From Thiemannella venezuelensis (GTDB taxonomy: Bacteria; Actinomycetota; Actinomycetes; Streptosporangiales; Streptosporangiaceae): 64,000 bases of DNA. The stretch lies in NCBI RefSeq assembly GCF_014203605.1, contig NZ_JACHJJ010000021.1:1-64000 (forward strand), read 5' to 3'. Shown one piece after another: positions 1 to 64,000 of the stretch. How positions within the stretch are numbered: the stretch's first letter is position 1; every line of letters begins with the position of its first letter. Below the pieces are notes generated by a model, which did not search any database, had not been told where the DNA came from, and saw only the letters and a program-made list of their open reading frames with translations. Made by a program: the position numbers and the translations under genes.

Positions 1-75
1 AAGAAGATCCAGTACCGGCCGCATCTGATCGACGGCTGCCTGGCAGGGACCGGTCTGGCCTTCAACTTGGTGTAA
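1..75 (+). CDS. C-terminal end of an unidentified protein (partial)
   Basis: The reading frame is open from the first base and ends at TAA 73-75, giving 24 residues that finish in LAGTGLAFNLV. The gene starts before the window. The fragment is too short to assign a family. The TAA sits in the left arm of a small inverted repeat, TAACTC-CGC-GAGTTA (73-87), and a weak terminator-like hairpin follows, so this looks like a true gene end. A transposase tail is possible but nothing here proves it. Confidence 0.45.
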   Translation, partial: KKIQYRPHLIDGCLAGTGLAFNLV

Positions 76-96
76 CTCCGCGAGTTAAAGCTCAGT

Positions 97-129
97 AGTG
101 GATTTTTGGGACATTTCCACTTATTTTTC
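97..129 (+). terminator. Possible terminator of the upstream gene
   Basis: The arms AGTGGA (97-102) and TCCACT (116-121) can pair across a 13-nt loop, and TTATTTTT follows. The stem is short and A/T-containing, so this is a weak candidate for the end of the transcript entering from the left. Confidence 0.3.
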
Positions 130-292
130 CAGACGATAGTTCTATATCAATCCCTTTTCGGGGGAATGATCAAATATTTTGTGAATCGCATCTTGGGAAG
201 CGCGGGAGACTCCGTAAAAATACGGCATCTCGCCCTGATGTCGATGGCACGCTGTCGTAAAACCTGGGGCAGATGCGAGGAGGTCGGACAAG
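130..292 (+). promoter_or_regulatory. AT-rich leader/promoter region of the eight-gene operon
   Basis: This stretch is far richer in A/T than the genes around it and has no convincing ORF. It contains CCGTA-AAAA-TACGG (212-225), a 5-bp inverted repeat with a 4-nt spacer that could bind a regulator or form a small hairpin. A strong Shine-Dalgarno sequence GAGGAGG (277-283) precedes the TTG start at 293. The whole downstream operon must be transcribed from here or from further upstream, because its genes overlap or are nearly contiguous. Confidence 0.45.
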
Positions 293-1069
293 TTGGCCGA
301 GGGTGACGAGTTCGAGCGGCGGCTCCTGGTCTCCGTGGACGCGAAAGGATACAGCAGCAGCACCGCGCACTGGCAGGGACGGCTGCAGGCCGCGCTTCTG
401 ACGGTGCTCGACCGGGCGGCCGAGCGGGCGGGGCTGTCCCGCGCGACGTGGAAGGTCCAGGGCGCGGGCGACGGCGAGCTCGCCGTGCTGCCTCCCGGCG
501 AGCCGGAACCGCGGGTCGTGGACGACTTCCCCCGACATCTGGCGGCCGAGTTGCGCAGGCACAACCGCGACGTGCCCGAGGGCAAGCACCTGCGATTGCG
601 GCTCGCGGTGCACTTCGGGCCCGCCATCATCGCGGGGAACGGGTTCGCCGGCAGGGGCCCGATCGACGTCCGCCGGTTGTGCGACTGCGAGGCGGTGCGT
701 ACGGCGCTCGACTCCTCCGGCGCGGCGCTCGCGGTCATTCTGTCCCAGCGCGTCTTCTCCGAGACCGTCGCGCAGGAGCACACCTCCCTCGAACCCGCGA
801 TGTTCCGCAAGGTCACCGTACGGGTCAAGGAGTTCGCGGACGAAGCATGGGTCTGGGTTCCCGGCCATGACATCGGCGACCTGCGGATTCCCGACGCCCA
901 GATGGACACCGGTCCGCCGCCGGAGGTTCCGCCCGCCGCGGCGCCCCGGCGGGAGCCGCCCTCCCAGGGCGCCCACGAGATCCACGGCAACTTCGCGCAC
1001 GCCGACGTCCGAGCCCGGAAGGTCGTCGGCGGAGACGAGATCAACTACCACGAGGTGAGACGTCAGTGA
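293..1069 (+). CDS. Class III nucleotidyl cyclase-like protein, putative second-messenger synthase
   Basis: The 258-residue protein has the core pattern of class III nucleotidyl cyclases. VDAKGYS carries a first candidate metal Asp (D16), GAGDGELAV a second (D60), and LRLAVHFGPAI (about 102-112) matches the conserved strand ending in H-x-G. The C-terminal 60 residues are proline-rich and end in KVVGGDEI (243-250), a motif repeated near the N-terminus of the next protein. The start is TTG 293, chosen for the GAGGAGG Shine-Dalgarno 9 nt upstream. It overlaps the next gene by 4 bp (GTGA). Pycsar systems pair such cyclases, making cCMP or cUMP, with membrane effectors. A PycTM-like protein lies at the end of this operon, so a defence messenger is inferred; the product nucleotide cannot be read from sequence. 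Confidence 0.7.
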   Translation: MAEGDEFERRLLVSVDAKGYSSSTAHWQGRLQAALLTVLDRAAERAGLSRATWKVQGAGDGELAVLPPGEPEPRVVDDFPRHLAAELRRHNRDVPEGKHLRLRLAVHFGPAIIAGNGFAGRGPIDVRRLCDCEAVRTALDSSGAALAVILSQRVFSETVAQEHTSLEPAMFRKVTVRVKEFADEAWVWVPGHDIGDLRIPDAQMDTGPPPEVPPAAAPRREPPSQGAHEIHGNFAHADVRARKVVGGDEINYHEVRRQ

Positions 1070-3174
1070 CCGCCACCCCGGATGCGGAAGCCGCAGAGCC
1101 GGAAGCCGGACCGCCGGATGCCGTCGCACACGGCCAGGAAGAGCCGGCCCAGAAGGACGCCCGGACCCTGGGACGTGAGTTCTCCAACCGGGCGGCGCAG
1201 CCCGGCGGCACCGGAGAACGCCTCAGCGCCGAACGGGACGCCCGGTCCAACCTCGCCGGTGCCCGGGTGGTGGCCGGCAAGGTCGTCGGCGGAGACGAGA
1301 TCACCTACATCACGGTGTCGGCCGGCGGGACACAGCTCAGACTGTTCGCCCTGCCCGCGGAGAACCTGCAGCTCGACGCGGCGTTCGTCGAACCGCCGGA
1401 CTTCGGCCGGGCGGAGGCGGAGGCCCGTTCGCGCCGGGTGCTGATCCTACGCGGCTCCGCCGGCTCCGGGCGGTTCGCGCTGTCCCGGCGGCTGCTGCTG
1501 GGCCTGGCACCCGAGCCGGTCAGGCAGCTCCATCCCGAGACGGACCTCAGCCTGCTCGCCGTCACCGGCCTGGAGCCCGGCGGCTACCTGCTGGCCGACC
1601 TCACGCCGCAGCAGGCTGCGCGGCTGCACGCCTTCGACGTCGACCGGCTGACGGCCGAACTGACCGGCGACCACAAGCTGATCGTGACGATCACCGATGA
1701 GGTCCGGTTCTCCGAGCCGGAGATGGAACGTTACATCGTCGACGTCCGCCCTCCGGCACCGTTCGAGGTGCTGCAGGCCCATCTGGGGCGCATACTCGGG
1801 TCCGCCGACCGGGCCGCCCTGATCCTGGGCGACGACGACGTCGGCGGGCTCTGCCGGGAACAGCTGCGCAACGGTACGCCGAGCCAGGCGGTACAGCTCG
1901 CGGAGCTGGTCGCGCAGGCACCCGACCCGATCGCGGTGACGGTCCGCCGCCATCTGGACGTCAACGCGGGGGCCGACCTGGAGGCGTGGTTCGCCGCATT
2001 GCCGGATCTCGAGACCCAGAGCCTGGCGGTGGGGATCGCGGTGCTGGGCGGTGAGCCGTACGAGCTGGTGGCCTCGGCGTCCGCGGCGCTGACCAGACGA
2101 CTGGAGCCCCCCGACCAGCCGCCCCGGCTGCCCAGGCCGTTCGGCGCCACCAGAGGGGCGCGGCTCCGCGCGCTGAACGCCCACCTCGTCCCGTCCGACA
2201 CGGTCGCCCGCCACGGCGGCACCGCCCCCGGAGAGGTCGTCCGATATCAGGATCCGGCGCGCTCCCAGCAGGTTCTCCTGCATGTCTGGAACGAGTACGA
2301 CGAGATGCGGCCGGAGCTGCTGGCCTGGCTACGGCTGTGCGCACGCAGCGAGGTGCCCGCGGTCCGGATCCGCGCCGCGGTCGCCGCGGGCCTGCTCGCC
2401 GCCCGGGCATTCGACCATGTCCGTTCCGCGATCATCCTTCCCTGGGCACGTGCCGCCGCCCCCGAACTCCGGGACGTGGCCGCCGCCGCCCTCGGTGTCG
2501 CCGCCGACAGCCCTGAGCTGGGGGAGGCGGTGCGCAGCCTGGTGTCGGCGTGGAGTGCTGACGGCTCCACCGCCCGGCTGCAGGCCACCGCGGTCCGGGC
2601 CTGGAGGGTCAAGGCCGGGCCGGAGGGATGCGCCCGGGCGGTCGAATTCCTCGACGCGCTCGGCGACAGTCAAGAGCCCGTGGTGATCGAGGCACTCTGC
2701 GAGAGCATCGCCGAGATGGTGGAACTCGACGGTTCCGCCTTCGCCTCGGAGGCCATCGCCCTGCTCGGGACCTGGATGTCGGGGCGGAACCCCGACCGGC
2801 AGGTCACGGCACGGCTCGCTTTCCTGCTGGCCGCCGCCGACCTCGTACGTGAACTGCCCGGCGGAGCGATGCCCGCCCTTCTCGGCATCGCCGACCACGA
2901 CCCGAGGCAGGCACGGGCGATCGCGGGACTGTGGTCAGCGGTGCTGAACTCCGCGGACATGCATCAGGTCGCGAAGGACGTGCTCGCCGAATGGGCGCGG
3001 TCCGTGGACCGGAACCTCGAAGCGGCGAACGCGCTGGGGCGGCTGATGGCCGCCGCGGCCACGACCCCGCGCACCGGGCGCATCATCGCGCTCGCGGCCT
3101 CCGGCTGGGCGCACGCGCCACGGAGCAGAGCCGCCGTCCTCAACGCCGTTCACTCGGAAAGGAGTCCTCGATGA
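1066..3174 (+). CDS. Degenerate P-loop protein with HEAT-like C-terminal half
   Basis: The 702-residue protein has a charged N-terminus carrying KVVGGDEI (72-79), the same motif that ends the upstream cyclase. It is followed by a P-loop-like segment GSAGSGRFALS (130-140) and, later, KLIVTITDE as a possible Walker B strand. In the P-loop the invariant Lys is Arg136 and the following Ser/Thr is Phe137, so normal ATP hydrolysis is doubtful. From about residue 360 onward, Ala/Leu/Arg-rich helices repeat at roughly regular spacing, as in HEAT-like alpha solenoids. It may be a STAND-like scaffold or sensor. The GTG start at 1066 is coupled to the cyclase stop. The family is not recognised beyond these features. 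Confidence 0.6.
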   Translation: MTATPDAEAAEPEAGPPDAVAHGQEEPAQKDARTLGREFSNRAAQPGGTGERLSAERDARSNLAGARVVAGKVVGGDEITYITVSAGGTQLRLFALPAENLQLDAAFVEPPDFGRAEAEARSRRVLILRGSAGSGRFALSRRLLLGLAPEPVRQLHPETDLSLLAVTGLEPGGYLLADLTPQQAARLHAFDVDRLTAELTGDHKLIVTITDEVRFSEPEMERYIVDVRPPAPFEVLQAHLGRILGSADRAALILGDDDVGGLCREQLRNGTPSQAVQLAELVAQAPDPIAVTVRRHLDVNAGADLEAWFAALPDLETQSLAVGIAVLGGEPYELVASASAALTRRLEPPDQPPRLPRPFGATRGARLRALNAHLVPSDTVARHGGTAPGEVVRYQDPARSQQVLLHVWNEYDEMRPELLAWLRLCARSEVPAVRIRAAVAAGLLAARAFDHVRSAIILPWARAAAPELRDVAAAALGVAADSPELGEAVRSLVSAWSADGSTARLQATAVRAWRVKAGPEGCARAVEFLDALGDSQEPVVIEALCESIAEMVELDGSAFASEAIALLGTWMSGRNPDRQVTARLAFLLAAADLVRELPGGAMPALLGIADHDPRQARAIAGLWSAVLNSADMHQVAKDVLAEWARSVDRNLEAANALGRLMAAAATTPRTGRIIALAASGWAHAPRSRAAVLNAVHSERSPR

Positions 3175-4211
3175 GCCGGCCCCCCGATCCCGCGTTCGCG
3201 TCGACGGGCCTGATCGGCCAGAGCGGGCCGGTCACGTTCGGGGCCCGCGGGCCTCTCCCGAGGCCGGGGGTCGCCGTCGTCTACGCGACGAGGACAGGCG
3301 ATGCGGTGGTTCTCCCGCGACGCCCGTCCGGTCTGGAGGTCCGTCGCTACCAGACGTGGCACGAGGTGGACATCACCCGCCACCAGGACATGGTCCAGGC
3401 GGATGTCCGCAGCAAGGTCGATTCCATGCAGTTCCGTCTTCAGGCCGAGGTGACCTGGGGGGTGAGCGACCCGGCGGCGATCGTTCGATACGGCACGACG
3501 GACGGGGTCGGCCCGGTGCGGTCCCAGCTCATCGATCGGGCATGGCGGATCACCCGCCGGTTCGACATCGAGCAGTGCGACGCCGCCGAAGAGCAGCTGC
3601 AGGGGCAGTTCGAGTCGGGCACGATGATCCTCGAGGAGGGGATCACCATCTTCAGGGCGATCATCAAGCTTCACTCGGACGCCCCGACCGCCCAGTTCCA
3701 AGCGGATCAGCGCCATCTCAGACGCACCGGCATCACCGATCAGACGGTCCACGAGAATCGGACCAGACAGGAGCGGTGGAACGCCGGGCTGGAGCGGGAC
3801 CGGATCGCCGCGCTCAAGCAGGTCGCCACCGGTGAGGACGACCTCCTCTTCCTCTTCCTCGCTCGCCACCCCGACCAGGTCGGCTCCATCATCGAGCAGG
3901 TGGGGAAGCGCCGGGAGATCAACCTGAGCGCCCAGACGGCGCTGTTCGACAAGATGGTCGACAAAGGGTTCATCCAGGAGGCCGACATCGAGTCCATGCG
4001 GCAGCTCCTCATCAGGCCCATGGAACAGATCGCCGACTCCGATTCGTCCCGGGTGCTCGGAGGAGCCGCTCCGCCCAGAGCACTCGAACCGGGAACCGCA
4101 CCCGCCCCCGGAGCGGCGGAGCCCCCGCCCTCCACGCGGGCGCCGTCCGCCGACGGGGTCGTCGGCTGGGTCAGGTTCGACCGCGCCCCGGGTGATCAGG
4201 ACACTCCGTGA
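3171..4211 (+). CDS. SPFH/Band-7-like protein
   Basis: The 346-residue protein starts at ATG 3171, after AAAGGAG and overlapping the previous stop as ATGA. Residues about 30-150 read like an SPFH/Band-7 domain, with alternating strands, ITRHQDMVQADVRSKVDSMQFRLQAEVTWGV-type strand pairs, and then SDPAAIVRYG and a long helical region. SPFH proteins form ring or cage oligomers on membranes. No N-terminal membrane helix is evident here, so recruitment by the neighbouring membrane proteins is possible. The C-terminal 60 residues are rich in Pro, Ala and Glu and likely disordered. The assignment rests on pattern, not on a unique motif. Confidence 0.55.
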   Translation: MSRPPDPAFASTGLIGQSGPVTFGARGPLPRPGVAVVYATRTGDAVVLPRRPSGLEVRRYQTWHEVDITRHQDMVQADVRSKVDSMQFRLQAEVTWGVSDPAAIVRYGTTDGVGPVRSQLIDRAWRITRRFDIEQCDAAEEQLQGQFESGTMILEEGITIFRAIIKLHSDAPTAQFQADQRHLRRTGITDQTVHENRTRQERWNAGLERDRIAALKQVATGEDDLLFLFLARHPDQVGSIIEQVGKRREINLSAQTALFDKMVDKGFIQEADIESMRQLLIRPMEQIADSDSSRVLGGAAPPRALEPGTAPAPGAAEPPPSTRAPSADGVVGWVRFDRAPGDQDTP

Positions 4212-5410
4212 CCCCGGAGAGGTCTGTCCGGCTTACCAGTGACCACACGAAGAACTTCCGATCACGCCAAGTGTTCCTCGTCATCGGGTGGGGCTTGATG
4301 ATCTTTTTGTCTGCGGCGGTGGGCCGCTTTCTCGCAGGGCGGCCCGGGACGGTGATCGGCGTCTGCACGGCGCTGGTGCTCGCGTCCGTGTTCACCTTCC
4401 TGCTGCACCGGCAGGTCGCCTCGGTCGGTCCCGCCGGGCGCGCAGGGGCGACGGGGCGTCGGCCTCCGGAGGAAGGCGGCCCCTCCGATGCCCCGGCGCA
4501 GCCGGCTCCACCGGCGGCGGCCGTGCCTGCGCGACCGGCCGGAGAGCCTCTCCCGGAACGGCACTTCCCCCGGCCGGTGGGACGGCCCGGGCAGGCGAAC
4601 CTGCAGCCCTGGCGGCTACCCGGCCAGCCCGGTCCGGCGGGGATCTGCGCCGACTCGGCCCTCGTAGGGGACCTCCAGGTACGGGCCGCCTCGATCGTCG
4701 GTCCCGGTCACCGGTGCGAGGAGCCCGCGACACCACGCCAGGACGCCTACCGCATCGGGGTCGACGGCACGGGCCGCTACCTGATCGTCGCGGTCGCCGA
4801 TGGAATGTCCGACAGCTCTCACTCGGACCTCGGGGCGAATGTGGCGGTGGACACCGTCGTCAGGCGTCTCCGGGCCGTTCTGACCGGGCGGACCGTGAAC
4901 GAGCAGGACATGCGGGAGTGTTTCGGCAGCGCGGCCGAGCGGATGACCGCCACCGCCCGGCAACGCGGGCTGGCGCCGGAGGACGTCCGGGCGGCTGTTC
5001 TCGCCGCGGTCGTGGAACTGAATCCGGACGTCCACGGCGGGAGAGCGGTCTTCTTCGCGGCCATCGCGGACGTGAGCGCCTGGCTGAGGAGGGGGCGGTC
5101 CTGGTGCCGGATCGCGGGCGACGGAAAGCACGGTCTGGACGCGGGGCGGCTCTCCGATTTCCTTCCCCACTTTCCCAGCGCCGTCAGGCTCATGACCCGG
5201 AGACTGGATCCGGGTGACGTCCTGGCGCTGACCACCGACGGGATCGGCGACGCGCTGCTCGCCTCCGGCGAGCTCGCCGCATGGTTCGCCGACGAGTGGA
5301 AGAGTCCTCCTTTCATCGGGCGGTTCATCGACACGGTCGGGTTCGAGGCGAGGGGGCAATTGGACGACCGGACGGCGATCGTCATCTGGTGTCCGGAAAG
5401 ACAGCCATGA
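4208..5410 (+). CDS. Membrane-anchored PP2C-family protein phosphatase
   Basis: The 400-residue protein begins at GTG 4208, coupled to the preceding stop. Two hydrophobic helices (about 21-42 and 48-66) are followed by a proline-rich linker and a PP2C domain from about residue 155. The metal-binding pattern is present: RQDA (D179), VADGM (D198-G199), TTDGIGD (D344) and LDDRTAIVI (D387). It should dephosphorylate Ser/Thr in the cytoplasm, most simply the targets of the kinase-like protein encoded next. Phosphatase, kinase and vWA in a row match the TerY-P triad described for tellurite-resistance and conflict systems. Confidence 0.8.
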   Translation: MTPERSVRLTSDHTKNFRSRQVFLVIGWGLMIFLSAAVGRFLAGRPGTVIGVCTALVLASVFTFLLHRQVASVGPAGRAGATGRRPPEEGGPSDAPAQPAPPAAAVPARPAGEPLPERHFPRPVGRPGQANLQPWRLPGQPGPAGICADSALVGDLQVRAASIVGPGHRCEEPATPRQDAYRIGVDGTGRYLIVAVADGMSDSSHSDLGANVAVDTVVRRLRAVLTGRTVNEQDMRECFGSAAERMTATARQRGLAPEDVRAAVLAAVVELNPDVHGGRAVFFAAIADVSAWLRRGRSWCRIAGDGKHGLDAGRLSDFLPHFPSAVRLMTRRLDPGDVLALTTDGIGDALLASGELAAWFADEWKSPPFIGRFIDTVGFEARGQLDDRTAIVIWCPERQP

Positions 5411-6633
5411 GAACCTGGTCGGATTCGCCCTTCGACCGGACGGTGCCGCTCTCCACGGTCGCCCGGTACACCGACGAAGACGTCATCGCCCGGGACAACG
5501 GCGAATCTTCTGTGATCTACGAGCCGCCCGGGTTCAGAGGCTGGCTCGTCAAGATGTACCGACCCGAGAAGAATGTGGATCACAAGACTCTGGGCCGGTT
5601 GATCGAGCTGCCGGAAACCATGCTGCCGGGCGAGCTCTCCCTGATAGACCGGGGCATCGCATGGCCGGTCGCGCGGGTCGTCGAAGGCTATCGAACCGTT
5701 GGTTCGATCATGGCGAAAGCGGAGCCGGAGTTCTTCTGGGACGTCAAACTGATCGGTGAGCGCACCGTACGCAAGACAGTGGAGATCGACTACCTGGCGA
5801 ACACCGCGGACAGGCTTCGCGGCTTCGGTTTCCCCGTGCCTTCCGTGAAGGAACGGCTCGGTGTGATGCGTACTGTGGTCGCCTGCGCCGCCCTCTTCGA
5901 GAAATATGACATCGTCTATGCCGACTGGTCGTTCGCCAACGCGTTCTGGTCTCCCCGCACACAGAGCACATTGATCATCGACGTGGACGCGTCGGGAATC
6001 GGGTGCCGTGGTTTCGTGGAGACTCCCAACTGGGAGGACCCGCTGATGGGGAAGGGCCGGGCGATGACCACCCACACCGACCGGTACAAGGTCGCTCTGC
6101 TGGTGACACGTGCGGTGACCGGGCACCGTGGGGACAGGTGGGCGGCGCTTGCCGAAATGGAAAGGACCTGTCCGGACCATTCCCGTCTCACCGGCCTGCT
6201 GCGCCGCGCCCTGGAGGCCAAGACGATCGACCTCCGGCCGACCCTCGCCGAACTCCACCAGGCCATCGTGAGCCCCGCCGGGCAGACCGTACCGAAGTCC
6301 CGGCCGCCCGGCGGGTCCAATGTCACCGTCCTGAGGCCTTGGCGTCCGCCGGTGGCCCGCCCGGAGCCGTCCGCGTCGTCACCGCTCACCCCCGGCCATG
6401 CTCCGGGCACCGCTCCGTCGAGGAGCCCGGCTCGGGCGAAGATCGCCGGGATGTCGGCTCCCGCCTCGGCGTCTCCAGGCGGATCCGCCTCTCCGGGCGC
6501 GGTACCGAAGCCTCCGATCGACCCGACGGTCTCCCCGTCCACCTCGGCCGTCGCCGTCGGCTGCCTGATCATGGCAGTCGTCCTCACCGTAGTGATCATC
6601 GCTGTCCACTTCCTGGCCACCCGCGTCTTCTGA
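5407..6633 (+). CDS. Membrane-anchored protein kinase-like protein
   Basis: The 408-residue protein starts at ATG 5407 within ATGA. LVKMY supplies a candidate ATP-binding lysine (K49). YADWSFANAFW (171-181) has the D-x4-N pattern of a kinase catalytic loop (D173, N178), although Tyr replaces the usual His, and IIDVDA (190-195) stands in for DFG. A proline/serine-rich linker follows, and one hydrophobic helix at about 382-405 ends the protein. It is an atypical kinase fold, likely tail-anchored with the catalytic domain in the cytoplasm. It pairs with the PP2C before it and the vWA after it. The substrate is unknown. Confidence 0.7.
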   Translation: MRTWSDSPFDRTVPLSTVARYTDEDVIARDNGESSVIYEPPGFRGWLVKMYRPEKNVDHKTLGRLIELPETMLPGELSLIDRGIAWPVARVVEGYRTVGSIMAKAEPEFFWDVKLIGERTVRKTVEIDYLANTADRLRGFGFPVPSVKERLGVMRTVVACAALFEKYDIVYADWSFANAFWSPRTQSTLIIDVDASGIGCRGFVETPNWEDPLMGKGRAMTTHTDRYKVALLVTRAVTGHRGDRWAALAEMERTCPDHSRLTGLLRRALEAKTIDLRPTLAELHQAIVSPAGQTVPKSRPPGGSNVTVLRPWRPPVARPEPSASSPLTPGHAPGTAPSRSPARAKIAGMSAPASASPGGSASPGAVPKPPIDPTVSPSTSAVAVGCLIMAVVLTVVIIAVHFLATRVF

Positions 6634-6648
6634 CCTTGAGGAGAGATC

Positions 6649-7356
6649 ATGCATCGTTCCGAAGACTCCGCTCCCGCCGCGCGCGACGGTGGGACGAAAG
6701 GCCTGCCGACGTACGTCGTGCTCGATACCTCGGGCTCGATGGCTCCGTTCGAATCCCTGCTGAACGAGACCCTCACCGAGATCGTGGACACGCTCTACTC
6801 CAGTCCCAGGGTGTCTGATTTCATTCACCTGTCGATTCTCTCGTTCAACACCAGTCCGCACATGGTCCTGGAGATGACGGAGATATCCCGCCTGACCGCG
6901 CTGCCCACGGTCGGCTGCAGCGGCGTCACCAACTTCGCACCGATGCTCCGGCTCCTCAGAGAGCGCGTCAAGAACGACATTATCGACCTGAGCAAGAAAG
7001 GTGTCATGGTCATCCGTCCGGTCGTCTTCCTGCTCACCGACGGGAATCCGACCGACGATCCGGACGACAGCTGGGAGAGAGCCCTCCAGCCGTTGACCGA
7101 TCCGAACTGGCGTCCCCGGCCGCATATCATCACCTACGGTTTCGGAGAGGCGAGCGAAGCGGTTCTGAGACGAGTGTCCACGCTGGCCGCGTACATCGCG
7201 GAGAAGGGCCGCGAGGAGGAGAACAAGAAGGCCCTTTCCTTGGCGTTGAACTCCCTGCTGAACTCTCTGGTGGCTTCGGCGGCCGCTCAGCGGCTGCTTG
7301 TCCCCGAAGAGGTCAGCGGGTTCAAGTCGGTGCCGCTGGAGTACGTCGACCAGTGA
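6649..7356 (+). CDS. TerY-like von Willebrand factor A domain protein
   Basis: The 235-residue protein is a single vWA domain with a complete metal-ion-dependent adhesion site: VLDTSGSM (D26-x-S-x-S), a conserved Thr in GVTNF (T94) and LLTDGNPTDD (D131). The TDG-x-PTDD block followed by a W-rich stretch is typical of TerY. ATG 6649 is preceded by GAGGAGAG. It is the only gene in the operon separated by more than an overlap (15 nt). TerY vWA proteins work with a PP2C and a kinase, as here, probably as a metal-dependent adaptor whose binding is controlled by phosphorylation. Confidence 0.85.
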   Translation: MHRSEDSAPAARDGGTKGLPTYVVLDTSGSMAPFESLLNETLTEIVDTLYSSPRVSDFIHLSILSFNTSPHMVLEMTEISRLTALPTVGCSGVTNFAPMLRLLRERVKNDIIDLSKKGVMVIRPVVFLLTDGNPTDDPDDSWERALQPLTDPNWRPRPHIITYGFGEASEAVLRRVSTLAAYIAEKGREEENKKALSLALNSLLNSLVASAAAQRLLVPEEVSGFKSVPLEYVDQ

Positions 7357-8231
7357 TGGGCGATGACGCTTACGGGGCGACGATCGCGAAACGGAGGCTG
7401 GCGGGCATCCTGGTCCGACTCCGTCTCGGGCGTGGCCTGACCGCGACCCACGTCTGCCGGAAGCTGGGGTGGGGGAGAGGGAAATTAGGGCGGTTCGAGG
7501 CGAATCAATGGAAGCGTCCGAATATGAGCGATATCCGTGACCTGTTGCAGTTCTATCAGGTTGGACGGAACGAGCGAGACGAGATCATCAAGCTTGCGCT
7601 GCTGGCACGCAAGCGGCCCTGGTGGCGAGAGTACGGTGATGTGTTCGACACCGAGTATCCCGGATTCGAGAACGACGCGAGTGAGATCAGGGTGTTCTGC
7701 CCGCTGACGCTCCCGGTACTCCTCCAGACCCGCAGGTACGCCGAACTTCAGCAGCACCGGCTGCGGATCCCCGCCGAGCAGGGCATCCGGTTGATGGAGA
7801 CCGTCCGCCACCGCCAGCGGGTCCTGCTCCGGGACGACGGCACCGCCCCCGTCGTGATCGCTGTCATCACCGAGGCGGCACTGCGCTACGACTGGGGCGG
7901 CGTCACCGACCAACTGGAGCAGATCGTCCGGCTGGAGCTCCTCGGCGGCCGCCCCAACATCGAACTCCGGCTGCATCCGTTCGCGGCAGGCGGCCCGCCG
8001 AGCCCGGGCGGGCCGGTCACCCACATGCGCTTCCCGCCCGATGACGCCGAGCTGGTCTTCGCGGGCACGAATCTCGCGACAACGATCGTCTCCGATCGGC
8101 GGACCGCGGAGACCTACGCCTCGCAGCTGAGCGAGGTCGTCGGCCAGGCGTGCGACCGGGCAGGAACGATCGGATACCTCGCCGAACTCACGAGAACGCT
8201 CTCCCTCCGAGAGGACCGTCCCCAGCCGTGA
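7353..8231 (+). CDS. XRE-family regulator with DUF5753 domain
   Basis: The 292-residue protein has an N-terminal helix-turn-helix (about residues 10-65; GLTATHVCRKLGWGRGKLGRFE) followed by the DUF5753 region, recognisable by FCPLTLPVLLQTRRYAELQ and VTHMRFPPDDAELVF. GTG 7353 overlaps the vWA stop, and ATG 7356 is an equally possible start. Such regulators in actinomycetes usually sit next to a small DUF397 gene, which is missing here. Instead it lies inside the operon between the vWA and the membrane protein, so it may regulate the operon itself or act as a protein partner. Confidence 0.85.
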   Translation: MMGDDAYGATIAKRRLAGILVRLRLGRGLTATHVCRKLGWGRGKLGRFEANQWKRPNMSDIRDLLQFYQVGRNERDEIIKLALLARKRPWWREYGDVFDTEYPGFENDASEIRVFCPLTLPVLLQTRRYAELQQHRLRIPAEQGIRLMETVRHRQRVLLRDDGTAPVVIAVITEAALRYDWGGVTDQLEQIVRLELLGGRPNIELRLHPFAAGGPPSPGGPVTHMRFPPDDAELVFAGTNLATTIVSDRRTAETYASQLSEVVGQACDRAGTIGYLAELTRTLSLREDRPQP

Positions 8232-8803
8232 CAGCGTTGTTTGAATGGTGGTCCCGCCGGTTGGCGAAGCGCGCCGCCGATGAGCGGCAGGCGGCGGAGC
8301 AGGACGCCTGCGACTACGGTTCCCGGTTGCTCGACGAGGCCAGGGAGGAACTGCACAAGGCGGATGGCAAGGCGCAGGTGCTCCTGGGCATCGTCGGAGT
8401 GGGACTGGGCGCCATCACCGGCGGTCTGCTGGCGGGCGGTTGGTCACCGTTCGAGCTGGAGAACGCCGTCGAATGGCTGTGGTGGGCGGGGGCCGGCTCC
8501 GCGGTGGCCGCCGTCGCCACCCTCGCCGGAGCGGTCTACCCCCGTTTCGACAGCAGGGACCGGCACCTGCCTGACGGCGTCACGTACTTCGCCGACGTTC
8601 TGCGCTACACGTCGGTAAAGGCGGTATCCGACGCGTTGCTGCGATCATCCACCCTCGATCTGGAGCGGATCGCCCACCAGTTGCATCAGGTCAGCAAGAT
8701 CGTCAACCGGAAGTACCGGCTGATCCGATGGGGCTTCTGGCTGATGCTGGGTGCGATCACGGCCACGGTCGGCTCAGTCCTGGTGAACCTGGCGTTGAGC
8801 TAG
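8228..8803 (+). CDS. PycTM-like (DUF5706) membrane effector candidate
   Basis: The 191-residue protein starts at GTG 8228, overlapping the regulator stop (GTGA). A charged N-terminal helix (1-44) leads into ADGKAQVLLG (45-54), a hallmark of the DUF5706/PycTM family, then three hydrophobic helices at about 51-71, 84-105 and 168-189. Between the second and third, a helical segment ends in VSKIVNRKYRLIRWG, also typical. In Pycsar systems, effectors of this type sense a cyclic pyrimidine nucleotide and damage the membrane of infected cells. It is the last gene of the operon and lies opposite the cyclase at its start. The family call is from memory of motifs, and effector function is inferred. Confidence 0.7.
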   Translation: MTALFEWWSRRLAKRAADERQAAEQDACDYGSRLLDEAREELHKADGKAQVLLGIVGVGLGAITGGLLAGGWSPFELENAVEWLWWAGAGSAVAAVATLAGAVYPRFDSRDRHLPDGVTYFADVLRYTSVKAVSDALLRSSTLDLERIAHQLHQVSKIVNRKYRLIRWGFWLMLGAITATVGSVLVNLALS

Positions 8804-8837
8804 CTCTCCCTGACCTTCGGCCGCCAGGTTCGGCCGG

Positions 8838-9392
8838 TCACCGGGTGGTGGTCCGAGGGCTGTCGACGTGCAGCTCACCGAACTCGATGGACGGGGCGAA
8901 ACCGGCGAAGTTCCGGTTCACCTCGGCCCGTTCGGCGCTGTTGGGATAGGGGTTGGTGCAGCCGGTACCCGCGCTCGCGCCGGACATCAGGTCGGTGCAG
9001 CGGCCGGTGCGCCGGTCAGGCAGCCCCAGGATGTGGCCGATCTCGTGGGTGGCGATGCGCAGGGCGTCGTGGCCCTGAGCGGTCGCCTGGCGGCCGATCC
9101 ACACGGTGCCGCGCCCCAGCCTGGTGGGCAGGGCACGGGGCCAGCCGTTGTCGGCCAGCACCACGAAGTCCGCCGGGACACCGGGGACCAGGCGCACATT
9201 GCTCACCGAGGCGTTCCAGATCTGCGCCGCCTGGTCCACGGTGGCGCGGAACTCGGCGGCTCGGCCGGCGTCGTACCGGAGTGTGCGCACCGCGGCCGAC
9301 GACGGGGCGGGTTCGGCCTGCGCGGGGACCGCCGTCGAGAGGAAGGCGAGTCCCAGCACCAGCGCGAGCACGTAACGGAGGATCTTTGACAT
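8838..9392 (-). CDS. Secreted snapalysin-like zinc metalloprotease
   Basis: The 184-residue protein has a signal peptide (residues 1-26, ending AQA) and the zinc motif HEIGHILGLPD (H116, E117, H120, D126), which fits the small M7 snapalysin proteases of actinomycetes. The mature part is close to the usual length, with two Cys pairs near the C-terminus (GRCTDLM and GTGCTN). ATG at 9392 is preceded on its strand by GAAAGG. It follows the serine protease gene by 29 nt, so the two are probably co-transcribed. It acts outside the cell on peptides or proteins. Confidence 0.9.
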   Translation of the reverse strand: MSKILRYVLALVLGLAFLSTAVPAQAEPAPSSAAVRTLRYDAGRAAEFRATVDQAAQIWNASVSNVRLVPGVPADFVVLADNGWPRALPTRLGRGTVWIGRQATAQGHDALRIATHEIGHILGLPDRRTGRCTDLMSGASAGTGCTNPYPNSAERAEVNRNFAGFAPSIEFGELHVDSPRTTTR

Positions 9393-9421
9393 GGTCGGCG
9401 GGCCTTTCGCTGTCGTGGGGG

Positions 9422-10543
9422 TCAGGCGACGCGCAGGGTGAGCCCGTACGCCCGCAGGATCTCGTTGACCGGCTGGTGGAAGGTCGTCCCTCCGGAGGAG
9501 CAGGTGCCGGAGCCGCCCGAGGTGACGCCCTGCGCCTGGCTGCCGGAGATGAAGGGGCCGCCGGAGTCGCCCGGCTCGGCGCACACGCTGGTGCGGGTGA
9601 GTCCGGTCACCGTGCCCTGCGGGTAGGTCACGCTGGCGTTGTGCTGCTGGACGGTGCCGCAGCGCCAGCCGGTGGTGGTGCCGGAACGGCAGATCGAGGA
9701 GCCGACGACGGCCTGCGCGGACCCCCGGACGAGGACGATGCTCCCGCCGGGACCGCGCACCCACGGCTGGGCCGTGTAGCCGGGCCCGAGCGCGACCCAG
9801 GCGTAGTCGTTGCCGGGGAAGGAGGAACCCCGGACGGTGCCCGGCGGTCGCGTGGTGGCGCCCGCCCTGCCGCAGTGGCCCGCGGTGACGAACCCCTGCG
9901 TGGTCCCCCGGGTGACGGTGAAGCCGACGGTGCAGCGGCTGGATCCGACGGAGAAGGGGTCTCCGCCCGCGACGTCGACGAGAGGGCGGGGCCGCTCGGC
10001 GGAGATCACGACCCGGACGGAGGAGGGGTCCACGCCCGCTGCGGCGAGCAGGGCTTCGGCACCGGCCTGCCCGGTGGCCTGGACGACGACGGTGCCGGTC
10101 GGGACGTCGACGTACCACAGGGAGGCGGCGGCCCGCGCCGGGGCGGGGGCCCGGTCGAGCCGGTTCTTGACCGCGTCGAGCTGCGCCAGGGTACGGGTGG
10201 CGAGGACGGGTCGCGCGCCCCGGGCGCCGATCGCGCCGAACAGCGCGGGATCGGTGGTGGCCACGACGAGCTGCGCGTCGTCCCCGGTCAACCAGGCTCC
10301 GCCGTATGTCTCGCCGAGCTCCCGGCGAAGGGAGGACTCCACGGCGACGGCCCGCTCCTCGCGTGCCAGCCGTACGGCGGCCTGCTCGGGGGTGAGGCCG
10401 AGGTCGCGTTGGAGGGCGTCGGCCATCGGAGACGGGGGAGACGGGGGAGACGGGGGCGCAGGGGAGGCGGAGGCGGCGGGGGAGGCGGTCAGGAACAGGA
10501 CCGCGGCGGCTGCTCCGGCGAGGAACGAGTGGGTTCTCGTCAT
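9422..10543 (-). CDS. Secreted S1-family serine protease (streptogrisin/alpha-lytic type) with pro-region
   Basis: The protein of about 373 residues has a signal peptide, a short Pro/Ser repeat, a pro-domain of some 150 residues (AVESSLRRELGETYGGAWL, typical of alpha-lytic pro-regions) and a chymotrypsin-fold protease. The catalytic triad is visible as TAGHC (His), GNDYAWV (Asp) and GDSGGP (Ser). Cysteine pairs fit the streptogrisin disulfides. ATG 10543 was chosen over GTG 10549 because GGAG sits at proper spacing. It is upstream of the metalloprotease, and the pair may form one extracellular proteolysis operon. Confidence 0.93.
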   Translation of the reverse strand: MTRTHSFLAGAAAAVLFLTASPAASASPAPPSPPSPPSPMADALQRDLGLTPEQAAVRLAREERAVAVESSLRRELGETYGGAWLTGDDAQLVVATTDPALFGAIGARGARPVLATRTLAQLDAVKNRLDRAPAPARAAASLWYVDVPTGTVVVQATGQAGAEALLAAAGVDPSSVRVVISAERPRPLVDVAGGDPFSVGSSRCTVGFTVTRGTTQGFVTAGHCGRAGATTRPPGTVRGSSFPGNDYAWVALGPGYTAQPWVRGPGGSIVLVRGSAQAVVGSSICRSGTTTGWRCGTVQQHNASVTYPQGTVTGLTRTSVCAEPGDSGGPFISGSQAQGVTSGGSGTCSSGGTTFHQPVNEILRAYGLTLRVA

Positions 10544-10835
10544 CTTCACTCCAGAGTGAGGGGTGCAGTCAAGATACGGAGCCGGGCCCGGCAGAGGGAT
10601 GTCCTAAAAAACCCCTATCGCGGTGGTATGGCGCTGCCGACCACGAGTGGGCGCCGGATCGATCGCGATCCGGGACGTTCGCGGGCGGTGCGGCGGAGGG
10701 CGGAACGGTCCCGTACGTCTGACAGTGGCGGTCGCCGATCCCGTCAAATGGGATGTTGTGGTGGTTTTTTCCGTGCAGGACTAGGCTTTCACGTCCGCGG
10801 TCACCACCGCTGGGTCACTCGGTTGGGAGCGTTCG
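10544..10835. other. Intergenic region upstream of the proteases
   Basis: No convincing gene is visible. The segment has relatively AT-rich patches (CCTAAAAAACCCCTATCG near 10601 and TGGTGGTTTTTTCC near 10760) that could contain the protease promoter on the minus strand. No clear operator was recognised. Confidence 0.4.
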
Positions 10836-11012
10836 ATGGCGGATGTCGATAACGGAGCCCGTGGCGCGTCCGGGATCGCGGAGCCCGCGTCCCTGCCGCG
10901 CCGCGGCGAGACTCCCCGCTGCGCCCACCAGGAGGCGCGCCGCCGGTGCGTCCTGCCGCCCGGCCACCTGCTGGACCACGTCTACCCGCACCAGCGGGCC
11001 GCCGCCACCTGA
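10836..11012 (+). CDS. Possible small hypothetical protein (58 aa)
   Basis: An ATG at 10836 opens 58 codons with strong G/C preference at third positions. The C-terminal half is RCAHQEARRRCVLPPGHLLD-like, with two Cys and several His. A weak GGGAG precedes the start. Codon use fits coding DNA, but the ORF is short and no family is recognised. It runs opposite to the DUF4132 gene downstream. Confidence 0.3.
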   Translation: MADVDNGARGASGIAEPASLPRRGETPRCAHQEARRRCVLPPGHLLDHVYPHQRAAAT

Positions 11013-11054
11013 CGCCGGGCGGCTCGCGGCCGCCGGGGTTCCTCTCCGCGCGGA

Positions 11055-13136
11055 TCAGGTCCGGAGCTGGCGGACGATGGAGGGGTCGGTGATGGCGGTG
11101 TCGTTCGCCAGCAGGAAGGCCTTGCTGAGGATGAGCGCCAGCCGGCCGTCCTCCTCGAAGGGAAGGAACAGCCCGGCGTGGGGATCGCGGGCGGAGACGA
11201 TGCACAGGTAGGCGTCGTTGGGCTCCATCAGGACGTTCGCCGACCCCAGGTGGATCCGGTAGGTGCGGATGTCCCCCCGGACCACCAGGAACCGGTCGGT
11301 CATGGTGCACCGGTCGGCGATGGCCGTACGCCCGATCAGCCGGGACAGCGCGTCGCGGCGCACCTCGGCGGAGGGCGGCAGGGCCGCGAACGAGCCGGTC
11401 CGCCAGTAGTCCTGGAACCGGTCCGGCCCCTGTTCGGCCCACCGGGGATCGACCGCGATCGAGGCGGCGGCCACGAACAGGTCGACGTCCCGCATGGCCT
11501 CGCTGAACACCAGCGCCGGGACCTCCGCCAGCGGCGCCCGGTGCCATCCACCGTCGGTCAGCCGGTCGAAGTGGACCTCGTGGGTGAACGCGTAGCCCTC
11601 GTCGTACAGACTGTGGTCGAGCGTCACCCGCCACCGTCCGCCCGCCAGCATCCGCCGGGCGTCCCCGTTGTCGTAGCCACCGTCCCACGGCCCCATGAAA
11701 TTGGACTGCCAGCCCCGCCCCTTGAACAGCGCGCGGAGCCTGCGGTAGTCCACCACGTGCCCGTCGAACCGGAGCGAGTGGTCGCGCGTCGCCTCCTCGG
11801 CCGGAGTGAGCAGGTAGACCTCGCGGAAGGCCTGCTTGAACGGCTGGCGCAACTCCTTGCCCTGCACCGCCTCCCGCCAGGCGCGCACCTCCTCCACCGG
11901 CGCGCGGGCCGGATGCCACAGCCGCACCGGCACGTCCGGCACGGTCATCCCCAGCTCGCCGCACCACACGCCGGGCGCGACCTCGAACTCCCAGATCAGC
12001 CGGTCGGTGACCGGGTGACCCTCCAACTGCCGGTACGGCGGAGCCGTCTCGCCGGTGTATCCGGCCTCCAGCGCCCTGATCAGGGTGGTCTGCCGCTGCT
12101 GGGCCTGCTTGGCCAGCTCACGCAGCCGCTTGACCTCCTCGGGATGCTCCCGCCGGACCGCCGCCGGGACCGCCTTCAGCCTCCTGTCCCCGTGCCACCA
12201 CGACAGCTCGACCCCGCCGTCGGTCGAGATCACCGCCGTGTGCTCGCCGACGGCCTGCCGTACCCGCCCGTCGGGCAGCCGGAACGCCACCTCCAGCCGG
12301 TCGGCCAGGGCGGGCTCGATGCGCTTGAACACGCGGTCCAGCTGCTTGGGCACCCCGGCGTGCCGGGTGGCCCGGCGGGCGGCGTACAGCGCGGAGACCG
12401 CCTCCGGAGTCGGGTGCTCCTCCACCGCGCGGGCGACCTCGAACAGCAGTCCCTGGGAGGGCAGGGTCCTGGCGTGGGTCGGAGCCACCGCGACCCCAGG
12501 CAGCAGACCGTCCAGCAGCGCGGGCAGCCAGGGCTCGTCCCGCAGGAGCGCCAGCCGTACGGCCCGGCCGAGGGCCGCCTTCTCCGCGTCCTCGAACGCC
12601 TTCTCCGCCCGGTAGGGGATCTCGCCGGCGTGGATCGCCGCGACGCGGGCACCGGCGGCCTCCAGGGCCGTCCGGGCGAAGTCCGGGTAGCCGGGCAGGC
12701 CGCCGAGCCATTCGACCACACCGGACAGCGGCGGGGCGGCGTGGTGGACCCGTCCCCGCACGGCCTCGGCGAACAGCGCCCGCCGCTCCACGTCCCAGCC
12801 GAGCAGCACCTCCATCTCGGCGACCGCGATCGGCCCCCACGTTCCGGCGAGCCGGGCGCCCACCTCGGCGTCCATGCCCGCCAGCCCCGCCGCCACCAGC
12901 ACGGGGAAGGGTTCGTAGAGCGGTCTTTCGTCCCGGAGCAGGAATCCGACCAGCTCGCGGGCCGCCGCGGCCAGCCGCTGCTCGTCGACCGCGTACCGCT
13001 GCGACGCCGGGTCGCCGTCGCCGACGGGTGTGCCCAGCCCGGTGCTCAGCTGGGAGGTCTCCGGCCAGTACCAGGGGTCGTCCGCGGTCCCGGTGATCAG
13101 GTTGAGCAGGCGCTGCGCGAGGGGGGAGAGGTGCAT
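11055..13136 (-). CDS. DUF4132 domain-containing protein
   Basis: The large soluble protein of about 693 residues has no signal peptide or membrane helix. The C-terminal 250 residues (IWEFEVAPGVW, LKQPFKQAFREVYLLTPAE-like, and a closing RDPHAGLFLPFEEDGRLALILSKAFLLAND) match the DUF4132 domain, whose biochemical role is unknown. The N-terminal half is helical and may be HEAT-like. ATG 13136 was chosen because AGGAATC precedes it; an in-frame GTG at 13172 is a longer alternative. It lies alone between the proteases and rbpA. Confidence 0.75.
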   Translation of the reverse strand: MHLSPLAQRLLNLITGTADDPWYWPETSQLSTGLGTPVGDGDPASQRYAVDEQRLAAAARELVGFLLRDERPLYEPFPVLVAAGLAGMDAEVGARLAGTWGPIAVAEMEVLLGWDVERRALFAEAVRGRVHHAAPPLSGVVEWLGGLPGYPDFARTALEAAGARVAAIHAGEIPYRAEKAFEDAEKAALGRAVRLALLRDEPWLPALLDGLLPGVAVAPTHARTLPSQGLLFEVARAVEEHPTPEAVSALYAARRATRHAGVPKQLDRVFKRIEPALADRLEVAFRLPDGRVRQAVGEHTAVISTDGGVELSWWHGDRRLKAVPAAVRREHPEEVKRLRELAKQAQQRQTTLIRALEAGYTGETAPPYRQLEGHPVTDRLIWEFEVAPGVWCGELGMTVPDVPVRLWHPARAPVEEVRAWREAVQGKELRQPFKQAFREVYLLTPAEEATRDHSLRFDGHVVDYRRLRALFKGRGWQSNFMGPWDGGYDNGDARRMLAGGRWRVTLDHSLYDEGYAFTHEVHFDRLTDGGWHRAPLAEVPALVFSEAMRDVDLFVAAASIAVDPRWAEQGPDRFQDYWRTGSFAALPPSAEVRRDALSRLIGRTAIADRCTMTDRFLVVRGDIRTYRIHLGSANVLMEPNDAYLCIVSARDPHAGLFLPFEEDGRLALILSKAFLLANDTAITDPSIVRQLRT

Positions 13137-13262
13137 GCGGACGATTCCTGTCGGGATGGTTCCGGTGGGCACCGGACGGGCCGGTGGCGCAATCTATAGC
13201 AGCAGCGAAGGACAGAACGTCCGCGAGGCGCCCGCCGGTGCGGCGCCGGCCGGGGAAAAGGC

Positions 13263-13297
13263 GGAGCCTCCGGCACCGTGGAGGTGCCGGAGGCTCC
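13263..13297 (-). terminator. Rho-independent-type terminator of rbpA
   Basis: GGAGCCTCCGGCACC (13263-13277) and its exact complement GGTGCCGGAGGCTCC (13283-13297) form a 15-bp stem with a 5-nt loop, 30 nt beyond the rbpA stop. There is no long U-run, as is common in actinomycetes. Confidence 0.85.
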
Positions 13298-13327
13298 GGT
13301 GTAACCGTGCCCTCGGAGGACCGGGGG

Positions 13328-13672
13328 TCAGGCGCTCTTGCGGCGTTGGGCGCGCAGGATCGCCAGGCGCTCGTTGAGCACCTCCTCCAGGTCCTCGATC
13401 GTGCGGCGCTCCAGCAGCATGTCCCAGTGGGTCCGCGGGGGCTTGGACTTCTTGGCCTCGGGCAGTTCGCCGTCCACCCGCAGGGCGGTGATGCCGCACA
13501 TGCGGCACTCCCACGTCGCCGGGATCTCGGCCTCGGCGGCAAGCGGAACGTCGAATTGATGGCCCTTCGGGCAAATGTAGGACACCTCCTGGCGCGGGGC
13601 CAGATCGGTGTTGCGGTCGTTCTCGTAGCTGGTCGCCCCGAGTCGGGTACCGCGCAGCGCACGCTCGCCCAT
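13328..13672 (-). CDS. rbpA: RNA polymerase-binding protein RbpA
   Basis: The 114-residue protein matches RbpA along its length. It has an N-terminal tail (MGERALRGTRLGATSYEND), a core zinc/beta domain with YICPKGHQF and WECRMCG, a basic linker (EAKKSKPPRTHWDMLLERRT) and the sigma-interaction domain (IEDLEEVLNERLAILRA). RbpA binds RNA polymerase and the primary sigma factor and stabilises open complexes in actinobacteria. The sequence upstream matches a sigma-R promoter, which agrees with the known disulfide-stress control of rbpA in Streptomyces. A strong hairpin terminates it. Confidence 0.97.
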   Translation of the reverse strand: MGERALRGTRLGATSYENDRNTDLAPRQEVSYICPKGHQFDVPLAAEAEIPATWECRMCGITALRVDGELPEAKKSKPPRTHWDMLLERRTIEDLEEVLNERLAILRAQRRKSA

Positions 13673-13724
13673 GTCTCAATGCCTCCTGAGGGCCCCGTCG
13701 TGAGGGGTTCGTCTCCCACGGCGT

Positions 13725-13753
13725 ACAACGCTTGATACCGTGTGTGGATTCCC
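13725..13753 (-). promoter_or_regulatory. Sigma-R type promoter of rbpA
   Basis: Read on the minus strand, GGGAAT (13748-13753) is followed after exactly 18 nt by GTTGT (13725-13729), matching the sigma-R consensus GGGAAT-N18-GTT. The -35 box lies inside a 10-bp inverted repeat, CCGTGTGTGG-ATTC-CCACACACGG (13738-13761), which could bind a regulator or end the transfer of transcription from the MFS gene upstream. The start codon is 53 nt downstream of the -10 box. Confidence 0.7.
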
Positions 13754-13818
13754 ACACACGGCGTGATCCAATCGCGCGTTTTCCATGGGATCCGCAGAGA
13801 GACCTTTTCGGACGGATT

Positions 13819-15174
13819 TCAGATGCGCTCGGGGACCGGGTTCCCGGCGGCGCGGATGGCCCTGGGCAGGTTGATCGCGGCCAGACCGGCGAGGCCGACC
13901 ACGAAGAAGACCACCAGCGTGAGGATGCCCAGCCGGTAGCTGTCGGTCAGCTGCAGGGCCAGGCCGAGGGTGAACGAGCCGAGGAACGTCGAGCCCTTGT
14001 CGCTGATCTCGTACAGGCTGTAGTACTCCGCCTCCTTGCCCCTGGGGATCACGTGGGAGAACAGCGACCGCGACAGGGCCTGGGTGCCGCCCATCACGAT
14101 CGCGATGGCGAAGCCGAGCGCGAAGAACGCCGCCGCCGACCCCTTGGGCAGGAAGTACGCCACGGCCACCACGGCGGTCCAGGCCGCCAGGGCGCACATC
14201 ACGATCCGCTTGGCCCCGAAGGAGCCGGCGAGCCTGCCCAGCAGCAGCGCGCCGCCGAAGGCCACGAACTGCACCATCAGGATCGCCTGGATCCGCACAT
14301 CCTGGCTCAGCCCGAGCTCCTTGTCGGCGTAGGTGGCCGAGAAGGAGATGACCGTCTGCACGCCGTCGTTGTAGATCAGGTAGGTGACCAGGAAGCCCAG
14401 CGTCAGCGGGTAGTTGCGCAGGTCCTTGAGGGTGCGGCCGAGCTGCCGGAAGCTGCCGGTCACGGCCTGCCCCGTGGTCTCCGCGCCCGGGGCGAGCGCC
14501 CGCCGGTTGCGCAGCCGCAGCATCGGGATGACCGTGAACCCGCCCCACCACAGGCCGGAGGAGGCCAGCGCGAGGCGCACCGCGTCACCCTCGGCTACAC
14601 CGAGGGACTCGTGATAAAGGAACAGAGCCAGGTGGATCGCGAGCAGCAGGCCGCCGCCGAGGTAGCCGAAGCCCCAGCCGCGGGCGGAGACCCCGTCGCG
14701 CTCGTCGGCCGTGGCGATCTCGGGCAGGAACGAGTTGTAGACGACGAACGCGGCGGCGAAGCTCACGCTGGCGAGCAGGAAAAGCAGTCCGCCCAGCAGG
14801 TAGCGGTCGCCGGACAGGAACCAGAAGCAGACCGTCGCTCCCGCGCCCAGGTAGGCGAAGGCGGCCATGATCTCCTTCTTCCGGCCGGTGTGGTCGGCCA
14901 GGGCCCCCACCATGGGCATCAGGATGATCTGGAGGATGGCGGCGACGCCGACCACGAAGGAGTAGTAGGCGCTCGGGCGCACGTCGAACCAGAGCACCGG
15001 GACGTACGCCGCTCCGGCGGCGGCCTTCTCGGCGACCGTCGTCAGGTACGGGCCCAGGAAGACGGTCAGGACCGTGGTGGGGAAGGCCGAGTTGGCCCAG
15101 TCGTACCAGTACCAGCCGCGTTGCTCACGGCGGCGGGACTGGGGGGTGTCTTCGACGGCCGGTGCGGCGGTCAT
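13819..15174 (-). CDS. UMF1/Atg22-like MFS transporter
   Basis: The 451-residue membrane protein has about 12 hydrophobic helices. The start EQRGWYWYDWANSAFPTTVLTVFLGPYL is characteristic of the UMF1 (Atg22-like) branch of the major facilitator superfamily, and the MFS loop ADHTGRKKE follows helix 2. Its substrate is unknown; eukaryotic Atg22 exports amino acids from the vacuole. It lies 76 nt upstream of the GDPD gene in reading order, with both on the minus strand, so co-transcription with the GDPD gene is possible. Confidence 0.88.
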   Translation of the reverse strand: MTAAPAVEDTPQSRRREQRGWYWYDWANSAFPTTVLTVFLGPYLTTVAEKAAAGAAYVPVLWFDVRPSAYYSFVVGVAAILQIILMPMVGALADHTGRKKEIMAAFAYLGAGATVCFWFLSGDRYLLGGLLFLLASVSFAAAFVVYNSFLPEIATADERDGVSARGWGFGYLGGGLLLAIHLALFLYHESLGVAEGDAVRLALASSGLWWGGFTVIPMLRLRNRRALAPGAETTGQAVTGSFRQLGRTLKDLRNYPLTLGFLVTYLIYNDGVQTVISFSATYADKELGLSQDVRIQAILMVQFVAFGGALLLGRLAGSFGAKRIVMCALAAWTAVVAVAYFLPKGSAAAFFALGFAIAIVMGGTQALSRSLFSHVIPRGKEAEYYSLYEISDKGSTFLGSFTLGLALQLTDSYRLGILTLVVFFVVGLAGLAAINLPRAIRAAGNPVPERI

Positions 15175-15250
15175 GGGCGGTCCTCGGTTCGCTCGGGGGG
15201 AGGGGGTCTCGGGAGGGGGAGATGCGGCCGGGACAGGGCCCGCGCCGGCG

Positions 15251-16048
15251 TCAGGCGACGAGCCGGCCCGGATGCCACTGGCCGCGCGACCGGAGGACCC
15301 CCCGCAGGCCGGAGATGTTGTCGGTCATCACGCCGTCCACGCCCAGGTCCAGCAGGCGCTCCATCTCCCGGGTGTCGTTGACGGTCCACACGTGGATCTG
15401 CATGCCGAGGGCGTGCGCCGTACGGACCAGGGCCGGGGTGGTGACCCGCAGGCCGCGGAAGCCGATCGGCACCTGCGCGCACGGCACCCCGGCGCGGGCC
15501 AGGCGGGTGAGCAGGCGGCCGTAGGCCGAGGTCACGGCGGCGGCGCGCAGGGCGGCGACGCCGCGCGGGCCGAGCGAGGAGCACACGTCCCGGCCGATCG
15601 CGGCGCGGGCGCGGGCCAGCCGCTCGTCGGAGAAGGAGGTCAGGCAGATCCGGTCGTAGGCGTTGGTCCGCCTGACCACCTCGGCCAGCGGCGCGATGGC
15701 CGCGGCCTCCTTGACGTCGATGTTGAAGCGCGCCTGCGGCCAGGAGCCGATCAGGTCCTCCATGAGCGGGATCTCGTCCACCCCGCCGATCCGCGCCTCG
15801 CGCACCGTCCGGTACGGCAGCGCGGCGATCCGGCCGCTCCGGTCGGTCATCCGGTCCAGGGTGTGGTCGTGGAAGGCCAGCAGCACGCCGTCGGCGGTGG
15901 CGTGGGCGTCGGTCTCCAGGTAGGTGTATCCGAGCTCCACCGCGCGCGCGAAGGCCGCGTGGGTGTTCTCCCTGCCCTCGGAGGCCCCGCCCCGATGGGC
16001 GAAGGCGAGCGGGCCGGGATGGTCGAGGAAGGCGTAACGGCGCTGCAC
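15251..16048 (-). CDS. Glycerophosphodiester phosphodiesterase
   Basis: The 265-residue protein has the GDPD TIM-barrel signatures: AHRGG near residue 17, LETDAHATADGV (Glu/Asp metal ligands), FHDHTLDR (catalytic His), FNIDVKE, and VWTVND near the C-terminus. It hydrolyses glycerophosphodiesters to glycerol-3-phosphate and an alcohol. There is no signal peptide, so it is cytoplasmic. The GTG start at 16048 lacks a clear Shine-Dalgarno sequence and may be leaderless. The length fits bacterial UgpQ-like enzymes. Confidence 0.9.
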   Translation of the reverse strand: MQRRYAFLDHPGPLAFAHRGGASEGRENTHAAFARAVELGYTYLETDAHATADGVLLAFHDHTLDRMTDRSGRIAALPYRTVREARIGGVDEIPLMEDLIGSWPQARFNIDVKEAAAIAPLAEVVRRTNAYDRICLTSFSDERLARARAAIGRDVCSSLGPRGVAALRAAAVTSAYGRLLTRLARAGVPCAQVPIGFRGLRVTTPALVRTAHALGMQIHVWTVNDTREMERLLDLGVDGVMTDNISGLRGVLRSRGQWHPGRLVA

Positions 16049-16289
16049 GTGGAGGAGTATGCCCCCTGCGCGCGGGGCTCGTCATCACACGGAGGTGAAC
16101 GTTTGGGGCACGGATTCCGTAACGGCCACCCCCGTCCGATCCGGCTCCCCGCCTGGTGCGAGGCTGGAGGTGAGAGGAGACGGGCGGGGAAGAGCCGGCC
16201 ACGGGTCGCGTGACAGCGGTGTGACAGCCGGATGCAAGCACGCGGGGACATCCTGATCACCATTCGCCGAGAATGGAGATGGGAAGACG

Positions 16290-16994
16290 ATGAAGGCCCT
16301 CATGCAGGAGTTCAGCGTGCCGGACCGGTACCGGGGTCCGGCGGGCATGGTGAACGGGGGATGGGTGTCGGGCCTGCTGGCGAGCTACCTGCCGGCCGGG
16401 GGCGCCGTCGAGGTGACGCTGCTGGCTCCGACCCCGCTCGACACCGGTCTGCGGGTCGAGCGGGAGGACGGCCTGGTGAAGCTCTTCCAGGGGGCCGAGC
16501 GGCTCGCCGAGGCCAGGGCGGCGGACGGCGACCCGGTGCCCCCGCCCTTCGTCTCGCTCCACCAGGCCACGAGGGCGGAGCGGGACTTCGCCGGCGCGCA
16601 GGAGCACCCGTTCCCCGGCTGCTTCGTCTGCGGCGACCGGGAGCCCGGAGACGGGCTGCGGATCCACCCCGGCCCGGCCGGTCCGCCGGACACCGTCGCG
16701 GCCTCCTGGTTCGCCCATCCGGGACTGGCCGAGTGGTCGGCGGCCCTGCCGCTGACCCACGTGTGGGGGGCGCTCGACTGCCCCTCGGGCTGGGCGCACA
16801 TCGAGCCGGGCGGGGCGGCCCTGCTGGGCAGGCTCACCGCGCGGACGTACCGGCCGGTCGCCCCGGGGCGGACCTACGTGGTCGTCGCCCGCAAGGAGGG
16901 CAGGGAGCGGCGCAAGCTCTTCGCGAGCTCGGCGGTGTACGAGGTGGACGGCAGGCTGGTCGGCGCCGCCCGGGCCATCTGGATCAAGATCTGA
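16290..16994 (+). CDS. Hotdog-fold protein, thioesterase-like
   Basis: The 234-residue protein appears to hold two hotdog-like halves. The first begins RGPAGMVNGGWVSGLLASYL, with a helix after the glycine turn, and the second follows HPFPGCFVCGDREPGDGLRI, a motif common in PaaI-like thioesterases and related actinobacterial proteins. An acyl-CoA or acyl-ACP thioester substrate is inferred from the fold only. ATG 16290 follows GGAGATGGGAAG, and a small inverted repeat CCATTC-N5-GAATGG (16260-16276) overlaps the ribosome-binding region. Confidence 0.65.
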   Translation: MKALMQEFSVPDRYRGPAGMVNGGWVSGLLASYLPAGGAVEVTLLAPTPLDTGLRVEREDGLVKLFQGAERLAEARAADGDPVPPPFVSLHQATRAERDFAGAQEHPFPGCFVCGDREPGDGLRIHPGPAGPPDTVAASWFAHPGLAEWSAALPLTHVWGALDCPSGWAHIEPGGAALLGRLTARTYRPVAPGRTYVVVARKEGRERRKLFASSAVYEVDGRLVGAARAIWIKI

Positions 16995-17090
16995 CCGTAC
17001 GGCCGGGTGCGGGGGGCCGCGGGCCGTGTCAGGGGGAGCGGGCCGCGGCCGCGCAGCGGGCCGCGGGCGCCGGATCGGGGCGCGCCGCCG

Positions 17091-17369
17091 TCACGCGCCC
17101 GCCCGCTGCCCGGCCCTGGCCAGGGCGGCCGCGGCGCGCTCGTCGGGGCTGGTGCCTCCCCAGACGCCGTGGGCCTGGTGCGTGTTGAGCGCGTACTCCA
17201 GGCACTGCATGCGCACCGGGCAGCGGCGGCAGACGGCCTTGGCGTGCTCGTGCTGCATCTGACCGGGCCCCTGCGGCGAGATGGGGAAGAACAGCTCCGG
17301 ATCCTCGCTGAGACAGGCGGCCTGGCGGGACCAGTGGGTGATGAAGGAAATGTCAGCGTGAGAAGGCAT
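17091..17369 (-). CDS. WhiB-family iron-sulfur transcriptional regulator
   Basis: The 92-residue protein carries the four WhiB cysteines (C19, C47, C50, C56, with CRRC spacing), the DPELFFP block and the turn GVWGG followed by a basic helix. WhiB proteins hold a [4Fe-4S] cluster and bind the primary sigma factor. The size and motif layout resemble the WhiB1/WblE group. ATG 17369 gives the standard N-terminus; a longer in-frame start at 17477 would add an atypical 36-residue extension. Confidence 0.93.
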   Translation of the reverse strand: MPSHADISFITHWSRQAACLSEDPELFFPISPQGPGQMQHEHAKAVCRRCPVRMQCLEYALNTHQAHGVWGGTSPDERAAAALARAGQRAGA

Positions 17370-17554
17370 GGCGAATCCAATGAGTCTGGGCGAAACCCGA
17401 CTACCGTCGGCCCAACTGCTCATTCGGATGCCCCTGACTGTCGGCTTCATACGATTTGGGGAGAGAAAAGTCGGCAAAATCAGGGCCGGGAAATCATGAT
17501 CGGCCGGTGGCGGCGACGGCGGTCACGGCCTGCGCAGGGGACGCGGGCGGCCGG

Positions 17555-18556
17555 TCACGACCTGCGCAGCAGGGAGACGACCGCCCGTTCCACACCGCCC
17601 CGCGTGGCCGGCTGCCCGAAGCCCGCCTCGGCGCCGAGGGCGGTGAGCGCCCGCGCGATGGTCCGCCCCCGGCCGTAGGCCTCGATGACGCGCGGGTCCA
17701 CGTAGGAGGCGCGGGCCACGGCCGGGGTGTTCCCCAGGTAGCCGGCCACCTCCTTCATCACCCTGACCACCGCCCGCCGCCTGCCGGTCCTGGAGCGGAC
17801 GGGGGAGGAGACCGCCAGTCCCACCGCGGCCAGCACGGTCGCGTGCCAGGTGCGGAAGTCCTTCGCCGAGACCTCGCATTCGAACGTCTCGCGCAGGTAG
17901 GCGTTGATGTCGCCGCTGCGCACGTCCGTCCACCCGGAGCCGTTCTCGTAGCGCAGCAGTTCCCCCTCCTCCCCGGTCGTGTGCAGGGCGGTGACGACCG
18001 AGCACACGTCCGGGTCGGCGATCTCCACCTCGCGGTGCTTGCCGCCCTTGGCCGGGTAGGAGCAGACCACGAGGCCCGCCGTACAGGTGACGTGCTCCAT
18101 CCGGAGCGTGGCCAGCCCGAACGAGTCGTAGGACTCGCCGCCCACCCGGAAGAAGCCGACGTCGAGCATGCGGGCGGCCGCGGCGAGCACCCGCTCGCGG
18201 CCGAGCCCGGTCCCCGCCAGGTGCCCGGCGACGCGCTCGCGGAACACCGGCAGCCGCTCGGCCATCTCCAGCACCCGGTCGAACTTGATCCGGTCCTGCT
18301 CCTCGCGCCAGACGTCGTGGTACCGGTACTGCCGCCGCCCGGCCGCGTCGGTGCCGACCGCCTGGATGTGCCCGTCGTGCGTGCGGCAGATCCACACGTC
18401 GGTCCAGGCGGGAGGAAGCGCCAGCGCCCTGATCCGGGCGAGGACGCGGCGGTCGCGGACCGGCCGGCCGTCCGGATGGTGGTAGCTGAACCCCCGGCCC
18501 CTGCGGCGGCGGCGGATGCCGGGTTCGGCGGGATCACTCTGGCGTAGCTCTGTCAC
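17555..18556 (-). CDS. DNA topoisomerase IB (poxvirus-like)
   Basis: The 333-residue protein matches bacterial type IB topoisomerases. Its N-terminal part is RGRGFSYHHPDGRPV and ALALPPAWTDVWIC, the catalytic core includes FRTWHATVLAA, and the nucleophile is the Tyr in ARASYVDPRVIEAY (Y285). These enzymes relax supercoils of either sign by a 3'-phosphotyrosyl nick. Length is normal. It is monocistronic between convergent and divergent neighbours. Confidence 0.92.
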   Translation of the reverse strand: MTELRQSDPAEPGIRRRRRGRGFSYHHPDGRPVRDRRVLARIRALALPPAWTDVWICRTHDGHIQAVGTDAAGRRQYRYHDVWREEQDRIKFDRVLEMAERLPVFRERVAGHLAGTGLGRERVLAAAARMLDVGFFRVGGESYDSFGLATLRMEHVTCTAGLVVCSYPAKGGKHREVEIADPDVCSVVTALHTTGEEGELLRYENGSGWTDVRSGDINAYLRETFECEVSAKDFRTWHATVLAAVGLAVSSPVRSRTGRRRAVVRVMKEVAGYLGNTPAVARASYVDPRVIEAYGRGRTIARALTALGAEAGFGQPATRGGVERAVVSLLRRS

Positions 18557-18764
18557 GGCCCCCCTCTACCCAGGCGGCGGCCTCACATGAGGCCGCGCGA
18601 CCGCTCCCGGGCGGTCCGTACGGCATGCGCCGGATCCCTCCCGTAAACGGAGGGATGTGAAAGAGGAATGCCGGCTCCCGGAACGCGTGGCGGAGCCGAG
18701 CGGACCACGGCCCGCGGGGTTCGATCGTCGCGCACGCAACATCGCCGAGATCGTGGAGGTTCTC

Positions 18765-19163
18765 ATGGGACAGCTGACCGACGAGGCCAAGGAGCTGCTC
18801 CGGCGGCCGGTGCACGGCTGGGCGACCACCCTGCGGCCCGACGGCTCGCTGCACAACACGGTGGTCTGGGTGGACGTCGAAGGCGACGAGGTCGTGTTCA
18901 ACACGGCCGTCGGCCGGGCCAAGGAGAGGCACCTGCGGGCCAACCCCCAGGTGTCGGTGAGCGTCCTGGACCCGAAGGACGCCTTCCACCTGGTCAGCAT
19001 CTCGGGTACGGCCCGGCTGGAGCTGGAGGGCGCCGACGAGGTCATCGACGGCCTGGCCAAGAAGTATCTGGGCGTGGAGACCTACCCCTACCGCCAGCCG
19101 GGCGAGCAGCGCATCACGGTCCGGGTCGCCCCCGACAAGGTGATCTTCAACCCGGGGAGCTGA
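18765..19163 (+). CDS. PPOX-class flavin/F420-dependent protein
   Basis: The 132-residue split-barrel protein begins MGQLTDEAKELLRRPVHGWATTLRPDGSLHNTVVW, the typical opening of PPOX-class F420-dependent enzymes, and ends PDKVIFNPGS. The start is set by GGAGGT just before ATG 18765; an upstream in-frame ATG at 18657 is less likely. It probably binds F420 or FMN and reduces small substrates. It is followed by a second PPOX gene, but the 115-nt gap suggests a separate promoter. Confidence 0.85.
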   Translation: MGQLTDEAKELLRRPVHGWATTLRPDGSLHNTVVWVDVEGDEVVFNTAVGRAKERHLRANPQVSVSVLDPKDAFHLVSISGTARLELEGADEVIDGLAKKYLGVETYPYRQPGEQRITVRVAPDKVIFNPGS

Positions 19164-19278
19164 TCCGCACCGGCCCGCCCCCGCGGGGCCCGCCGGGTCC
19201 GCCGTGGTCAGCGGATAGAACGGGAGATCGACGCGACGGCTAACATGTCGCCCTGAACCGTGACGACGGGAAGGGCCG

Positions 19279-19686
19279 GTGTTGAACGATCTCGGAGAGG
19301 GGCTCCGCGCCTTCTGGCGGGAGCGCCACCTGTGCACGCTGACCACGATGCGGGCCGACGGCACCCCGCACGTCGTCCCGGTGGGGGTGACCCTGGACCC
19401 GGAGACCGCGACGGCCCGGGTGATCTCCTCTGGAAGCTCCCGCAAGGTCCGCAACGTCCTGGCCGCCGGAGCGGCCGGGGACGGGACCGGGGAGGCGGCG
19501 GTCGCGGTCTGCCAGGTGGACGGGCGGCGCTGGTCGACGCTGGAGGGACGCGCGGTGGTCCGCGCCGACCGCGAGTCGGTCGCCGACGCCGAACGCCGCT
19601 ACGCCGAGCGCTACAAGCCGCCCCGGGAGAACCCGTCCCGCGTCGTGATCGAGATCCGGGTCACCCGGGTGATGGGCAATGTCTGA
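19279..19686 (+). CDS. PPOX-class flavin/F420-dependent protein
   Basis: The 135-residue split-barrel protein has LCTLTTMRADGTPHVVPVGVTLD and VCQVDGRRWSTLEGRAVV, as in F420-binding PPOX proteins of actinomycetes. Its last codons overlap the cobL start by 8 bp, so it is translationally coupled to the cobalamin genes. A role in corrin chemistry is possible but not shown. GTG 19279 follows AAGGGCCGG. Confidence 0.83.
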   Translation: MLNDLGEGLRAFWRERHLCTLTTMRADGTPHVVPVGVTLDPETATARVISSGSSRKVRNVLAAGAAGDGTGEAAVAVCQVDGRRWSTLEGRAVVRADRESVADAERRYAERYKPPRENPSRVVIEIRVTRVMGNV

Positions 19687-20980
19687 GGCCGTCACCGGGC
19701 CTGCGGCGTCCGAGGCCGCCACCGTGCCCGGATCCGCCACCGGCTCCCGGGCCCTCGCCGTGCCCGGCACCGTCACGGTCGTCGGCATCGGCGCCGACGG
19801 CTGGGCAGGCCTGGCGCAGGCCGCCCGCCGGGAGCTGCACGCCGCCGAGGTCCTCATGGGCAGCGCCCGCCAGCTCGCCCTGGTCCCCGAGCCCACCGCC
19901 GAGCGGGTGGTGTGGCCCTCGCCGCTGCTTCCCGCCCTGCCCGCGCTGATGGCCGCCCAGCAGGGCCGCCGGGTGTGCGTGCTCGCCAGCGGCGACCCCA
20001 TGTTCCACGGCATCGGCACGACGCTGGTCCGCCTGCTGGGCCCGGAGCGGATCCGGGTGCTGCCGGCCCCGTCCTCGGTCTCGCTGGCCTGCGCCCGCCT
20101 GGGCTGGGCCGCCGACCAGGTCGAGGTCGTCAGCCTGGTGACGGGGCCGGTCGAGTCACTGCACACCGCCGTCCACGAGGGGCGCCGGATCCTGGTCCTC
20201 GGCGCCGACGGCCGCGCCGCCGCGCAGGTCGCGGCCCTGCTCACCGCGCGCGGGTACGGCCGCAGCCCGATGGCCGTCCTGGAGCGGCTCGGCGGCCCCG
20301 AGGAGCGGGTGGTCTCCGGCACGGCGGCCCGCTGGGCGCTGCCGGTCGCCCAGGACCTGAACATCGTCGCCGCGGAGTGCAGGGCGGACCCGGGGACGGT
20401 GCCGCTGCCGTGCGTGCCGGGCCTGCCGGACGAGGCCTTCGAGCACGACGGGCAGCTCACCAAGGCCGAGGTCCGCGCGGTCACCCTCTCCCGGCTCGCG
20501 CCGGTCCCCGGCGAACTGCTCTGGGACGTCGGCGCCGGGGCGGGCAGCGTCGCGATCGAGTGGATGCGCTGCCACCGGGCGAACCGGGCCGTGGCCGTGG
20601 AGCGCGACCCCCGGCGCGCCGCCCGGGCGGCCGGGAACGCGGCCGGGCTCGGCGTCCCCGGGCTGAGCGTGGTGAACGGCCCGGCTCCCGGCGCGCTGGC
20701 CGGGCTCGAACCGCCGGACGCCGTCTTCATCGGCGGCGGGGTGACCGCGCCCGGGGTGGTGGAGGCCTGCTGGGCGGCGCTGCGGCCCGGCGGGCGCCTG
20801 GTGGCCAACGCGGTGACCGTCGAGTCGGAGGCGGTCCTGGCATCCTGGTACGGCGAGCTGGGCGGCGACCTGGTGCGGCTGGCGGTCGGCAGGGCCGCCC
20901 CGGTGGGCGGCTTCACCGGCTGGAAGCCCCTGATGCCCGTGACGATCTGGACCGCGGTCAAACCGGAGGACGAACGATGA
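19679..20980 (+). CDS. cobL: Precorrin-6Y C5,15-methyltransferase (decarboxylating), CbiE-CbiT fusion
   Basis: The 433-residue protein has an N-terminal CbiE-type tetrapyrrole methylase domain (TVVGIGADGW at about 33; LASGDPMFHGIG at about 102) and a C-terminal CbiT Rossmann methyltransferase domain (LWDVGAGAGSVAIEW at about 281; DAVFIGGGVT). CobL methylates precorrin-6Y at C5 and C15 and decarboxylates the C12 acetate. The fused form is the usual one in actinomycetes. It overlaps the preceding PPOX gene and is linked to cobM through a tiny ORF. Confidence 0.95.
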   Translation: MSEAVTGPAASEAATVPGSATGSRALAVPGTVTVVGIGADGWAGLAQAARRELHAAEVLMGSARQLALVPEPTAERVVWPSPLLPALPALMAAQQGRRVCVLASGDPMFHGIGTTLVRLLGPERIRVLPAPSSVSLACARLGWAADQVEVVSLVTGPVESLHTAVHEGRRILVLGADGRAAAQVAALLTARGYGRSPMAVLERLGGPEERVVSGTAARWALPVAQDLNIVAAECRADPGTVPLPCVPGLPDEAFEHDGQLTKAEVRAVTLSRLAPVPGELLWDVGAGAGSVAIEWMRCHRANRAVAVERDPRRAARAAGNAAGLGVPGLSVVNGPAPGALAGLEPPDAVFIGGGVTAPGVVEACWAALRPGGRLVANAVTVESEAVLASWYGELGGDLVRLAVGRAAPVGGFTGWKPLMPVTIWTAVKPEDER

Positions 20981-21054
20981 CGGGGCCGATGACGGGGCCG
21001 ATGACGACGGGTGCGGCGATGACGACGGCGGCGCGCGGCGGGGGCGGCCGATGA
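20977..21054 (+). CDS. Tiny bridging ORF between cobL and cobM (25 codons)
   Basis: ATG 20977 overlaps the cobL stop (ATGA), and its own TGA (21052-21054) overlaps the cobM start (ATGA). The peptide starts MTGPMTGPMTTGAAMTTAAR and comes from near-tandem copies of ATGACGGGGCCG. It may simply carry ribosomes from cobL to cobM, or be a repeat-expanded spacer. There is no sign of a functional protein. Confidence 0.35.
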   Translation: MTGPMTGPMTTGAAMTTAARGGGGR

Positions 21055-21794
21055 CGGTCCGCTTCATCGGGGCGGGCCCCGGCGCGGCCGACCTGATCAC
21101 CGTGCGGGGGCAGCGGGCGATCGCGGCCTCGCCGGTCTGCCTCTACGCCGGATCGCTGGTCCCCGCCGAGCTGCTGGAGAGCTGCCCGCCCGGGGCCCGG
21201 CTGGTGGACACCGCGCGGATGACGCTGGAGGAGATCGTGGCGGAGATGCTCGCCGCCCACGGGGCCGGGCAGGACGTGGCCCGCCTGCACTCCGGCGACC
21301 CGTCGGTGTTCAGCGCCATGGCCGAGCAGATGCGGCGGCTCGACGCGGCCGCGGTGCCGTACGAGGTGATCCCCGGGGTGCCGGCGTTCGCCGCGGCGGC
21401 GGCGGCGCTGAAGCGGGAGCTGACCGTTCCCGGCGTGGGCCAGACGATCACGTTGACCCGGACCTCGGCGCGGGCCACGCCCATGCCCGAGGGCGAGGAC
21501 CTGGACACGCTCGGCAGGAGCCGGGCGACGATGGTGCTCCACCTGGCCGTGCAGCGCATCGAGGAGGTCGTCGGCGAGCTGGTGCCCAACTACGGCGCCG
21601 ACTGCCCGGTGGCGGTGGTGGCCAGGGCCAGCCGCGCCGACGAGGTCGTCCTGCGCGGGACCCTCGCCGACATCGCCGGGCAGGTCCGGGCCGCGGGCGT
21701 GCTGCGCACCGCGGTGATCGTCGTCGGCAGGGTCCTGAACGCCGCGGAGTTCCCCGACAGCCACCTCTACTCCGCCGCCCGCTGCCGCGGCTGA
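21051..21794 (+). CDS. cobM: Precorrin-4 C11-methyltransferase
   Basis: The 247-residue tetrapyrrole methylase opens VRFIGAGPGAADLITVRG and contains LHSGDPSVFSA, YEVIPGVPAF and TLTRTSARATPMP, which are specific for CobM/CbiF. It transfers a methyl from S-adenosylmethionine to C11 of precorrin-4. ATG 21051 is within an ATGA overlap. With cobL it forms a two-enzyme block separated by about 9 kb from the other corrin genes. Confidence 0.95.
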   Translation: MTVRFIGAGPGAADLITVRGQRAIAASPVCLYAGSLVPAELLESCPPGARLVDTARMTLEEIVAEMLAAHGAGQDVARLHSGDPSVFSAMAEQMRRLDAAAVPYEVIPGVPAFAAAAAALKRELTVPGVGQTITLTRTSARATPMPEGEDLDTLGRSRATMVLHLAVQRIEEVVGELVPNYGADCPVAVVARASRADEVVLRGTLADIAGQVRAAGVLRTAVIVVGRVLNAAEFPDSHLYSAARCRG

Positions 21795-21832
21795 CGGGGC
21801 CGTCTCCGCCCCGCCGCCGCGGACGACCCGCG

Positions 21833-23158
21833 TCAGGGCGCGGCGGGCGGGATGCGCAGGGCGATGAGCGCGATGTCGTCGTCCGAGGCGCCCAGCGCGG
21901 AGAGGACCCCGTCGCAGAAGGTCTCCACGGGCTCGCGGGACAGCGCGGCGGCGTGCTGGCGCAGCCGGGTCATGCCGTGGTTCAGGTGCTCCTCCGGCCG
22001 TTCGACCAGTCCGTCGGTGTAGAGCAGCAGCGTGGACTCCGGAGGCAGCGCGTCGAAGGCGTTGCGCCGCGAGACGCCCGGGTCCACGCCGAGCAGGAGC
22101 CCCGCGCCGTCCTCCAGGTAGCAGGTCTCGCCGTCGCCGGTGACCAGCAGCGGCGGCGGATGCCCGGCGCTGGAGTGCCGGAACTCCCAGGGCCCGTCAC
22201 CGCCCCCCGTGACCAGGCCGTAGATGCAGGTGGCGGTGTGCATGCCGTACAGGGTCTCGTTGGCGGCGTCCAGGCGGCGCAGGATCTCCCCCGGCGGCTC
22301 CTGGCGGTCGCAGGCCAGAGCCCGGAGCATGTTGCGCAGCTGGCTCATGACCACCGCGGCGGGCAGGTCGTGGCCGGCCACGTCCCCGATGATCAGGGCG
22401 AGTTCGCCCCCCGGGGTGACGAAGGCGTCGTACCAGTCGCCGCCCACCTCGGCGGCCTCGTGGGCCGGGCTGTAGCGGGCGGCGAGCCGGAGCCTGCCGA
22501 CCTCGGGCAGCCGGTCCGGCAGCAGCGACCGCTGCAGCCGCTCGGCGATGTGCTGCACCGTCTGGTAGAGGCGGCCGTTGTCCACGGCCAGGGCGACGCG
22601 ATGCGCCAGGTCCTCGACCAGGGACTGGTCGTCGGCGGTCAGCGGCCGCTCGGGCCGGACCCTGGCGACGGTCAGCGCGCCGAGGACCTGCCGGCGGGCG
22701 CGCAGCGGGGCGATGATCACACTGTCCGGGTCCAGCCGCTCGAAGAGCTCCGCCTGTACGGCGTGCAGCGGGTCGCAGGCCTGCTGAACGGCCGGGAACG
22801 AGGCCAGCAGCAGCGGTCCCGCTCCGCGCAGCACCTGGGCCAGCGGGTCGGTCGTGTTCTCCTGGACCGGTGGGAGCGGCCCCTCGAACCGGTCGGCGGG
22901 CAACCGCGCGGAGTCCCGGTGCGCCACGGCCGCCCGGTGCGGCCGGTCGTGCTCGTCCAGCAGGTCGACCACGCACCAGTCGGCCAGCTGCGGAACCAGG
23001 ATCCGGCAGAGCCGGCGGACGGCCTCCTCGGTGGACAGCGTGCTGGACAGGGCCGCCGTCACCTCGCTGAGCAGCGTCAACCGGGCCAGCGCCTGCTGGA
23101 GCACCTCATCGACGTCATGCATGTCCGGTTCACCGGCCAGCGCGATCTCCTCCTTCAT
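21833..23158 (-). CDS. GAF-SpoIIE (RsbU-type) PP2C serine phosphatase
   Basis: The 441-residue protein has a GAF domain (about 35-190; RRLCRILVPQLADWCVVDLL, IIAPLRARRQVLGALTVAR) and a SpoIIE phosphatase domain (about 215-437). The metal-binding motifs are EVGGDWYDAF, IGDVAGHDLPAA, LYTDGLVE and SDDDIALIAL. Such proteins usually dephosphorylate anti-anti-sigma factors after sensing a ligand through GAF. No partner anti-sigma gene is adjacent. It converges with cobM. Confidence 0.93.
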   Translation of the reverse strand: MKEEIALAGEPDMHDVDEVLQQALARLTLLSEVTAALSSTLSTEEAVRRLCRILVPQLADWCVVDLLDEHDRPHRAAVAHRDSARLPADRFEGPLPPVQENTTDPLAQVLRGAGPLLLASFPAVQQACDPLHAVQAELFERLDPDSVIIAPLRARRQVLGALTVARVRPERPLTADDQSLVEDLAHRVALAVDNGRLYQTVQHIAERLQRSLLPDRLPEVGRLRLAARYSPAHEAAEVGGDWYDAFVTPGGELALIIGDVAGHDLPAAVVMSQLRNMLRALACDRQEPPGEILRRLDAANETLYGMHTATCIYGLVTGGGDGPWEFRHSSAGHPPPLLVTGDGETCYLEDGAGLLLGVDPGVSRRNAFDALPPESTLLLYTDGLVERPEEHLNHGMTRLRQHAAALSREPVETFCDGVLSALGASDDDIALIALRIPPAAP

Positions 23159-23716
23159 GCTCTCCGCAGACCCGCGGTCCTCCGGAGACCGGGCTCCGGC
23201 GTCGTCCGGGCGAGGGAAACGTTATGGGGGGGAGGCGTGGCGAAAATCAGACCCGACGTTTTACGTCGTTATTTATTCCAGCGCTGTTATTCGGCTTCCC
23301 TTTCGACGGGTATGGCGATGATTTTACGCAGGGATGGAGCGTGAACCGGCGCTTTCATTCGAAAAACGAATGCCGCTTCATTCGGCCGATCATATTCCAT
23401 GACTCCTTTCCTTCCGGGAAGCGGTCGGTCTCGACGGTCTCCGGAGCAGGACGGCGCGCCGCAGGCGGGGCGCTCGGGCCGACCAGGCGGGGGACGAAGG
23501 CGGGCTCCATGCGCGGCCGGCCGATCCCCTCGACCCGCGACGGCATGCCGGTGGCGCGGTCGGCGCCGTGCCGCCGTCGCGCCGGACGATGAGCCGGTCC
23601 GTACCGGCCGGGCGGCGGGTCCGCCCGGCCCAGGGGACGGAACTTTTCTGGTTTTCCCAGGTCAAGCCGAGATGGAATGGCGGTAAGGAGCGGGGCCGCA
23701 GGGTAGGGGCGCCGGT
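23159..23716. other. Long intergenic region, no convincing gene
   Basis: The first half is noticeably AT-richer than the genome and contains short inverted repeats: CGACG-TTTTA-CGTCG near 23258 and CATTCG-N5-CGAATG (23356-23372). Several short ORFs occur but lack codon bias. It probably holds the promoter of the phosphatase on the minus strand and that of the small gene at 23717. Confidence 0.4.
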
Positions 23717-24037
23717 ATGGCTCAGGAGAAAAGCGCCAGGCGACTGGCCGAGGAACTCGCGACGGACGCGTCCGACGACCCTCGTTTCAAGGACCGCACG
23801 CCCGGTGTCCGGGCGACCCGGCAGGGCTCCGTGGAGCAGGCGGACGCCGACATCGCGGGCCGCGCGGGCGTGGGCGGGATCGGCACCACCGGCGGAGGCG
23901 GTCCGGGCGGTACGGCGGGGCAGCCGCCGACCGGCCGGGTGCCCGACGACGAACTGGCGGACACCACGTTCGGCCTCGGTCCCGAACCGGTCGGGGAGTC
24001 CTCCGGTGAAGGGGAGGAGGAGCCGGACGGGCGGTGA
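23717..24037 (+). CDS. Hypothetical acidic low-complexity protein (106 aa)
   Basis: The protein begins MAQEKSARRLAEELATDAS, continues through a Gly-rich middle (GVGGIGTTGGGGPGG) and ends in an acidic tail. It has no membrane helix. Codon bias supports coding. Small disordered proteins of this kind are common in actinomycetes and have no known role. A minus-strand ORF overlaps it completely, but its own start context (GGGTAGGGGCGCCGGT-ATG) and composition make it the better candidate. Confidence 0.55.
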   Translation: MAQEKSARRLAEELATDASDDPRFKDRTPGVRATRQGSVEQADADIAGRAGVGGIGTTGGGGPGGTAGQPPTGRVPDDELADTTFGLGPEPVGESSGEGEEEPDGR

Positions 24038-24333
24038 CGGCCGTGTGCCGGTGCGCCCGCACGCGCCGGTCCTCCTCCCGGGGACGGCCCGTCCGGCCCG
24101 GCCGCGCGCCCTCGCCGTGCGGCGAGGGCCGGCCCTCGCCTCTCCCGGCTCCCGTGGGCCGCCCGCAGATCGATGTGCGGCTCGGCGCCGCGCACCGTGT
24201 ACCAGGCGGTGTCGCCGCAGCCGCGCCTGTCGTGATCGCGGCGCAGGATCGTTACGATGCCGGAGACGAGGATCTGCCTGGTCCGCGGGTCCCTGGCCAG
24301 AACCCGCCGATCCACCGTCAGCCCGTCGTCCAT
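23722..24333 (-). CDS. Doubtful ORF; only its first ~65 codons look coding
   Basis: From ATG 24333 the frame reads MDDGLTVDRRVLARDPRTRQ and then ILVSGIVTILRRDHDRRGCGDTAWYTV..EPHIDL, with G/C at nearly all third positions and a GGGAGGA upstream. Beyond about 24140 it turns into Arg/Gly/Pro-rich sequence, crosses a set of strong hairpins and runs antisense through the small gene at 23717. A short real protein whose stop was lost by an indel is the simplest view. The family was not recognised. Confidence 0.3.
   Translation of the reverse strand: MDDGLTVDRRVLARDPRTRQILVSGIVTILRRDHDRRGCGDTAWYTVRGAEPHIDLRAAHGSRERRGPALAARRGRAAGPDGPSPGGGPARAGAPAHGRHRPSGSSSPSPEDSPTGSGPRPNVVSASSSSGTRPVGGCPAVPPGPPPPVVPIPPTPARPAMSASACSTEPCRVARTPGVRSLKRGSSDASVASSSASRLALFS
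24108..24140. terminator. Three-arm alternating hairpin, probable bidirectional terminator
   Basis: GCCCTCGCC (24108-24116), GGCGAGGGC (24121-24129) and a second GCCCTCGCC (24132-24140) follow one another, so the middle arm can pair with either flanking arm. The second pairing belongs to a 20-bp perfect palindrome (24121-24140). It lies 71 nt beyond the stop of the small plus-strand gene. Confidence 0.55.
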
Positions 24334-24456
24334 GAGCTCGCCGCCGAGGATGTCGTCCTCCCGAGGTTCCCGCTCCGGCCGTGATCGCGTGAAGACGGGC
24401 TCCGGGCGCCACCTCGATCGAGGTCCACGTGCTCTGGCCGGGTCCCGACGCTCCGG

Positions 24457-24780
24457 TCAGTGGCCGCCGCCCGCCAGGTTGAGGCCGACGACGCCGGCGA
24501 GGATGAGGGCCACGGATATGATCTTGATGGGAGACGTGTCCTCGCCCAGGGCGATCATGCCCAGGGCGGCGGTGCCGACGGCGCCGATGCCGGTCCAGAC
24601 GGCATAGGCCGTACCGACGTCGAGGCTCTTGAGGGCGGAGGCGAGGAGGCCGAAGCTGAGCAGGGCGGATACGGCGAAGCCGACGCTCGGCAGCGGTACG
24701 GAGAACCCGTCGCTGAGTTTGAGCGAGTAGGCCATGACGACCTCGAACAGACCGGCGGCGACGAGCATGAGCCAGGCCAT
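24457..24780 (-). CDS. Small multidrug resistance (SMR) family exporter
   Basis: The 107-residue protein has four hydrophobic helices. The first, AWLMLVAAGLFEVVMAYSLKLSDGF, carries the essential membrane glutamate (E13), and AYAVWTGIGAVGTAALGMIALGE is the SMR signature. SMR proteins are dual-topology proton antiporters for quaternary ammonium compounds or guanidinium; the GLFEV helix looks more like SugE/Gdx than EmrE. It is divergent from an XRE-cupin regulator that may control it. Confidence 0.9.
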   Translation of the reverse strand: MAWLMLVAAGLFEVVMAYSLKLSDGFSVPLPSVGFAVSALLSFGLLASALKSLDVGTAYAVWTGIGAVGTAALGMIALGEDTSPIKIISVALILAGVVGLNLAGGGH

Positions 24781-24978
24781 GACGGCTCCCTTCCCTCAAG
24801 GAGCGTCGTCTTTGCAGGCCGGGTACGGCGCGTCTCGTCCGGGCGGGCCCGGTCGGGTCCGCATGGACGACAACGACGGCGGCCGCGCGGAGATTCCCGG
24901 CGGCCTCCTGCCCGCCGCGGCCCGGGAGAGCGTCTGCGGGCTGGAAGTGTTTCCCACATTCGGGATATCCTCTCTTTT

Positions 24979-25575
24979 ATGAGAGACGGCGGGACGGAAC
25001 CGCCCCCAGACCCCGGGCCCGGGGAGATGGAGGTCCGGCTGGCGGCCCGCCTCGCCGGGCTCCGGACGGAGCGCGGCTGGTCGCTGGACGAGCTGGCGCG
25101 CCGGACGGGAGTGAGCCGATCGACCCTCTCGCGGCTGGAACGGGCGGAGATCAGCCCGACGGCGGCCCTGCTGGGCAGGCTGTGCGCCGCCTACGGGCGG
25201 ACGATGTCGAGGCTCCTGTCCGAGGTGGAGTCGGAGCCGCCGCAACTGGTGCGCGCCGGGCAGCAGCCGGTGTGGCGGGACGAGGCGTCGGGCTTCGTCC
25301 GGCGGTCGGTGTCCCCGCCCCACGCCGGGCTGCGCGGCGAGGTCGTCGAGGGCGTCCTGCACCCGGGGTCGGACATCTCCTACGAGGGGCCGCCCGTACC
25401 GGGCCTGGAACAGCACATCTGGGTGCTGGACGGGACACTGGAGGTCACCGCCGACGGCCACGTGCACGAGGTCCGGGCCGGGGACTGCCTGCGGTTCCGG
25501 TTGTGGGGCCGCTCGCGCTTCCGCTGCCCCGGCCCCGGGCCGGTCCGCTACGCCCTGGTGGTCGTCCTGCCGTGA
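24979..25575 (+). CDS. XRE-cupin transcriptional regulator
   Basis: The 198-residue protein has an XRE helix-turn-helix (about 20-75; RTERGWSLDELARRTGVSRSTLSRLERAEISP) and a C-terminal cupin (about 115-195; GLEQHIWVLDGTLEVTADGHVHEVRAGDCLRF). The cupin likely binds a small effector or metal. It is divergent from the SMR gene and followed 110 nt later by an acetyltransferase. The ATG at 24979 lacks a clear Shine-Dalgarno sequence and may be leaderless. Confidence 0.9.
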   Translation: MRDGGTEPPPDPGPGEMEVRLAARLAGLRTERGWSLDELARRTGVSRSTLSRLERAEISPTAALLGRLCAAYGRTMSRLLSEVESEPPQLVRAGQQPVWRDEASGFVRRSVSPPHAGLRGEVVEGVLHPGSDISYEGPPVPGLEQHIWVLDGTLEVTADGHVHEVRAGDCLRFRLWGRSRFRCPGPGPVRYALVVVLP

Positions 25576-25685
25576 TCCGGCCACCGGCCGTCCGGAGCCG
25601 CTCCCGGCCGCCGCCTCCCGCCCCGCTCCGCCCCCGGGCGCCGTCAGCCTCCCGCGCACGCAGACTCCCCGCACGCAGAAGGGCC

Positions 25686-26207
25686 ATGATGCACACGATC
25701 ACCCGCCTGTCCGCCGGTGACTTCCACGACAGCGTGAAGGAACTCGCCGAGCTCCTCGCCGACGTCGTCGACGGCGGCGCGTCCCTCGGCTTCCTCGCCC
25801 CCTTCGGGCGGGACTCGGCGGCGGACTGGTGGCGCGCCCGGGCGTCCGCCGTGGCCGACGGCAGCCTCGTCGTCTGGATCTCCCGTGGTCCCGGAGGCGC
25901 CAGCGGCACGGTCAGCCTCGCCCTGGAGGGCAAGGCCAACGGGCGGCACCGCGCCGAGATCGCCAAACTGATGGTCCACCGCCGGGCCCGGGGCCGGGGA
26001 GTGGCACGCGCCCTCCTCGCCGCCGCCGAGGAGGGCGCCGCCCGGGCGGGAGCGTCCCTGCTGCTCCTGGACACCGAGACCGGCAGTCCCGCGGAGCGCC
26101 TCTACCAGGCCGCCGGTTGGACCCGCTACGGCATCGTCCCGGACTACGCCGCCGAGCCGGCCGGCTCCCTGCGGGACTGCAGCTTCTTCTACAAGCGGCT
26201 CGGCTGA
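25686..26207 (+). CDS. GNAT-family N-acetyltransferase
   Basis: The 173-residue protein has the GNAT core. Motif A reads IAKLMVHRRARGRGVARALLAAAEEGA, with the acetyl-CoA pyrophosphate loop RRARGRGVA, followed by LLLLDTETGSPAERLYQAAGWTRYG. Two start codons, ATG 25686 and 25689, are adjacent. It may form an operon with the XRE-cupin gene. The acyl acceptor is unknown. Confidence 0.9.
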   Translation: MMHTITRLSAGDFHDSVKELAELLADVVDGGASLGFLAPFGRDSAADWWRARASAVADGSLVVWISRGPGGASGTVSLALEGKANGRHRAEIAKLMVHRRARGRGVARALLAAAEEGAARAGASLLLLDTETGSPAERLYQAAGWTRYGIVPDYAAEPAGSLRDCSFFYKRLG

Positions 26208-26280
26208 CCGGTCCCGGTCGCCGCGGCCGGTGGACGGCGGAGGCGTTCACCTCGGTCGGGGAACGCCTCCGCACAGGTAG

Positions 26281-26693
26281 GCGGACTCCTCCGGCAACCG
26301 CGGCGTCATCGTGATCCCGGTGAGGCGCTCGGCCATGCTGTGGTACCACGATCACGCCATGGGACTCACCGGCCTCAACGTCTACGCGGGCCTCGCCGGG
26401 CTCTACCTCGTCAACGACCCCGCCGGCGGGAATGGGTCGTGCACCAGCACGCGATCCTCCATACGCTGACCTTCAGCGGCGTGCCGTTCAGGGCGCCGTC
26501 CGAGGACTTCGTCGAGGCGGGATCGACCGAGATCTGGAAGTACATCAATTCCAACCACGACGCCCACCCGATGCACGTCCACCTCGTCAACTTCCAGGTG
26601 CTGAACCGGCAGCCGATCGACGCGGCCGCCACGGGAGGGCTGGGCCCGGCCGGCGGCCACCGCGGAGAAGACCGGTCGGGGGAATCCCTGTGA
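26281..26693 (+). pseudogene. Multicopper oxidase remnant, internally deleted
   Basis: Two pieces of a CotA/bilirubin-oxidase-like multicopper oxidase can be read. Piece one (frame of 26335) is [19 protein letters not shown] and GLYLVND, with the type 3 copper HxH. Piece two (frame of 26340) is SGVPFRAPSEDFVEAGSTEIW followed by NSNHDAHPMHVHLVNFQVL, with the C-terminal cupredoxin HxHxH region. The several hundred residues normally between them are missing, the frames differ, and the final copper motif HCHxxxH is absent. No function is expected. Confidence 0.75.
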
Positions 26694-26726
26694 TCTCGAC
26701 TCCGCACGGGCGGGGAGCGGGATCCG

Positions 26727-27247
26727 TCAGACCGGTTCGATCACCTCGAGCCGGAACCGCCGGGCCAGCGCCCTGGCCTCCTCCTCCCGCCCGCAGGGCA
26801 CCGCGATGTCGGCGATCTGCCACGGCTGTCCCCTCCAGGTCCCGGTGAACCGCAGGAGCGCCGGCGTCCCGCCGGTGCGGTCGACGAAATCCACCTCGCG
26901 CAGATTGAGCAGCGCCGCATACGCGCCCGGCCGGCGGTAGACACCCACCGGGCTGATGTGGACCTCGCCCTGCGGCCGCAGACGGGCAAGCAGAGTGCCC
27001 CGCTTCAGCAGGGCGGTTCCTGCCGCGGCGATGACGTACAGGAACGCTGTGACGGCGACGAACACGCCGAGGGCGGAGATCGCGTGCGCCTCCCCGGCGA
27101 ACCCGGCGCCCCCCACCGCTGCAGCGCGGCAGGGCCCTGGTCCCAGTCGCGAAAGCGAGACCACAAGAACACGGACATCGTCACCGTGCCGCCGAGCGCC
27201 GGCAGGAGCATCAGGCGGACGTGCGTGATCGACAACAGCCGGATCAT
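26727..27247 (-). pseudogene. Frameshifted membrane protein with bacterial PH-like C-terminus
   Basis: From ATG 27247 one frame reads MIRLLSITHVRLMLLPALGG, a membrane helix, and RFRDWDQGPAALQRW. The sequence then continues sensibly only in another frame as GGAGFAGEAHAISALGVFVAVTAFLYVIAAAG, a second helix, and a soluble part (GEVHISPVGVYRRPGAYAALLNLREVDFVDR...WQIADIAVP) resembling bacterial PH-like domains. The switch falls at a run of six G on the coding strand near 27112. A one-base indel, either biological or a sequencing error, explains it. Confidence 0.6.
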
Positions 27248-27353
27248 GACGAGGCCGGTCCCGCCGGAGCCGGCGCTCCCGGTCCCGGGGACGGCCGCGC
27301 CGGCACGGCCGGGCGGACGGGGGCCACGGCCGGCGATGCCGGTGATCGGGCCG

Positions 27354-27379
27354 TTCTCCGGTCATGCATGACCGGAGAA
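27354..27379. repeat. 26-bp perfect palindrome without spacer
   Basis: The left arm TTCTCCGGTCATG (27354-27366) is followed directly by its exact complement. It lies 107 nt upstream of the frameshifted membrane-protein gene and 66 nt past the VOC gene end. With no loop it is better suited to a dimeric repressor than to a terminator. The regulator is unknown. Confidence 0.6.
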
Positions 27380-27445
27380 TGATCCTCTCCTCTTGGAGAT
27401 CACTTGCATCCCGGCGCAACACCTGATCAGGCCGGGCGCGCCGCG

Positions 27446-27907
27446 TCAGTCCAGGCAGAACTCGTTGCCCTCGGGGTCGGTCATCACGATGAAGCCGGCG
27501 CTCATCGGGGGCTCGGGCTCGTGGCGGCGCACCCGCGTCGCACCCAGCGCGACGAGCCGGTCGCACTCGGCCTCCAGCGCCGCCATCCGCTCGTCTCCCT
27601 GCAGCCCGGGAGCCGCGCGGACGTCGAGGTGGACGCGGTTCTTGGCGGTCTTGTCCTCCGGGACCTGCTGGAAGAACAGCCGCGGGCCGTGCCCGTCCGG
27701 GTCCTCGACGGCCGAGGCCGTGTTGCGCTGCCCCTCCGGTACGCCGGCCCGCGCGAGGAAGTCGTCCCACGCGGCCAGCGGGTCGGCGCCCTCGGGCAGC
27801 TCGACTCCGGGCGGGCCGGGGTGGACGTAGCCCAGCACGTCGCGCCAGAAGGACGACAGCGCCCGCGGGTCGTGGGCGTCGAAGGTGACCTGGATATGGC
27901 GGCTCAT
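27446..27907 (-). CDS. VOC-superfamily (glyoxalase-like) protein
   Basis: The 153-residue protein shows two beta-alpha-beta-beta-beta halves. It opens MSRHIQVTFDAHDPRALSSFWRDVLGY, contains NRVHLDVRA and ends FIVMTDPEGNEFCLD, the standard VOC ending with a metal-ligand Glu. This subgroup is often called a glyoxalase/bleomycin-resistance protein, but the substrate is unknown. It is divergent from the WYL regulator at 28039, and a palindrome between them suggests direct control. Confidence 0.88.
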   Translation of the reverse strand: MSRHIQVTFDAHDPRALSSFWRDVLGYVHPGPPGVELPEGADPLAAWDDFLARAGVPEGQRNTASAVEDPDGHGPRLFFQQVPEDKTAKNRVHLDVRAAPGLQGDERMAALEAECDRLVALGATRVRRHEPEPPMSAGFIVMTDPEGNEFCLD

Positions 27908-27994
27908 CGGGTGCTCCGTTCGTAGCGGATTTCACGTGCGGGCGGGAAGGCCGCGCAGCGGGCGGGCCGCGCCCTGGAGAGCATTCTGGCACCC

Positions 27995-28019
27995 AAAGCG
28001 GACAGAAACGGTCCGCTTT
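27995..28019. promoter_or_regulatory. Palindromic operator between VOC and WYL genes
   Basis: AAAGCGGAC (27995-28003) and its exact complement GTCCGCTTT (28011-28019) are separated by 7 nt. The site lies 20 nt before the regulator's start and 88 nt before the VOC start, where a repressor could control both divergent genes. Confidence 0.7.
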
Positions 28020-28038
28020 CTCTGGCAGGGTGGACGGC

Positions 28039-29034
28039 ATGGACGCGGCGATCGGTGACGAGCGGGGTACGACGGAACGGGTGCTCACCCTGCTCGGGCT
28101 GCTGCAGCAGCGCCGGGTCTGGACCGGCCCCGAACTCGCCGACCGGCTCGGGGTCACACCGCGGACGGTGCGGCGTGACGTCGAACGGCTGCGCACCCTC
28201 GGCTACCGGGTGCACGCCGGCCAGGGGGTCGGCGGCGGCTACCAGCTCGGCCCGGGGCAGGACCTGCCGCCGCTGCTCCTCGACGACGAGGAGGCGATCG
28301 CCACCGCGGTCTCGCTGCTCGCCGGCGCGGGGGGCGCGGTCGCCGGGGCCGGCGACGCCGCGCTCCGGGCGCTGACCAAGCTCGACCGGGTGCTCCCCGC
28401 CCGGCTGCGCCACGAGGTGCGCGCGCTCTCCGACTCGGTGGAGTTCTTCGGCGGAGGCCGTACGCCGGTCGACCCCGAGGTGCTCATGACGCTGGCCGGA
28501 GCCTGCCGTGACGAGGTCGAGGCCGGTTTCGACTACCCGTCCGGGAGCGAGGTGCGACGGCGGCGGGTCGAGCCCTACCGCCTGGTCGCCTCCGACCGGC
28601 GCTGGTACCTCCTCGCCTACGACCTCGACCGTGACGACTGGCGCAGCTTCCGCGTCGACCGGATGACCGATGTGGCCGCACGGACCTGGCGCTTCCGCCC
28701 GCGCGCGGCGCCCGACGCGGCGGCGTACGTGCAGGAGAGCGTGGCGAGCCGGGTCTACCCGCACCAGGCGCGCTTCCTCGTGCACGCGCCGGCGGACACG
28801 GTGCGCGCGCAGGTCCCGGCGTCGGCGGCCGTCGTACGACCGCGGGGAAGCGGGCGCTGCGAGGTGCTCAGCGGTGCCGGCAGCCTCGACTTCGTGCTCC
28901 TGCACGTGCTCCTGCTCGGGCATGACTTCGAGGTGATCGATCCTCCGGAGCTGGGGAGGCGCTGCCGTGCGCTGGCGGAGAGACTGCTGGCGGCGGGGGC
29001 GGGCCCATCCGTGCGGGACGCGGAGCAGCCGTGA
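28039..29034 (+). CDS. WYL-domain (YafY-type) transcriptional regulator
   Basis: The 331-residue protein has a DeoR-like HTH (about 12-65; LLGLLQQRRVWTGPELADRLGVTPRTVRRDVERLRTLGYRV), a WYL domain with RRRVEPYRLVASDRRWYLLAYDLDRDDWRSFRVDRM (about 175-215) and a WCX C-terminal extension. WYL domains bind small or nucleic-acid ligands. ATG 28039 is preferred over the in-frame GTG 28030. It is divergent from the VOC gene and likely controls it and itself through the palindrome at 27995. Confidence 0.92.
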   Translation: MDAAIGDERGTTERVLTLLGLLQQRRVWTGPELADRLGVTPRTVRRDVERLRTLGYRVHAGQGVGGGYQLGPGQDLPPLLLDDEEAIATAVSLLAGAGGAVAGAGDAALRALTKLDRVLPARLRHEVRALSDSVEFFGGGRTPVDPEVLMTLAGACRDEVEAGFDYPSGSEVRRRRVEPYRLVASDRRWYLLAYDLDRDDWRSFRVDRMTDVAARTWRFRPRAAPDAAAYVQESVASRVYPHQARFLVHAPADTVRAQVPASAAVVRPRGSGRCEVLSGAGSLDFVLLHVLLLGHDFEVIDPPELGRRCRALAERLLAAGAGPSVRDAEQP

Positions 29035-29122
29035 GCCGCGACCGCGCCGAGGCGCGCTTGCGCTCCCGCCCCGTCCCTATGCCCGGCGGCGCCGGGATCC
29101 GCCGGGGGAGGAACAGGAACGA

Positions 29123-29689
29123 TCACCCGGCGGGGCGGCCGGTCCCCTCACCGGGCAGGTAGCCTCCGTCACCCTCCGCCGTCCGGCCGGATCCGGCGTC
29201 GGGGTCGTCCTCGTCGGAGGCGACCCAGTCCATGCCGGCTCCCACATGCCCGCCGTCCGGTCCGGCGGTACGGCTCGGCCGGGGCCCGTCGTCGTCCGGG
29301 CCGCCCTCCACCGGGCCCTTCGCCCGGCGACCGGCGTCCGGGGCGTCCACGGGCCCGGTCTCGTCCGCGGGCATGGGGTGCGGGCTCGGTCCGGCCGCCG
29401 TCTCGGTGCGCCCCTCGATCTCGTCGGTCCGCGCGCCCACCGCCTTCTCGTCCGAGCCGGCCGTCCCCGGCCGCTCGTCGTCACGGCCGGCGACATATCC
29501 CGTGGACCGGGACCAGCCGCTCCTGGGTTCGGCGTCGTCGCCGGGGCGCCCGCCCGGGTGGGCGTTGGAGCCGCGGATCGACGCGGGGCCGATGTCGCCG
29601 CCCATGTCGTGCAGCCCGGGATCGAAGGTGGTGCCCTTCAAGCTCTCCCGTTCCCTGGCCCGTTCCTTCTCCCGCTCGTCCTCGTTCAC
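29123..29689 (-). CDS. Hypothetical acidic disordered protein (188 aa)
   Basis: The protein opens MNEDEREKERARERESLKGTT, a highly charged helix, then becomes rich in Gly, Asp, Pro and Glu with no hydrophobic core, and ends in GDGGYLPGEGTGRPAG. GTG 29689 is supported by GGGAGGGAG just upstream. It directly follows the DUF5709 gene and shares its disordered, acidic character, so both may belong to one stress-related operon. No family was recognised. Confidence 0.6.
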   Translation of the reverse strand: MNEDEREKERARERESLKGTTFDPGLHDMGGDIGPASIRGSNAHPGGRPGDDAEPRSGWSRSTGYVAGRDDERPGTAGSDEKAVGARTDEIEGRTETAAGPSPHPMPADETGPVDAPDAGRRAKGPVEGGPDDDGPRPSRTAGPDGGHVGAGMDWVASDEDDPDAGSGRTAEGDGGYLPGEGTGRPAG

Positions 29690-29727
29690 GGTGCTCCCTC
29701 CCGTTCGGCGGCCGCCTGGTACGCGGC

Positions 29728-30312
29728 TCACTCCGGCTCCACCCGCATGGCGGCCTCCTCCGCCGAGTAGCCGCCCGCGTCCGGGCCGACCTCGTCGGCG
29801 ACCAGGTCGGCCTCGGCGTCCTCCCTGACGCCCTCGTCGGCGGCCACCAGCCGGCCCGCCCGGCGGGGCTCGTCCCAGACGGCGCCCGACGGCTCCTCGG
29901 GCTGGGCGGACCAGTCCTGGCCGGCACCGGTGTCGGGCTCGTAACCGGTGTCGAGGTCGGAGCCCACGCCCAGGCCGCCCTCGGCCGACACCCGCGGCCC
30001 GAGCTCGTCGGCCCCGCCCGTCTCCAGGTCGTCCCGGTCGCCGCGGGGCCCGCCGGCCGGCTCGTCGGCGACGCCGAACATCGGCTGCTCCTCGGGCACC
30101 TCCCTGCTGATCCTGCCCTCCAGGGACTCACCCTGGATCTGCTCGTCGACCGTGGTCCCGAAGTCGTCGACGGCCATCGGGCGGTCCCCGGGCAGCGGCG
30201 CCTCCTGCGGGTCCACCGCCCACTGCTGCTGCGGAGTGCCGTCCTGCAGATCCGGAATCCCCTCGTCCTCGAACCGCGAGTGAGGGTCGTGCTCCGGCGT
30301 GTGCTCTCTCAT
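29728..30312 (-). CDS. DUF5709 family protein
   Basis: The 194-residue acidic protein has the DUF5709 core DDFGTTVDEQIQGESLEGRISREVPEE (about 49-76) and a second conserved-looking block near the C-terminus (GRLVAADEGVREDAEADLVADEVGPDAGGYSAEEAAM). It is otherwise disordered. Function is unknown; the family is frequent in actinomycetes. It is the first gene of a two-gene minus-strand unit. Confidence 0.8.
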   Translation of the reverse strand: MREHTPEHDPHSRFEDEGIPDLQDGTPQQQWAVDPQEAPLPGDRPMAVDDFGTTVDEQIQGESLEGRISREVPEEQPMFGVADEPAGGPRGDRDDLETGGADELGPRVSAEGGLGVGSDLDTGYEPDTGAGQDWSAQPEEPSGAVWDEPRRAGRLVAADEGVREDAEADLVADEVGPDAGGYSAEEAAMRVEPE

Positions 30313-30506
30313 GGCCCCTCCTGCCTGCGCTTTCCCCTTACCCTCCCCTCGGTTCCCCGCCGGTTCGGGTCATAACGGGCCGACGCGAAACCGGGCCCGC
30401 CCGCGACCCGCCCGCCGTACCGGGCCCGGCGCAGGAACGCCGGGACGTCGCCGGACCCGGATCCCCCGACGTCGTCCCGCCGGTCGCCGTCGCCGGCCGG
30501 GTGAAC

Positions 30507-31577
30507 CTAGGCGCGGCCGACGATCGCGCCCGCGCGGTCGACGACCACGACGTCGACCGCGACCGGGGCTCCCCGGAGCACGGCCTCCGCGCTGCGGCGG
30601 GCCCGCTCGGCGACCAGGTCGCCGAGCGGGAGGCCGGCCTCCTGGCACAGGCGCAGGGCGTGCAGGGCGGTGTTGGCCCCGCGGACCCGTCCGGCCAGGG
30701 CCTCGTCCCCGCCCGCCTCGCGGGTGAGCGCGGCCAGCAGCTCCGGATTGACCTGGGAGCGGCCCGAGTGGAGGTCGAGGTGGCCGTCGGCGAGTTTGGA
30801 CAGCTTGCCGATGCCCCCGGCGACCGTCAACCGGGGCACCGGGTGCCGCCGCAGGTACTTCAGCACCGCTCCCGCGAAGTCGCCCATGTCGAGCAGGGCG
30901 TCCTCCGGCAGGCCGTACAACTCGGCGGCGACCCGTTCCGAGGTGCTCCCGGTGCACCCGGCGACGTGCGCGTAGCCCGCCGCCCGGGCGACGTCGATCC
31001 CGCGGCGGATGCTGTCGATCCACGCCGAGCACGAGTACGGCACGACGACGCCGGTGGTGCCGAGGATGGACAGGCCGCCCAGTATGCCCAGCCGCGGGTT
31101 CCAGGTCCTCCCGGCCAGTTCCTCGCCGCGCTCCACGGAGATCTCCACGACCACGTCCCCGGTCCCGCCGTGCCGGGCGGCGACCTCGGCCACGTGCTCG
31201 CGCATCATCCGCCGGGGGACCGGGTTGATCGCCGGCTCGCCCACCTCCAGCGGGAGGCCCGGCTTGGTGACCGTGCCCACGCCGGGCCCCGCGGCGAACA
31301 CCACGCCGGTGCCCGGGGCGCCGCGCCGTACGGTCGAGGAGATCAGTGCGCCGTGCGTCACGTCGGGGTCGTCCCCGGCGTCCTTGACCACCGAGGCCGT
31401 CGCCGCGCCGTCCGCGAGCCCCTCGCGGGCCAGCGCGAACGCCGGACGCTGCCCCCGCGGCAGGGTGATCTCCACCGGGTCGGGGAAAGCGCCGGTCAGC
31501 AGAGCGGTGTAGGCGGCGGTGGTCGCCGCGGTCGCGCACGCGCCCGTGGTCCAGCCGTGGCGCAGGGGCGCGCTCAC
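30507..31577 (-). CDS. cbiD: Cobalt-precorrin-5B (C1)-methyltransferase
   Basis: The 356-residue protein has the CbiD signatures: LRHGWTTGACATAATTAAY at the N-terminus, VVEISVERGEELAGRTWNPRLGILGGLSILGTTGVV in the middle and ERVAAELYGLPEDALLDMGDFAGAVLKYL. CbiD methylates C1 of the corrin ring in the oxygen-independent pathway, where CobF acts in the aerobic one. No cobF is seen here, so CbiD probably fills that step. It is divergent from cobK. Confidence 0.95.
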   Translation of the reverse strand: MSAPLRHGWTTGACATAATTAAYTALLTGAFPDPVEITLPRGQRPAFALAREGLADGAATASVVKDAGDDPDVTHGALISSTVRRGAPGTGVVFAAGPGVGTVTKPGLPLEVGEPAINPVPRRMMREHVAEVAARHGGTGDVVVEISVERGEELAGRTWNPRLGILGGLSILGTTGVVVPYSCSAWIDSIRRGIDVARAAGYAHVAGCTGSTSERVAAELYGLPEDALLDMGDFAGAVLKYLRRHPVPRLTVAGGIGKLSKLADGHLDLHSGRSQVNPELLAALTREAGGDEALAGRVRGANTALHALRLCQEAGLPLGDLVAERARRSAEAVLRGAPVAVDVVVVDRAGAIVGRA

Positions 31578-31723
31578 GGCCCGCCCGCCGGCCGGTACGG
31601 TGTCCCGGAGCCGCGGGACCGGAGCGGGAGGGCCCGGCCGCCCCGCGGCGGGACGGCCCCCGCGCCCCGCGAGGGGAGGGGCCGGGCGCCGGGCGGGACA
31701 GGAGACGGGAGAGAGGTGGCGGG

Positions 31724-32473
31724 GTGCTGAACGTCCTCGTGCTGGGCGGCACCGGCGAGGCGCGGAGGCTGGCCGCCGCGCTCGCCGGACGGGCCGGGAC
31801 GCACGTGGTGTCCTCGCTGGCCGGGCGGGTGCGCGACCCGAAACTGCCGGTGGGCGAGGTGCGCGAGGGGGGCTTCGGCGGCCCGGAGGGGCTCGCGGCC
31901 TGGCTGGCGGAGCACCGGATCGGCGCCGTCGTGGACGCGACGCACCCGTTCGCCGCCCGGATGAGCGCTTCGGCCGCGGCGGCGGCCCGGGCGACCGGAC
32001 TCCCGCTGCTGGTCCTGCGCAGGCCCGGCTGGCAGGCGGCGCCGGGCGACGACTGGCGGCCGGTCCCGTCGCTGGAGGCCGCGGCCGGGCTGCTGCCCGC
32101 CCTGGGGGAGCGGGTCTTCCTCACCACCGGCCGCCGCAGCCTGCCGGTCTTCGCGGACCTGGACGGCCTGTGGTTCCTGGCCCGCGCGGTGGACCCGCCC
32201 GAGCCGCCGATGCCGCGCCGCGTGGAGATCCTGCTCAGCCGGGGCCCGTTCACCGTCGAGGGCGAGCTGGCCCTGATGCGGGAGCACCGGATCGACGTCG
32301 TGGTCACCAAGGACAGCGGCGGAGAGATGACCACGGCCAAGCTCCGCGCCGCCCGCGAGCTGGGCCTGCCGGTCGTGATGGTACGGCGCCCGCCCGCACC
32401 CGGCGGCGTGCCCGCGGTGGAGACCGTCGAGGCGGCGCTCTCCTGGCTGGCGGCCGTCGCTCATGCCGGGTAG
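31724..32473 (+). CDS. cobK: Precorrin-6A reductase
   Basis: The 249-residue protein has the CobK/CbiJ pattern: NVLVLGGTGEARRLAAAL (dinucleotide fold), DATHPFAARMSASAAAA, LLSRGPFTVEGELALMREHRIDVVVTKDSGG and PVVMVRRPP. It reduces precorrin-6A to precorrin-6B with NADPH. GTG 31724 follows GAGAGGTGGCGG. Its 3' end overlaps the convergent cobIJ gene by 13 bp. Confidence 0.95.
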   Translation: MLNVLVLGGTGEARRLAAALAGRAGTHVVSSLAGRVRDPKLPVGEVREGGFGGPEGLAAWLAEHRIGAVVDATHPFAARMSASAAAAARATGLPLLVLRRPGWQAAPGDDWRPVPSLEAAAGLLPALGERVFLTTGRRSLPVFADLDGLWFLARAVDPPEPPMPRRVEILLSRGPFTVEGELALMREHRIDVVVTKDSGGEMTTAKLRAARELGLPVVMVRRPPAPGGVPAVETVEAALSWLAAVAHAG

Positions 32474-34053
32474 CGCCGGGGGGTGAAGACCACCCGGCGG
32501 CCGTCGCCCCGCTCGGCCACCCGCGTGGTCGAGGACCCGACCAGCAGCAGGCAGCGCATGTCCACCGCCGCCGGGTCCAGCTCGGCGAGCGTGGTCACCG
32601 TCATGGTCTCGCCCGCCCCGCCGACGTCCCGGCCGATGACCACCGGGGTCTGCGGGGCGCGGTGCTCCAGCAGCAGGTCGCGGGCGGCGGCCACCTGCCA
32701 GGTCCGGCTCTTCGACGCCGGGTTGTAGATCGCCAGAACCAGGTCGGCCCTGGCCGCCGCGCTGATCCGCTCCGCCACCACGTCCCACGGCTTGAGCAGG
32801 TCCGACAGCGACAGCACGCAGTAGTCGTGGCCGAGCGGCGCACCCGCCCGGCTCGCCACCGCGTGCGCCGCGGTCAGGCCGGGCAGGACCCGCACCGGGA
32901 CGCCGGAGAAGCGGGGCTCGCAGGCCACCTCCAGCACCGCGCTCGCCATCGCGAACACCCCCGGGTCGCCGGAGGAGACGACCGCCACGCGGGCCCCGGC
33001 CGCGGCCAGCCCCAGCGCGTGCGCGGCCCGCTCCGCCTCCACCCGGTTGTCGGTGGCGTGGCGGCGCTGGCGCGGGTTGGGCGGGACCCGGTCCAGGTAG
33101 GGGCCGTACCCGACGAGCTCGTCGGCGGCGGCCAGCGCCTCCTGCGCCTCCGGGGTCAGCCACGGCCGCCCCGCCGGGCCCAGCCCGACCACCACGACCT
33201 CACCGGCCCGGCCCGCCGTACCCGCCGCCGCCGCCTCCGTCCGGTCCCGGCCGGCCGTTCCGGTCTCCGCGGCGGGGGCCGTACCCGCGTCCGCGCGACC
33301 CTCCGGTGCGGGAAGGCCCGCGTTGACCGGGCTGGTGATCAGGGCCAGCGAGAAGTACGGCACGCCGGCCGGGTCCACCTCGGCCAGCGGGGCCAGGCGC
33401 TGGCCGCCGGTGGTGGCGCGCTCCACGTACCAGGCCTCGCCCAGGCGGCCCGCCTTCTCCAGCGCGTCGCGGACCTTGGTGAACGTCCGGCCGAGCTTGA
33501 GGACCGCCGCCGAGTCGGTGGCGGCCAGCCGCTCGGCCAGCACCTCGGCGGGGAGGGTGCCGGGCAGGACCGTCAGCGTCTCGTCCCGCTCGACCAGCGG
33601 CCGGCCCAGGACCGCCGCCGCCGCGCTGACCGAGGTCACTCCGGGGACGACCTCGGTGGCGTAGCGGTGCGACAGGCGCTTGTGCATGTGCATGTAGGAG
33701 CCGTAGAAGAGCGGGTCGCCCTCGCACAGCACCACCACGTCGCGCCCGGCGTCCAGGTGGGCGGCGAGCCGGAGCGCGCACTCGGCGTAGAAGTCGTCGA
33801 TCGCCCCCTGGTAGCCGCCGGGATGGTCGGTGGTCTCCGTGGTGAGCGGGTAGATGAGGGCCTCCTCGATCTGGCCCTCCCGCAGGTACGGCGCGGCGAC
33901 CGAGCGGGCGATGCTCCGGCCGTGCCGGGCGCTGTGGTAGGCGATCACGTCGGCCGAGCCGAGGAGCCGGGCGGCCTTGACGGTCACCAGTTCGGGATCG
34001 CCGGGCCCCAGCCCCACTCCCCAGAGCCGCCCCGCCGGGTTCATGTCAGTCAT
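32461..34053 (-). CDS. cobIJ: CobI-CobJ fusion: precorrin-2 C20- and precorrin-3B C17-methyltransferase
   Basis: The 530-residue protein contains two tetrapyrrole methylase domains. The first (about 1-245; RLWGVGLGPGDPELVTVKAARLL, LCEGDPLFYGSYMHMHKRL) matches CobI. The second (about 285-525; VVVVGLGPAGRPWLTPEAQEAL, VSSGDPGVFAMASAVLEV, LAIYNPASKSRTWQ) matches CobJ. An Ala/Gly/Thr-rich linker joins them. The fusion is common in actinomycetes. The start at 34053 is coupled to the cobH stop, so cobG-cobH-cobIJ forms an operon on the minus strand. Confidence 0.95.
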   Translation of the reverse strand: MTDMNPAGRLWGVGLGPGDPELVTVKAARLLGSADVIAYHSARHGRSIARSVAAPYLREGQIEEALIYPLTTETTDHPGGYQGAIDDFYAECALRLAAHLDAGRDVVVLCEGDPLFYGSYMHMHKRLSHRYATEVVPGVTSVSAAAAVLGRPLVERDETLTVLPGTLPAEVLAERLAATDSAAVLKLGRTFTKVRDALEKAGRLGEAWYVERATTGGQRLAPLAEVDPAGVPYFSLALITSPVNAGLPAPEGRADAGTAPAAETGTAGRDRTEAAAAGTAGRAGEVVVVGLGPAGRPWLTPEAQEALAAADELVGYGPYLDRVPPNPRQRRHATDNRVEAERAAHALGLAAAGARVAVVSSGDPGVFAMASAVLEVACEPRFSGVPVRVLPGLTAAHAVASRAGAPLGHDYCVLSLSDLLKPWDVVAERISAAARADLVLAIYNPASKSRTWQVAAARDLLLEHRAPQTPVVIGRDVGGAGETMTVTTLAELDPAAVDMRCLLLVGSSTTRVAERGDGRRVVFTPRRYPA

Positions 34054-34679
34054 CACTCTTCCTCGCTGGCGATCGCGTTGACGGCGGCGGCGGTCATCGC
34101 GCTGCCCCCGCGGCGGCCGTGCACGACCAGGTACTCCAGGCCCGCCGGGTGTTCGGCGAGGGCCTGCTTGGACTCGGCGGCGCCGATGAAACCGACCGGG
34201 ACGCCCAGGACGGCGGCCGGCCGCCCGGCGCCCTCCCCGACCATCTCCAGCAGCCGGAACAGCGCGGTCGGCGCGTTGCCGATCGCGACGACGGAACCCT
34301 CCAGCCGGTCCCGCCACAGCTCCAGGGCGGCGGCGCTGCGCGTGGTGCCCAGCCGTTCGGCGAGCTCCGGGACGCGCGGGTCCCCGAGGGTGCAGACGAC
34401 GTCGTTGCCGGCGGGGAGGCGGCGGCGGGTCACCCCGGAGGCGACCATCATCGCGTCGCACAGCACCGGGGCCCCGGCGTCCAGCGCGGTCCGGGCCGCG
34501 GCCACGACACCGGGCGACCAGCCGAGGTCGGCGACCAGGTCCACCATGCCGCAGGCGTGGACCATGCGGACCGCCACCCGGGCGACGTCCTCGGGCAGCC
34601 CGCCCAGGTCGGTCTCGGCGCGGATGGTGGCGAAGGAACGGCGGTAGATCTCCGCGCCGTCGCGGATGTAGTCGATCAC
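34053..34679 (-). CDS. cobH: Precorrin-8X methylmutase
   Basis: The 208-residue protein matches CobH/Cbi[19 protein letters not shown], the catalytic His region [26 protein letters not shown] and [13 protein letters not shown]. It moves the C11 methyl group to C12, giving hydrogenobyrinate. It overlaps cobG upstream and cobIJ downstream by 4 bp each. Confidence 0.96.
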
Positions 34680-36058
34680 TTTTCCCCTCTGAGGGCCGCC
34701 ACCGCGGCCGCGGTCCGTCCGATGTCCGTACAGGTCAGGCTCCGGCCGTCCAGCTCCACGCGGTAGCCGTCACCGGTCGCGACCACCTCCACGACCCGCC
34801 CCCTGGGACGGCCGCAGCGCCGCGCACAGCCCGCCCAGTGCACCGGGAGCGTACCGCCCCCGGCCTCACCCGTGTCCCTCCGCTCACCCGCGGACCGCCG
34901 CCCGTTCCCGGGCAGAGGCGACGGCGCGGGTCCGGAGCCGGAGGCGACGGCGGTCGCGACGGCGGCGGCCGCATCGGCCTGGACGTCGGTCAGGGATCTG
35001 GAGCAGCCGGGGCGGCCGGTGCAGGCGCTCACCCCGTCCCACGAAGATCCGGAGCCGGTCACCAGCCCCGCGTCCGAGAGCCGGGTGATCGCCGCCTCGG
35101 ACCGGGGAAGGGCCAGGCCGGGCAGCACCACTCCTCGCCACGGCGTGAGCCGTACCTCGCCCGAGGCGGCGACGTCGGCGAGCACCTCCGCCTGGGCCGA
35201 GGCCAGCCGTCCCAGCGGCACCGCCACCCCCAGGGCGACGCGGCCGTCCCGGCCGGGGACGATCCCCACGGGCCCCCGGACGGCGGGCCGGAGCCGTACC
35301 GGCTCCGGTGCTCCGGAGCCCGGGACGGCGTGGACGTCCGTGCCGAGGGCGGCGCGGACGCGGGCGGTCACCGCGGCGGGTCCGCCGGGCAGTTCCGCGA
35401 TCCGCCAGGCGGTGACCCCGCGGGCGGACAGCTCTGCCAGGAACGCCTCGGCCGCGGCGAGCAGCGCGGGCACCGTACCGTCCGGGGACACGCGCAGGCC
35501 GCTGTCGGCGCCCGCGACGATCAACGCGATCTCGTCCGCGCCGACCGGCAGGATCCCGGCGTCGGCGCCGAGCCCGGCGACGTCGCCCCGCCCGTCGTCG
35601 AGGGCGAACAGGAACCGGCCGGGGAGGGCGGCCAGGGCGGGGCGGGCGCACAGCGCCCGGTCCAGCGCGGCGACCAGGGGCTCGACGTCCATCGTGCCCG
35701 CGCCGTCGCAACCGGTCAGCGGGGAGGCCAGGATGTTGCGGACCCGCTCGTGGGTGGGGGAGGGCAGCAGCCCCGCCCGCGCCATCCGGTCCGCGAAACC
35801 GGGCGCGCCCCCGCTCCCGTCCTCCGCGTCCACCCCGGTCCGCAGACCGCGCACCTGGACGTTGGCGCGGGAGGTCAGTTCGATGACGCCGGTGCCGTAC
35901 CCGGAGGCCGCGCGGGCGAGTTCGCGCAGCTGGGCGGTCGTGAGCCTGCCGCCGGGCACCCGGACGCGCGCCAGCCCCCCGTCGGCGGCGGCGTGGACCT
36001 GGAGGGCTCCCGGGCACGCATCGAGCCGGGTTCGTCCTGATAAGTCGAGATTGACCAC
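34676..36058 (-). CDS. cobG: Precorrin-3B synthase (oxygen-dependent)
   Basis: The protein of about 460 residues resembles sulfite/nitrite reductases. It has N-terminal half-domains ([40 protein letters not shown]) and a cluster-binding pattern [10 protein letters not shown] followed by [12 protein letters not shown], giving the four Cys for [4Fe-4S]/siroheme-type ligation. CobG uses O2 to make precorrin-3B and marks the aerobic pathway. GTG 36058 gives a normal length but lacks a good Shine-Dalgarno sequence, so it may be leaderless. It is divergent from the riboswitch-cobN unit. Confidence 0.88.
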
Positions 36059-36094
36059 GCAGGGGATGCTAACGCCAGTTTCCGGCGGGGACCG

Positions 36095-36265
36095 GTCTGC
36101 CGTAGTCTCATGGTCATCGATGGCAGAGGGAGGAAGCCGGTGCGAATCCGGCGCGGTCCCGCCACTGTGACCGGGGAGCGAACCCCACCGCGGCCACTGT
36201 CCGGTGACGGACGGGAAGGCCGGGGGGAGCACTGATCCGGGAGCCAGGAGACTCCGGCCGTCGTG
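36095..36265 (+). ncRNA. Cobalamin (B12) riboswitch
   Basis: The conserved elements occur in order: GCCGGTGCGAATCCGGC at 36136-36152, CGGTCCCGCCACTGTGACCG at 36154-36173, further paired segments, and the B12-box-like AGCCAGGAGACTCCGGCC at 36242-36259. It points toward cobN. Adenosylcobalamin binding should lower cobN expression. A hairpin CGGGG-CGAGGA-CCCCG (36279-36294), directly before the GAGGGAGGA ribosome site of the leader ORF, is a candidate expression platform. Confidence 0.95.
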
Positions 36266-36309
36266 TCCGACGACGACCCGGGGCGAGGACCCCGAGGGAG
36301 GAAACCGCC

Positions 36310-36431
36310 GTGCGCTCTTCGCCGTCCCCCCGCCGCCCCATGGGTTCTTCCCGCTGCCCCGCGCAGCCGCGGGGACGCGTACGGCCCGCCGCCGAGCGGG
36401 GCCGCACCGCGACTCCGGCGGGGCGTGCCGC

Positions 36432-36435
<4 letters not shown>
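36310..36435 (+). CDS. Leader ORF coupled to cobN (41 aa)
   Basis: GTG 36310 sits 7 nt after a strong GAGGGAGGA, the best ribosome site downstream of the riboswitch. The ORF reads Ser/Arg/Pro-rich sequence (VRSSPSPRRPMGSSR...) and stops at TGA 36433-36435, overlapping the cobN GTG as GTGA. It may let the riboswitch control cobN by translational coupling. The peptide itself shows no family features, and coincidence cannot be excluded. Confidence 0.45.
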
Positions 36436-40019
<3,584 letters not shown>

Positions 40020-40100
40020 ACCCGCCCGGGGACGGCGCGGCGCCCACCGGCCGGGAAACCGGATCTTGTACGGCCTGCGGGCGTCGCCCAGGATGGACGC

Positions 40101-41306
40101 GTGGACCGACTGCACGCGTTCTACCGCGACCCCTACCCCGTCTACGCCGCGGCCCGGCAGGCGCCGGGCCTCACCTTCGTCCCCGAACTGGACGCGTGGC
40201 TGGTCGCCCGGCACGCCGACGTGCTCCAGGTGCTGTCCCGGCCGGAGGACTTCTCCTCCGCGGACGCGCTCCGGCCGGACGTCGTGCCGGGCGGCGCCGC
40301 GCTCGCCGAGCTGGCCCGGGGGATCGGCGGGGGGCGGATCGTGCTCTCCGCCGACGGCCCCGAGCACCGGCGGCTGCGCCGGCCGCTGAACCGGGGGCTC
40401 TCCCCGGCCCGGGTCTCCGCCGCGCTGCCGTTCATCGCCGGACGGGCCGAGGCGCTCGTCGGCGCCTTCGCCGACGCCGGCGAGGTCGAGTGGATGGCGG
40501 CCTACGCCCGGCCGCTGCCGGCCGAGGTCATCGGCCACCTGCTCGGTCTCGACCCGGACGACGTGCCGGAGGCGATCGGCGGCGCCGGGCACGCCGAGGA
40601 ACTGCTGTTCCGGCCCCTCGACGAGGAGGGGCAGGTCGCCGCGGCGCGCCGCGTCGCCGCCCTGCAGCATCTCCTCGACGGCTACGCCCGCAGCCGGAAG
40701 AAGGAGCCGCGCGACGACATGACCGGTGAGATCGTGCGGGCGCTCGCGCCCGGCGACGGCGACCTGGCCGGGGAAGCACGCGGCGAGGTGGTGTCGAACC
40801 TGCAGAACCTGCTGCTCGCCGGGCACCTGACCACCACCGCGCTGCTCGGCACCGCCCTTCTCCACCTGCTGCGCGACCGCCGCCAGTGGGAGCTGCTGTG
40901 CGAGCGGCCCGAGCTGATCCCCGCCGCGGTCGAGGAGGCCGCCCGCTACGACGCCCCCGTCCAGGGCTTCCGCCGTACGGTCACCCGGCCGCTGGAGCTG
41001 TCGGGGACCGGGCTGCGGGCCGGCGACGCAGTCTTCGTGTCGTACGGCTCGGCGGGCCGGGACGAGACCGTCCACGCCGACGCGGACAGGTTCGACATCA
41101 CCCGCGCCCCCGCCGCCCGCCACCTGGCGTTCGGGCACGGCCCGCACGGCTGCCCCGGCTCCCAGCTGGCCCGCCACCAGGTGCGGATCACACTGGAGCT
41201 GATCACCCGCAGACTTCCGGGGCTGCGCCCGGCGGACGGCGAGCCGGTCACCATGGCCCCGACGATGATCCACCGGTCGCCCGAGCGGCTCCCGCTGGTG
41301 TGGTGA
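40101..41306 (+). CDS. Cytochrome P450 with altered I-helix
   Basis: The 401-residue soluble P450 has ExxR as EEAAR, PERF-like DADRFDITR and the heme loop FGHGPHGCPGSQLAR with the cysteine ligand. The I-helix reads LLLAGHLTTTALLG, where most bacterial P450s have AGxE/DT, so the acidic residue of the acid-alcohol pair is a leucine. This could shift oxygen activation. The GTG start is at 40101, 81 nt after cobN. It overlaps the following hydrolase fragment by 4 bp. Confidence 0.92.
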   Translation: MDRLHAFYRDPYPVYAAARQAPGLTFVPELDAWLVARHADVLQVLSRPEDFSSADALRPDVVPGGAALAELARGIGGGRIVLSADGPEHRRLRRPLNRGLSPARVSAALPFIAGRAEALVGAFADAGEVEWMAAYARPLPAEVIGHLLGLDPDDVPEAIGGAGHAEELLFRPLDEEGQVAAARRVAALQHLLDGYARSRKKEPRDDMTGEIVRALAPGDGDLAGEARGEVVSNLQNLLLAGHLTTTALLGTALLHLLRDRRQWELLCERPELIPAAVEEAARYDAPVQGFRRTVTRPLELSGTGLRAGDAVFVSYGSAGRDETVHADADRFDITRAPAARHLAFGHGPHGCPGSQLARHQVRITLELITRRLPGLRPADGEPVTMAPTMIHRSPERLPLVW

Positions 41307-41698
41307 GCGCCGCCATGATCCCCGCGCCGGGCGAGCCTCCGGGCGACTGGTGGGCCGCCACCGGGTTCGAGGACCCCGGCGGAGACGACCAGGTCGCCAC
41401 CTTCTGCCACGACCTCCCGCCCGGCCTGGCCGCCGAGGCGATGCGGCGGGGGCAGGGCCACGCCGATCGCTCGGTGGTCGAGCCCTGGCCGCTCAAGGCC
41501 TGGCCCGACGTGCCGACCAGGCTCCTGATCTGCCGCGACGACCGGTTCTTCCGGCCGGAGTTCATGCGCGGGCTCGCACGCGAGCGGCTGGGCATCGTCT
41601 TCGACGAGATCGGCGGCAGCCACATGGTGATGCTCTCGCGGCCGAAGGAACTGGCCGCCCGCCTCGACGACTACGCGCGCCGGATTCACGACTCCTGA
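41303..41698 (+). pseudogene. Alpha/beta hydrolase, C-terminal part only
   Basis: GTG 41303 is coupled to the P450 stop and opens 131 codons (AMIPAPGEPPGDWWAATGF, PTRLLICRDDRFFRPEFMR, DEIGGSHMVMLSRPKELAARL). These match the C-terminal half of alpha/beta hydrolases, with the catalytic Asp (CRDD) and His (GGSH). The N-terminal half with the oxyanion loop and the GxSxG nucleophile is absent. A deletion seems to have joined the remnant to the P450. It may still be translated, but is not an active hydrolase. Confidence 0.65.
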
Positions 41699-42114
41699 CA
41701 GAACGGTCAGCGGGCCAGGCGCCGCCGGCCGACGACGGGCGCGACCGGCGTCACGGAGGCCTCATGCACGTCGTCGCGGATCTCCCGCCGGCTGCCGCTG
41801 CCGTCGTCGGACCCGCCCCTCCGGGGCGCGGAGCGGCAGGCAGTGATCTGACGGTGCGTGGTGCGGTGGAGTCGACGGAGTCACTCGGTCCGCCCGCTCA
41901 CCGGCGGCTCGGACGGGGCCCTCGGCCTGCGCGAAGGCGGCGAATCTACAATGTAAAGGGCAATTCCGGGGTTCCACAACGGCACCCGACCCGCGACCCC
42001 CGGACGGCACAGCACGGCACCCCGGCCGCGCCCGGTGACCGGTGCGACACGCGACGTTCACGCCGCCGGCCGTCCGCGCCGCGGTCGCCGCGGCCGCGGA
42101 GAACGGGCGGGATG
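41699..42114. other. Intergenic region, nothing recognised
   Basis: A 5-bp hairpin CTGAC-N6-GTCAG (41695-41710) follows the hydrolase fragment. The rest contains no ORF with convincing codon bias on either strand and no recognised operator. A short AT-rich patch lies near 41946. Confidence 0.4.
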
Positions 42115-42756
42115 TCAGCCGTCGACGGCCAGTTTCACCCCGAGCCCGACGAAGACGCCGCCCGTGGCGGTGTCGATGCGGCGCCGGGCGGCCTGCCGGG
42201 TGCGCAGCCAGCCGCCGATCCGGCCGGCGAGCACGCCGACCGTGCCGTCGACCAGGAACTCCAGCGCGATCAGGATGGCGCCGAGTACGGCGAACTGCAG
42301 CCAGACCCGGCCCAGAGCCGGGTCGACGAACTGAGGCAGGAAGGCGATCGTGAAGGTGACCATCTTGGGGTTCAGCAGGTTGGTCATCAGCCCGCTGAGG
42401 TACGCCCGGCGGCCCGACATGCCCCCGCCGGCGGCGGCCGGTTCGAGGTCGCCCTTGCCGCGGTTGCGGAGGATCTGGACGCCGAGGTAGATCAGATACG
42501 CGGCTCCGGCGATCCGCACGACGGTGAAGGCGACCGGCGCCGCCTCGAACAGCGCGGCCAGCCCCGCGGCGGCCACGGCGACGTGGACGGCCTCGCTGCT
42601 CGCCACGCCGGCCGTGGCGAGCAGACCGGCACGCGGGCCCCCGCGCATCCCGCACCCCAGCACGAACAGCATGTCAGGACCTGGAGTGATCATCGCGACG
42701 ATCGTGGTCGCGGTGAAGAGCGCGAGGAGATGGGGGTCGATGGGCATGGTCCACAT
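42115..42756 (-). CDS. LysE/RhtB-family amino-acid exporter
   Basis: The protein of about 213 residues has six hydrophobic helices and the LysE signature TATTIVAMITPGPDMLFVLGCGMRGGPRAGLLATAGVASSEAVH, with a second conserved block NLLNPKMVTFTIAFLPQFVDP. Such proteins export amino acids or derivatives. Starts at 42756 and 42747 are both in frame. It is a single gene; downstream lies the empty region before the P450 unit. Confidence 0.93.
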   Translation of the reverse strand: MWTMPIDPHLLALFTATTIVAMITPGPDMLFVLGCGMRGGPRAGLLATAGVASSEAVHVAVAAAGLAALFEAAPVAFTVVRIAGAAYLIYLGVQILRNRGKGDLEPAAAGGGMSGRRAYLSGLMTNLLNPKMVTFTIAFLPQFVDPALGRVWLQFAVLGAILIALEFLVDGTVGVLAGRIGGWLRTRQAARRRIDTATGGVFVGLGVKLAVDG

Positions 42757-42856
42757 CCTGCCAGAGCGGTGTGAGCCGGGAATCCGCGTCTACGCGGTGC
42801 GGCGCCCGCCGCGCCGCCCCGGTGGGAGGCTCTCCTGGTCACGGCGCCACCGTGAT

Positions 42857-42899
42857 CGCTCATGTACGGGATCACAGCTGACCATCACGTACATGAGCG
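42857..42899. repeat. 12-bp inverted repeat upstream of lysE
   Basis: CGCTCATGTACG (42857-42868) and CGTACATGAGCG (42888-42899) are exact complements separated by 19 nt. The site lies 101 nt upstream of the LysE start and next to a decayed MFS gene end (stop at 42959). It could be an operator for the exporter or a leftover terminator. Confidence 0.5.
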
Positions 42900-42958
42900 C
42901 TTCTGCGTCCGGGCTTTCCGGCCGGTCGGCCGCTCGTGACGGGGACGGCAGGGGTTTT

Positions 42959-43152
42959 CTACCCGGCGTGCTCGGCCGCCGCTTTCGGGAGTGCGAGCAT
43001 CACGAGCGCCGTGCCCGCGGCGCCTGCGGTGCGTCCGGGGACGCCTGCGAGGACGACGTTGACGAGAATGGGCGCGGCGAGACCGAGCCCGAGGCCACCG
43101 ATGAAGAGGGCGAGGAGCCGGTATCCGGGATCGTCGCCGTCCTTGACGACGG
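42959..43152 (-). pseudogene. MFS transporter remnant (C-terminal helices)
   Basis: On the minus strand, an open frame ending at TAG 42959-42961 reads YRLLALFIGGLGLGLAAPIL, then VNVVLAGVPGRTAGAAGTAL and VMLALPKAAAEHAG. This matches the GxGLGxxxP...VPxRxAGxASG region of DHA2-type MFS drug exporters. No start or upstream helices exist. It abuts the WYL remnant. Confidence 0.55.
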
Positions 43153-43719
43153 ACCACCGGGATCGTCCGCGCTGTCGGCAGCGCGATCAACCGGCGGCAC
43201 CTCGTTCGCGTAGACTACACCGGTGACGGCGAACCCGTCACGCTCACGCTGGAGCCGCACGACCTCGTGGTCTGGGCCGCATGCTGGTACCTGGTCGCCT
43301 TCGACCCGGATGCGGACCGATGGCGCGCGATGCGTGTGGACCGCATCGAACCGCACATGCCCACGCACACCCCCTTCGACCGGCGTGACATCCCGCACGG
43401 CGATCCCGCCGCCTTCGTCATGACCGCACATGATCGCGGAGACGCCGCCGCCGAATGGCAATGCCGCGGCTCGGCCATCCTCGCCCTGCCCGCCTCCACC
43501 GTCGCCCGGTTCGCCCCCGGCGGATCAACAGTCGGGTACGACACCGAAACGACGTGCCGACTCACCCTCGGCGCATGGTGATGGCCAGGGCTGGCAGGAC
43601 TGCTCCTCACCTTCGACGCCGACATCACCGACATCGAACCGGCCGAGCTCAGGCAGGCCCTGCACTCCCTGCGCGCCCGAATCAGCAAAGGGCTCGGACC
43701 CGACCGACCCCACCGATGA
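43153..43719 (+). pseudogene. WYL-domain regulator remnant with internal stop
   Basis: One frame reads AINRRHLVRVDYTGDGEPVT, then LTLEPHDLVVWAACWYLVAFDP and DRWRAMRVDRIEP, a clear WYL domain, and continues to LTLGAW at 43578. A TGA (43579-43581) interrupts it, yet the same frame resumes as WPGLAGLLLTFDADITDIEP and AELRQALHSLRARI, the WCX tail, ending at 43719. The N-terminal HTH is missing. It is therefore a dead regulator with a nonsense mutation and a 5' truncation. Confidence 0.75.
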
Positions 43720-43864
43720 CCTGTCACATCTGGCGTCCGCGTTCCCAGCCGGCCGCCGGCCGACGCCTTCCTTCGCGCGCCGGCCTGGGCGAGGGCCGAA
43801 AGCTCCGCCGCCCGGCCGCAGCCGGTCGGGGGCGGGAAGACCCCTTCCGCAGGCGGGTCACCTC

Positions 43865-44419
43865 TCACGTTGTGGTGCGCAGACCGTCCAGCAGTACCTC
43901 CAAGGCCTTGCGGCGCTGAGGGCCAGGTGGCAGGACGTCGGTGAGACGCATCAGCGCCGCCACGTCCTGCGCGTCGATGTCGGGGCGCAGTTCGCCTGCC
44001 CGTTGCGCCCGGGCGGTGAGGGGGCCGACGACGTCGGCGGTGAGGGCTCGGGCGCGGGAGGCGGCGTGGGGGCTGTGGCGGGACAGCAGGTCGAACAGCG
44101 TCAGGTCCTGGGGTGAGAGCACGCACGATTCGGTGAAGACCAGGCGGAAGGCCTCCCAGGGGTCGTCGAGGGCGCGGGCGCGTTCGGCGATCTGCAGGGC
44201 GCCTGCGGACAGGTCGTCGAGCAGGGCCTCGACCAGCGCGTCCTTGTTGGCGAAGTGGCGGTACAGGGTCGTGGGTCCGACGCCGGCGCGGCGGGCGATC
44301 TCGGCGAGGCTGACATCGGCCCCGTACTCGGTCAGGACGTCTTTGGCCGCCGTCAGCAGGCGGCGGCGGTTGCGTAGCTGGTCTTTTCGCTGGCTGCGTT
44401 CGGCTGGGGCTTCGGGCAC
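43865..44419 (-). CDS. TetR-family transcriptional regulator
   Basis: The 184-residue protein has a TetR HTH (about 20-66; AKDVLTEYGADVSLAEIARRAGVGPTTLYRHFANKDALVEALL) and an all-helical ligand-binding domain. It is divergent from a zinc-free MDR oxidoreductase gene, and two palindromes of the type CGGTAG...CTACCG lie between them. It probably represses both genes until an electrophile or quinone-like ligand is present. Confidence 0.92.
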   Translation of the reverse strand: MPEAPAERSQRKDQLRNRRRLLTAAKDVLTEYGADVSLAEIARRAGVGPTTLYRHFANKDALVEALLDDLSAGALQIAERARALDDPWEAFRLVFTESCVLSPQDLTLFDLLSRHSPHAASRARALTADVVGPLTARAQRAGELRPDIDAQDVAALMRLTDVLPPGPQRRKALEVLLDGLRTTT

Positions 44420-44444
44420 CGGTGCGTCCTTCAGGAGAATGAAG

Positions 44445-44496
44445 CGGTAGTAGAACTACCGTTTTGCTGATACGTTGAAACGGTAGTGCTGCTACC
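44445..44496. promoter_or_regulatory. Two TetR operator-like palindromes
   Basis: Site 1 is CGGTAGT-AGA-ACTACCG (44445-44461). Site 2 is GGTAG-TGCTG-CTACC (44482-44496). Both share the GGTAG/CTACC half-site and lie between the divergent TetR and oxidoreductase starts, as expected for autoregulation and control of the oxidoreductase. Confidence 0.7.
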
Positions 44497-44540
44497 AGTA
44501 CAGCACGGATGTCACGCATCCATCCTGATCGGAGACCATC

Positions 44541-45467
44541 ATGCGCGCTCTCATACCCACCGGCCGGACTGGCGCTCTGGTCGAGCTCGGCACTGCTTCC
44601 GAACCGGTTCCCGGCCCCGGGGAGGCACTGGTGGCGGTCGAGGCCTTCTCCCTGAACCGCCCGGACTTCCTGTATCTCGCCGCAGGGCAGGGTGCCTACC
44701 GGCCCGGGATCGACGCGGTGGGAACCGTGGAGCGGGCGGCCGCCGACGGCAGCGGACCGAAGGCCGGCCAGCGTGTCGTGCTGCACCTGCCGGGCGGCGG
44801 CGCGGCGGCGGAGCGGGTCGCGGTGCCGCCCGGGCGGCTGGCGGTCGTCCCCGACGGCCTTGAGACGACCGTCGCGGCGGCGCTGCCGCTGGCAGGGATG
44901 GTCGCGCTGCGGCTCCTGCGGGCGGCCGGAGACGTCCGGGGGCGGCGGCTGCTGGCGACCGGGGTTACCGGCGGTGTCGGACTGTTCCTGGTGCAGCTGG
45001 CGGTGGCGGCGGGTGCGTCGGTCACCGCGGTGGCCCGCCCCGACGATCCCTGGCAGCATCTGATCGAGGCCGGGGCGAAGGTGATCCACACGGTGGAGGA
45101 GGCCGCCACCGGTGCCTACGACGTCGTCCTGGAGTCGGTCGGCGGCCGGACCGGCTCGCAGGCGGCCCTCAAACTGCGCACCGGCGGGTTGTTCCTGTGG
45201 TTTGGGCAGGCCGGCGCGGAGCCGATCGAGCTGGACTTCTTCCGGCTGTTCGAAGGCGGTCAGGGGTTGACGCTGCGGCACTTCGTGCACACCGAGGGAG
45301 GTCCGGACGACTCCCGTGACATGGCCGAGCTGCTGAGACTGGCTTCCTCGGGGCAGCTGCGCGTGGAGCTGGGACACCGGGGAGATTGGGCCGATACGGC
45401 GGCAGTGCTGGAGAAGCTGGCGCGCGGCCGCCTGAAGGGCAAGGCGGTACTGACGATCTCCGCATAA
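44541..45467 (+). CDS. Quinone oxidoreductase-like MDR-family dehydrogenase
   Basis: The 308-residue medium-chain dehydrogenase/reductase has an N-terminal GroES-like part (VEAFSLNRPDFLYLAAG) and a Rossmann domain with LLATGVTGGVGLFLVQLAVAAGASVTAV. It lacks the zinc-binding cysteines, as in NADPH:quinone reductases. It is divergent from TetR, with shared operators, so it is probably induced by the compound it reduces. Confidence 0.9.
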   Translation: MRALIPTGRTGALVELGTASEPVPGPGEALVAVEAFSLNRPDFLYLAAGQGAYRPGIDAVGTVERAAADGSGPKAGQRVVLHLPGGGAAAERVAVPPGRLAVVPDGLETTVAAALPLAGMVALRLLRAAGDVRGRRLLATGVTGGVGLFLVQLAVAAGASVTAVARPDDPWQHLIEAGAKVIHTVEEAATGAYDVVLESVGGRTGSQAALKLRTGGLFLWFGQAGAEPIELDFFRLFEGGQGLTLRHFVHTEGGPDDSRDMAELLRLASSGQLRVELGHRGDWADTAAVLEKLARGRLKGKAVLTISA

Positions 45468-45476
45468 GGCGCAGGA

Positions 45477-45626
45477 GGGCGGCACGCCGTCGAACGCTTC
45501 TTCCAGAAGATCAAGGCCTGGCGCGGTCCGGCGACCCGCTACGGCAAGGCCCCGGAAAGCCACGAGGCCGGACTCTGCCTTCGAGGTTCGGTCATGCGGC
45601 TGAAACTCCTCGCCTCAACCACATGA
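45477..45626 (+). mobile_element. IS5-type transposase C-terminal remnant
   Basis: The frame reads RHAVERFFQKIKAWRGPATR, then YGKAPESHEAGLCLRGSVMR and stops at TGA 45624. VERFFxxxKxWRGxATRYxK is the C-terminal catalytic Glu region of IS5-family DDE transposases. No N-terminus or second copy is visible. An insertion here has decayed or been deleted. Confidence 0.75.
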
Positions 45627-45645
45627 TCCGAACTCCGAACGGCTC

Positions 45646-46593
45646 CTAGTTGGCCTCGGAGCGGCCCATCCGCCAGTAGCCCATGAACGCCACCGACGAG
45701 CGGTCGACCCCGGCCTCCTGGACCAGGTGGCGGCGGAGCGTCTTGACCACCCCCGCCTCACCGGCCAGCCAGGCGTAGAAGCCGTCGCCGCCGGAGGCCT
45801 CCTCGGGTACCTCCCAGAGGATGTCGGCGTCCACGTCGACGTCCTCCAGCGGGCCCGCCGCGCCGCCGGACACGCGGAGCCCGGCGAGGGCCTCGCGTAC
45901 GGCGGGCACGAGCAGGTCGCCGTGGCGGGCCCCCTCGCGGGGCAGCCAGGTGACCTCCACCCCCGGCGGGACGGCCAGCGGAAGCGCGTCGGCGGCCTCC
46001 GGCACCTCCAGCAGGACCCGGGCCCGCACGTCCCCGGAGAGGGACTCGGCGATCGCGGAGATCGCCGGGACCGCTGTCTCGTCGCCGGCCAGCAGCAGGC
46101 GGGCCGCGCCGGCCGGGGGCGCCCACTCCTGGCCGCCGGTCGGGCCCTGGCAGGCCGCGTTGGGGCCGACCACCAGGACCGGGTCGCCGGGGGCGGCGTG
46201 GGTCGCCCAGCGGGAGGCGGGGCTGGTGTCGCCGTGGAGCACGAAGTCGACGTCGAGCTCGCGCGGCTCCTGCCGTACGGCGCGCACGGTGTAGGTGCGG
46301 ATCGGGTTGCGCAGCTCCTCCGGGAGCGCCCGCCACCGCATGTACCAGTCGGCGCCGTCGGCGAGCGGGGTGAGGGTGCCGTCGGGCAGCGGGAAGAGCA
46401 CCTTGATCCGCTGGTCGAATCCCTTGTCGGCGAAGAAGGCCAGGTCGTCGCCCGTGAAGGTGATCCGCGTGAAGTTCGGGCTGAGTCGTGACGTCCGGAG
46501 GACCCGCAGGTCGAAGAGGCGGTAGCCGGGAGCCTCCGCGGCCTCCTCCGCTGTGGGGACGGCGGTCTGCTCCAGGGTGTGCTCGCTGCTCAC
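45646..46593 (-). CDS. Siderophore-interacting protein (ferric-siderophore reductase family)
   Basis: The protein of about 315 residues has an FAD-binding domain (RLFDLRVLRTSRLSPNFTRITFTGDDLAFF; GFDQRIKVLFPLPDG; NPIRTYTVRAVR) and an NAD(P)-like domain ending WRMGRSEAN, as in the SIP/ViuB family that releases iron from siderophores in the cytoplasm. GTG 46593 gives the standard N-terminus; TTG 46635 would extend it. An IdeR/DtxR-type iron box lies at 46637-46655, so expression should rise when iron is scarce. Confidence 0.93.
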   Translation of the reverse strand: MSSEHTLEQTAVPTAEEAAEAPGYRLFDLRVLRTSRLSPNFTRITFTGDDLAFFADKGFDQRIKVLFPLPDGTLTPLADGADWYMRWRALPEELRNPIRTYTVRAVRQEPRELDVDFVLHGDTSPASRWATHAAPGDPVLVVGPNAACQGPTGGQEWAPPAGAARLLLAGDETAVPAISAIAESLSGDVRARVLLEVPEAADALPLAVPPGVEVTWLPREGARHGDLLVPAVREALAGLRVSGGAAGPLEDVDVDADILWEVPEEASGGDGFYAWLAGEAGVVKTLRRHLVQEAGVDRSSVAFMGYWRMGRSEAN

Positions 46594-46636
46594 GGTCGTT
46601 GCGCTGCCTTCGCTCGGAAATGCCGGTGAGAGCAAC

Positions 46637-46655
46637 TTAGCTTTGCCTAACCTAA
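46637..46655 (-). promoter_or_regulatory. IdeR/DtxR-type iron box
   Basis: TTAGCTTTGCCTAACCTAA matches the iron-box consensus TTAGGTTAGGCTAACCTAA at 16 of 19 positions, with the right half nearly perfect. It lies 44-62 nt upstream of the siderophore-interacting protein's GTG and overlaps the end of the CHAP gene. Confidence 0.75.
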
Positions 46656-47455
46656 TTAATCAACTCGGAGGGCGGGGATTCCGTGCGGGCCGTCCGGCCG
46701 GTGTCCCGGCGGCTCGCGGCGGCATGCGGAGGCCCGTGCGGGACGGGCGGCCGCCGGGCCCGCCTGCGGTGCCTGCCGCCCGCCGGAGGGCGGGGCTGCC
46801 ACCGGGCCACCAGGAAGGTCCAGCCCAGGACGAGGGCGATCAGCGTGGCCAGCGGGGCGGGCTCCAGGAGCGGGAACGTCCCGCCGGGGGAGTGCAGGAT
46901 CAGCGAGACCGACTCGGCGGCGGGTGAGGGGTGCACCTCCACCGCCTGCGGGCCGGGGGCCTGCCCGCCCTGGACCGGGCCCTGCGCGAGGTGTTCGGCG
47001 ACCTTGCGCGGCAGGCCGTAGCCGACGACGTCGCGCTCGTCGCGGGCCTTGCGCTTGAGCCAGACCCGGTCCACGTTGGCCTCGATGGTGTGGATCGTTC
47101 CACCTTCGACCCGCTCGACGACGCCGACGTGGTCGACTCCCTTGATGTCCTTGCCCCCGGACCAGTCGAAGAAGACCAGCGCCCCGGGCTCGGGTGTGTC
47201 GGACCAGGCGTCCCGGGTCTCGAACCAGCGGGCGTGGGAGGGGGTCCAGGCGAACTGGCCGACGTACTGCTCGACCCCGGCCCGCTCCGCCGCCCAGGCG
47301 ATGAACATGTCGCACCAGGGAGCCGTGCGGTACTGGGCGTCCCGGACGACCTCGGTGGAGTACCACTCGCCGAACTTGGTGCGCTGCCCGGGGCCCTCGC
47401 GGTACCCCAGCTCCGCCACCATGACCTTCAGCAGATCGTCGCCGATCGGATCCAT
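46652..47455 (-). CDS. CHAP-domain cell-wall hydrolase-like protein with C-terminal membrane helix
   Basis: The 267-residue protein has a CHAP amidase/peptidase domain (about 1-145) with the catalytic Cys in RTAPWCDMFIAWAA and His in VDHVGVVE. A linker, a hydrophobic helix (ATLIALVLGWTFLVARW, about 203-219) and a very basic tail follow. There is no N-terminal signal peptide, so the CHAP domain's route across the membrane is unclear. Such proteins cleave peptidoglycan peptides. Its last codons overlap the iron box of the next gene. Confidence 0.85.
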   Translation of the reverse strand: MDPIGDDLLKVMVAELGYREGPGQRTKFGEWYSTEVVRDAQYRTAPWCDMFIAWAAERAGVEQYVGQFAWTPSHARWFETRDAWSDTPEPGALVFFDWSGGKDIKGVDHVGVVERVEGGTIHTIEANVDRVWLKRKARDERDVVGYGLPRKVAEHLAQGPVQGGQAPGPQAVEVHPSPAAESVSLILHSPGGTFPLLEPAPLATLIALVLGWTFLVARWQPRPPAGGRHRRRARRPPVPHGPPHAAASRRDTGRTARTESPPSELIN

Positions 47456-47698
47456 GGCCGTCAGCCGCTCCGTCCACTCGCCTCCGCCCTTCCGCGAAGG
47501 GGGTGGTCGCCGTCCGATAAGGCCGAACTTTATTCAGGGAAACTCGGATAAGTCGGTCGATTGCAGGAGAAATGCCGGATTCGATGGGTGGCGTGACGCG
47601 GAGCGGCCCGGCGTCTATCCTGTGCGGTCCGCAGGAGCCCTCCCGCCTTCGGGGAAGGAAGCCTTAATTCCCTACCAATTTTGTGGGACGATGGGGTC

Positions 47699-48773
47699 GT
47701 GAGCATGGACCGGACCCGCCCGCCGGGAGCGCGCGCCGAGAGCCCACTGACCGCCGCGATCATGGCCGGGCACTGGATCCGCTCGGCGGCCGTCGACGAC
47801 GGGCGCGGGCGGCACTGGCGGGCCAACCCCGACGCCCGCGGCCGCTCGGCCGCGGCCGGAGGGCCGGCCTCGTTGTACGCCGGGGCGGCGGGCATCGTGC
47901 TGTTCTTCCTGGAGCTCGCCGCCGCGACCGGTCACGAGGCGTACCTGGAGGACGCCCGGGCCGGGGCCCGCTACCTGGCCGCCACCTGGCGGGATCGGCC
48001 GGACCTGACGCTGTACCACGGTCTGACCGGCACCGTGTTCACCCTGGCCCAGGCTGCCCGCCGACGCGGTCGCCCCGGGGTTCCTGTCCGGTACGGCCGG
48101 CACGGCCTTCCTGCTGGCCCGCCTGTACGGCGCCACCGGCGACCCGTTCTTCCTGGAGGCCGCGCGACGGGGGGCCGACTTCGTCCGCACGGTCAGCGCC
48201 GTCACCGGCAGGTGCGCCGTCGTCCCGCACCACCTCCCGCAGGGACGCGACCTGCACTACCTGGGGTTCTGCTCCGGATCGGCCGGGGCGGCGCGGACGT
48301 TCTACGAGCTGTACCGGGTGACGGGTGAGGCGGGCGACCTGGACTGGGCCGAGCGGCTGGCGCACGGCATCGTGCGCAGCGGTGTCCCGCACCGGCGCAC
48401 GGCCGGGTTCTGGAACACGGCCTGCCAGTGCTGCGGCACCGCCGGGCTGGTGGAGCTGTTCACCGGGCTGTGGGCCGCGACGGGGCGTGAGCGGCATCTG
48501 GAGTTCGCCCGCACGCTGGCCGACGACCTGATCGGCCGCGGCACCGACCGGGACGGCAGGGGGCTGCGCTGGTACCAGGCCTACCGGAGGCTCCGGCCGG
48601 GAGAGGTGTCGGCCGACACCGGCTACATGGTCGGGGCGGCCGGCATCGGCGCCGCGCTGCTCCACGTGGACGCGGCCCTGCGGGGGGACGCCGGCCGCCA
48701 GGTCATCCTGCTGCCGGACAACCCGTTCCCGGCCATCCCGGTACCGCTCGCCCCGCCCCACCTCCCCGCATGA
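47699..48773 (+). pseudogene. LanC-like protein gene with frameshift and internal deletion
   Basis: The first part (from GTG 47699) reads ASLYAGAAGIVLFFLELAAATG and LTLYHGLTGTVFTLAQA. At about 48058 the sense frame changes to LPADAVAPGFLSGTAGTAFLLARLYGATG and continues to the end through YLGFCSGSAGAAR and QCCGTAGLVELF, the LanC-type metal-site regions (Cys and Cys-Cys). Compared with the LanC repeat pattern, about 40 residues appear missing at the junction. The protein is probably inactive. No lanthipeptide precursor or LanB/M-type enzyme is nearby. Confidence 0.7.
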
Positions 48774-48803
48774 GGGACACCTGACGGCCGTCCCCGCACC
48801 CGG

Positions 48804-48851
48804 CCCAGTACGTGAAAGGCCCAGTACGTGAAAGGCCCAGTACGTGAAAGG
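48804..48851. repeat. Three exact tandem copies of a 16-bp unit
   Basis: CCCAGTACGTGAAAGG occurs three times head to tail with no spacers (48804-48819, 48820-48835, 48836-48851). It lies between the LanC-like remnant and a hairpin. The lack of spacers rules out CRISPR. A recent slippage expansion is likely. Confidence 0.9.
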
Positions 48852-48875
48852 CCCGGCCACCGGAGCGGCCGGGCC
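48850..48875 (+). terminator. Terminator-like hairpin
   Basis: GGCCCGGCC (48850-48858) and GGCCGGGCC (48867-48875) form a 9-bp all-GC stem with an 8-nt loop directly after the tandem repeat. It would isolate the sulfonate-transport operon from the upstream remnant. Confidence 0.65.
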
Positions 48876-48949
48876 GGAGCGGTCACGGACCAGGCGGGGA
48901 CGGGGGTGTGGGAGGCGACGGGGGCGGGGGCTTGACGCGGCGCCCGCCG

Positions 48950-49000
48950 CACTCTATAAACACACTAAATCTACTAAATAAGTGGGAAATAGGGAGAATG
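48950..49000 (+). promoter_or_regulatory. AT-rich promoter region with ACTAAAT direct repeats
   Basis: ACTCTATAAACAC gives a possible -10 region and is followed by two ACTAAAT copies (48964-48970 and 48973-48979) spaced 9 bp start to start. The patch is strikingly AT-rich between GC-rich genes. It could bind the Rrf2 regulator encoded at the operon's end. Confidence 0.4.
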
Positions 49001-50065
49001 ATGAACGCTCGCAGGCTTCGCGGAGTGGCGCTCGCCCTGGCCGCGCTGGGGCTCACGGTCGCGGCGGCGGCCTGCGGAGGGGGCGCGGGGGCGGTGGAGA
49101 AGGCCGCCGCCGGCGGCTCCGGGCCCGTGGAGGTCAGGCTCGGCTACTTCCCCAACATCACCCACTCCACCGCCCTCGTCGGCGTGGAGAAGGGCCTGTT
49201 CGCCGAGCACCTCGGCGGCACCAGGCTCACCACGAGCACCTTCAACGCCGGTCCCGCCGCGATCGAGGCGGTCTTCTCCGGCTCGATCGACGCCACCTAC
49301 GTCGGCCCGAACCCGGCCATCAACGCCTGGGCCAAGTCCAAGGGCAAGGCGATCAAGATCATCGCCGGTGCGGCGTCCGGCGGGGTCTACCTGGTCGTCA
49401 AGCCGGAGATCGGCAGCGTCGCCGACCTCAAGGGCAAGAAGATCGCCACGCCTCAGCTCGGCAACACCCAGGACGTGGCCCTGCGCTACTGGCTGGACTC
49501 CCAGGGCATCAAGACCGACACCAAGGGCGGCGGCGAGGTCTCCATCGTGCCGCAGGAGAACTCCCAGACCATCCAGACCTTCGCCACCGGCGACATCGAC
49601 GGCGCCTGGGTGCCCGAGCCGTTCGCCAGCCGCCTGGTCACCGAGGGCAAGGGCAGGATCCTCATCGACGAGCGCGACCTCTGGCCGGGCAGGCAGTTCG
49701 TGATCACCCACCTGATCGTCCGCCAGGAGTTCGCCGCCGAGCACCCCGAGACGGTCAAGCAGCTCCTGAAGGCCCACGTCGAGGCCAACGCCGCGATCAA
49801 CGCCGATCCGGCGGGCGCGGCCCGGACCGTCAACACCGCGCTGGAGAAGCTGACCGGCAAGCCGCTCAGGCCCGAGGTGCTCGACAGCGCGTTCAAGAAC
49901 ATCACCTTCACCAACGACCCCATCGCCTCGTCACTGGTCGGCAGCGCCGACCACGCCGTCAAGGTCGGCCTGCTGGACCCGGTGGACCTGACCGGCATCT
50001 ACGACCTGAAGACCCTCAACGAGATCCTCGCCGCCAAGGGCGAGTCGCAGATCTCGGACAAGTGA
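49001..50065 (+). CDS. ABC transporter substrate-binding lipoprotein (sulfonate/taurine type)
   Basis: The 354-residue protein has a lipoprotein signal with lipobox AAAAC (about residue 24) and an NMT1/SsuA-like domain: VRLGYFPNITHSTALVGVEKGLFAEHL, FSGSIDATYVGPNPAINAW, and IATPQLGNTQDVALRYWLDSQG. Such proteins bind alkanesulfonates, taurine or nitrate-like ligands outside the membrane. ATG 49001 or 49 codons of context make 48998 equally possible. It heads a four-gene operon with ATPase, permease and Rrf2 regulator. Confidence 0.9.
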   Translation: MNARRLRGVALALAALGLTVAAAACGGGAGAVEKAAAGGSGPVEVRLGYFPNITHSTALVGVEKGLFAEHLGGTRLTTSTFNAGPAAIEAVFSGSIDATYVGPNPAINAWAKSKGKAIKIIAGAASGGVYLVVKPEIGSVADLKGKKIATPQLGNTQDVALRYWLDSQGIKTDTKGGGEVSIVPQENSQTIQTFATGDIDGAWVPEPFASRLVTEGKGRILIDERDLWPGRQFVITHLIVRQEFAAEHPETVKQLLKAHVEANAAINADPAGAARTVNTALEKLTGKPLRPEVLDSAFKNITFTNDPIASSLVGSADHAVKVGLLDPVDLTGIYDLKTLNEILAAKGESQISDK

Positions 50066-50105
50066 GGGACGGGCCCCGTCGCCCGGCACCGGAAGGAGAT
50101 GACCG

Positions 50106-50918
50106 ATGACCGCTCCGCTGACCGCCTCGCACGCGACCCCGGCCGCCGGGAGGGAGACCGCCATCCGGCTGGACGGCGTCTCCAAGATGTACGGCCAGGG
50201 CGCCGCCGGCCTGCTGGCCCTGGACGGGGTCTCGCTCGACGTGGCCCCCGGCGAGTTCGTCTGCCTGCTGGGCGCCTCCGGCTGCGGCAAGAGCACGCTG
50301 CTGTCGCTGGTGGCCGGGCTCGACCGGCCCACCGCCGGGAGGATCGACGCCGAGACCGGGCGGGTGGCGATGATGTTCCAGGAACCGGCGCTGTTCCCGT
50401 GGCTGACGGTCTCGGCCAACGTCGAGATGGCGTTGCGGGCCCGGAAGGGCGGCGAGGGGTCCGGGAAACCGGCCCGCGCCGAGCGCCGCGCCCGCGCCGC
50501 GGAGTTCCTGGAGATCGTCCACCTGGGCGCCTTCGGGGCCAAGCGCCCGCACGAACTGTCGGGCGGCATGCGCCAGCGGGTCGCGCTGGCCCGCGCGCTC
50601 GCGCAGGACGCCGACGTGCTGCTGATGGACGAGCCGTTCGGCGCGCTGGACGCGATGACCCGCGACCTGCTCCACGACGAACTGGAGCGCATCTGGCGCG
50701 AGCGGAACCTGTCGGTGCTGTTCGTCACGCACAACGTGCGCGAGGCCGTACGGCTCGGCGACCGGGTGGTGCTGCTGTCCAGCAGGCCCGGCCGGGTCGT
50801 GCAGGACTTCCCGGTCGAGCTGGAGCGTCCGCGCCGCACCGACTCGGCCGAGGTGGCCGGGCAGGCCGCCGCCATCACCGACCGGCTCCGTCAGGAGGTC
50901 CTCCGCCATGGCCGTTGA
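50106..50918 (+). CDS. ABC transporter ATP-binding protein (sulfonate/taurine type)
   Basis: The 270-residue ATPase has Walker A GASGCGKST, Q-loop MMFQEPALFPW, signature LSGGMRQRVALARAL, Walker B VLLMDEPFGALD and the switch His in FVTHNVREA. It energises the importer. Its end overlaps the permease start by 11 bp. The MMFQEPALFPWLTV block is typical of the nitrate/sulfonate/taurine subfamily. Confidence 0.95.
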   Translation: MTAPLTASHATPAAGRETAIRLDGVSKMYGQGAAGLLALDGVSLDVAPGEFVCLLGASGCGKSTLLSLVAGLDRPTAGRIDAETGRVAMMFQEPALFPWLTVSANVEMALRARKGGEGSGKPARAERRARAAEFLEIVHLGAFGAKRPHELSGGMRQRVALARALAQDADVLLMDEPFGALDAMTRDLLHDELERIWRERNLSVLFVTHNVREAVRLGDRVVLLSSRPGRVVQDFPVELERPRRTDSAEVAGQAAAITDRLRQEVLRHGR

Positions 50919-51861
50919 CACACCCGCTCCGCAGACCGGAGACCGCGCCGGAGGGGACAGCGCTCTCCGGGACCAGGGCGGTGCCCTCCGGGACGGCGCA
51001 GGACAGGCCGACATCCACGCGCGGCAGATCGCCGGGCTGGACGCGCTGGAGCTGGGCACCCGGCGCCGCACCGGCCTGGCCGTGCGCGTCTGGGCGGGGC
51101 TGTGGCCGGTCGCCTCGGCGGTCGCGATCGTCCTGGCCGCCTGGCAGGCCGTCGTGCTGGCCGGCTGGTGGCCCGAGTACGTCTTCGCCGGGCCGGGCAC
51201 CACCCTGGCCGAGCTCGGCCGGCGCCTGGGCGAGGCCGAGTTCTACCAGGCGGTCGCCGTCACCATGCGGCGCGCGGTCGTCGGCTTCGCGCTGGCCATC
51301 GCCACCGGCCTGGTCGTCGGCGCGCTGGTCTCCCGGATCCGGCCGCTGCGCCGGGCGGTCGGATCGCTGATCACCGGCCTGCAGACCATGCCGTCGATCG
51401 CCTGGTTCCCGCTGGCCATCCTGCTGTTCGGACTGACCGAGAGCGCCATCACCTTCGTGGTCGTCCTCGGCGCGGCCCCGTCCGTGGCCAACGGGCTCAT
51501 CGCGGGCGTCGACTACACCCCGCCGCTGCTGCTGCGCGCCGGGCACATGCTGGGCCTGCGCCGGCTGAGCCTGTACCGGCACGTCATCCTGCCCGCGTCC
51601 CTGCCCTCCTTCCTGGCCGGGCTCAAGCAGGGCTGGGCGTTCGCCTGGCGCTCGCTGATGGCCGGCGAACTGCTGGTCATCATCGCCAACCGGCCGTCCC
51701 TGGGCGAGCAGCTGCACTTCGCCCGCGAACTGGCCGACTCCGCAGGCCTTCTCGCCACGATGATCGTGATCCTGGTCGTCGGCATCGGGGTGGACCTGCT
51801 GTTCGGCGCGGCCGACACCGCGCTGCGCCGGCGCTGGGGCCTGCACCAGGTCACCACCTGA
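50908..51861 (+). CDS. ABC transporter permease (sulfonate/taurine type)
   Basis: The 317-residue protein has six hydrophobic helices after a 70-residue hydrophilic start. The EAA coupling loop reads AGHMLGLRRLSLYRHVILPASLPSFLAGLKQGWAFAWRSLMAGELL. ATG 50908 follows AGGAGGTCC. It pairs with the ATPase encoded before it. Confidence 0.93.
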   Translation: MAVDTPAPQTGDRAGGDSALRDQGGALRDGAGQADIHARQIAGLDALELGTRRRTGLAVRVWAGLWPVASAVAIVLAAWQAVVLAGWWPEYVFAGPGTTLAELGRRLGEAEFYQAVAVTMRRAVVGFALAIATGLVVGALVSRIRPLRRAVGSLITGLQTMPSIAWFPLAILLFGLTESAITFVVVLGAAPSVANGLIAGVDYTPPLLLRAGHMLGLRRLSLYRHVILPASLPSFLAGLKQGWAFAWRSLMAGELLVIIANRPSLGEQLHFARELADSAGLLATMIVILVVGIGVDLLFGAADTALRRRWGLHQVTT

Positions 51862-51873
51862 CCGGGCGCCGTC

Positions 51874-52380
51874 ATGCGGATCTCCGCCCGGACCCAGTAC
51901 GCCCTGCGCGCGGCGGCCGAGCTGGCCGCCGCGCCGCCCGGTCCCGTGCCCGCCGAGCGGATCGCGGCGGCCCAGGGCATTCCCCGCCGGTTCCTCGACA
52001 GCATCCTGCTGCAACTGCGACGGGCCGGGGTGCTGCACAGCCAGCGCGGTCCCGAGGGCGGCTACTGGCTGGCCCGCCCCGCCGGCGAGATCAACCTCGC
52101 CGAGATCGTCGCGATCGTCGAGGGCGTCCCCGAAGGGGGCGGAAACGGCGGTTACCCGGGTGTGGCCCGGCCGCTGGCCGACGTGTGGAGCGCGCTGCAC
52201 GACCACGAGGAGGCCATGCTCTCCGAGATCACTCTCGCGCACGTCGCCCGCGACTCCCTGCCCGGCGCCCCGGTGAACGGGACGGGGGAGCCGGCCGGCG
52301 GGCGTGGGCGGCGGGAACCGGGGCCGCCGCGTCGCGGCGCGGCGCGCGGAGGGCCGGTCCCGCCGGACCGGCTCTCCTGA
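51874..52380 (+). CDS. Rrf2-family transcriptional regulator
   Basis: The 168-residue protein opens RISARTQYALRAAAELAAAP and has the Rrf2 winged helix (IAAAQGIPRRFLDSILLQLRRAGVLHSQRGPEGGYWLARPAGEINLAEIV). It lacks the three Fe-S cysteines of IscR/NsrR, so it is closer to the CymR-like sulfur regulators. Its position at the end of a sulfonate-type operon suggests that it senses sulfur status and controls the operon. The C-terminal tail is basic and Gly/Pro-rich. Confidence 0.92.
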   Translation: MRISARTQYALRAAAELAAAPPGPVPAERIAAAQGIPRRFLDSILLQLRRAGVLHSQRGPEGGYWLARPAGEINLAEIVAIVEGVPEGGGNGGYPGVARPLADVWSALHDHEEAMLSEITLAHVARDSLPGAPVNGTGEPAGGRGRREPGPPRRGAARGGPVPPDRLS

Positions 52381-52460
52381 AGGCCTGGGCCCCGCCCGGC
52401 GGGCACGGGCGGGCGCGCCCCGTCACCCGGGGAGCGGGCTGCCTCGCCCGGCGCGGCCCG

Positions 52461-53528
52461 TCACCGGACGATCGCGACGGACGTGTGCCCGTGCCCGGCG
52501 AACTCCAGCAGCCGCGCTCCTTCCTCCTCCACCTCCGCCCGCTGCGGGGCGGTCAGCGGCCGGAAGACCCGCACCTCCAGACCGGCGGACGACACCGCCC
52601 ACGTGCCGTGCACGAACCCGTCCACGAGAAGCGCCGGCTTGCCGCCGATCACGATCCCCCGGCGGTAGTCCTCGTCCGAGATCACCCGGGTGCGGTCGTC
52701 GTGACCGAGCAGGAGGTTGTCGAACTCGGGCAGGAACCGCACCGGAGCCGGGGTGTCCGGGTCGGGCAGCACCGCGTCCGGGAGGTCGAACAACTCGCGG
52801 CCCCGCGAGTCGCGCAGCACCCGCAGACCCATCCGCCCGAGCACCGGCCGCAGCCTGGTCAGGCCGGACCACACCTGGACGTCCTTCACCGACGCCGGCC
52901 CGAACGCGGCCAGGTAGCGGCGCACCAGCGACTCCACGTCCGCCGGCTCCCCGGCCGGTCCGAGCCACGACGCGGCGGTGGTCCACGACGCGCGCCCGGA
53001 GCGGCCCCACACCCCGCGCGGCGGCACCTGGACGACCGGCAGCAGGTAGGTGACGGCGTATCCGAGCGATGCGGCGTCCAGCGCGGGCCACCGGGAGGCG
53101 AGCAGAGAGGCCAGCTCGGACCGGGTGCGGGGCGCCTCCGCGACCAGCGCGGCGGCGACCGCGCGGAACTCGCCGGGATCGAACCCGTCCAGCACCGCCC
53201 GGAACGGGGACGAGGCGAACCTGCGGTGCAGCAGGTCGCGGAAGAGCGGCTCGATCCGGCCGTGGTCGGCGTCGGTGACCAGGTGGATCGTCGCCCGGTG
53301 CAGCGGCGCCCGCACCGCCCGGCGCTCCTCCAGCAGCGCGGACAGCTCGGCCGGGTCGAACGCCGTCAGGCGCGACCACAGCCCGTAGTAGGCGGAGAAC
53401 GGCTCCTGGGCCTGCATCCCGACCAGGTGCTCGACCGTGTCGTAGGCGGACCGGGCCGCCCGCTCCAGCAGCAGCTGCCGGTGGAGGGTGGCCCGGTTCA
53501 GACCGCGGGTCGTGATCACCGCGACCAC
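52461..53528 (-). CDS. Winged-helix DNA-binding domain protein (HTH_42/YcaQ-like)
   Basis: The 355-residue protein opens TTRGLNRATLHRQLLLERA, followed by VEHLVGMQAQEPFSAYYGLWSRL, APLHRATIHLVTDADH and a C-terminal block FLPEFDNLLLGHDDRTRVI and GTWAVSSAGLEVRVFRPL. This is the layout of the winged-helix family that includes YcaQ and AlkX glycosylases. Whether it has interstrand-crosslink or alkyl-base glycosylase activity cannot be told from the sequence. Confidence 0.85.
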   Translation of the reverse strand: MVAVITTRGLNRATLHRQLLLERAARSAYDTVEHLVGMQAQEPFSAYYGLWSRLTAFDPAELSALLEERRAVRAPLHRATIHLVTDADHGRIEPLFRDLLHRRFASSPFRAVLDGFDPGEFRAVAAALVAEAPRTRSELASLLASRWPALDAASLGYAVTYLLPVVQVPPRGVWGRSGRASWTTAASWLGPAGEPADVESLVRRYLAAFGPASVKDVQVWSGLTRLRPVLGRMGLRVLRDSRGRELFDLPDAVLPDPDTPAPVRFLPEFDNLLLGHDDRTRVISDEDYRRGIVIGGKPALLVDGFVHGTWAVSSAGLEVRVFRPLTAPQRAEVEEEGARLLEFAGHGHTSVAIVR

Positions 53529-53764
53529 GCGCGCGCGGCGCCGGCGGAGCGGTGCGCGGTCACGACGGCGGGGGGCCGGCCGCGGCCGGTGCGGAATTCT
53601 CGGATCTGGGTCATGCCCGCAACGCTAGAGGCCGGCGCAGACAGATTCGATCCCGCTCCCGTCGCCCCCGCACCCGTGCACCCAGACCCTCGCCGCCGTG
53701 GTCCCGCGCCTGGCGGTCCGGTGGGCGCCGGGACGCCCCGGCGGGGACCGGAGAGGTTTTCAGG

Positions 53765-53774
53765 CAAGCGCTTG
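53765..53774. promoter_or_regulatory. Palindrome CAAGCGCTTG before the flavin oxidoreductase
   Basis: The 10-bp perfect palindrome lies 18 nt before ATG 53793, with the AT-richer TTTGGTACACAG next to it. CAAG-NN-CTTG cores are common in TetR-family operators. No TetR gene is adjacent. Confidence 0.45.
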
Positions 53775-53792
53775 TTTGGTACACAGTGAGGC

Positions 53793-54965
53793 ATGACCGC
53801 GAACCCGCCCGACGTCTTCACCCCCGCGAAGCTCGGGCCGATCACCCTGCGCAACCGCCTGATCAAGGCCGCGACCTTCGAGGGCAGGACCCCCGAGGCC
53901 CTCGTCTCGGACGACCTGGTCGAGTTCCACCGGCGGACGGCCGCCGGGGGGGTGGCGATGACCACGGTGGCCTACTGCGCGGTCGCCCCGGAGGGCCGTA
54001 CCACGCGGCGGCAGATCTGGATGCGGCCCGAGGCCGTCCCCGGGCTGCGCCGCCTGGCGGAGGCTGTGCACGCGGAGGGGGCGGCGGTCTCCGCGCAGAT
54101 CGGCCACGCCGGGCCGGTGGCCAACCCCGCCTCCAACCGGCTCCCCGCGCTGGGGCCGTCCCGGCGCTTCAACCCGCTCGGCATGACCATGACCCGCGCG
54201 GCGACCGTCGCCGACCTCGACCGGATCGTCCGCGCCCACGCCGACGCGGCGCTGCTGGCCGCGGAGGCGGGGTTCGACGCCGTGGAGATCCATCTCGGCC
54301 ACAACTACCTGATCAGCTCCTTCCTCAGCCCCCGCCTCAACAGGCGCGACGACTCCTACGGCGGGAGCCTGGCGAACCGCGCCCGGCTGGCGCGGGAGGC
54401 GGCGCGCGCCGTGCGGGACGCCGTCGGCGGCCGGATCGCGATCCTCGCCAAGCTCAACATGGACGACGGCGTCCGCGGCGGCCTCGTGCCGGAGGAGAGC
54501 CTGCAGGTCGCGGCCTGGCTGGAGGAGGACGGCAGCCTCGATGCCGTCGAGCTGACCGCCGGCAGCTCGCTGCTCAACCCGATGTACCTGTTCCGGGGCG
54601 GGGCGCCGGTGAAGGAGTTCGCCGCGGTCTTCCCGCAGCCGCAACGGCTGGGCGTGCGCCTGGTGGGAGGCCGGCTCATACGCGCCTACCCCTACCGGGA
54701 CGCCTACCTCCTCGACGACGCCCGGGCCTTCCGCGCCGCCCTGCGGACGCCGCTGGTCCTGCTCGGCGGGATCACCGGCGCCGAGAGCATGGACCTGGCC
54801 ATGCGTGAGGGGTTCGAGTTCGCGGCCATGGGCCGGGCCCTGCTCATGGAGCCCGGCCTGCCCGAGCGGATCCGAAGGGACAGGGCCGCGGTCTCGGCCT
54901 GCGTGCACTGCAACCGGTGCATGCCGACCACCTACCGCAGAACCCACTGCGTCCTGGTCGAATAA
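53793..54965 (+). CDS. Old yellow enzyme-family NADH:flavin oxidoreductase
   Basis: The 390-residue TIM-barrel protein begins FTPAKLGPITLRNRLIKAAT and contains AQIGHAGPVANP, GFDAVEIHLGHNYLISSFLSPRLNRRDDSYGGS (FMN and substrate residues, His-Asn-type pair as H/N in LGHN) and GGITGAESMDLAM. It ends with CVHCNRCM, a partial cysteine cluster, but the second domain of 2,4-dienoyl-CoA reductases is absent. It probably reduces activated alkenes with FMN. Confidence 0.92.
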   Translation: MTANPPDVFTPAKLGPITLRNRLIKAATFEGRTPEALVSDDLVEFHRRTAAGGVAMTTVAYCAVAPEGRTTRRQIWMRPEAVPGLRRLAEAVHAEGAAVSAQIGHAGPVANPASNRLPALGPSRRFNPLGMTMTRAATVADLDRIVRAHADAALLAAEAGFDAVEIHLGHNYLISSFLSPRLNRRDDSYGGSLANRARLAREAARAVRDAVGGRIAILAKLNMDDGVRGGLVPEESLQVAAWLEEDGSLDAVELTAGSSLLNPMYLFRGGAPVKEFAAVFPQPQRLGVRLVGGRLIRAYPYRDAYLLDDARAFRAALRTPLVLLGGITGAESMDLAMREGFEFAAMGRALLMEPGLPERIRRDRAAVSACVHCNRCMPTTYRRTHCVLVE

Positions 54966-55003
54966 CATCTACCGGACACCACGCGACGGGGACGGGTTTT
55001 GCG

Positions 55004-55453
55004 ATGTTCGACGACAAGACGCAGGAGACCCTGCGCCGCCTGCTGGACCTCGCCGGACACGCCTCGACCCCCCAGCCGGAGCGTGCGCTGGCCCTGGCCC
55101 GGGTCCGAGCGCTGATCATGGTCCCGGAGGGCGACGCCCGCCGGGCCCCGGTGACGCCGGCGATGGAGACCGGAATCCTCCAGAAGATCAAGCCGCTGAC
55201 CCGCCGGGTCGACGAGGAGCTGGTCGAGGAGGTCCACGGCGACCTCTACGCCTTCAGCACCCGCTACCGCGTGATCGGCGAGGTCGCCGACGAGATGGCC
55301 CGCGTGCTCGAACACTGGAGCGCGGCCTCTCCTGCCAGGCGCCCCCGCCACGAGGAGGCCGTCCGCACCGCGGCGGCCAAGCTCGCCTACCTCCTGCAGC
55401 GCCGCGACCTGTTCCGCTCCTCCCGGTGGAACAGCAGGCCGCGGCCCCGCTGA
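55004..55453 (+). CDS. Hypothetical helical protein (149 aa)
   Basis: The protein opens MFDDKTQETLRRLLDLAGHA and is mostly alpha-helical and charged, without membrane segments. The C-terminus is very basic (RRDLFRSSRWNSRPRPR). An in-frame upstream GTG (54917) would overlap the oxidoreductase gene; ATG 55004 is preferred. No family was recognised. The 38-nt gap to the oxidoreductase gene makes co-transcription likely. Confidence 0.65.
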   Translation: MFDDKTQETLRRLLDLAGHASTPQPERALALARVRALIMVPEGDARRAPVTPAMETGILQKIKPLTRRVDEELVEEVHGDLYAFSTRYRVIGEVADEMARVLEHWSAASPARRPRHEEAVRTAAAKLAYLLQRRDLFRSSRWNSRPRPR

Positions 55454-55477
55454 CGCCGGGTCTCCCCGGCCCGGGCG

Positions 55478-56344
55478 TCAGGCGGCCCGCTCGCCCGCGA
55501 CGGCGTGCTCGACGTGCTCGGCCACCAGCCGGGCGGTGAGCGCGGGATGCGTCGCCGGCATCCAGTGCCGGGCCCGGACCCGGCGGACCCGGGCGTGCGG
55601 CGCCCACCGCAGGGCGGCCTCGGCGGCCTCCGGCGTCACATAGGCGTCCCGGAGCGGGACCACGATCTGCACCGGCACCCCGGTGCGCCGTTCCCGCGGG
55701 CGGCGCAGGCGCGGGCGGATGTTGGCCCGGTAGAGCCCCAGGCCCGCGACCGCGTCGGCCCGGGAGGAGGGGCGGTGCCGCTCGGACAGGGAGAGCAGCA
55801 GCCCGCCGAGCCCGGAGTGCCAGGTCAGCTCCGGCAGGAGAGGCAGCCGGAAGAGCCCGATGTACCACGAAGACAGCAGTTGCCGTACGGCCCGCAGCGG
55901 GCCCGCCTGGCGCATCCAGTGGCCCACGTGGTCCAGGCAGGGCCCGGAGACCGAGGTGTAGGAGGCGAACCGCGCGGGCGTCGTGCACACGGCCTCCCAG
56001 CCCTGGATCGACCCCCAGTCATGCCCCACCAGGTGCACCGGTTCGCCGGGGCTCACCGCGTCGGCCACCGCGCGCAGGTCGGCCACCAGGCGGGCGAGGC
56101 CGTACGGCTCCCGCCCGGGCGGCCGTCCGGAGGCCCCCGCGCCCCGGACGTCGTAGGCCACCACGTGGAACCGCCCGGCCAGCCGCTCCGCCACCCCGTC
56201 CCAGATCCGGTGGTCGTCCGGATATCCGTGCACCAGGACCACGGTCGGCCGCGCCGGGTCGCCCCGCTCGTAGACGGCCAGCCCGACGCCGTCGCCCTCG
56301 ATCATCCGCGCGGTCGCGGTTCCCTGGGGAATTTTATTGGACAT
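55478..56344 (-). CDS. Alpha/beta hydrolase, epoxide-hydrolase-like with Asp nucleophile
   Basis: The 288-residue protein has the oxyanion motif VLVHGYPDDHRIW, nucleophile elbow VGHDWGSIQGW (Asp, as in epoxide hydrolases and haloalkane dehalogenases), an acid near VVPLRDAYVTPE and His in ARHWMPATHP. This subtype is often fused to a short-chain dehydrogenase in actinomycetes; here it stands alone. ATG 56344 lies inside an imperfect palindrome, so a later start such as ATG 56305 is possible. Confidence 0.88.
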   Translation of the reverse strand: MSNKIPQGTATARMIEGDGVGLAVYERGDPARPTVVLVHGYPDDHRIWDGVAERLAGRFHVVAYDVRGAGASGRPPGREPYGLARLVADLRAVADAVSPGEPVHLVGHDWGSIQGWEAVCTTPARFASYTSVSGPCLDHVGHWMRQAGPLRAVRQLLSSWYIGLFRLPLLPELTWHSGLGGLLLSLSERHRPSSRADAVAGLGLYRANIRPRLRRPRERRTGVPVQIVVPLRDAYVTPEAAEAALRWAPHARVRRVRARHWMPATHPALTARLVAEHVEHAVAGERAA

Positions 56345-56355
56345 TCTGTCAATAA
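56334..56355. promoter_or_regulatory. Operator-like palindrome over the hydrolase start
   Basis: TTATTGGACA-TTC-TGTCAATAA is an inverted repeat with one extra G in the left arm. It covers the ATG of the minus-strand hydrolase and lies about 106 nt before the divergent P450. TTATTGACA/TGTCAATAA arms are typical of TetR-type sites. Confidence 0.45.
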
Positions 56356-56460
56356 TCGGGTCCGGTGGGACCCCGGTCAAGGGGTGCGCCCCGTTGTGTG
56401 GGCCCGGTGCTCCCGGGTACGGATCCCGCACCGATCACTTAATGCGATATAGGGGAAGAT

Positions 56461-57864
56461 ATGGGACGCATCGCTCGGGTCTCGGCGATGGACGGCCTGC
56501 GGCTGGGGGCGACGGTCCTGGCCCCCGTGGTGGCCCAGGGCGTCATCGTGCGGCGGCCCCGCATGACCGCCCTGGCGCAGGCCCTGGACACCGACCGCCG
56601 GGCCGTACGGCTGCTGCACCGAATGCGCGCCAAGTACGGCGGCGGGCCGCTGCTGGTGCCGATCCCGCTCCGGCCGATGCTCCTCGTCCTGGACCCCGAG
56701 GACGTACAGCGGATCCTGGCCGGCACCCCCGAGCCGTTCGCCGCCGACAACCGGGAGAAGCGGAGCGCGCTCGGACACTTCGAGCCGGACGCGGTGCTGG
56801 TCTCCCACGGGCGGCTGCGCGAGGACCGGCGGCGCTTCAACGAGGCCGTGCTGGAGACCGGGCAGGACGCGCACCGGTTCTCGGGAGCCTTCCAGGCCGT
56901 GATCCGGCAGGAGCTCGGCCCGCCGGCGCGGGCGCCGGAGCTGACCTGGGAGCGGTTCGCCCCCGCCTGGTGGCGCGCCGTCCGGCGGATCGTCCTGGGC
57001 GACGGCGCCCGCGACGACACCGTGCTCACCGACCTGCTCAACCGGTTGCGGGCCGACGCCAACTGGGCCTACGCCCGCCCGAGGCGGCGCGGGACGTACC
57101 GGCGGTTCACCTCCCGACTCCGCGCCCATCTCGACCGGGCCGAACCGGGCAGCCTGGCCGCCCTCGCGGCCCGCACCCCGGCCTCGGACCGGACCCGCCC
57201 GGAGGGCCAGGTGCCGCACTGGCTGTTCGCCTTCGACGCCGCCGGGATCGCTGTCTTCCGCGCCCTGGCCCTGCTGGCGACCCACCCCGAGCACGAGGAG
57301 CGCGCCCGCGCCGAATCGGCCGGAGCCCCCGGCGGGGGACGGGACGGTGCCGGAGGCGGAACGGGCACCGCGGCCGCGCGGCCGTTCCTGGCCGCCTGCG
57401 TCCAGGAGTCGCTCCGGCTCTGGCCGACCACCCTGGCGATCCTGCGCGACAGCACGACCGCCACCCACTGGGGCGGCGGGACGGTGCCGGGGCAGACCCC
57501 CTTCCTGGTCTTCAGCGCGTTCGTCAACCGGGACGAGGAGACCGGCCCGTCGGCCAACCGGTTCACCCCGCGCATCTGGCTGGACGGCGCCGCGGACGAC
57601 CGCTGGTCGATCGTCCCCTTCAGCCGCGGCCCTGCGCAGTGCGCGGGACGGAACCTGGTCCTGGACGTCACCACCGGAGCCCTCGCCGCGCTGCTCGCGC
57701 AGGGCCGCTTCCGGGTGGAGCCGCCCACGGCGCTCGCGCCCGGCCGGGACCTGCCCTACTCACTGGACCACTTCACGCTGCGGTTCGCCGTCCGGCAGCT
57801 CGAAGCGGTCGAGGGGCTCGGTGGCCGGTCCCTGCAGGACCGAGCCGTCCACGCCGAACCGTGA
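56461..57864 (+). CDS. Cytochrome P450 (second)
   Basis: The 467-residue P450 has ExxR as ESLRLWP, a PERF-like NRFTPRIW and the heme loop FSRGPAQCAGRNL with the cysteine ligand. The I-helix region is FAFDAAGIAVFRAL, without the usual Thr pair. The N-terminus has one moderately hydrophobic stretch but no clear membrane anchor. Its 3' end overlaps the convergent FAD-Rieske gene by 105 bp. Divergent from the hydrolase; a shared pathway is possible but unproven. Confidence 0.9.
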   Translation: MGRIARVSAMDGLRLGATVLAPVVAQGVIVRRPRMTALAQALDTDRRAVRLLHRMRAKYGGGPLLVPIPLRPMLLVLDPEDVQRILAGTPEPFAADNREKRSALGHFEPDAVLVSHGRLREDRRRFNEAVLETGQDAHRFSGAFQAVIRQELGPPARAPELTWERFAPAWWRAVRRIVLGDGARDDTVLTDLLNRLRADANWAYARPRRRGTYRRFTSRLRAHLDRAEPGSLAALAARTPASDRTRPEGQVPHWLFAFDAAGIAVFRALALLATHPEHEERARAESAGAPGGGRDGAGGGTGTAAARPFLAACVQESLRLWPTTLAILRDSTTATHWGGGTVPGQTPFLVFSAFVNRDEETGPSANRFTPRIWLDGAADDRWSIVPFSRGPAQCAGRNLVLDVTTGALAALLAQGRFRVEPPTALAPGRDLPYSLDHFTLRFAVRQLEAVEGLGGRSLQDRAVHAEP

Positions 57865-59298
57865 GCCGTGGCAGGGGCACTCCCAGGTGCGCTCGGCGTC
57901 GTTGAAGCCCACCACGCACCCCAGGTGGGTGCAGACCGCCGAGACGGCGTGCACCCGGCCGTCCTCGTCGCGGTAGACCGCGCAGCGCTTCCCGCCGACC
58001 TTGAGGACCGCGCCCTGGCCGCGGCCGAGCCGCTCCACCTCGTCGGCCGGTCCCGCGCCCAGCCGGTCGGCGACGAAGTGGGCCGCGACGGCGGCCTGCA
58101 TCTTCAGGGCCGGCCCCGCCTCCCGGAGCGGGTGCATCCGCCGCGGATCGTACAGCCGGGCCCAGGGCCGCTCCCGCCCCGCGATCAGTTCGGCGATCAG
58201 CAGGCCCGCCATGACGCCGTTGCTCATGCCCCAGCCGCCGAAGCCGGTGGCGACGTAGGCGTGCCGGGCCCCGGGGTGCAGCGGGCCGATGAAGGGCAGG
58301 CCGTCGGTGGTGTCGTTGTCCTGCGCCGCCCAGCGGTAGGCGACGCCGGTCGCGCCGAACCGCTCGGCGGTCCACGCGGCCAGCCGGTCGAAGCGCTCGC
58401 ACACCCCGCCGGAGCCGGGCTTGAACTGCTCGCCGGTGACGATCAGCAGCCGCCGGCCCTCGCCGTACGGCGCCGTGCGGACCGAGCGGGTGTTCTGCTC
58501 GGTGGTGATGAACATGCCGCCGGGGTCGCGCCCTGCGGGGATGTCCGCGGCGACCACCAGCTCGCGCCGGGGCTCCATCCGGGTGAACAACAGGGCCCGG
58601 TCGAAGACCGGATAGTGGGTCGCGACGACGACGTCCCGGGCCGTGACCGCCGGCCCGCCGGAGGTCCGCAGCCGGCACGGCTCGCCCTCGTCGAGTGCCA
58701 CGACGCGGCTGTCCTCGAAGACGAGCGCGCCGCGGGAGGTCATCGCCTCGGCGAGGCCGAGGAGGTACTTGCGCGGGTGGAACTGGGCCTGGTCGTCCAC
58801 CCTGACCGCCCCGGCGACCGGGAAGGGCAGCGGCGAGCCGGTCGTGAACGAGGCCGGCAGCCCCGCCTCCGCCGCGGCCTGCGCCTCGGCGCGGAGCTCC
58901 TCCACCGACTCGGCCGACTCGGCGTAGGTGAACGCGGGGACCCGCTCCAGCTCGCAGTCGATCCCGAGCTCGGCGGCGGTCAGCGCCACGTGCTCGACCG
59001 CCTCCCGCTGGGAGCGGGCGTAGAGCCGGGCCGCCTCGGTCCCGGCTGATTTGGCGAGCTTCGCGTAGATCATGGTGTGCTGGGCCGAGAGCTTGGCCGT
59101 GGTGTGCCCGGTGACCCCCGCCGCCACCCGTCCGGCCTCCAGCACCGCCACCGACCGTCCCGCCCTGGTGAGCTCCCACGCCGCGCTCAGCCCGGCGATC
59201 CCGGCGCCGACCACGGCCACGTCGACTTCGATGTCCCCGGTGAGCTGCGGGTACGGCCGGCCCGCCGCGGAGTCGATCCAGAAAGAGTGCGTCGTCAT
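57760..59298 (-). CDS. FAD-dependent oxidoreductase with C-terminal Rieske domain
   Basis: The 512-residue protein has an N-terminal FAD-binding DAO-type domain (VDVAVVGAGIAGLSAAWELTRAGRSVAVLEAGRV; FGGWGMSNGVMAGLLIAELI) and a Rieske [2Fe-2S] domain near 440-490 with CTHLGCVV and CPCHGSRF. This two-domain arrangement is common in actinomycetes, and the substrate is unknown. It converges on the P450 gene, overlapping by 105 bp. Confidence 0.93.
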   Translation of the reverse strand: MTTHSFWIDSAAGRPYPQLTGDIEVDVAVVGAGIAGLSAAWELTRAGRSVAVLEAGRVAAGVTGHTTAKLSAQHTMIYAKLAKSAGTEAARLYARSQREAVEHVALTAAELGIDCELERVPAFTYAESAESVEELRAEAQAAAEAGLPASFTTGSPLPFPVAGAVRVDDQAQFHPRKYLLGLAEAMTSRGALVFEDSRVVALDEGEPCRLRTSGGPAVTARDVVVATHYPVFDRALLFTRMEPRRELVVAADIPAGRDPGGMFITTEQNTRSVRTAPYGEGRRLLIVTGEQFKPGSGGVCERFDRLAAWTAERFGATGVAYRWAAQDNDTTDGLPFIGPLHPGARHAYVATGFGGWGMSNGVMAGLLIAELIAGRERPWARLYDPRRMHPLREAGPALKMQAAVAAHFVADRLGAGPADEVERLGRGQGAVLKVGGKRCAVYRDEDGRVHAVSAVCTHLGCVVGFNDAERTWECPCHGSRFGVDGSVLQGPATEPLDRFELPDGEPQREVVQ

Positions 59299-59480
59299 GG
59301 ACTGCCCCTGCCCGGACGGCGCGGCATCTCACCCGGCGGCCCCCGCCGGGGCGGCCGGGAGACCGGCGGGCGGACGCCGGCCCGGCCGGTGCCGGGGCGG
59401 GCCGGCGGATAACCGGTTGTCCGGCGGGCGGGCCGCCTGTTCTACTCGTGATCAGCAGAACCGCCGGCAGAGGAGGCGAA

Positions 59481-59591
59481 ATGAGGCACGCGTTCATGTC
59501 CACCCGCACCATCCCCGTCACGCACGCAAAGGACATGACGCTTGTCGACCTCATCGACCTCATCGACCTCGGGGAGGGCGGCCTCCGGTAG
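59481..59591 (+). CDS. 36-residue peptide upstream of an ABC exporter, RiPP precursor or leader peptide candidate
   Basis: ATG 59481 follows AGAGGAGGCGAA, one of the strongest ribosome sites in the window. The peptide starts MRHAFMSTRTIPVTHAKDM and ends TLVDLIDLIDLGEGGLR, where the DLIDLIDL run comes from tandem copies of a 9-bp unit. The exporter's TTG start (59542) lies inside this ORF in another frame. Small peptides before two half-ABC exporters occur in ram/lanthipeptide-like clusters, but no modification enzyme is present and there is no Cys. An attenuator-type leader is the alternative. Confidence 0.5.
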   Translation: MRHAFMSTRTIPVTHAKDMTLVDLIDLIDLGEGGLR

Positions 59592-61263
59592 GCGCGTTCT
59601 CCTCTCCTTCCTGCCGGGGCCCGGCCCCGCCGCGCTCCTGGCCCTGGCCGTCGCGGCCGCGACGGCCCTGCCGCTCGCGGCTCCGCCGTTCACCCGCCGG
59701 TTCGTCGACGACGCGGCGGCCGGGGCGAGCCTCGACCGGCTCACCCCCGTCGCGCTGGGCTACCTCGGCCTGGCCGTCGCCGGGCAGGCCGCCCGGATGC
59801 TCACCGCCTGGCTGGCCGGCAGGGCGGCCTGGGACGGGAGCAACCGGCTGCGCGAACGGCTGGCCGGGCACACGCTCGGCCTGGACATGGCCTTCCACGG
59901 CGGGCACACGCCCGGAGAGATGATCGAGCGGGTGGACGGCGACGTGGCCGCCCTCACCGACTTCGCCGTGGCCTTCCTGCTGGACGTGGTGGGCGGCGCG
60001 CTGCTGCTGTGCGGGGCGGTCGCGGTGGTGTTCACCGTCGACCCGGGCATCGGCGGGGTGCTGCTGGCCTACTGCGCGGTGGTCGGCCTCGGCATGATCT
60101 GCGCGCAGCGTCTCGCCGTACCCTCGGCCACACGGGCGCGGGCGGCCTCCGCCGCGCTGTTCGGCTACCTGGAGGAGCGGCTGGCCGGGGCGGAGGACCT
60201 GCGCGCCAACGGCGCGGGCGAGCACGCCGTCCGCCGCTTCTACCAGGCCTCCGCCGCGCTGTGGCGGGCCGAAAGGCGCGGGGACGCGGTGGGCAGCGGC
60301 ATCCTGGCCGCCACGGGAGCGGCGTTCGCGGCGGGCACGGTGCTCATCCCGGCCCTGTCCGGCGCGCTCGGCGCGGGCACCGCGGTCCTGCTGCTGCAGT
60401 ACATGCTCATGGTCCGCACGCCGTTCGAGCGGCTGATCGACCAGCTCCGCCGCTACCAGGCGGCCCTCGCCGGCCTGGAGCGCATCGGTGACCTGCTGGG
60501 CGAGCGGTCCGCGCTGCCGGTGCCCGCCGCGGCCCGGAGCCTGCCCGCGACCGGACCGCTCGCCCTGGAGCTGGACGCCGTCGGCTTCGCCTACGGCGGT
60601 GAGCACGGCGGCGAACCGGTGCTCAGGGACATCACGCTCAGCCTGGCGCCGGGCGAGACGCTCGGCCTGGTGGGCCCGAGCGGGAGCGGGAAGACCACCA
60701 TCGCCCGCCTGGTGGCGCGCCTGTACGATCCGGCGTCCGGCGCCGTCCGGGTCGGCGGACTGGACCTGCGCGAGGCGGATCCCGCGTCGCTCCGCAGCAG
60801 GATCGGCGTGGTCAACCAGGACGTGCGGCTGTTCGACGCCGACGTCCGGGACAACCTCACCCTGTTCCGGCCGTATCCCGGCGACGACCGCCTGAGGGAG
60901 GTCCTGGCCGAGGTCGGGCTCGCCGGCTGGGACCTCGACGCCCGGCTCGGCACCGTCTCGGCGGGGGAGGCGCAGTTGCTGGCCTTCGCCCGGGTCCTCC
61001 TGGCCGACCCCGGGCTCGTGGTGCTCGACGAGGCCGCCGGCCGGCTCGACCCGGCCACCGAACGCCGCGTCGACCGCAGCGTCGCCCGGCTGCTGTCCGG
61101 CAGGACCGGCGTGCTCATCGCCCACCGGCTCGCCTCGCTGTCCCGCGTGGACCGGATCGCCGTCGTCTCCGGCGGCGAGATCGTCGAGTACGGCAGGCGG
61201 CGGGACCTCCTCGCCGACCCGGCCGGCCGGTTCGCGCGGATGCTCGCGGAGGCGCGCCGGTGA
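59542..61263 (+). CDS. Heterodimeric ABC exporter, subunit 1 (TMD-NBD)
   Basis: The 573-residue half-exporter has about six membrane helices (residues ~20-300) and an ATPase with Walker A GPSGSGKTT, Walker B LVVLDEA (catalytic Glu present) and H-loop IAHR. Its signature is degenerate (VSAGEAQ instead of LSGGQ). TTG 59542 after AAAGGA is the only plausible start, overlapping the peptide ORF. It is coupled to subunit 2 by GTGA. The substrate is unknown; a peptide is suggested by context. Confidence 0.88.
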   Translation: MSTSSTSSTSGRAASGRRVLLSFLPGPGPAALLALAVAAATALPLAAPPFTRRFVDDAAAGASLDRLTPVALGYLGLAVAGQAARMLTAWLAGRAAWDGSNRLRERLAGHTLGLDMAFHGGHTPGEMIERVDGDVAALTDFAVAFLLDVVGGALLLCGAVAVVFTVDPGIGGVLLAYCAVVGLGMICAQRLAVPSATRARAASAALFGYLEERLAGAEDLRANGAGEHAVRRFYQASAALWRAERRGDAVGSGILAATGAAFAAGTVLIPALSGALGAGTAVLLLQYMLMVRTPFERLIDQLRRYQAALAGLERIGDLLGERSALPVPAAARSLPATGPLALELDAVGFAYGGEHGGEPVLRDITLSLAPGETLGLVGPSGSGKTTIARLVARLYDPASGAVRVGGLDLREADPASLRSRIGVVNQDVRLFDADVRDNLTLFRPYPGDDRLREVLAEVGLAGWDLDARLGTVSAGEAQLLAFARVLLADPGLVVLDEAAGRLDPATERRVDRSVARLLSGRTGVLIAHRLASLSRVDRIAVVSGGEIVEYGRRRDLLADPAGRFARMLAEARR

Positions 61264-62996
61264 AGCCCGTCACCAGGGCGGCCATCGCGCTGGCCCGCTT
61301 CGACCTGCGCCGCTACCTCGTTGGCGGCCTGCTCTGGCTGCCGGTCAGCGTCCTGCCGCTCGGCGGCGGCCTGATCCTGCAGCAGGTGTTCGACCACCTC
61401 GCCGCCCACCGGGTGCCGCTGCTGCTGTGCGCGGCCTTCGTCGGGGTGGAGCTGGTCCGCGGCCTGACGACCGTCGTCGCCTGGACCTACGGCGACTACT
61501 GGTGGAGCGCGGCGGCGACCCTGCTCCGGGCCAACGTGCTGCGCTCGGTCCTGATCGGCCGGGGGCGGGTGCCGTACTCCTCCGGCGAGGCGCTGGCCCG
61601 GCTCCGCGACGACGTGAGCGAGGTGGTGGGGTTCGTGGACGAGTCCGTTCCGCTGGCCGGGGCCGCGCTCTTCAGCACCGCGGCGCTGGCGGTCCTGGCG
61701 TCCGTGGACCCGGTCGTCACACTGGTCCTGGTGCTGCCGACGATCGCGATCGGCGTGCTGAGCAGGCTGGTGAACCGGCTGATCGGGCGGTTGCACCGGC
61801 GGGCCGGCGCGCTGGGCGCGGCCGTCGCCGGCCACCTCGGAGAGGTCTTCGGCGGCATACTGACGATCAAGACCGCGGGAGCGGAGGAGGCGGTGCTGGA
61901 GCGGCTGCGCCGGCACAACCGCCTGCGCCGCGACGCGGCGGTGAAGGACCGGCTCGCGACCGACCTGCTGGGCGCCGCGACCGGTGCCACCGTCGAGATC
62001 AGCATCGGCCTGGTCCTGCTGCTGTCCGCCCCGGCCATGCGCCGGGGCGACTTCACGGTGGGCGATCTGGCGCTGTTCACCTCCTACGCCGGCTGGCTCA
62101 CCGCGCTGCCGAGGACCGTCGGCGCGATCCTGGCGCGGATGCCCCAGGCGGGCGTCTCCGTCGAGCGGCTCACCCGGATGACGGGGCCGGGCGAGGATCC
62201 GGCCCGCGACACCGGCGTCTGGTTCCACCGGGAGTACCCCGCCGCGGCCGGACCGGCCCACGGAGATCCGCTGGAGGTGCTGCAGGCGCGGGGACTCACC
62301 GCCGGGCACGGTCTGCACGGAGTGGACCTGGAGATCAGGCGGGGATCGTTCACGGTGGTCACCGGCGCGGTCGGCGCCGGCAAGACCACGTTGCTGCGGG
62401 CCCTGCTCGGGCTGGAGCCGCTGGTGGCCGGGACGATCCTCTGGAACGGCGGGCGGGTGGCCGACCCCGGCGGGTTCATGGTGCCCGGCCGGGTCGCCTA
62501 CGCCGGGCAGGTGCCGCGGCTGTTCTCCGCCACCCTCCGCGAGAACCTGTTGCTCGGCCGGTCCGGCGACCGGCTGGAGCGGGCGGTGGGGCTGGCGGCG
62601 TTCGACCTCGACCTGGCCGGGATGCCCGAGGGTCTGGACACCGTCGTCGGCCCCCGCGGGGCGCGGCTCTCCGGCGGCCAGGCGCAGCGGGTGGCCGCCG
62701 CGCGGGCGCTGGTCCGCTCGCCGGACCTGCTCGTGGTGGACGACGTGTCCTCGGCCCTGGACGTGGAGACGGAGCGGCGGCTGTGGGAGCGGATCACCGG
62801 CGCCTGCACGCTGCTGGTCGTCTCCCACCGGCCGTCCGTGCTGGCCCGGGCCGACCAGGTCGTCGTCCTCGACCGGGGCCGGGTGGCCGGCCGGGGAACG
62901 CTGGACGAGCTCCTGGAGACCTGCCCCGAGATGCGGCGGTTGTGGTCGCTCGGTCCGCCGGTCGCGCCGGCGCCGGAGCGTCCGGCCGATGCATGA
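61260..62996 (+). CDS. Heterodimeric ABC exporter, subunit 2 (TMD-NBD)
   Basis: The 578-residue half-exporter has six membrane helices and an ATPase with Walker A GAVGAGKTT, a canonical signature LSGGQAQRVAAARALV and H-loop VSHR. Walker B ends in LLVVDDVSSAL, with Asp in place of the catalytic Glu. Combined with subunit 1 this gives one complete and one degenerate ATP site, the normal asymmetry of heterodimeric exporters. GTG 61260 overlaps the previous stop. Confidence 0.92.
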   Translation: MKPVTRAAIALARFDLRRYLVGGLLWLPVSVLPLGGGLILQQVFDHLAAHRVPLLLCAAFVGVELVRGLTTVVAWTYGDYWWSAAATLLRANVLRSVLIGRGRVPYSSGEALARLRDDVSEVVGFVDESVPLAGAALFSTAALAVLASVDPVVTLVLVLPTIAIGVLSRLVNRLIGRLHRRAGALGAAVAGHLGEVFGGILTIKTAGAEEAVLERLRRHNRLRRDAAVKDRLATDLLGAATGATVEISIGLVLLLSAPAMRRGDFTVGDLALFTSYAGWLTALPRTVGAILARMPQAGVSVERLTRMTGPGEDPARDTGVWFHREYPAAAGPAHGDPLEVLQARGLTAGHGLHGVDLEIRRGSFTVVTGAVGAGKTTLLRALLGLEPLVAGTILWNGGRVADPGGFMVPGRVAYAGQVPRLFSATLRENLLLGRSGDRLERAVGLAAFDLDLAGMPEGLDTVVGPRGARLSGGQAQRVAAARALVRSPDLLVVDDVSSALDVETERRLWERITGACTLLVVSHRPSVLARADQVVVLDRGRVAGRGTLDELLETCPEMRRLWSLGPPVAPAPERPADA

Positions 62997-63000
62997 ACCG

Positions 63001-63029
63001 GTGTTCCCGGAGTGGCCCTCCGGGAACAC
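63001..63029 (+). terminator. Rho-independent-type terminator of the exporter operon
   Basis: GTGTTCCCGGAG (63001-63012) and CTCCGGGAACAC (63018-63029) form a perfect 12-bp stem with a 5-nt loop, 5 nt after the exporter stop, followed by TGTTGCTCAT. Confidence 0.88.
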
Positions 63030-63105
63030 TGTTGCTCATATGTGATTGATTTCCCGTCTATAAGAGCAATACTAAACACATCACCACAACATCGGATCGC
63101 TCGGC

Positions 63106-63117
63106 TGGTATAGACCA
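63106..63117. promoter_or_regulatory. DasR-like operator box 1
   Basis: TGGTATAGACCA matches the DasR consensus TGGTCTAGACCA at 11 of 12 bases and is extended to a longer palindrome GCTGGT-ATAG-ACCAGC (63104-63119). It lies about 210 nt upstream of the sugar-binding protein gene. Confidence 0.6.
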
Positions 63118-63147
63118 GCGGATCGGCGTTGTGAAACTGATATCAGC

Positions 63148-63159
63148 CGGTATGGACCA
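63148..63159. promoter_or_regulatory. DasR-like operator box 2
   Basis: CGGTATGGACCA matches the DasR consensus at 9 of 12 bases, with the right half GGACCA conserved. It lies 31 nt after box 1. Confidence 0.4.
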
Positions 63160-63280
63160 ATCGGTTTCCGGTGCTTAGCGTGGTCCGCATCACAGACGGC
63201 CGGAGTCTCTCGATGGAAGGTTCTGACCGGCTGGATCGCAGGAATACCGTGCGGCCGAGGTGCTCTCGGCGCCCCCCAAC

Positions 63281-63292
63281 TGGTACGGACCA
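63281..63292. promoter_or_regulatory. DasR-like operator box 3
   Basis: TGGTACGGACCA matches the DasR consensus at 9 of 12 bases, with both half-sites TGGT and ACCA intact. It lies 35 nt upstream of the GTG of the sugar-binding protein gene, a position suited to repression. Confidence 0.5.
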
Positions 63293-63326
63293 GGATGGCC
63301 CGTATGACGATCAAGGTGGTAGTCAC

Positions 63327-64000
63327 GTGAACAAGAGACTCGTCGGCGCCGTCACGCTCGGGCTGTCCGCCGCCCTGGTCCTGACCGCATGCGGCTCGCA
63401 GAGCCCCTCCGGCGGGGACACGGCGGAGGGCGGCGAGGTGACGCTCAAGCTCGTCGCCGCCGACTACGGCGACGGTCCCACCGCCGACAACAGCGGCGAC
63501 AAGTTCTGGAAGGGCGTCATCGGCGAGTTCGAGGCGGCCAACCCCGGCATCAAGGTCGACGTCCAGGTCATCAACTGGAACGACATCGACAAGCAGGTCG
63601 CCACCATGGTGCAGAACGGGCAGGTGCCCGACATCCTGCAGACCGGCGACTACTCCGGCTTCGTCAAGGACGGCCTGCTCTACAAGAGCGACGAGGTCCT
63701 CTCGCCGGCCACCGCCTCCGACATGCTGGAGAAGTTCGCCGACTTCGGCAAGGTCGACGGCACCGGCTACGGCATCCCGTTCGTCTCCTCGGCCCGCGCC
63801 CTGTTCTACAACAAGGACCTGTTCGACAAGGCCGGCATCGCCGAGGCGCCCAAGACCTGGGACGAGGTCAAGGCCGCGGCGGAGAAGCTCAAGGCCGCCG
63901 GGGTCAGCCAGCCGTTCGGCCTGCCGCTGGGCAACGAGGAGGCCCAGGCCGAGTCGTTCCTGTGGTTCATGGGCAACGGCGGAGGCTACAAGGACGCCTC
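63327..64000 (+). CDS. Sugar ABC transporter substrate-binding lipoprotein (partial, runs off window)
   Basis: GTG 63327 follows AAGGTGG and opens 224 codons to the window end. NKRLVGAVTLGLSAALVLTACGS is a lipoprotein signal with lipobox LTAC. The mature part (WKGVIGEFEAANPGIKVDVQ, MVQNGQVPDILQTGDY, FVSSARALFYNKDLFDKAGI, PKTWDEVKAAAEKLKAAG) is a family 1 extracellular sugar-binding domain. The DasR-like boxes suggest an aminosugar or chito-oligosaccharide as ligand. Permease genes probably follow outside the window. Confidence 0.9.
   Translation, partial: MNKRLVGAVTLGLSAALVLTACGSQSPSGGDTAEGGEVTLKLVAADYGDGPTADNSGDKFWKGVIGEFEAANPGIKVDVQVINWNDIDKQVATMVQNGQVPDILQTGDYSGFVKDGLLYKSDEVLSPATASDMLEKFADFGKVDGTGYGIPFVSSARALFYNKDLFDKAGIAEAPKTWDEVKAAAEKLKAAGVSQPFGLPLGNEEAQAESFLWFMGNGGGYKDA

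Follow-up and report, generated by a model that had tools for sequence, protein, structure and literature searches.

The 36-codon open reading frame at positions 59481-59591 (+ strand) of the window, by which we mean the whole 64,000-nucleotide stretch of DNA analysed here, is very probably a built-in RNA switch and not the gene for a secreted peptide. We consider it highly likely that this upstream open reading frame (uORF) is a cis-acting leader that serves as a ribosome-mediated translational attenuator of a tetracycline-type drug exporter, the peptide itself not being the product. The initial annotation had reported a 36-residue peptide gene with a strong ribosome-binding site (RBS), a DLIDLIDL stretch followed by GEGGLR, and two half-exporters downstream, all of which are present in the sequence. 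The uORF starts at ATG 59481, 5 nt after the RBS AGAGGAGG, ends with TAG 59589-59591 and encodes MRHAFMSTRTIPVTHAKDMTLVDLIDLIDLGEGGLR.

The first exporter gene, ABC1 (59542-61263, +; 573 aa), starts inside the uORF in another frame, as had been proposed. Its start codon, TTG 59542, is preceded at a distance of 8 nt by the Shine-Dalgarno (SD) sequence AAAGGA (59528-59533, +). A start further upstream in a single frame is excluded, since TGA 59536-59538 closes the exporter frame; the same closing stop recurs near +55 in the majority of the 17 tabulated relatives in which the leader adjoins the exporter. The refuting condition set in the initial annotation, exporter homologs that read through the region in a single frame, is thus not borne out. 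ABC1 contains the Pfam domains ABC_membrane and ABC_tran, with Walker A GPSGSGKTT, a degenerate signature (VSAGE) and a catalytic Walker B (LVVLDE). It overlaps by 4 nt with ABC2 (61260-62996, +; 578 aa), which has Walker A GAVGAGKTT, a canonical LSGGQ and a degenerate Walker B (LLVVDD). With VSAGE and LDEA in ABC1 and LSGGQ and VDDV in ABC2, the two halves form an asymmetric pair, and ABC2 lies downstream of ABC1 in nearly every inspected ortholog locus. The NCBIfam tet_ABC_46 models match the exporter halves only far below cut-off, and searches of the exporter with PADLOC and against the PDB returned nothing beyond the ABC fold. A perfect 14-bp hairpin follows the operon (62999-63031, +; -26.4 kcal/mol); it resembles a terminator without a U tract and received no classical terminator score. 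The region directly upstream (56461-59298) encodes a cytochrome P450 (+) and a divergent FAD-dependent oxidoreductase with a Rieske domain (-), with no obvious link to the exporter.

An alignment of 59 leaders shows an 11-bp helix between uORF codons 4-7 and the SD region of the main gene. The 5' arm (59490-59501, +) consists of GCGU (59490-59493), a bulged U and CAUGUCC (59495-59501), with the anti-SD triplet UCC in codon 7. The 3' arm (59531-59541, +), GGACAUG-A-CGC, ends right before the TTG and holds the SD core GGA, for which relatives have GGAC or GGGC. A conserved structure with one arm inside the uORF thus hides the SD of the main gene. Pairing was found in 93.0% of the helix cells in the 59 loci, as compared to 86.3 +/- 0.6% in shuffles, and 38 cells carried double changes versus 10.7 in shuffles; neither value was reached in any of 500 shuffles. 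In slid registers, pairing amounted to just 27-48%. At one position of the helix, 38 sequences have A-U, 12 have G-C and 9 have G-U, with zero breaks. The covariation, of the types A-U/G-C/G-U and U-A/G-U, derives from a few clades and not from dozens of independent events. A 7-bp core of the helix was recovered independently by RNAalifold. From the uORF start onward, the RNA folds more stably than shuffles, both in the window (z -2.17; 3/200) and in relatives (z -1.6 to -2.4). When 33 nt of upstream leader are included, the stability of the window RNA equals that of the shuffles (z 0.09), which shows that competing folds exist. No Rfam 15 family matched the leader up to E=1.

The covarying pairs alter the encoded residues (FMS/DMT, FGS/DSK and VS/DTT, with Met replaced by Val or Gly, and Met by Thr or Ser), and the constraint is therefore on the RNA. 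The peptide motif A-F-M-S ... D-M-T-L is mostly a shadow of the 11-bp helix. The sole residue held at the amino-acid level is Arg2, which is encoded by several different codons, while the central codons, located in the loop, show neither a third-position excess nor amino-acid constraint. The DLIDLIDL stretch, singled out in the initial annotation, carries no weight: it is a three-copy 9-base repeat (tcgacctca; TCGACCTCA) at 59542-59571 in the overlap of uORF and exporter, which yields DLIDLIDL or STSSTSSTS, depending on the frame. Three copies are peculiar to the genome of the window: relatives have none, one or two of the 9-base units, and at this site the closest three have LADLADLG, GLIDIG and GLITIET. 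DLIDLIDL and GEGGLR are the out-of-frame shadow of the first exporter codons and of this repeat.

These patterns bear on the suggestion that the peptide is a secreted signal, a RiPP or ram-type precursor or a bacteriocin exported by ABC1/ABC2, which we regard as very improbable. The layout of a small ORF before an exporter agrees with such a function, and the exporter halves score with peptide exporter models, though among many others and far below cut-off. Against it, the peptide has no match in Pfam or NCBIfam, and its loop codons lack variation of the protein type. The leader is kept before the exporter in relatives, a point that the initial annotation had proposed to check, but the C-terminal half of the peptide, where a core peptide would be expected to be conserved, differs among them and is dictated by the codons of the downstream gene. 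In G470 (L090), a relative with the exporter, the loop carries a +1 shift, which leaves the hairpin and the TTG start intact and places the second half of the peptide in another frame. At this locus, the genes beside the uORF (P450, FAD/Rieske oxidoreductase and ABC halves) are not RiPP synthetases. The same leader is also present before cytosolic ribosome-protection GTPases, which export nothing.

The largely dispensable peptide sequence would also be compatible with a chance ORF that lies untranslated over an element acting solely as an RNA hairpin. This is equally hard to credit, given that a strong RBS and a start codon are retained in 59/59 leader loci, that Arg2 is kept through changing codons, and that even frames shifted by indels remain open beyond the main start. 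Searches with the sequence pattern and the covariance model place the element next to ribosomal protection protein (RPP) or exporter genes, and its recurrence there is far above chance.

The association with RPP genes emerged from a peptide search, which matched MRAAFMSTQAVTATYSKDMTL... in an unrelated genome (G047), overlapping the start of a TetM/OtrA-like GTPase. Another match (G028, E 0.06) was dropped, as it lies inside an unrelated coding region and contains a stop. A back-translated DNA pattern recovered 48 loci from one-per-species genomes, about a dozen of which fell in unrelated organisms or frames by chance; together with loci collected earlier, this yielded 36 distinct actinobacterial leaders, each of which abuts an RPP-type start (36/36), e.g., LNLGILAHVDAGKTSLTERLL. 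As a check on circularity, 394 genomes of the class were searched for RPPs by protein alone, irrespective of leaders. In all 30 RPP loci inspected from this sample, a uORF overlaps the RPP start out of frame, in most cases beginning 64 nt ahead of it, and nearly all of these uORFs are recognisably the leader of the window, the most divergent being that of L141. The covariance model identified the element in 30 of 296 genomes, in exactly one copy each, adjoining only RPPs (28) or the ABC1/ABC2 exporter (2).

The RPP that owns the leader in relatives is OtrA-like and falls below the NCBIfam cut-offs, so that it is not a certified member: the best models for the L033 protein, Otr(A) and tet_protect, scored 780 and 726 bits against cut-offs of 900 and 775 bits. 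Since the leader partners with OtrA-like RPPs, tetracyclines are the first guess for the substrate of the exporter, which may be a tetracycline-like compound or another ribosome-targeting drug. In two records, Nocardia aurea and Nonomuraea lactucae (L024 and L058), near-identical leaders are followed by an RPP-like frame that is lost after LNLGILAHVNAG, probably a broken RPP; L058 also carries ABC1, and the Nocardia record may be misassigned.

The exporter is present in 32 of the 297 genomes of the family to which the window belongs. The gene order is RPP-ABC1-ABC2 in 13 of the 32, with the leader located before the RPP in every one of the 12 checkable cases, and the leader abuts the exporter directly in 18, including the genome of the window. 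In 16 of the 17 tabulated direct loci, the exporter starts at +61 to +64, which is the place of the RPP starts. Decaying RPP remnants in four genomes indicate that the exporter apparently inherited the switch through deletion of the RPP. In G508, about 30 codons of the RPP follow the leader and are joined to the RPP tail across an internal deletion, and in G440 the leader precedes a stub of some 48 RPP codons that runs into a stop. In G465 and G538, an in-frame ...DAGKT... remnant of the RPP is fused to the N-terminus of the ABC protein. The ABC start of G440 is distant from the helix, and the coupling must therefore differ in that genome.

In the lineage of the window, the RPP was apparently deleted and the leader left behind, with the exporter start now at the position of the RPP start; its genome has no close RPP, only generic translation GTPases. 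The tree suggests several RPP losses, with four changes by parsimony, although the data do not reject a single clade (p-AU 0.147). One genome with the leader before the exporter (G285) encodes a more distant RPP elsewhere (C44:162277-164157; 54% identical), which is unmatched by the RNA model, and a second type of RPP without the element thus exists.

A candidate promoter of the WblC/WhiB7 type (59408-59446, +) is located upstream of the uORF. It consists of GATAAC (59408-59413), CGG, the -35 element TTGTCC (59417-59422), an 18-bp spacer and the -10 element TCTACT (59441-59446), and was recognised with the pattern GAAAWY, 3 bp, TKGMNN (-35), 16-19 bp, TANNNT (-10). It agrees with the Streptomyces coelicolor WblC consensus (PMC7157823) at 10 of 13 positions, departing at three, with a weak -10. 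Scores of at least 10/13 were obtained for 51 of the 59 homologous leaders versus 4.5% of shuffles, and nearly all of these promoters have the 18-bp spacing, with the -10 element about 32-43 nt before the uORF. In S. coelicolor, tetM belongs to the WblC regulon and is activated by WblC; no leader for this gene was found described in the main text of that study (PMC7157823). The promoter match suggests that the leader of the window may be under WblC control.

Taken together, a short uORF with its own strong RBS is conserved upstream of a resistance-type gene whose SD is hidden in a conserved helix. In the mechanism that we propose, the WblC/WhiB7-type promoter, presumably induced by translation stress, would start transcription. 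As long as codons 4-7 pair with the SD region, the uORF would be translated and the exporter would be off, and ribosomes finishing the uORF would also traverse the exporter start. If a translation inhibitor slowed ribosomes within the first ~8 codons, or arrested them there, the 5' arm would be held open and the GGA freed, and the exporter would then be translated. By the argument from the ribosome footprint, productive stalls are those at about codons 1-8. The peptide would be a by-product, its conserved residues being encoded by the helix, except for Arg2. The switch belongs to OtrA/TetM-type RPP genes, often as part of an RPP-ABC1-ABC2 operon.

Simple translational coupling, in which the uORF merely delivers ribosomes to the exporter and opens the helix as it is read, with no sensing of a drug, is an unlikely but more serious alternative than those discussed above. 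It would account for the overlapping frames, the strong RBS of the uORF and the lack of amino-acid constraint in the loop. However, ribosomes that read to the uORF stop cross the exporter start and terminate 47 nt past it, the helix is maintained by compensatory change, and the element is restricted to ribosome-drug resistance type genes and neighbouring exporters, with stress-type promoters. The reading as an attenuator, in which the helix may open in response to a drug, is preferred, and the translational leader that the initial annotation listed among its options is strongly supported.

We lean towards the broader view that this is an undescribed but widespread actinobacterial attenuator, a generic sensor of slowed early elongation in which the uORF codons serve as anti-SD and only Met-Arg is kept as protein, and that stepwise deletion of the RPP gene, its original owner, handed the whole switch over to a drug exporter, possibly several times. 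No description of the leader was found in the open-access literature, a source that may miss older work on the otrA promoter. What had been suspected to be a peptide product is here read as a regulatory RNA switch that seems to accompany OtrA-like tetracycline-protection genes throughout Actinobacteria, many Streptomyces among them. For an ABC exporter that is otherwise anonymous, the leader gives a prediction of the drug class, and it offers a compact, putatively inducible element. The preserved intermediates show a resistance switch inherited by a different resistance mechanism after loss of the original gene. The locus also calls for caution, in that a small ORF preceding an exporter in a high-GC genome can be an attenuator and not a RiPP precursor.

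In erm attenuators of the ermC/ErmCL type, a uORF with its own RBS precedes the main gene, the SD of which is located in a hairpin that involves the uORF and is relieved by ribosomes stalled on early codons. The leader of the window shares the uORF with its own RBS, the hidden SD and the expected relief by early-codon stalling. Unlike the erm leaders, it has a single hairpin inside the uORF, with coding codons as the anti-SD arm; its uORF crosses the start of the main gene in another frame, and nothing points to a specific arrest peptide. The window shares its leader and promoter with OtrA-like RPP genes, but in contrast to Otr(A)/Tet(M)-type loci they drive an ABC exporter here. With two half-exporters and one degenerate ATP site, ABC1/ABC2 resembles heterodimeric type IV ABC exporters such as TM287/288, TmrAB and BmrCD. 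In Bacillus subtilis, the BmrB leader ORF likewise precedes a heterodimeric multidrug ABC exporter, BmrCD, and controls it in response to translation inhibitors (PMC4191407). The BmrB mechanism is transcription attenuation, based on alternative stem-loops and a terminator (PMC4191407), whereas no terminator was found between the uORF and the exporter in the window, where the two frames overlap and the sole conserved element sequesters the SD.
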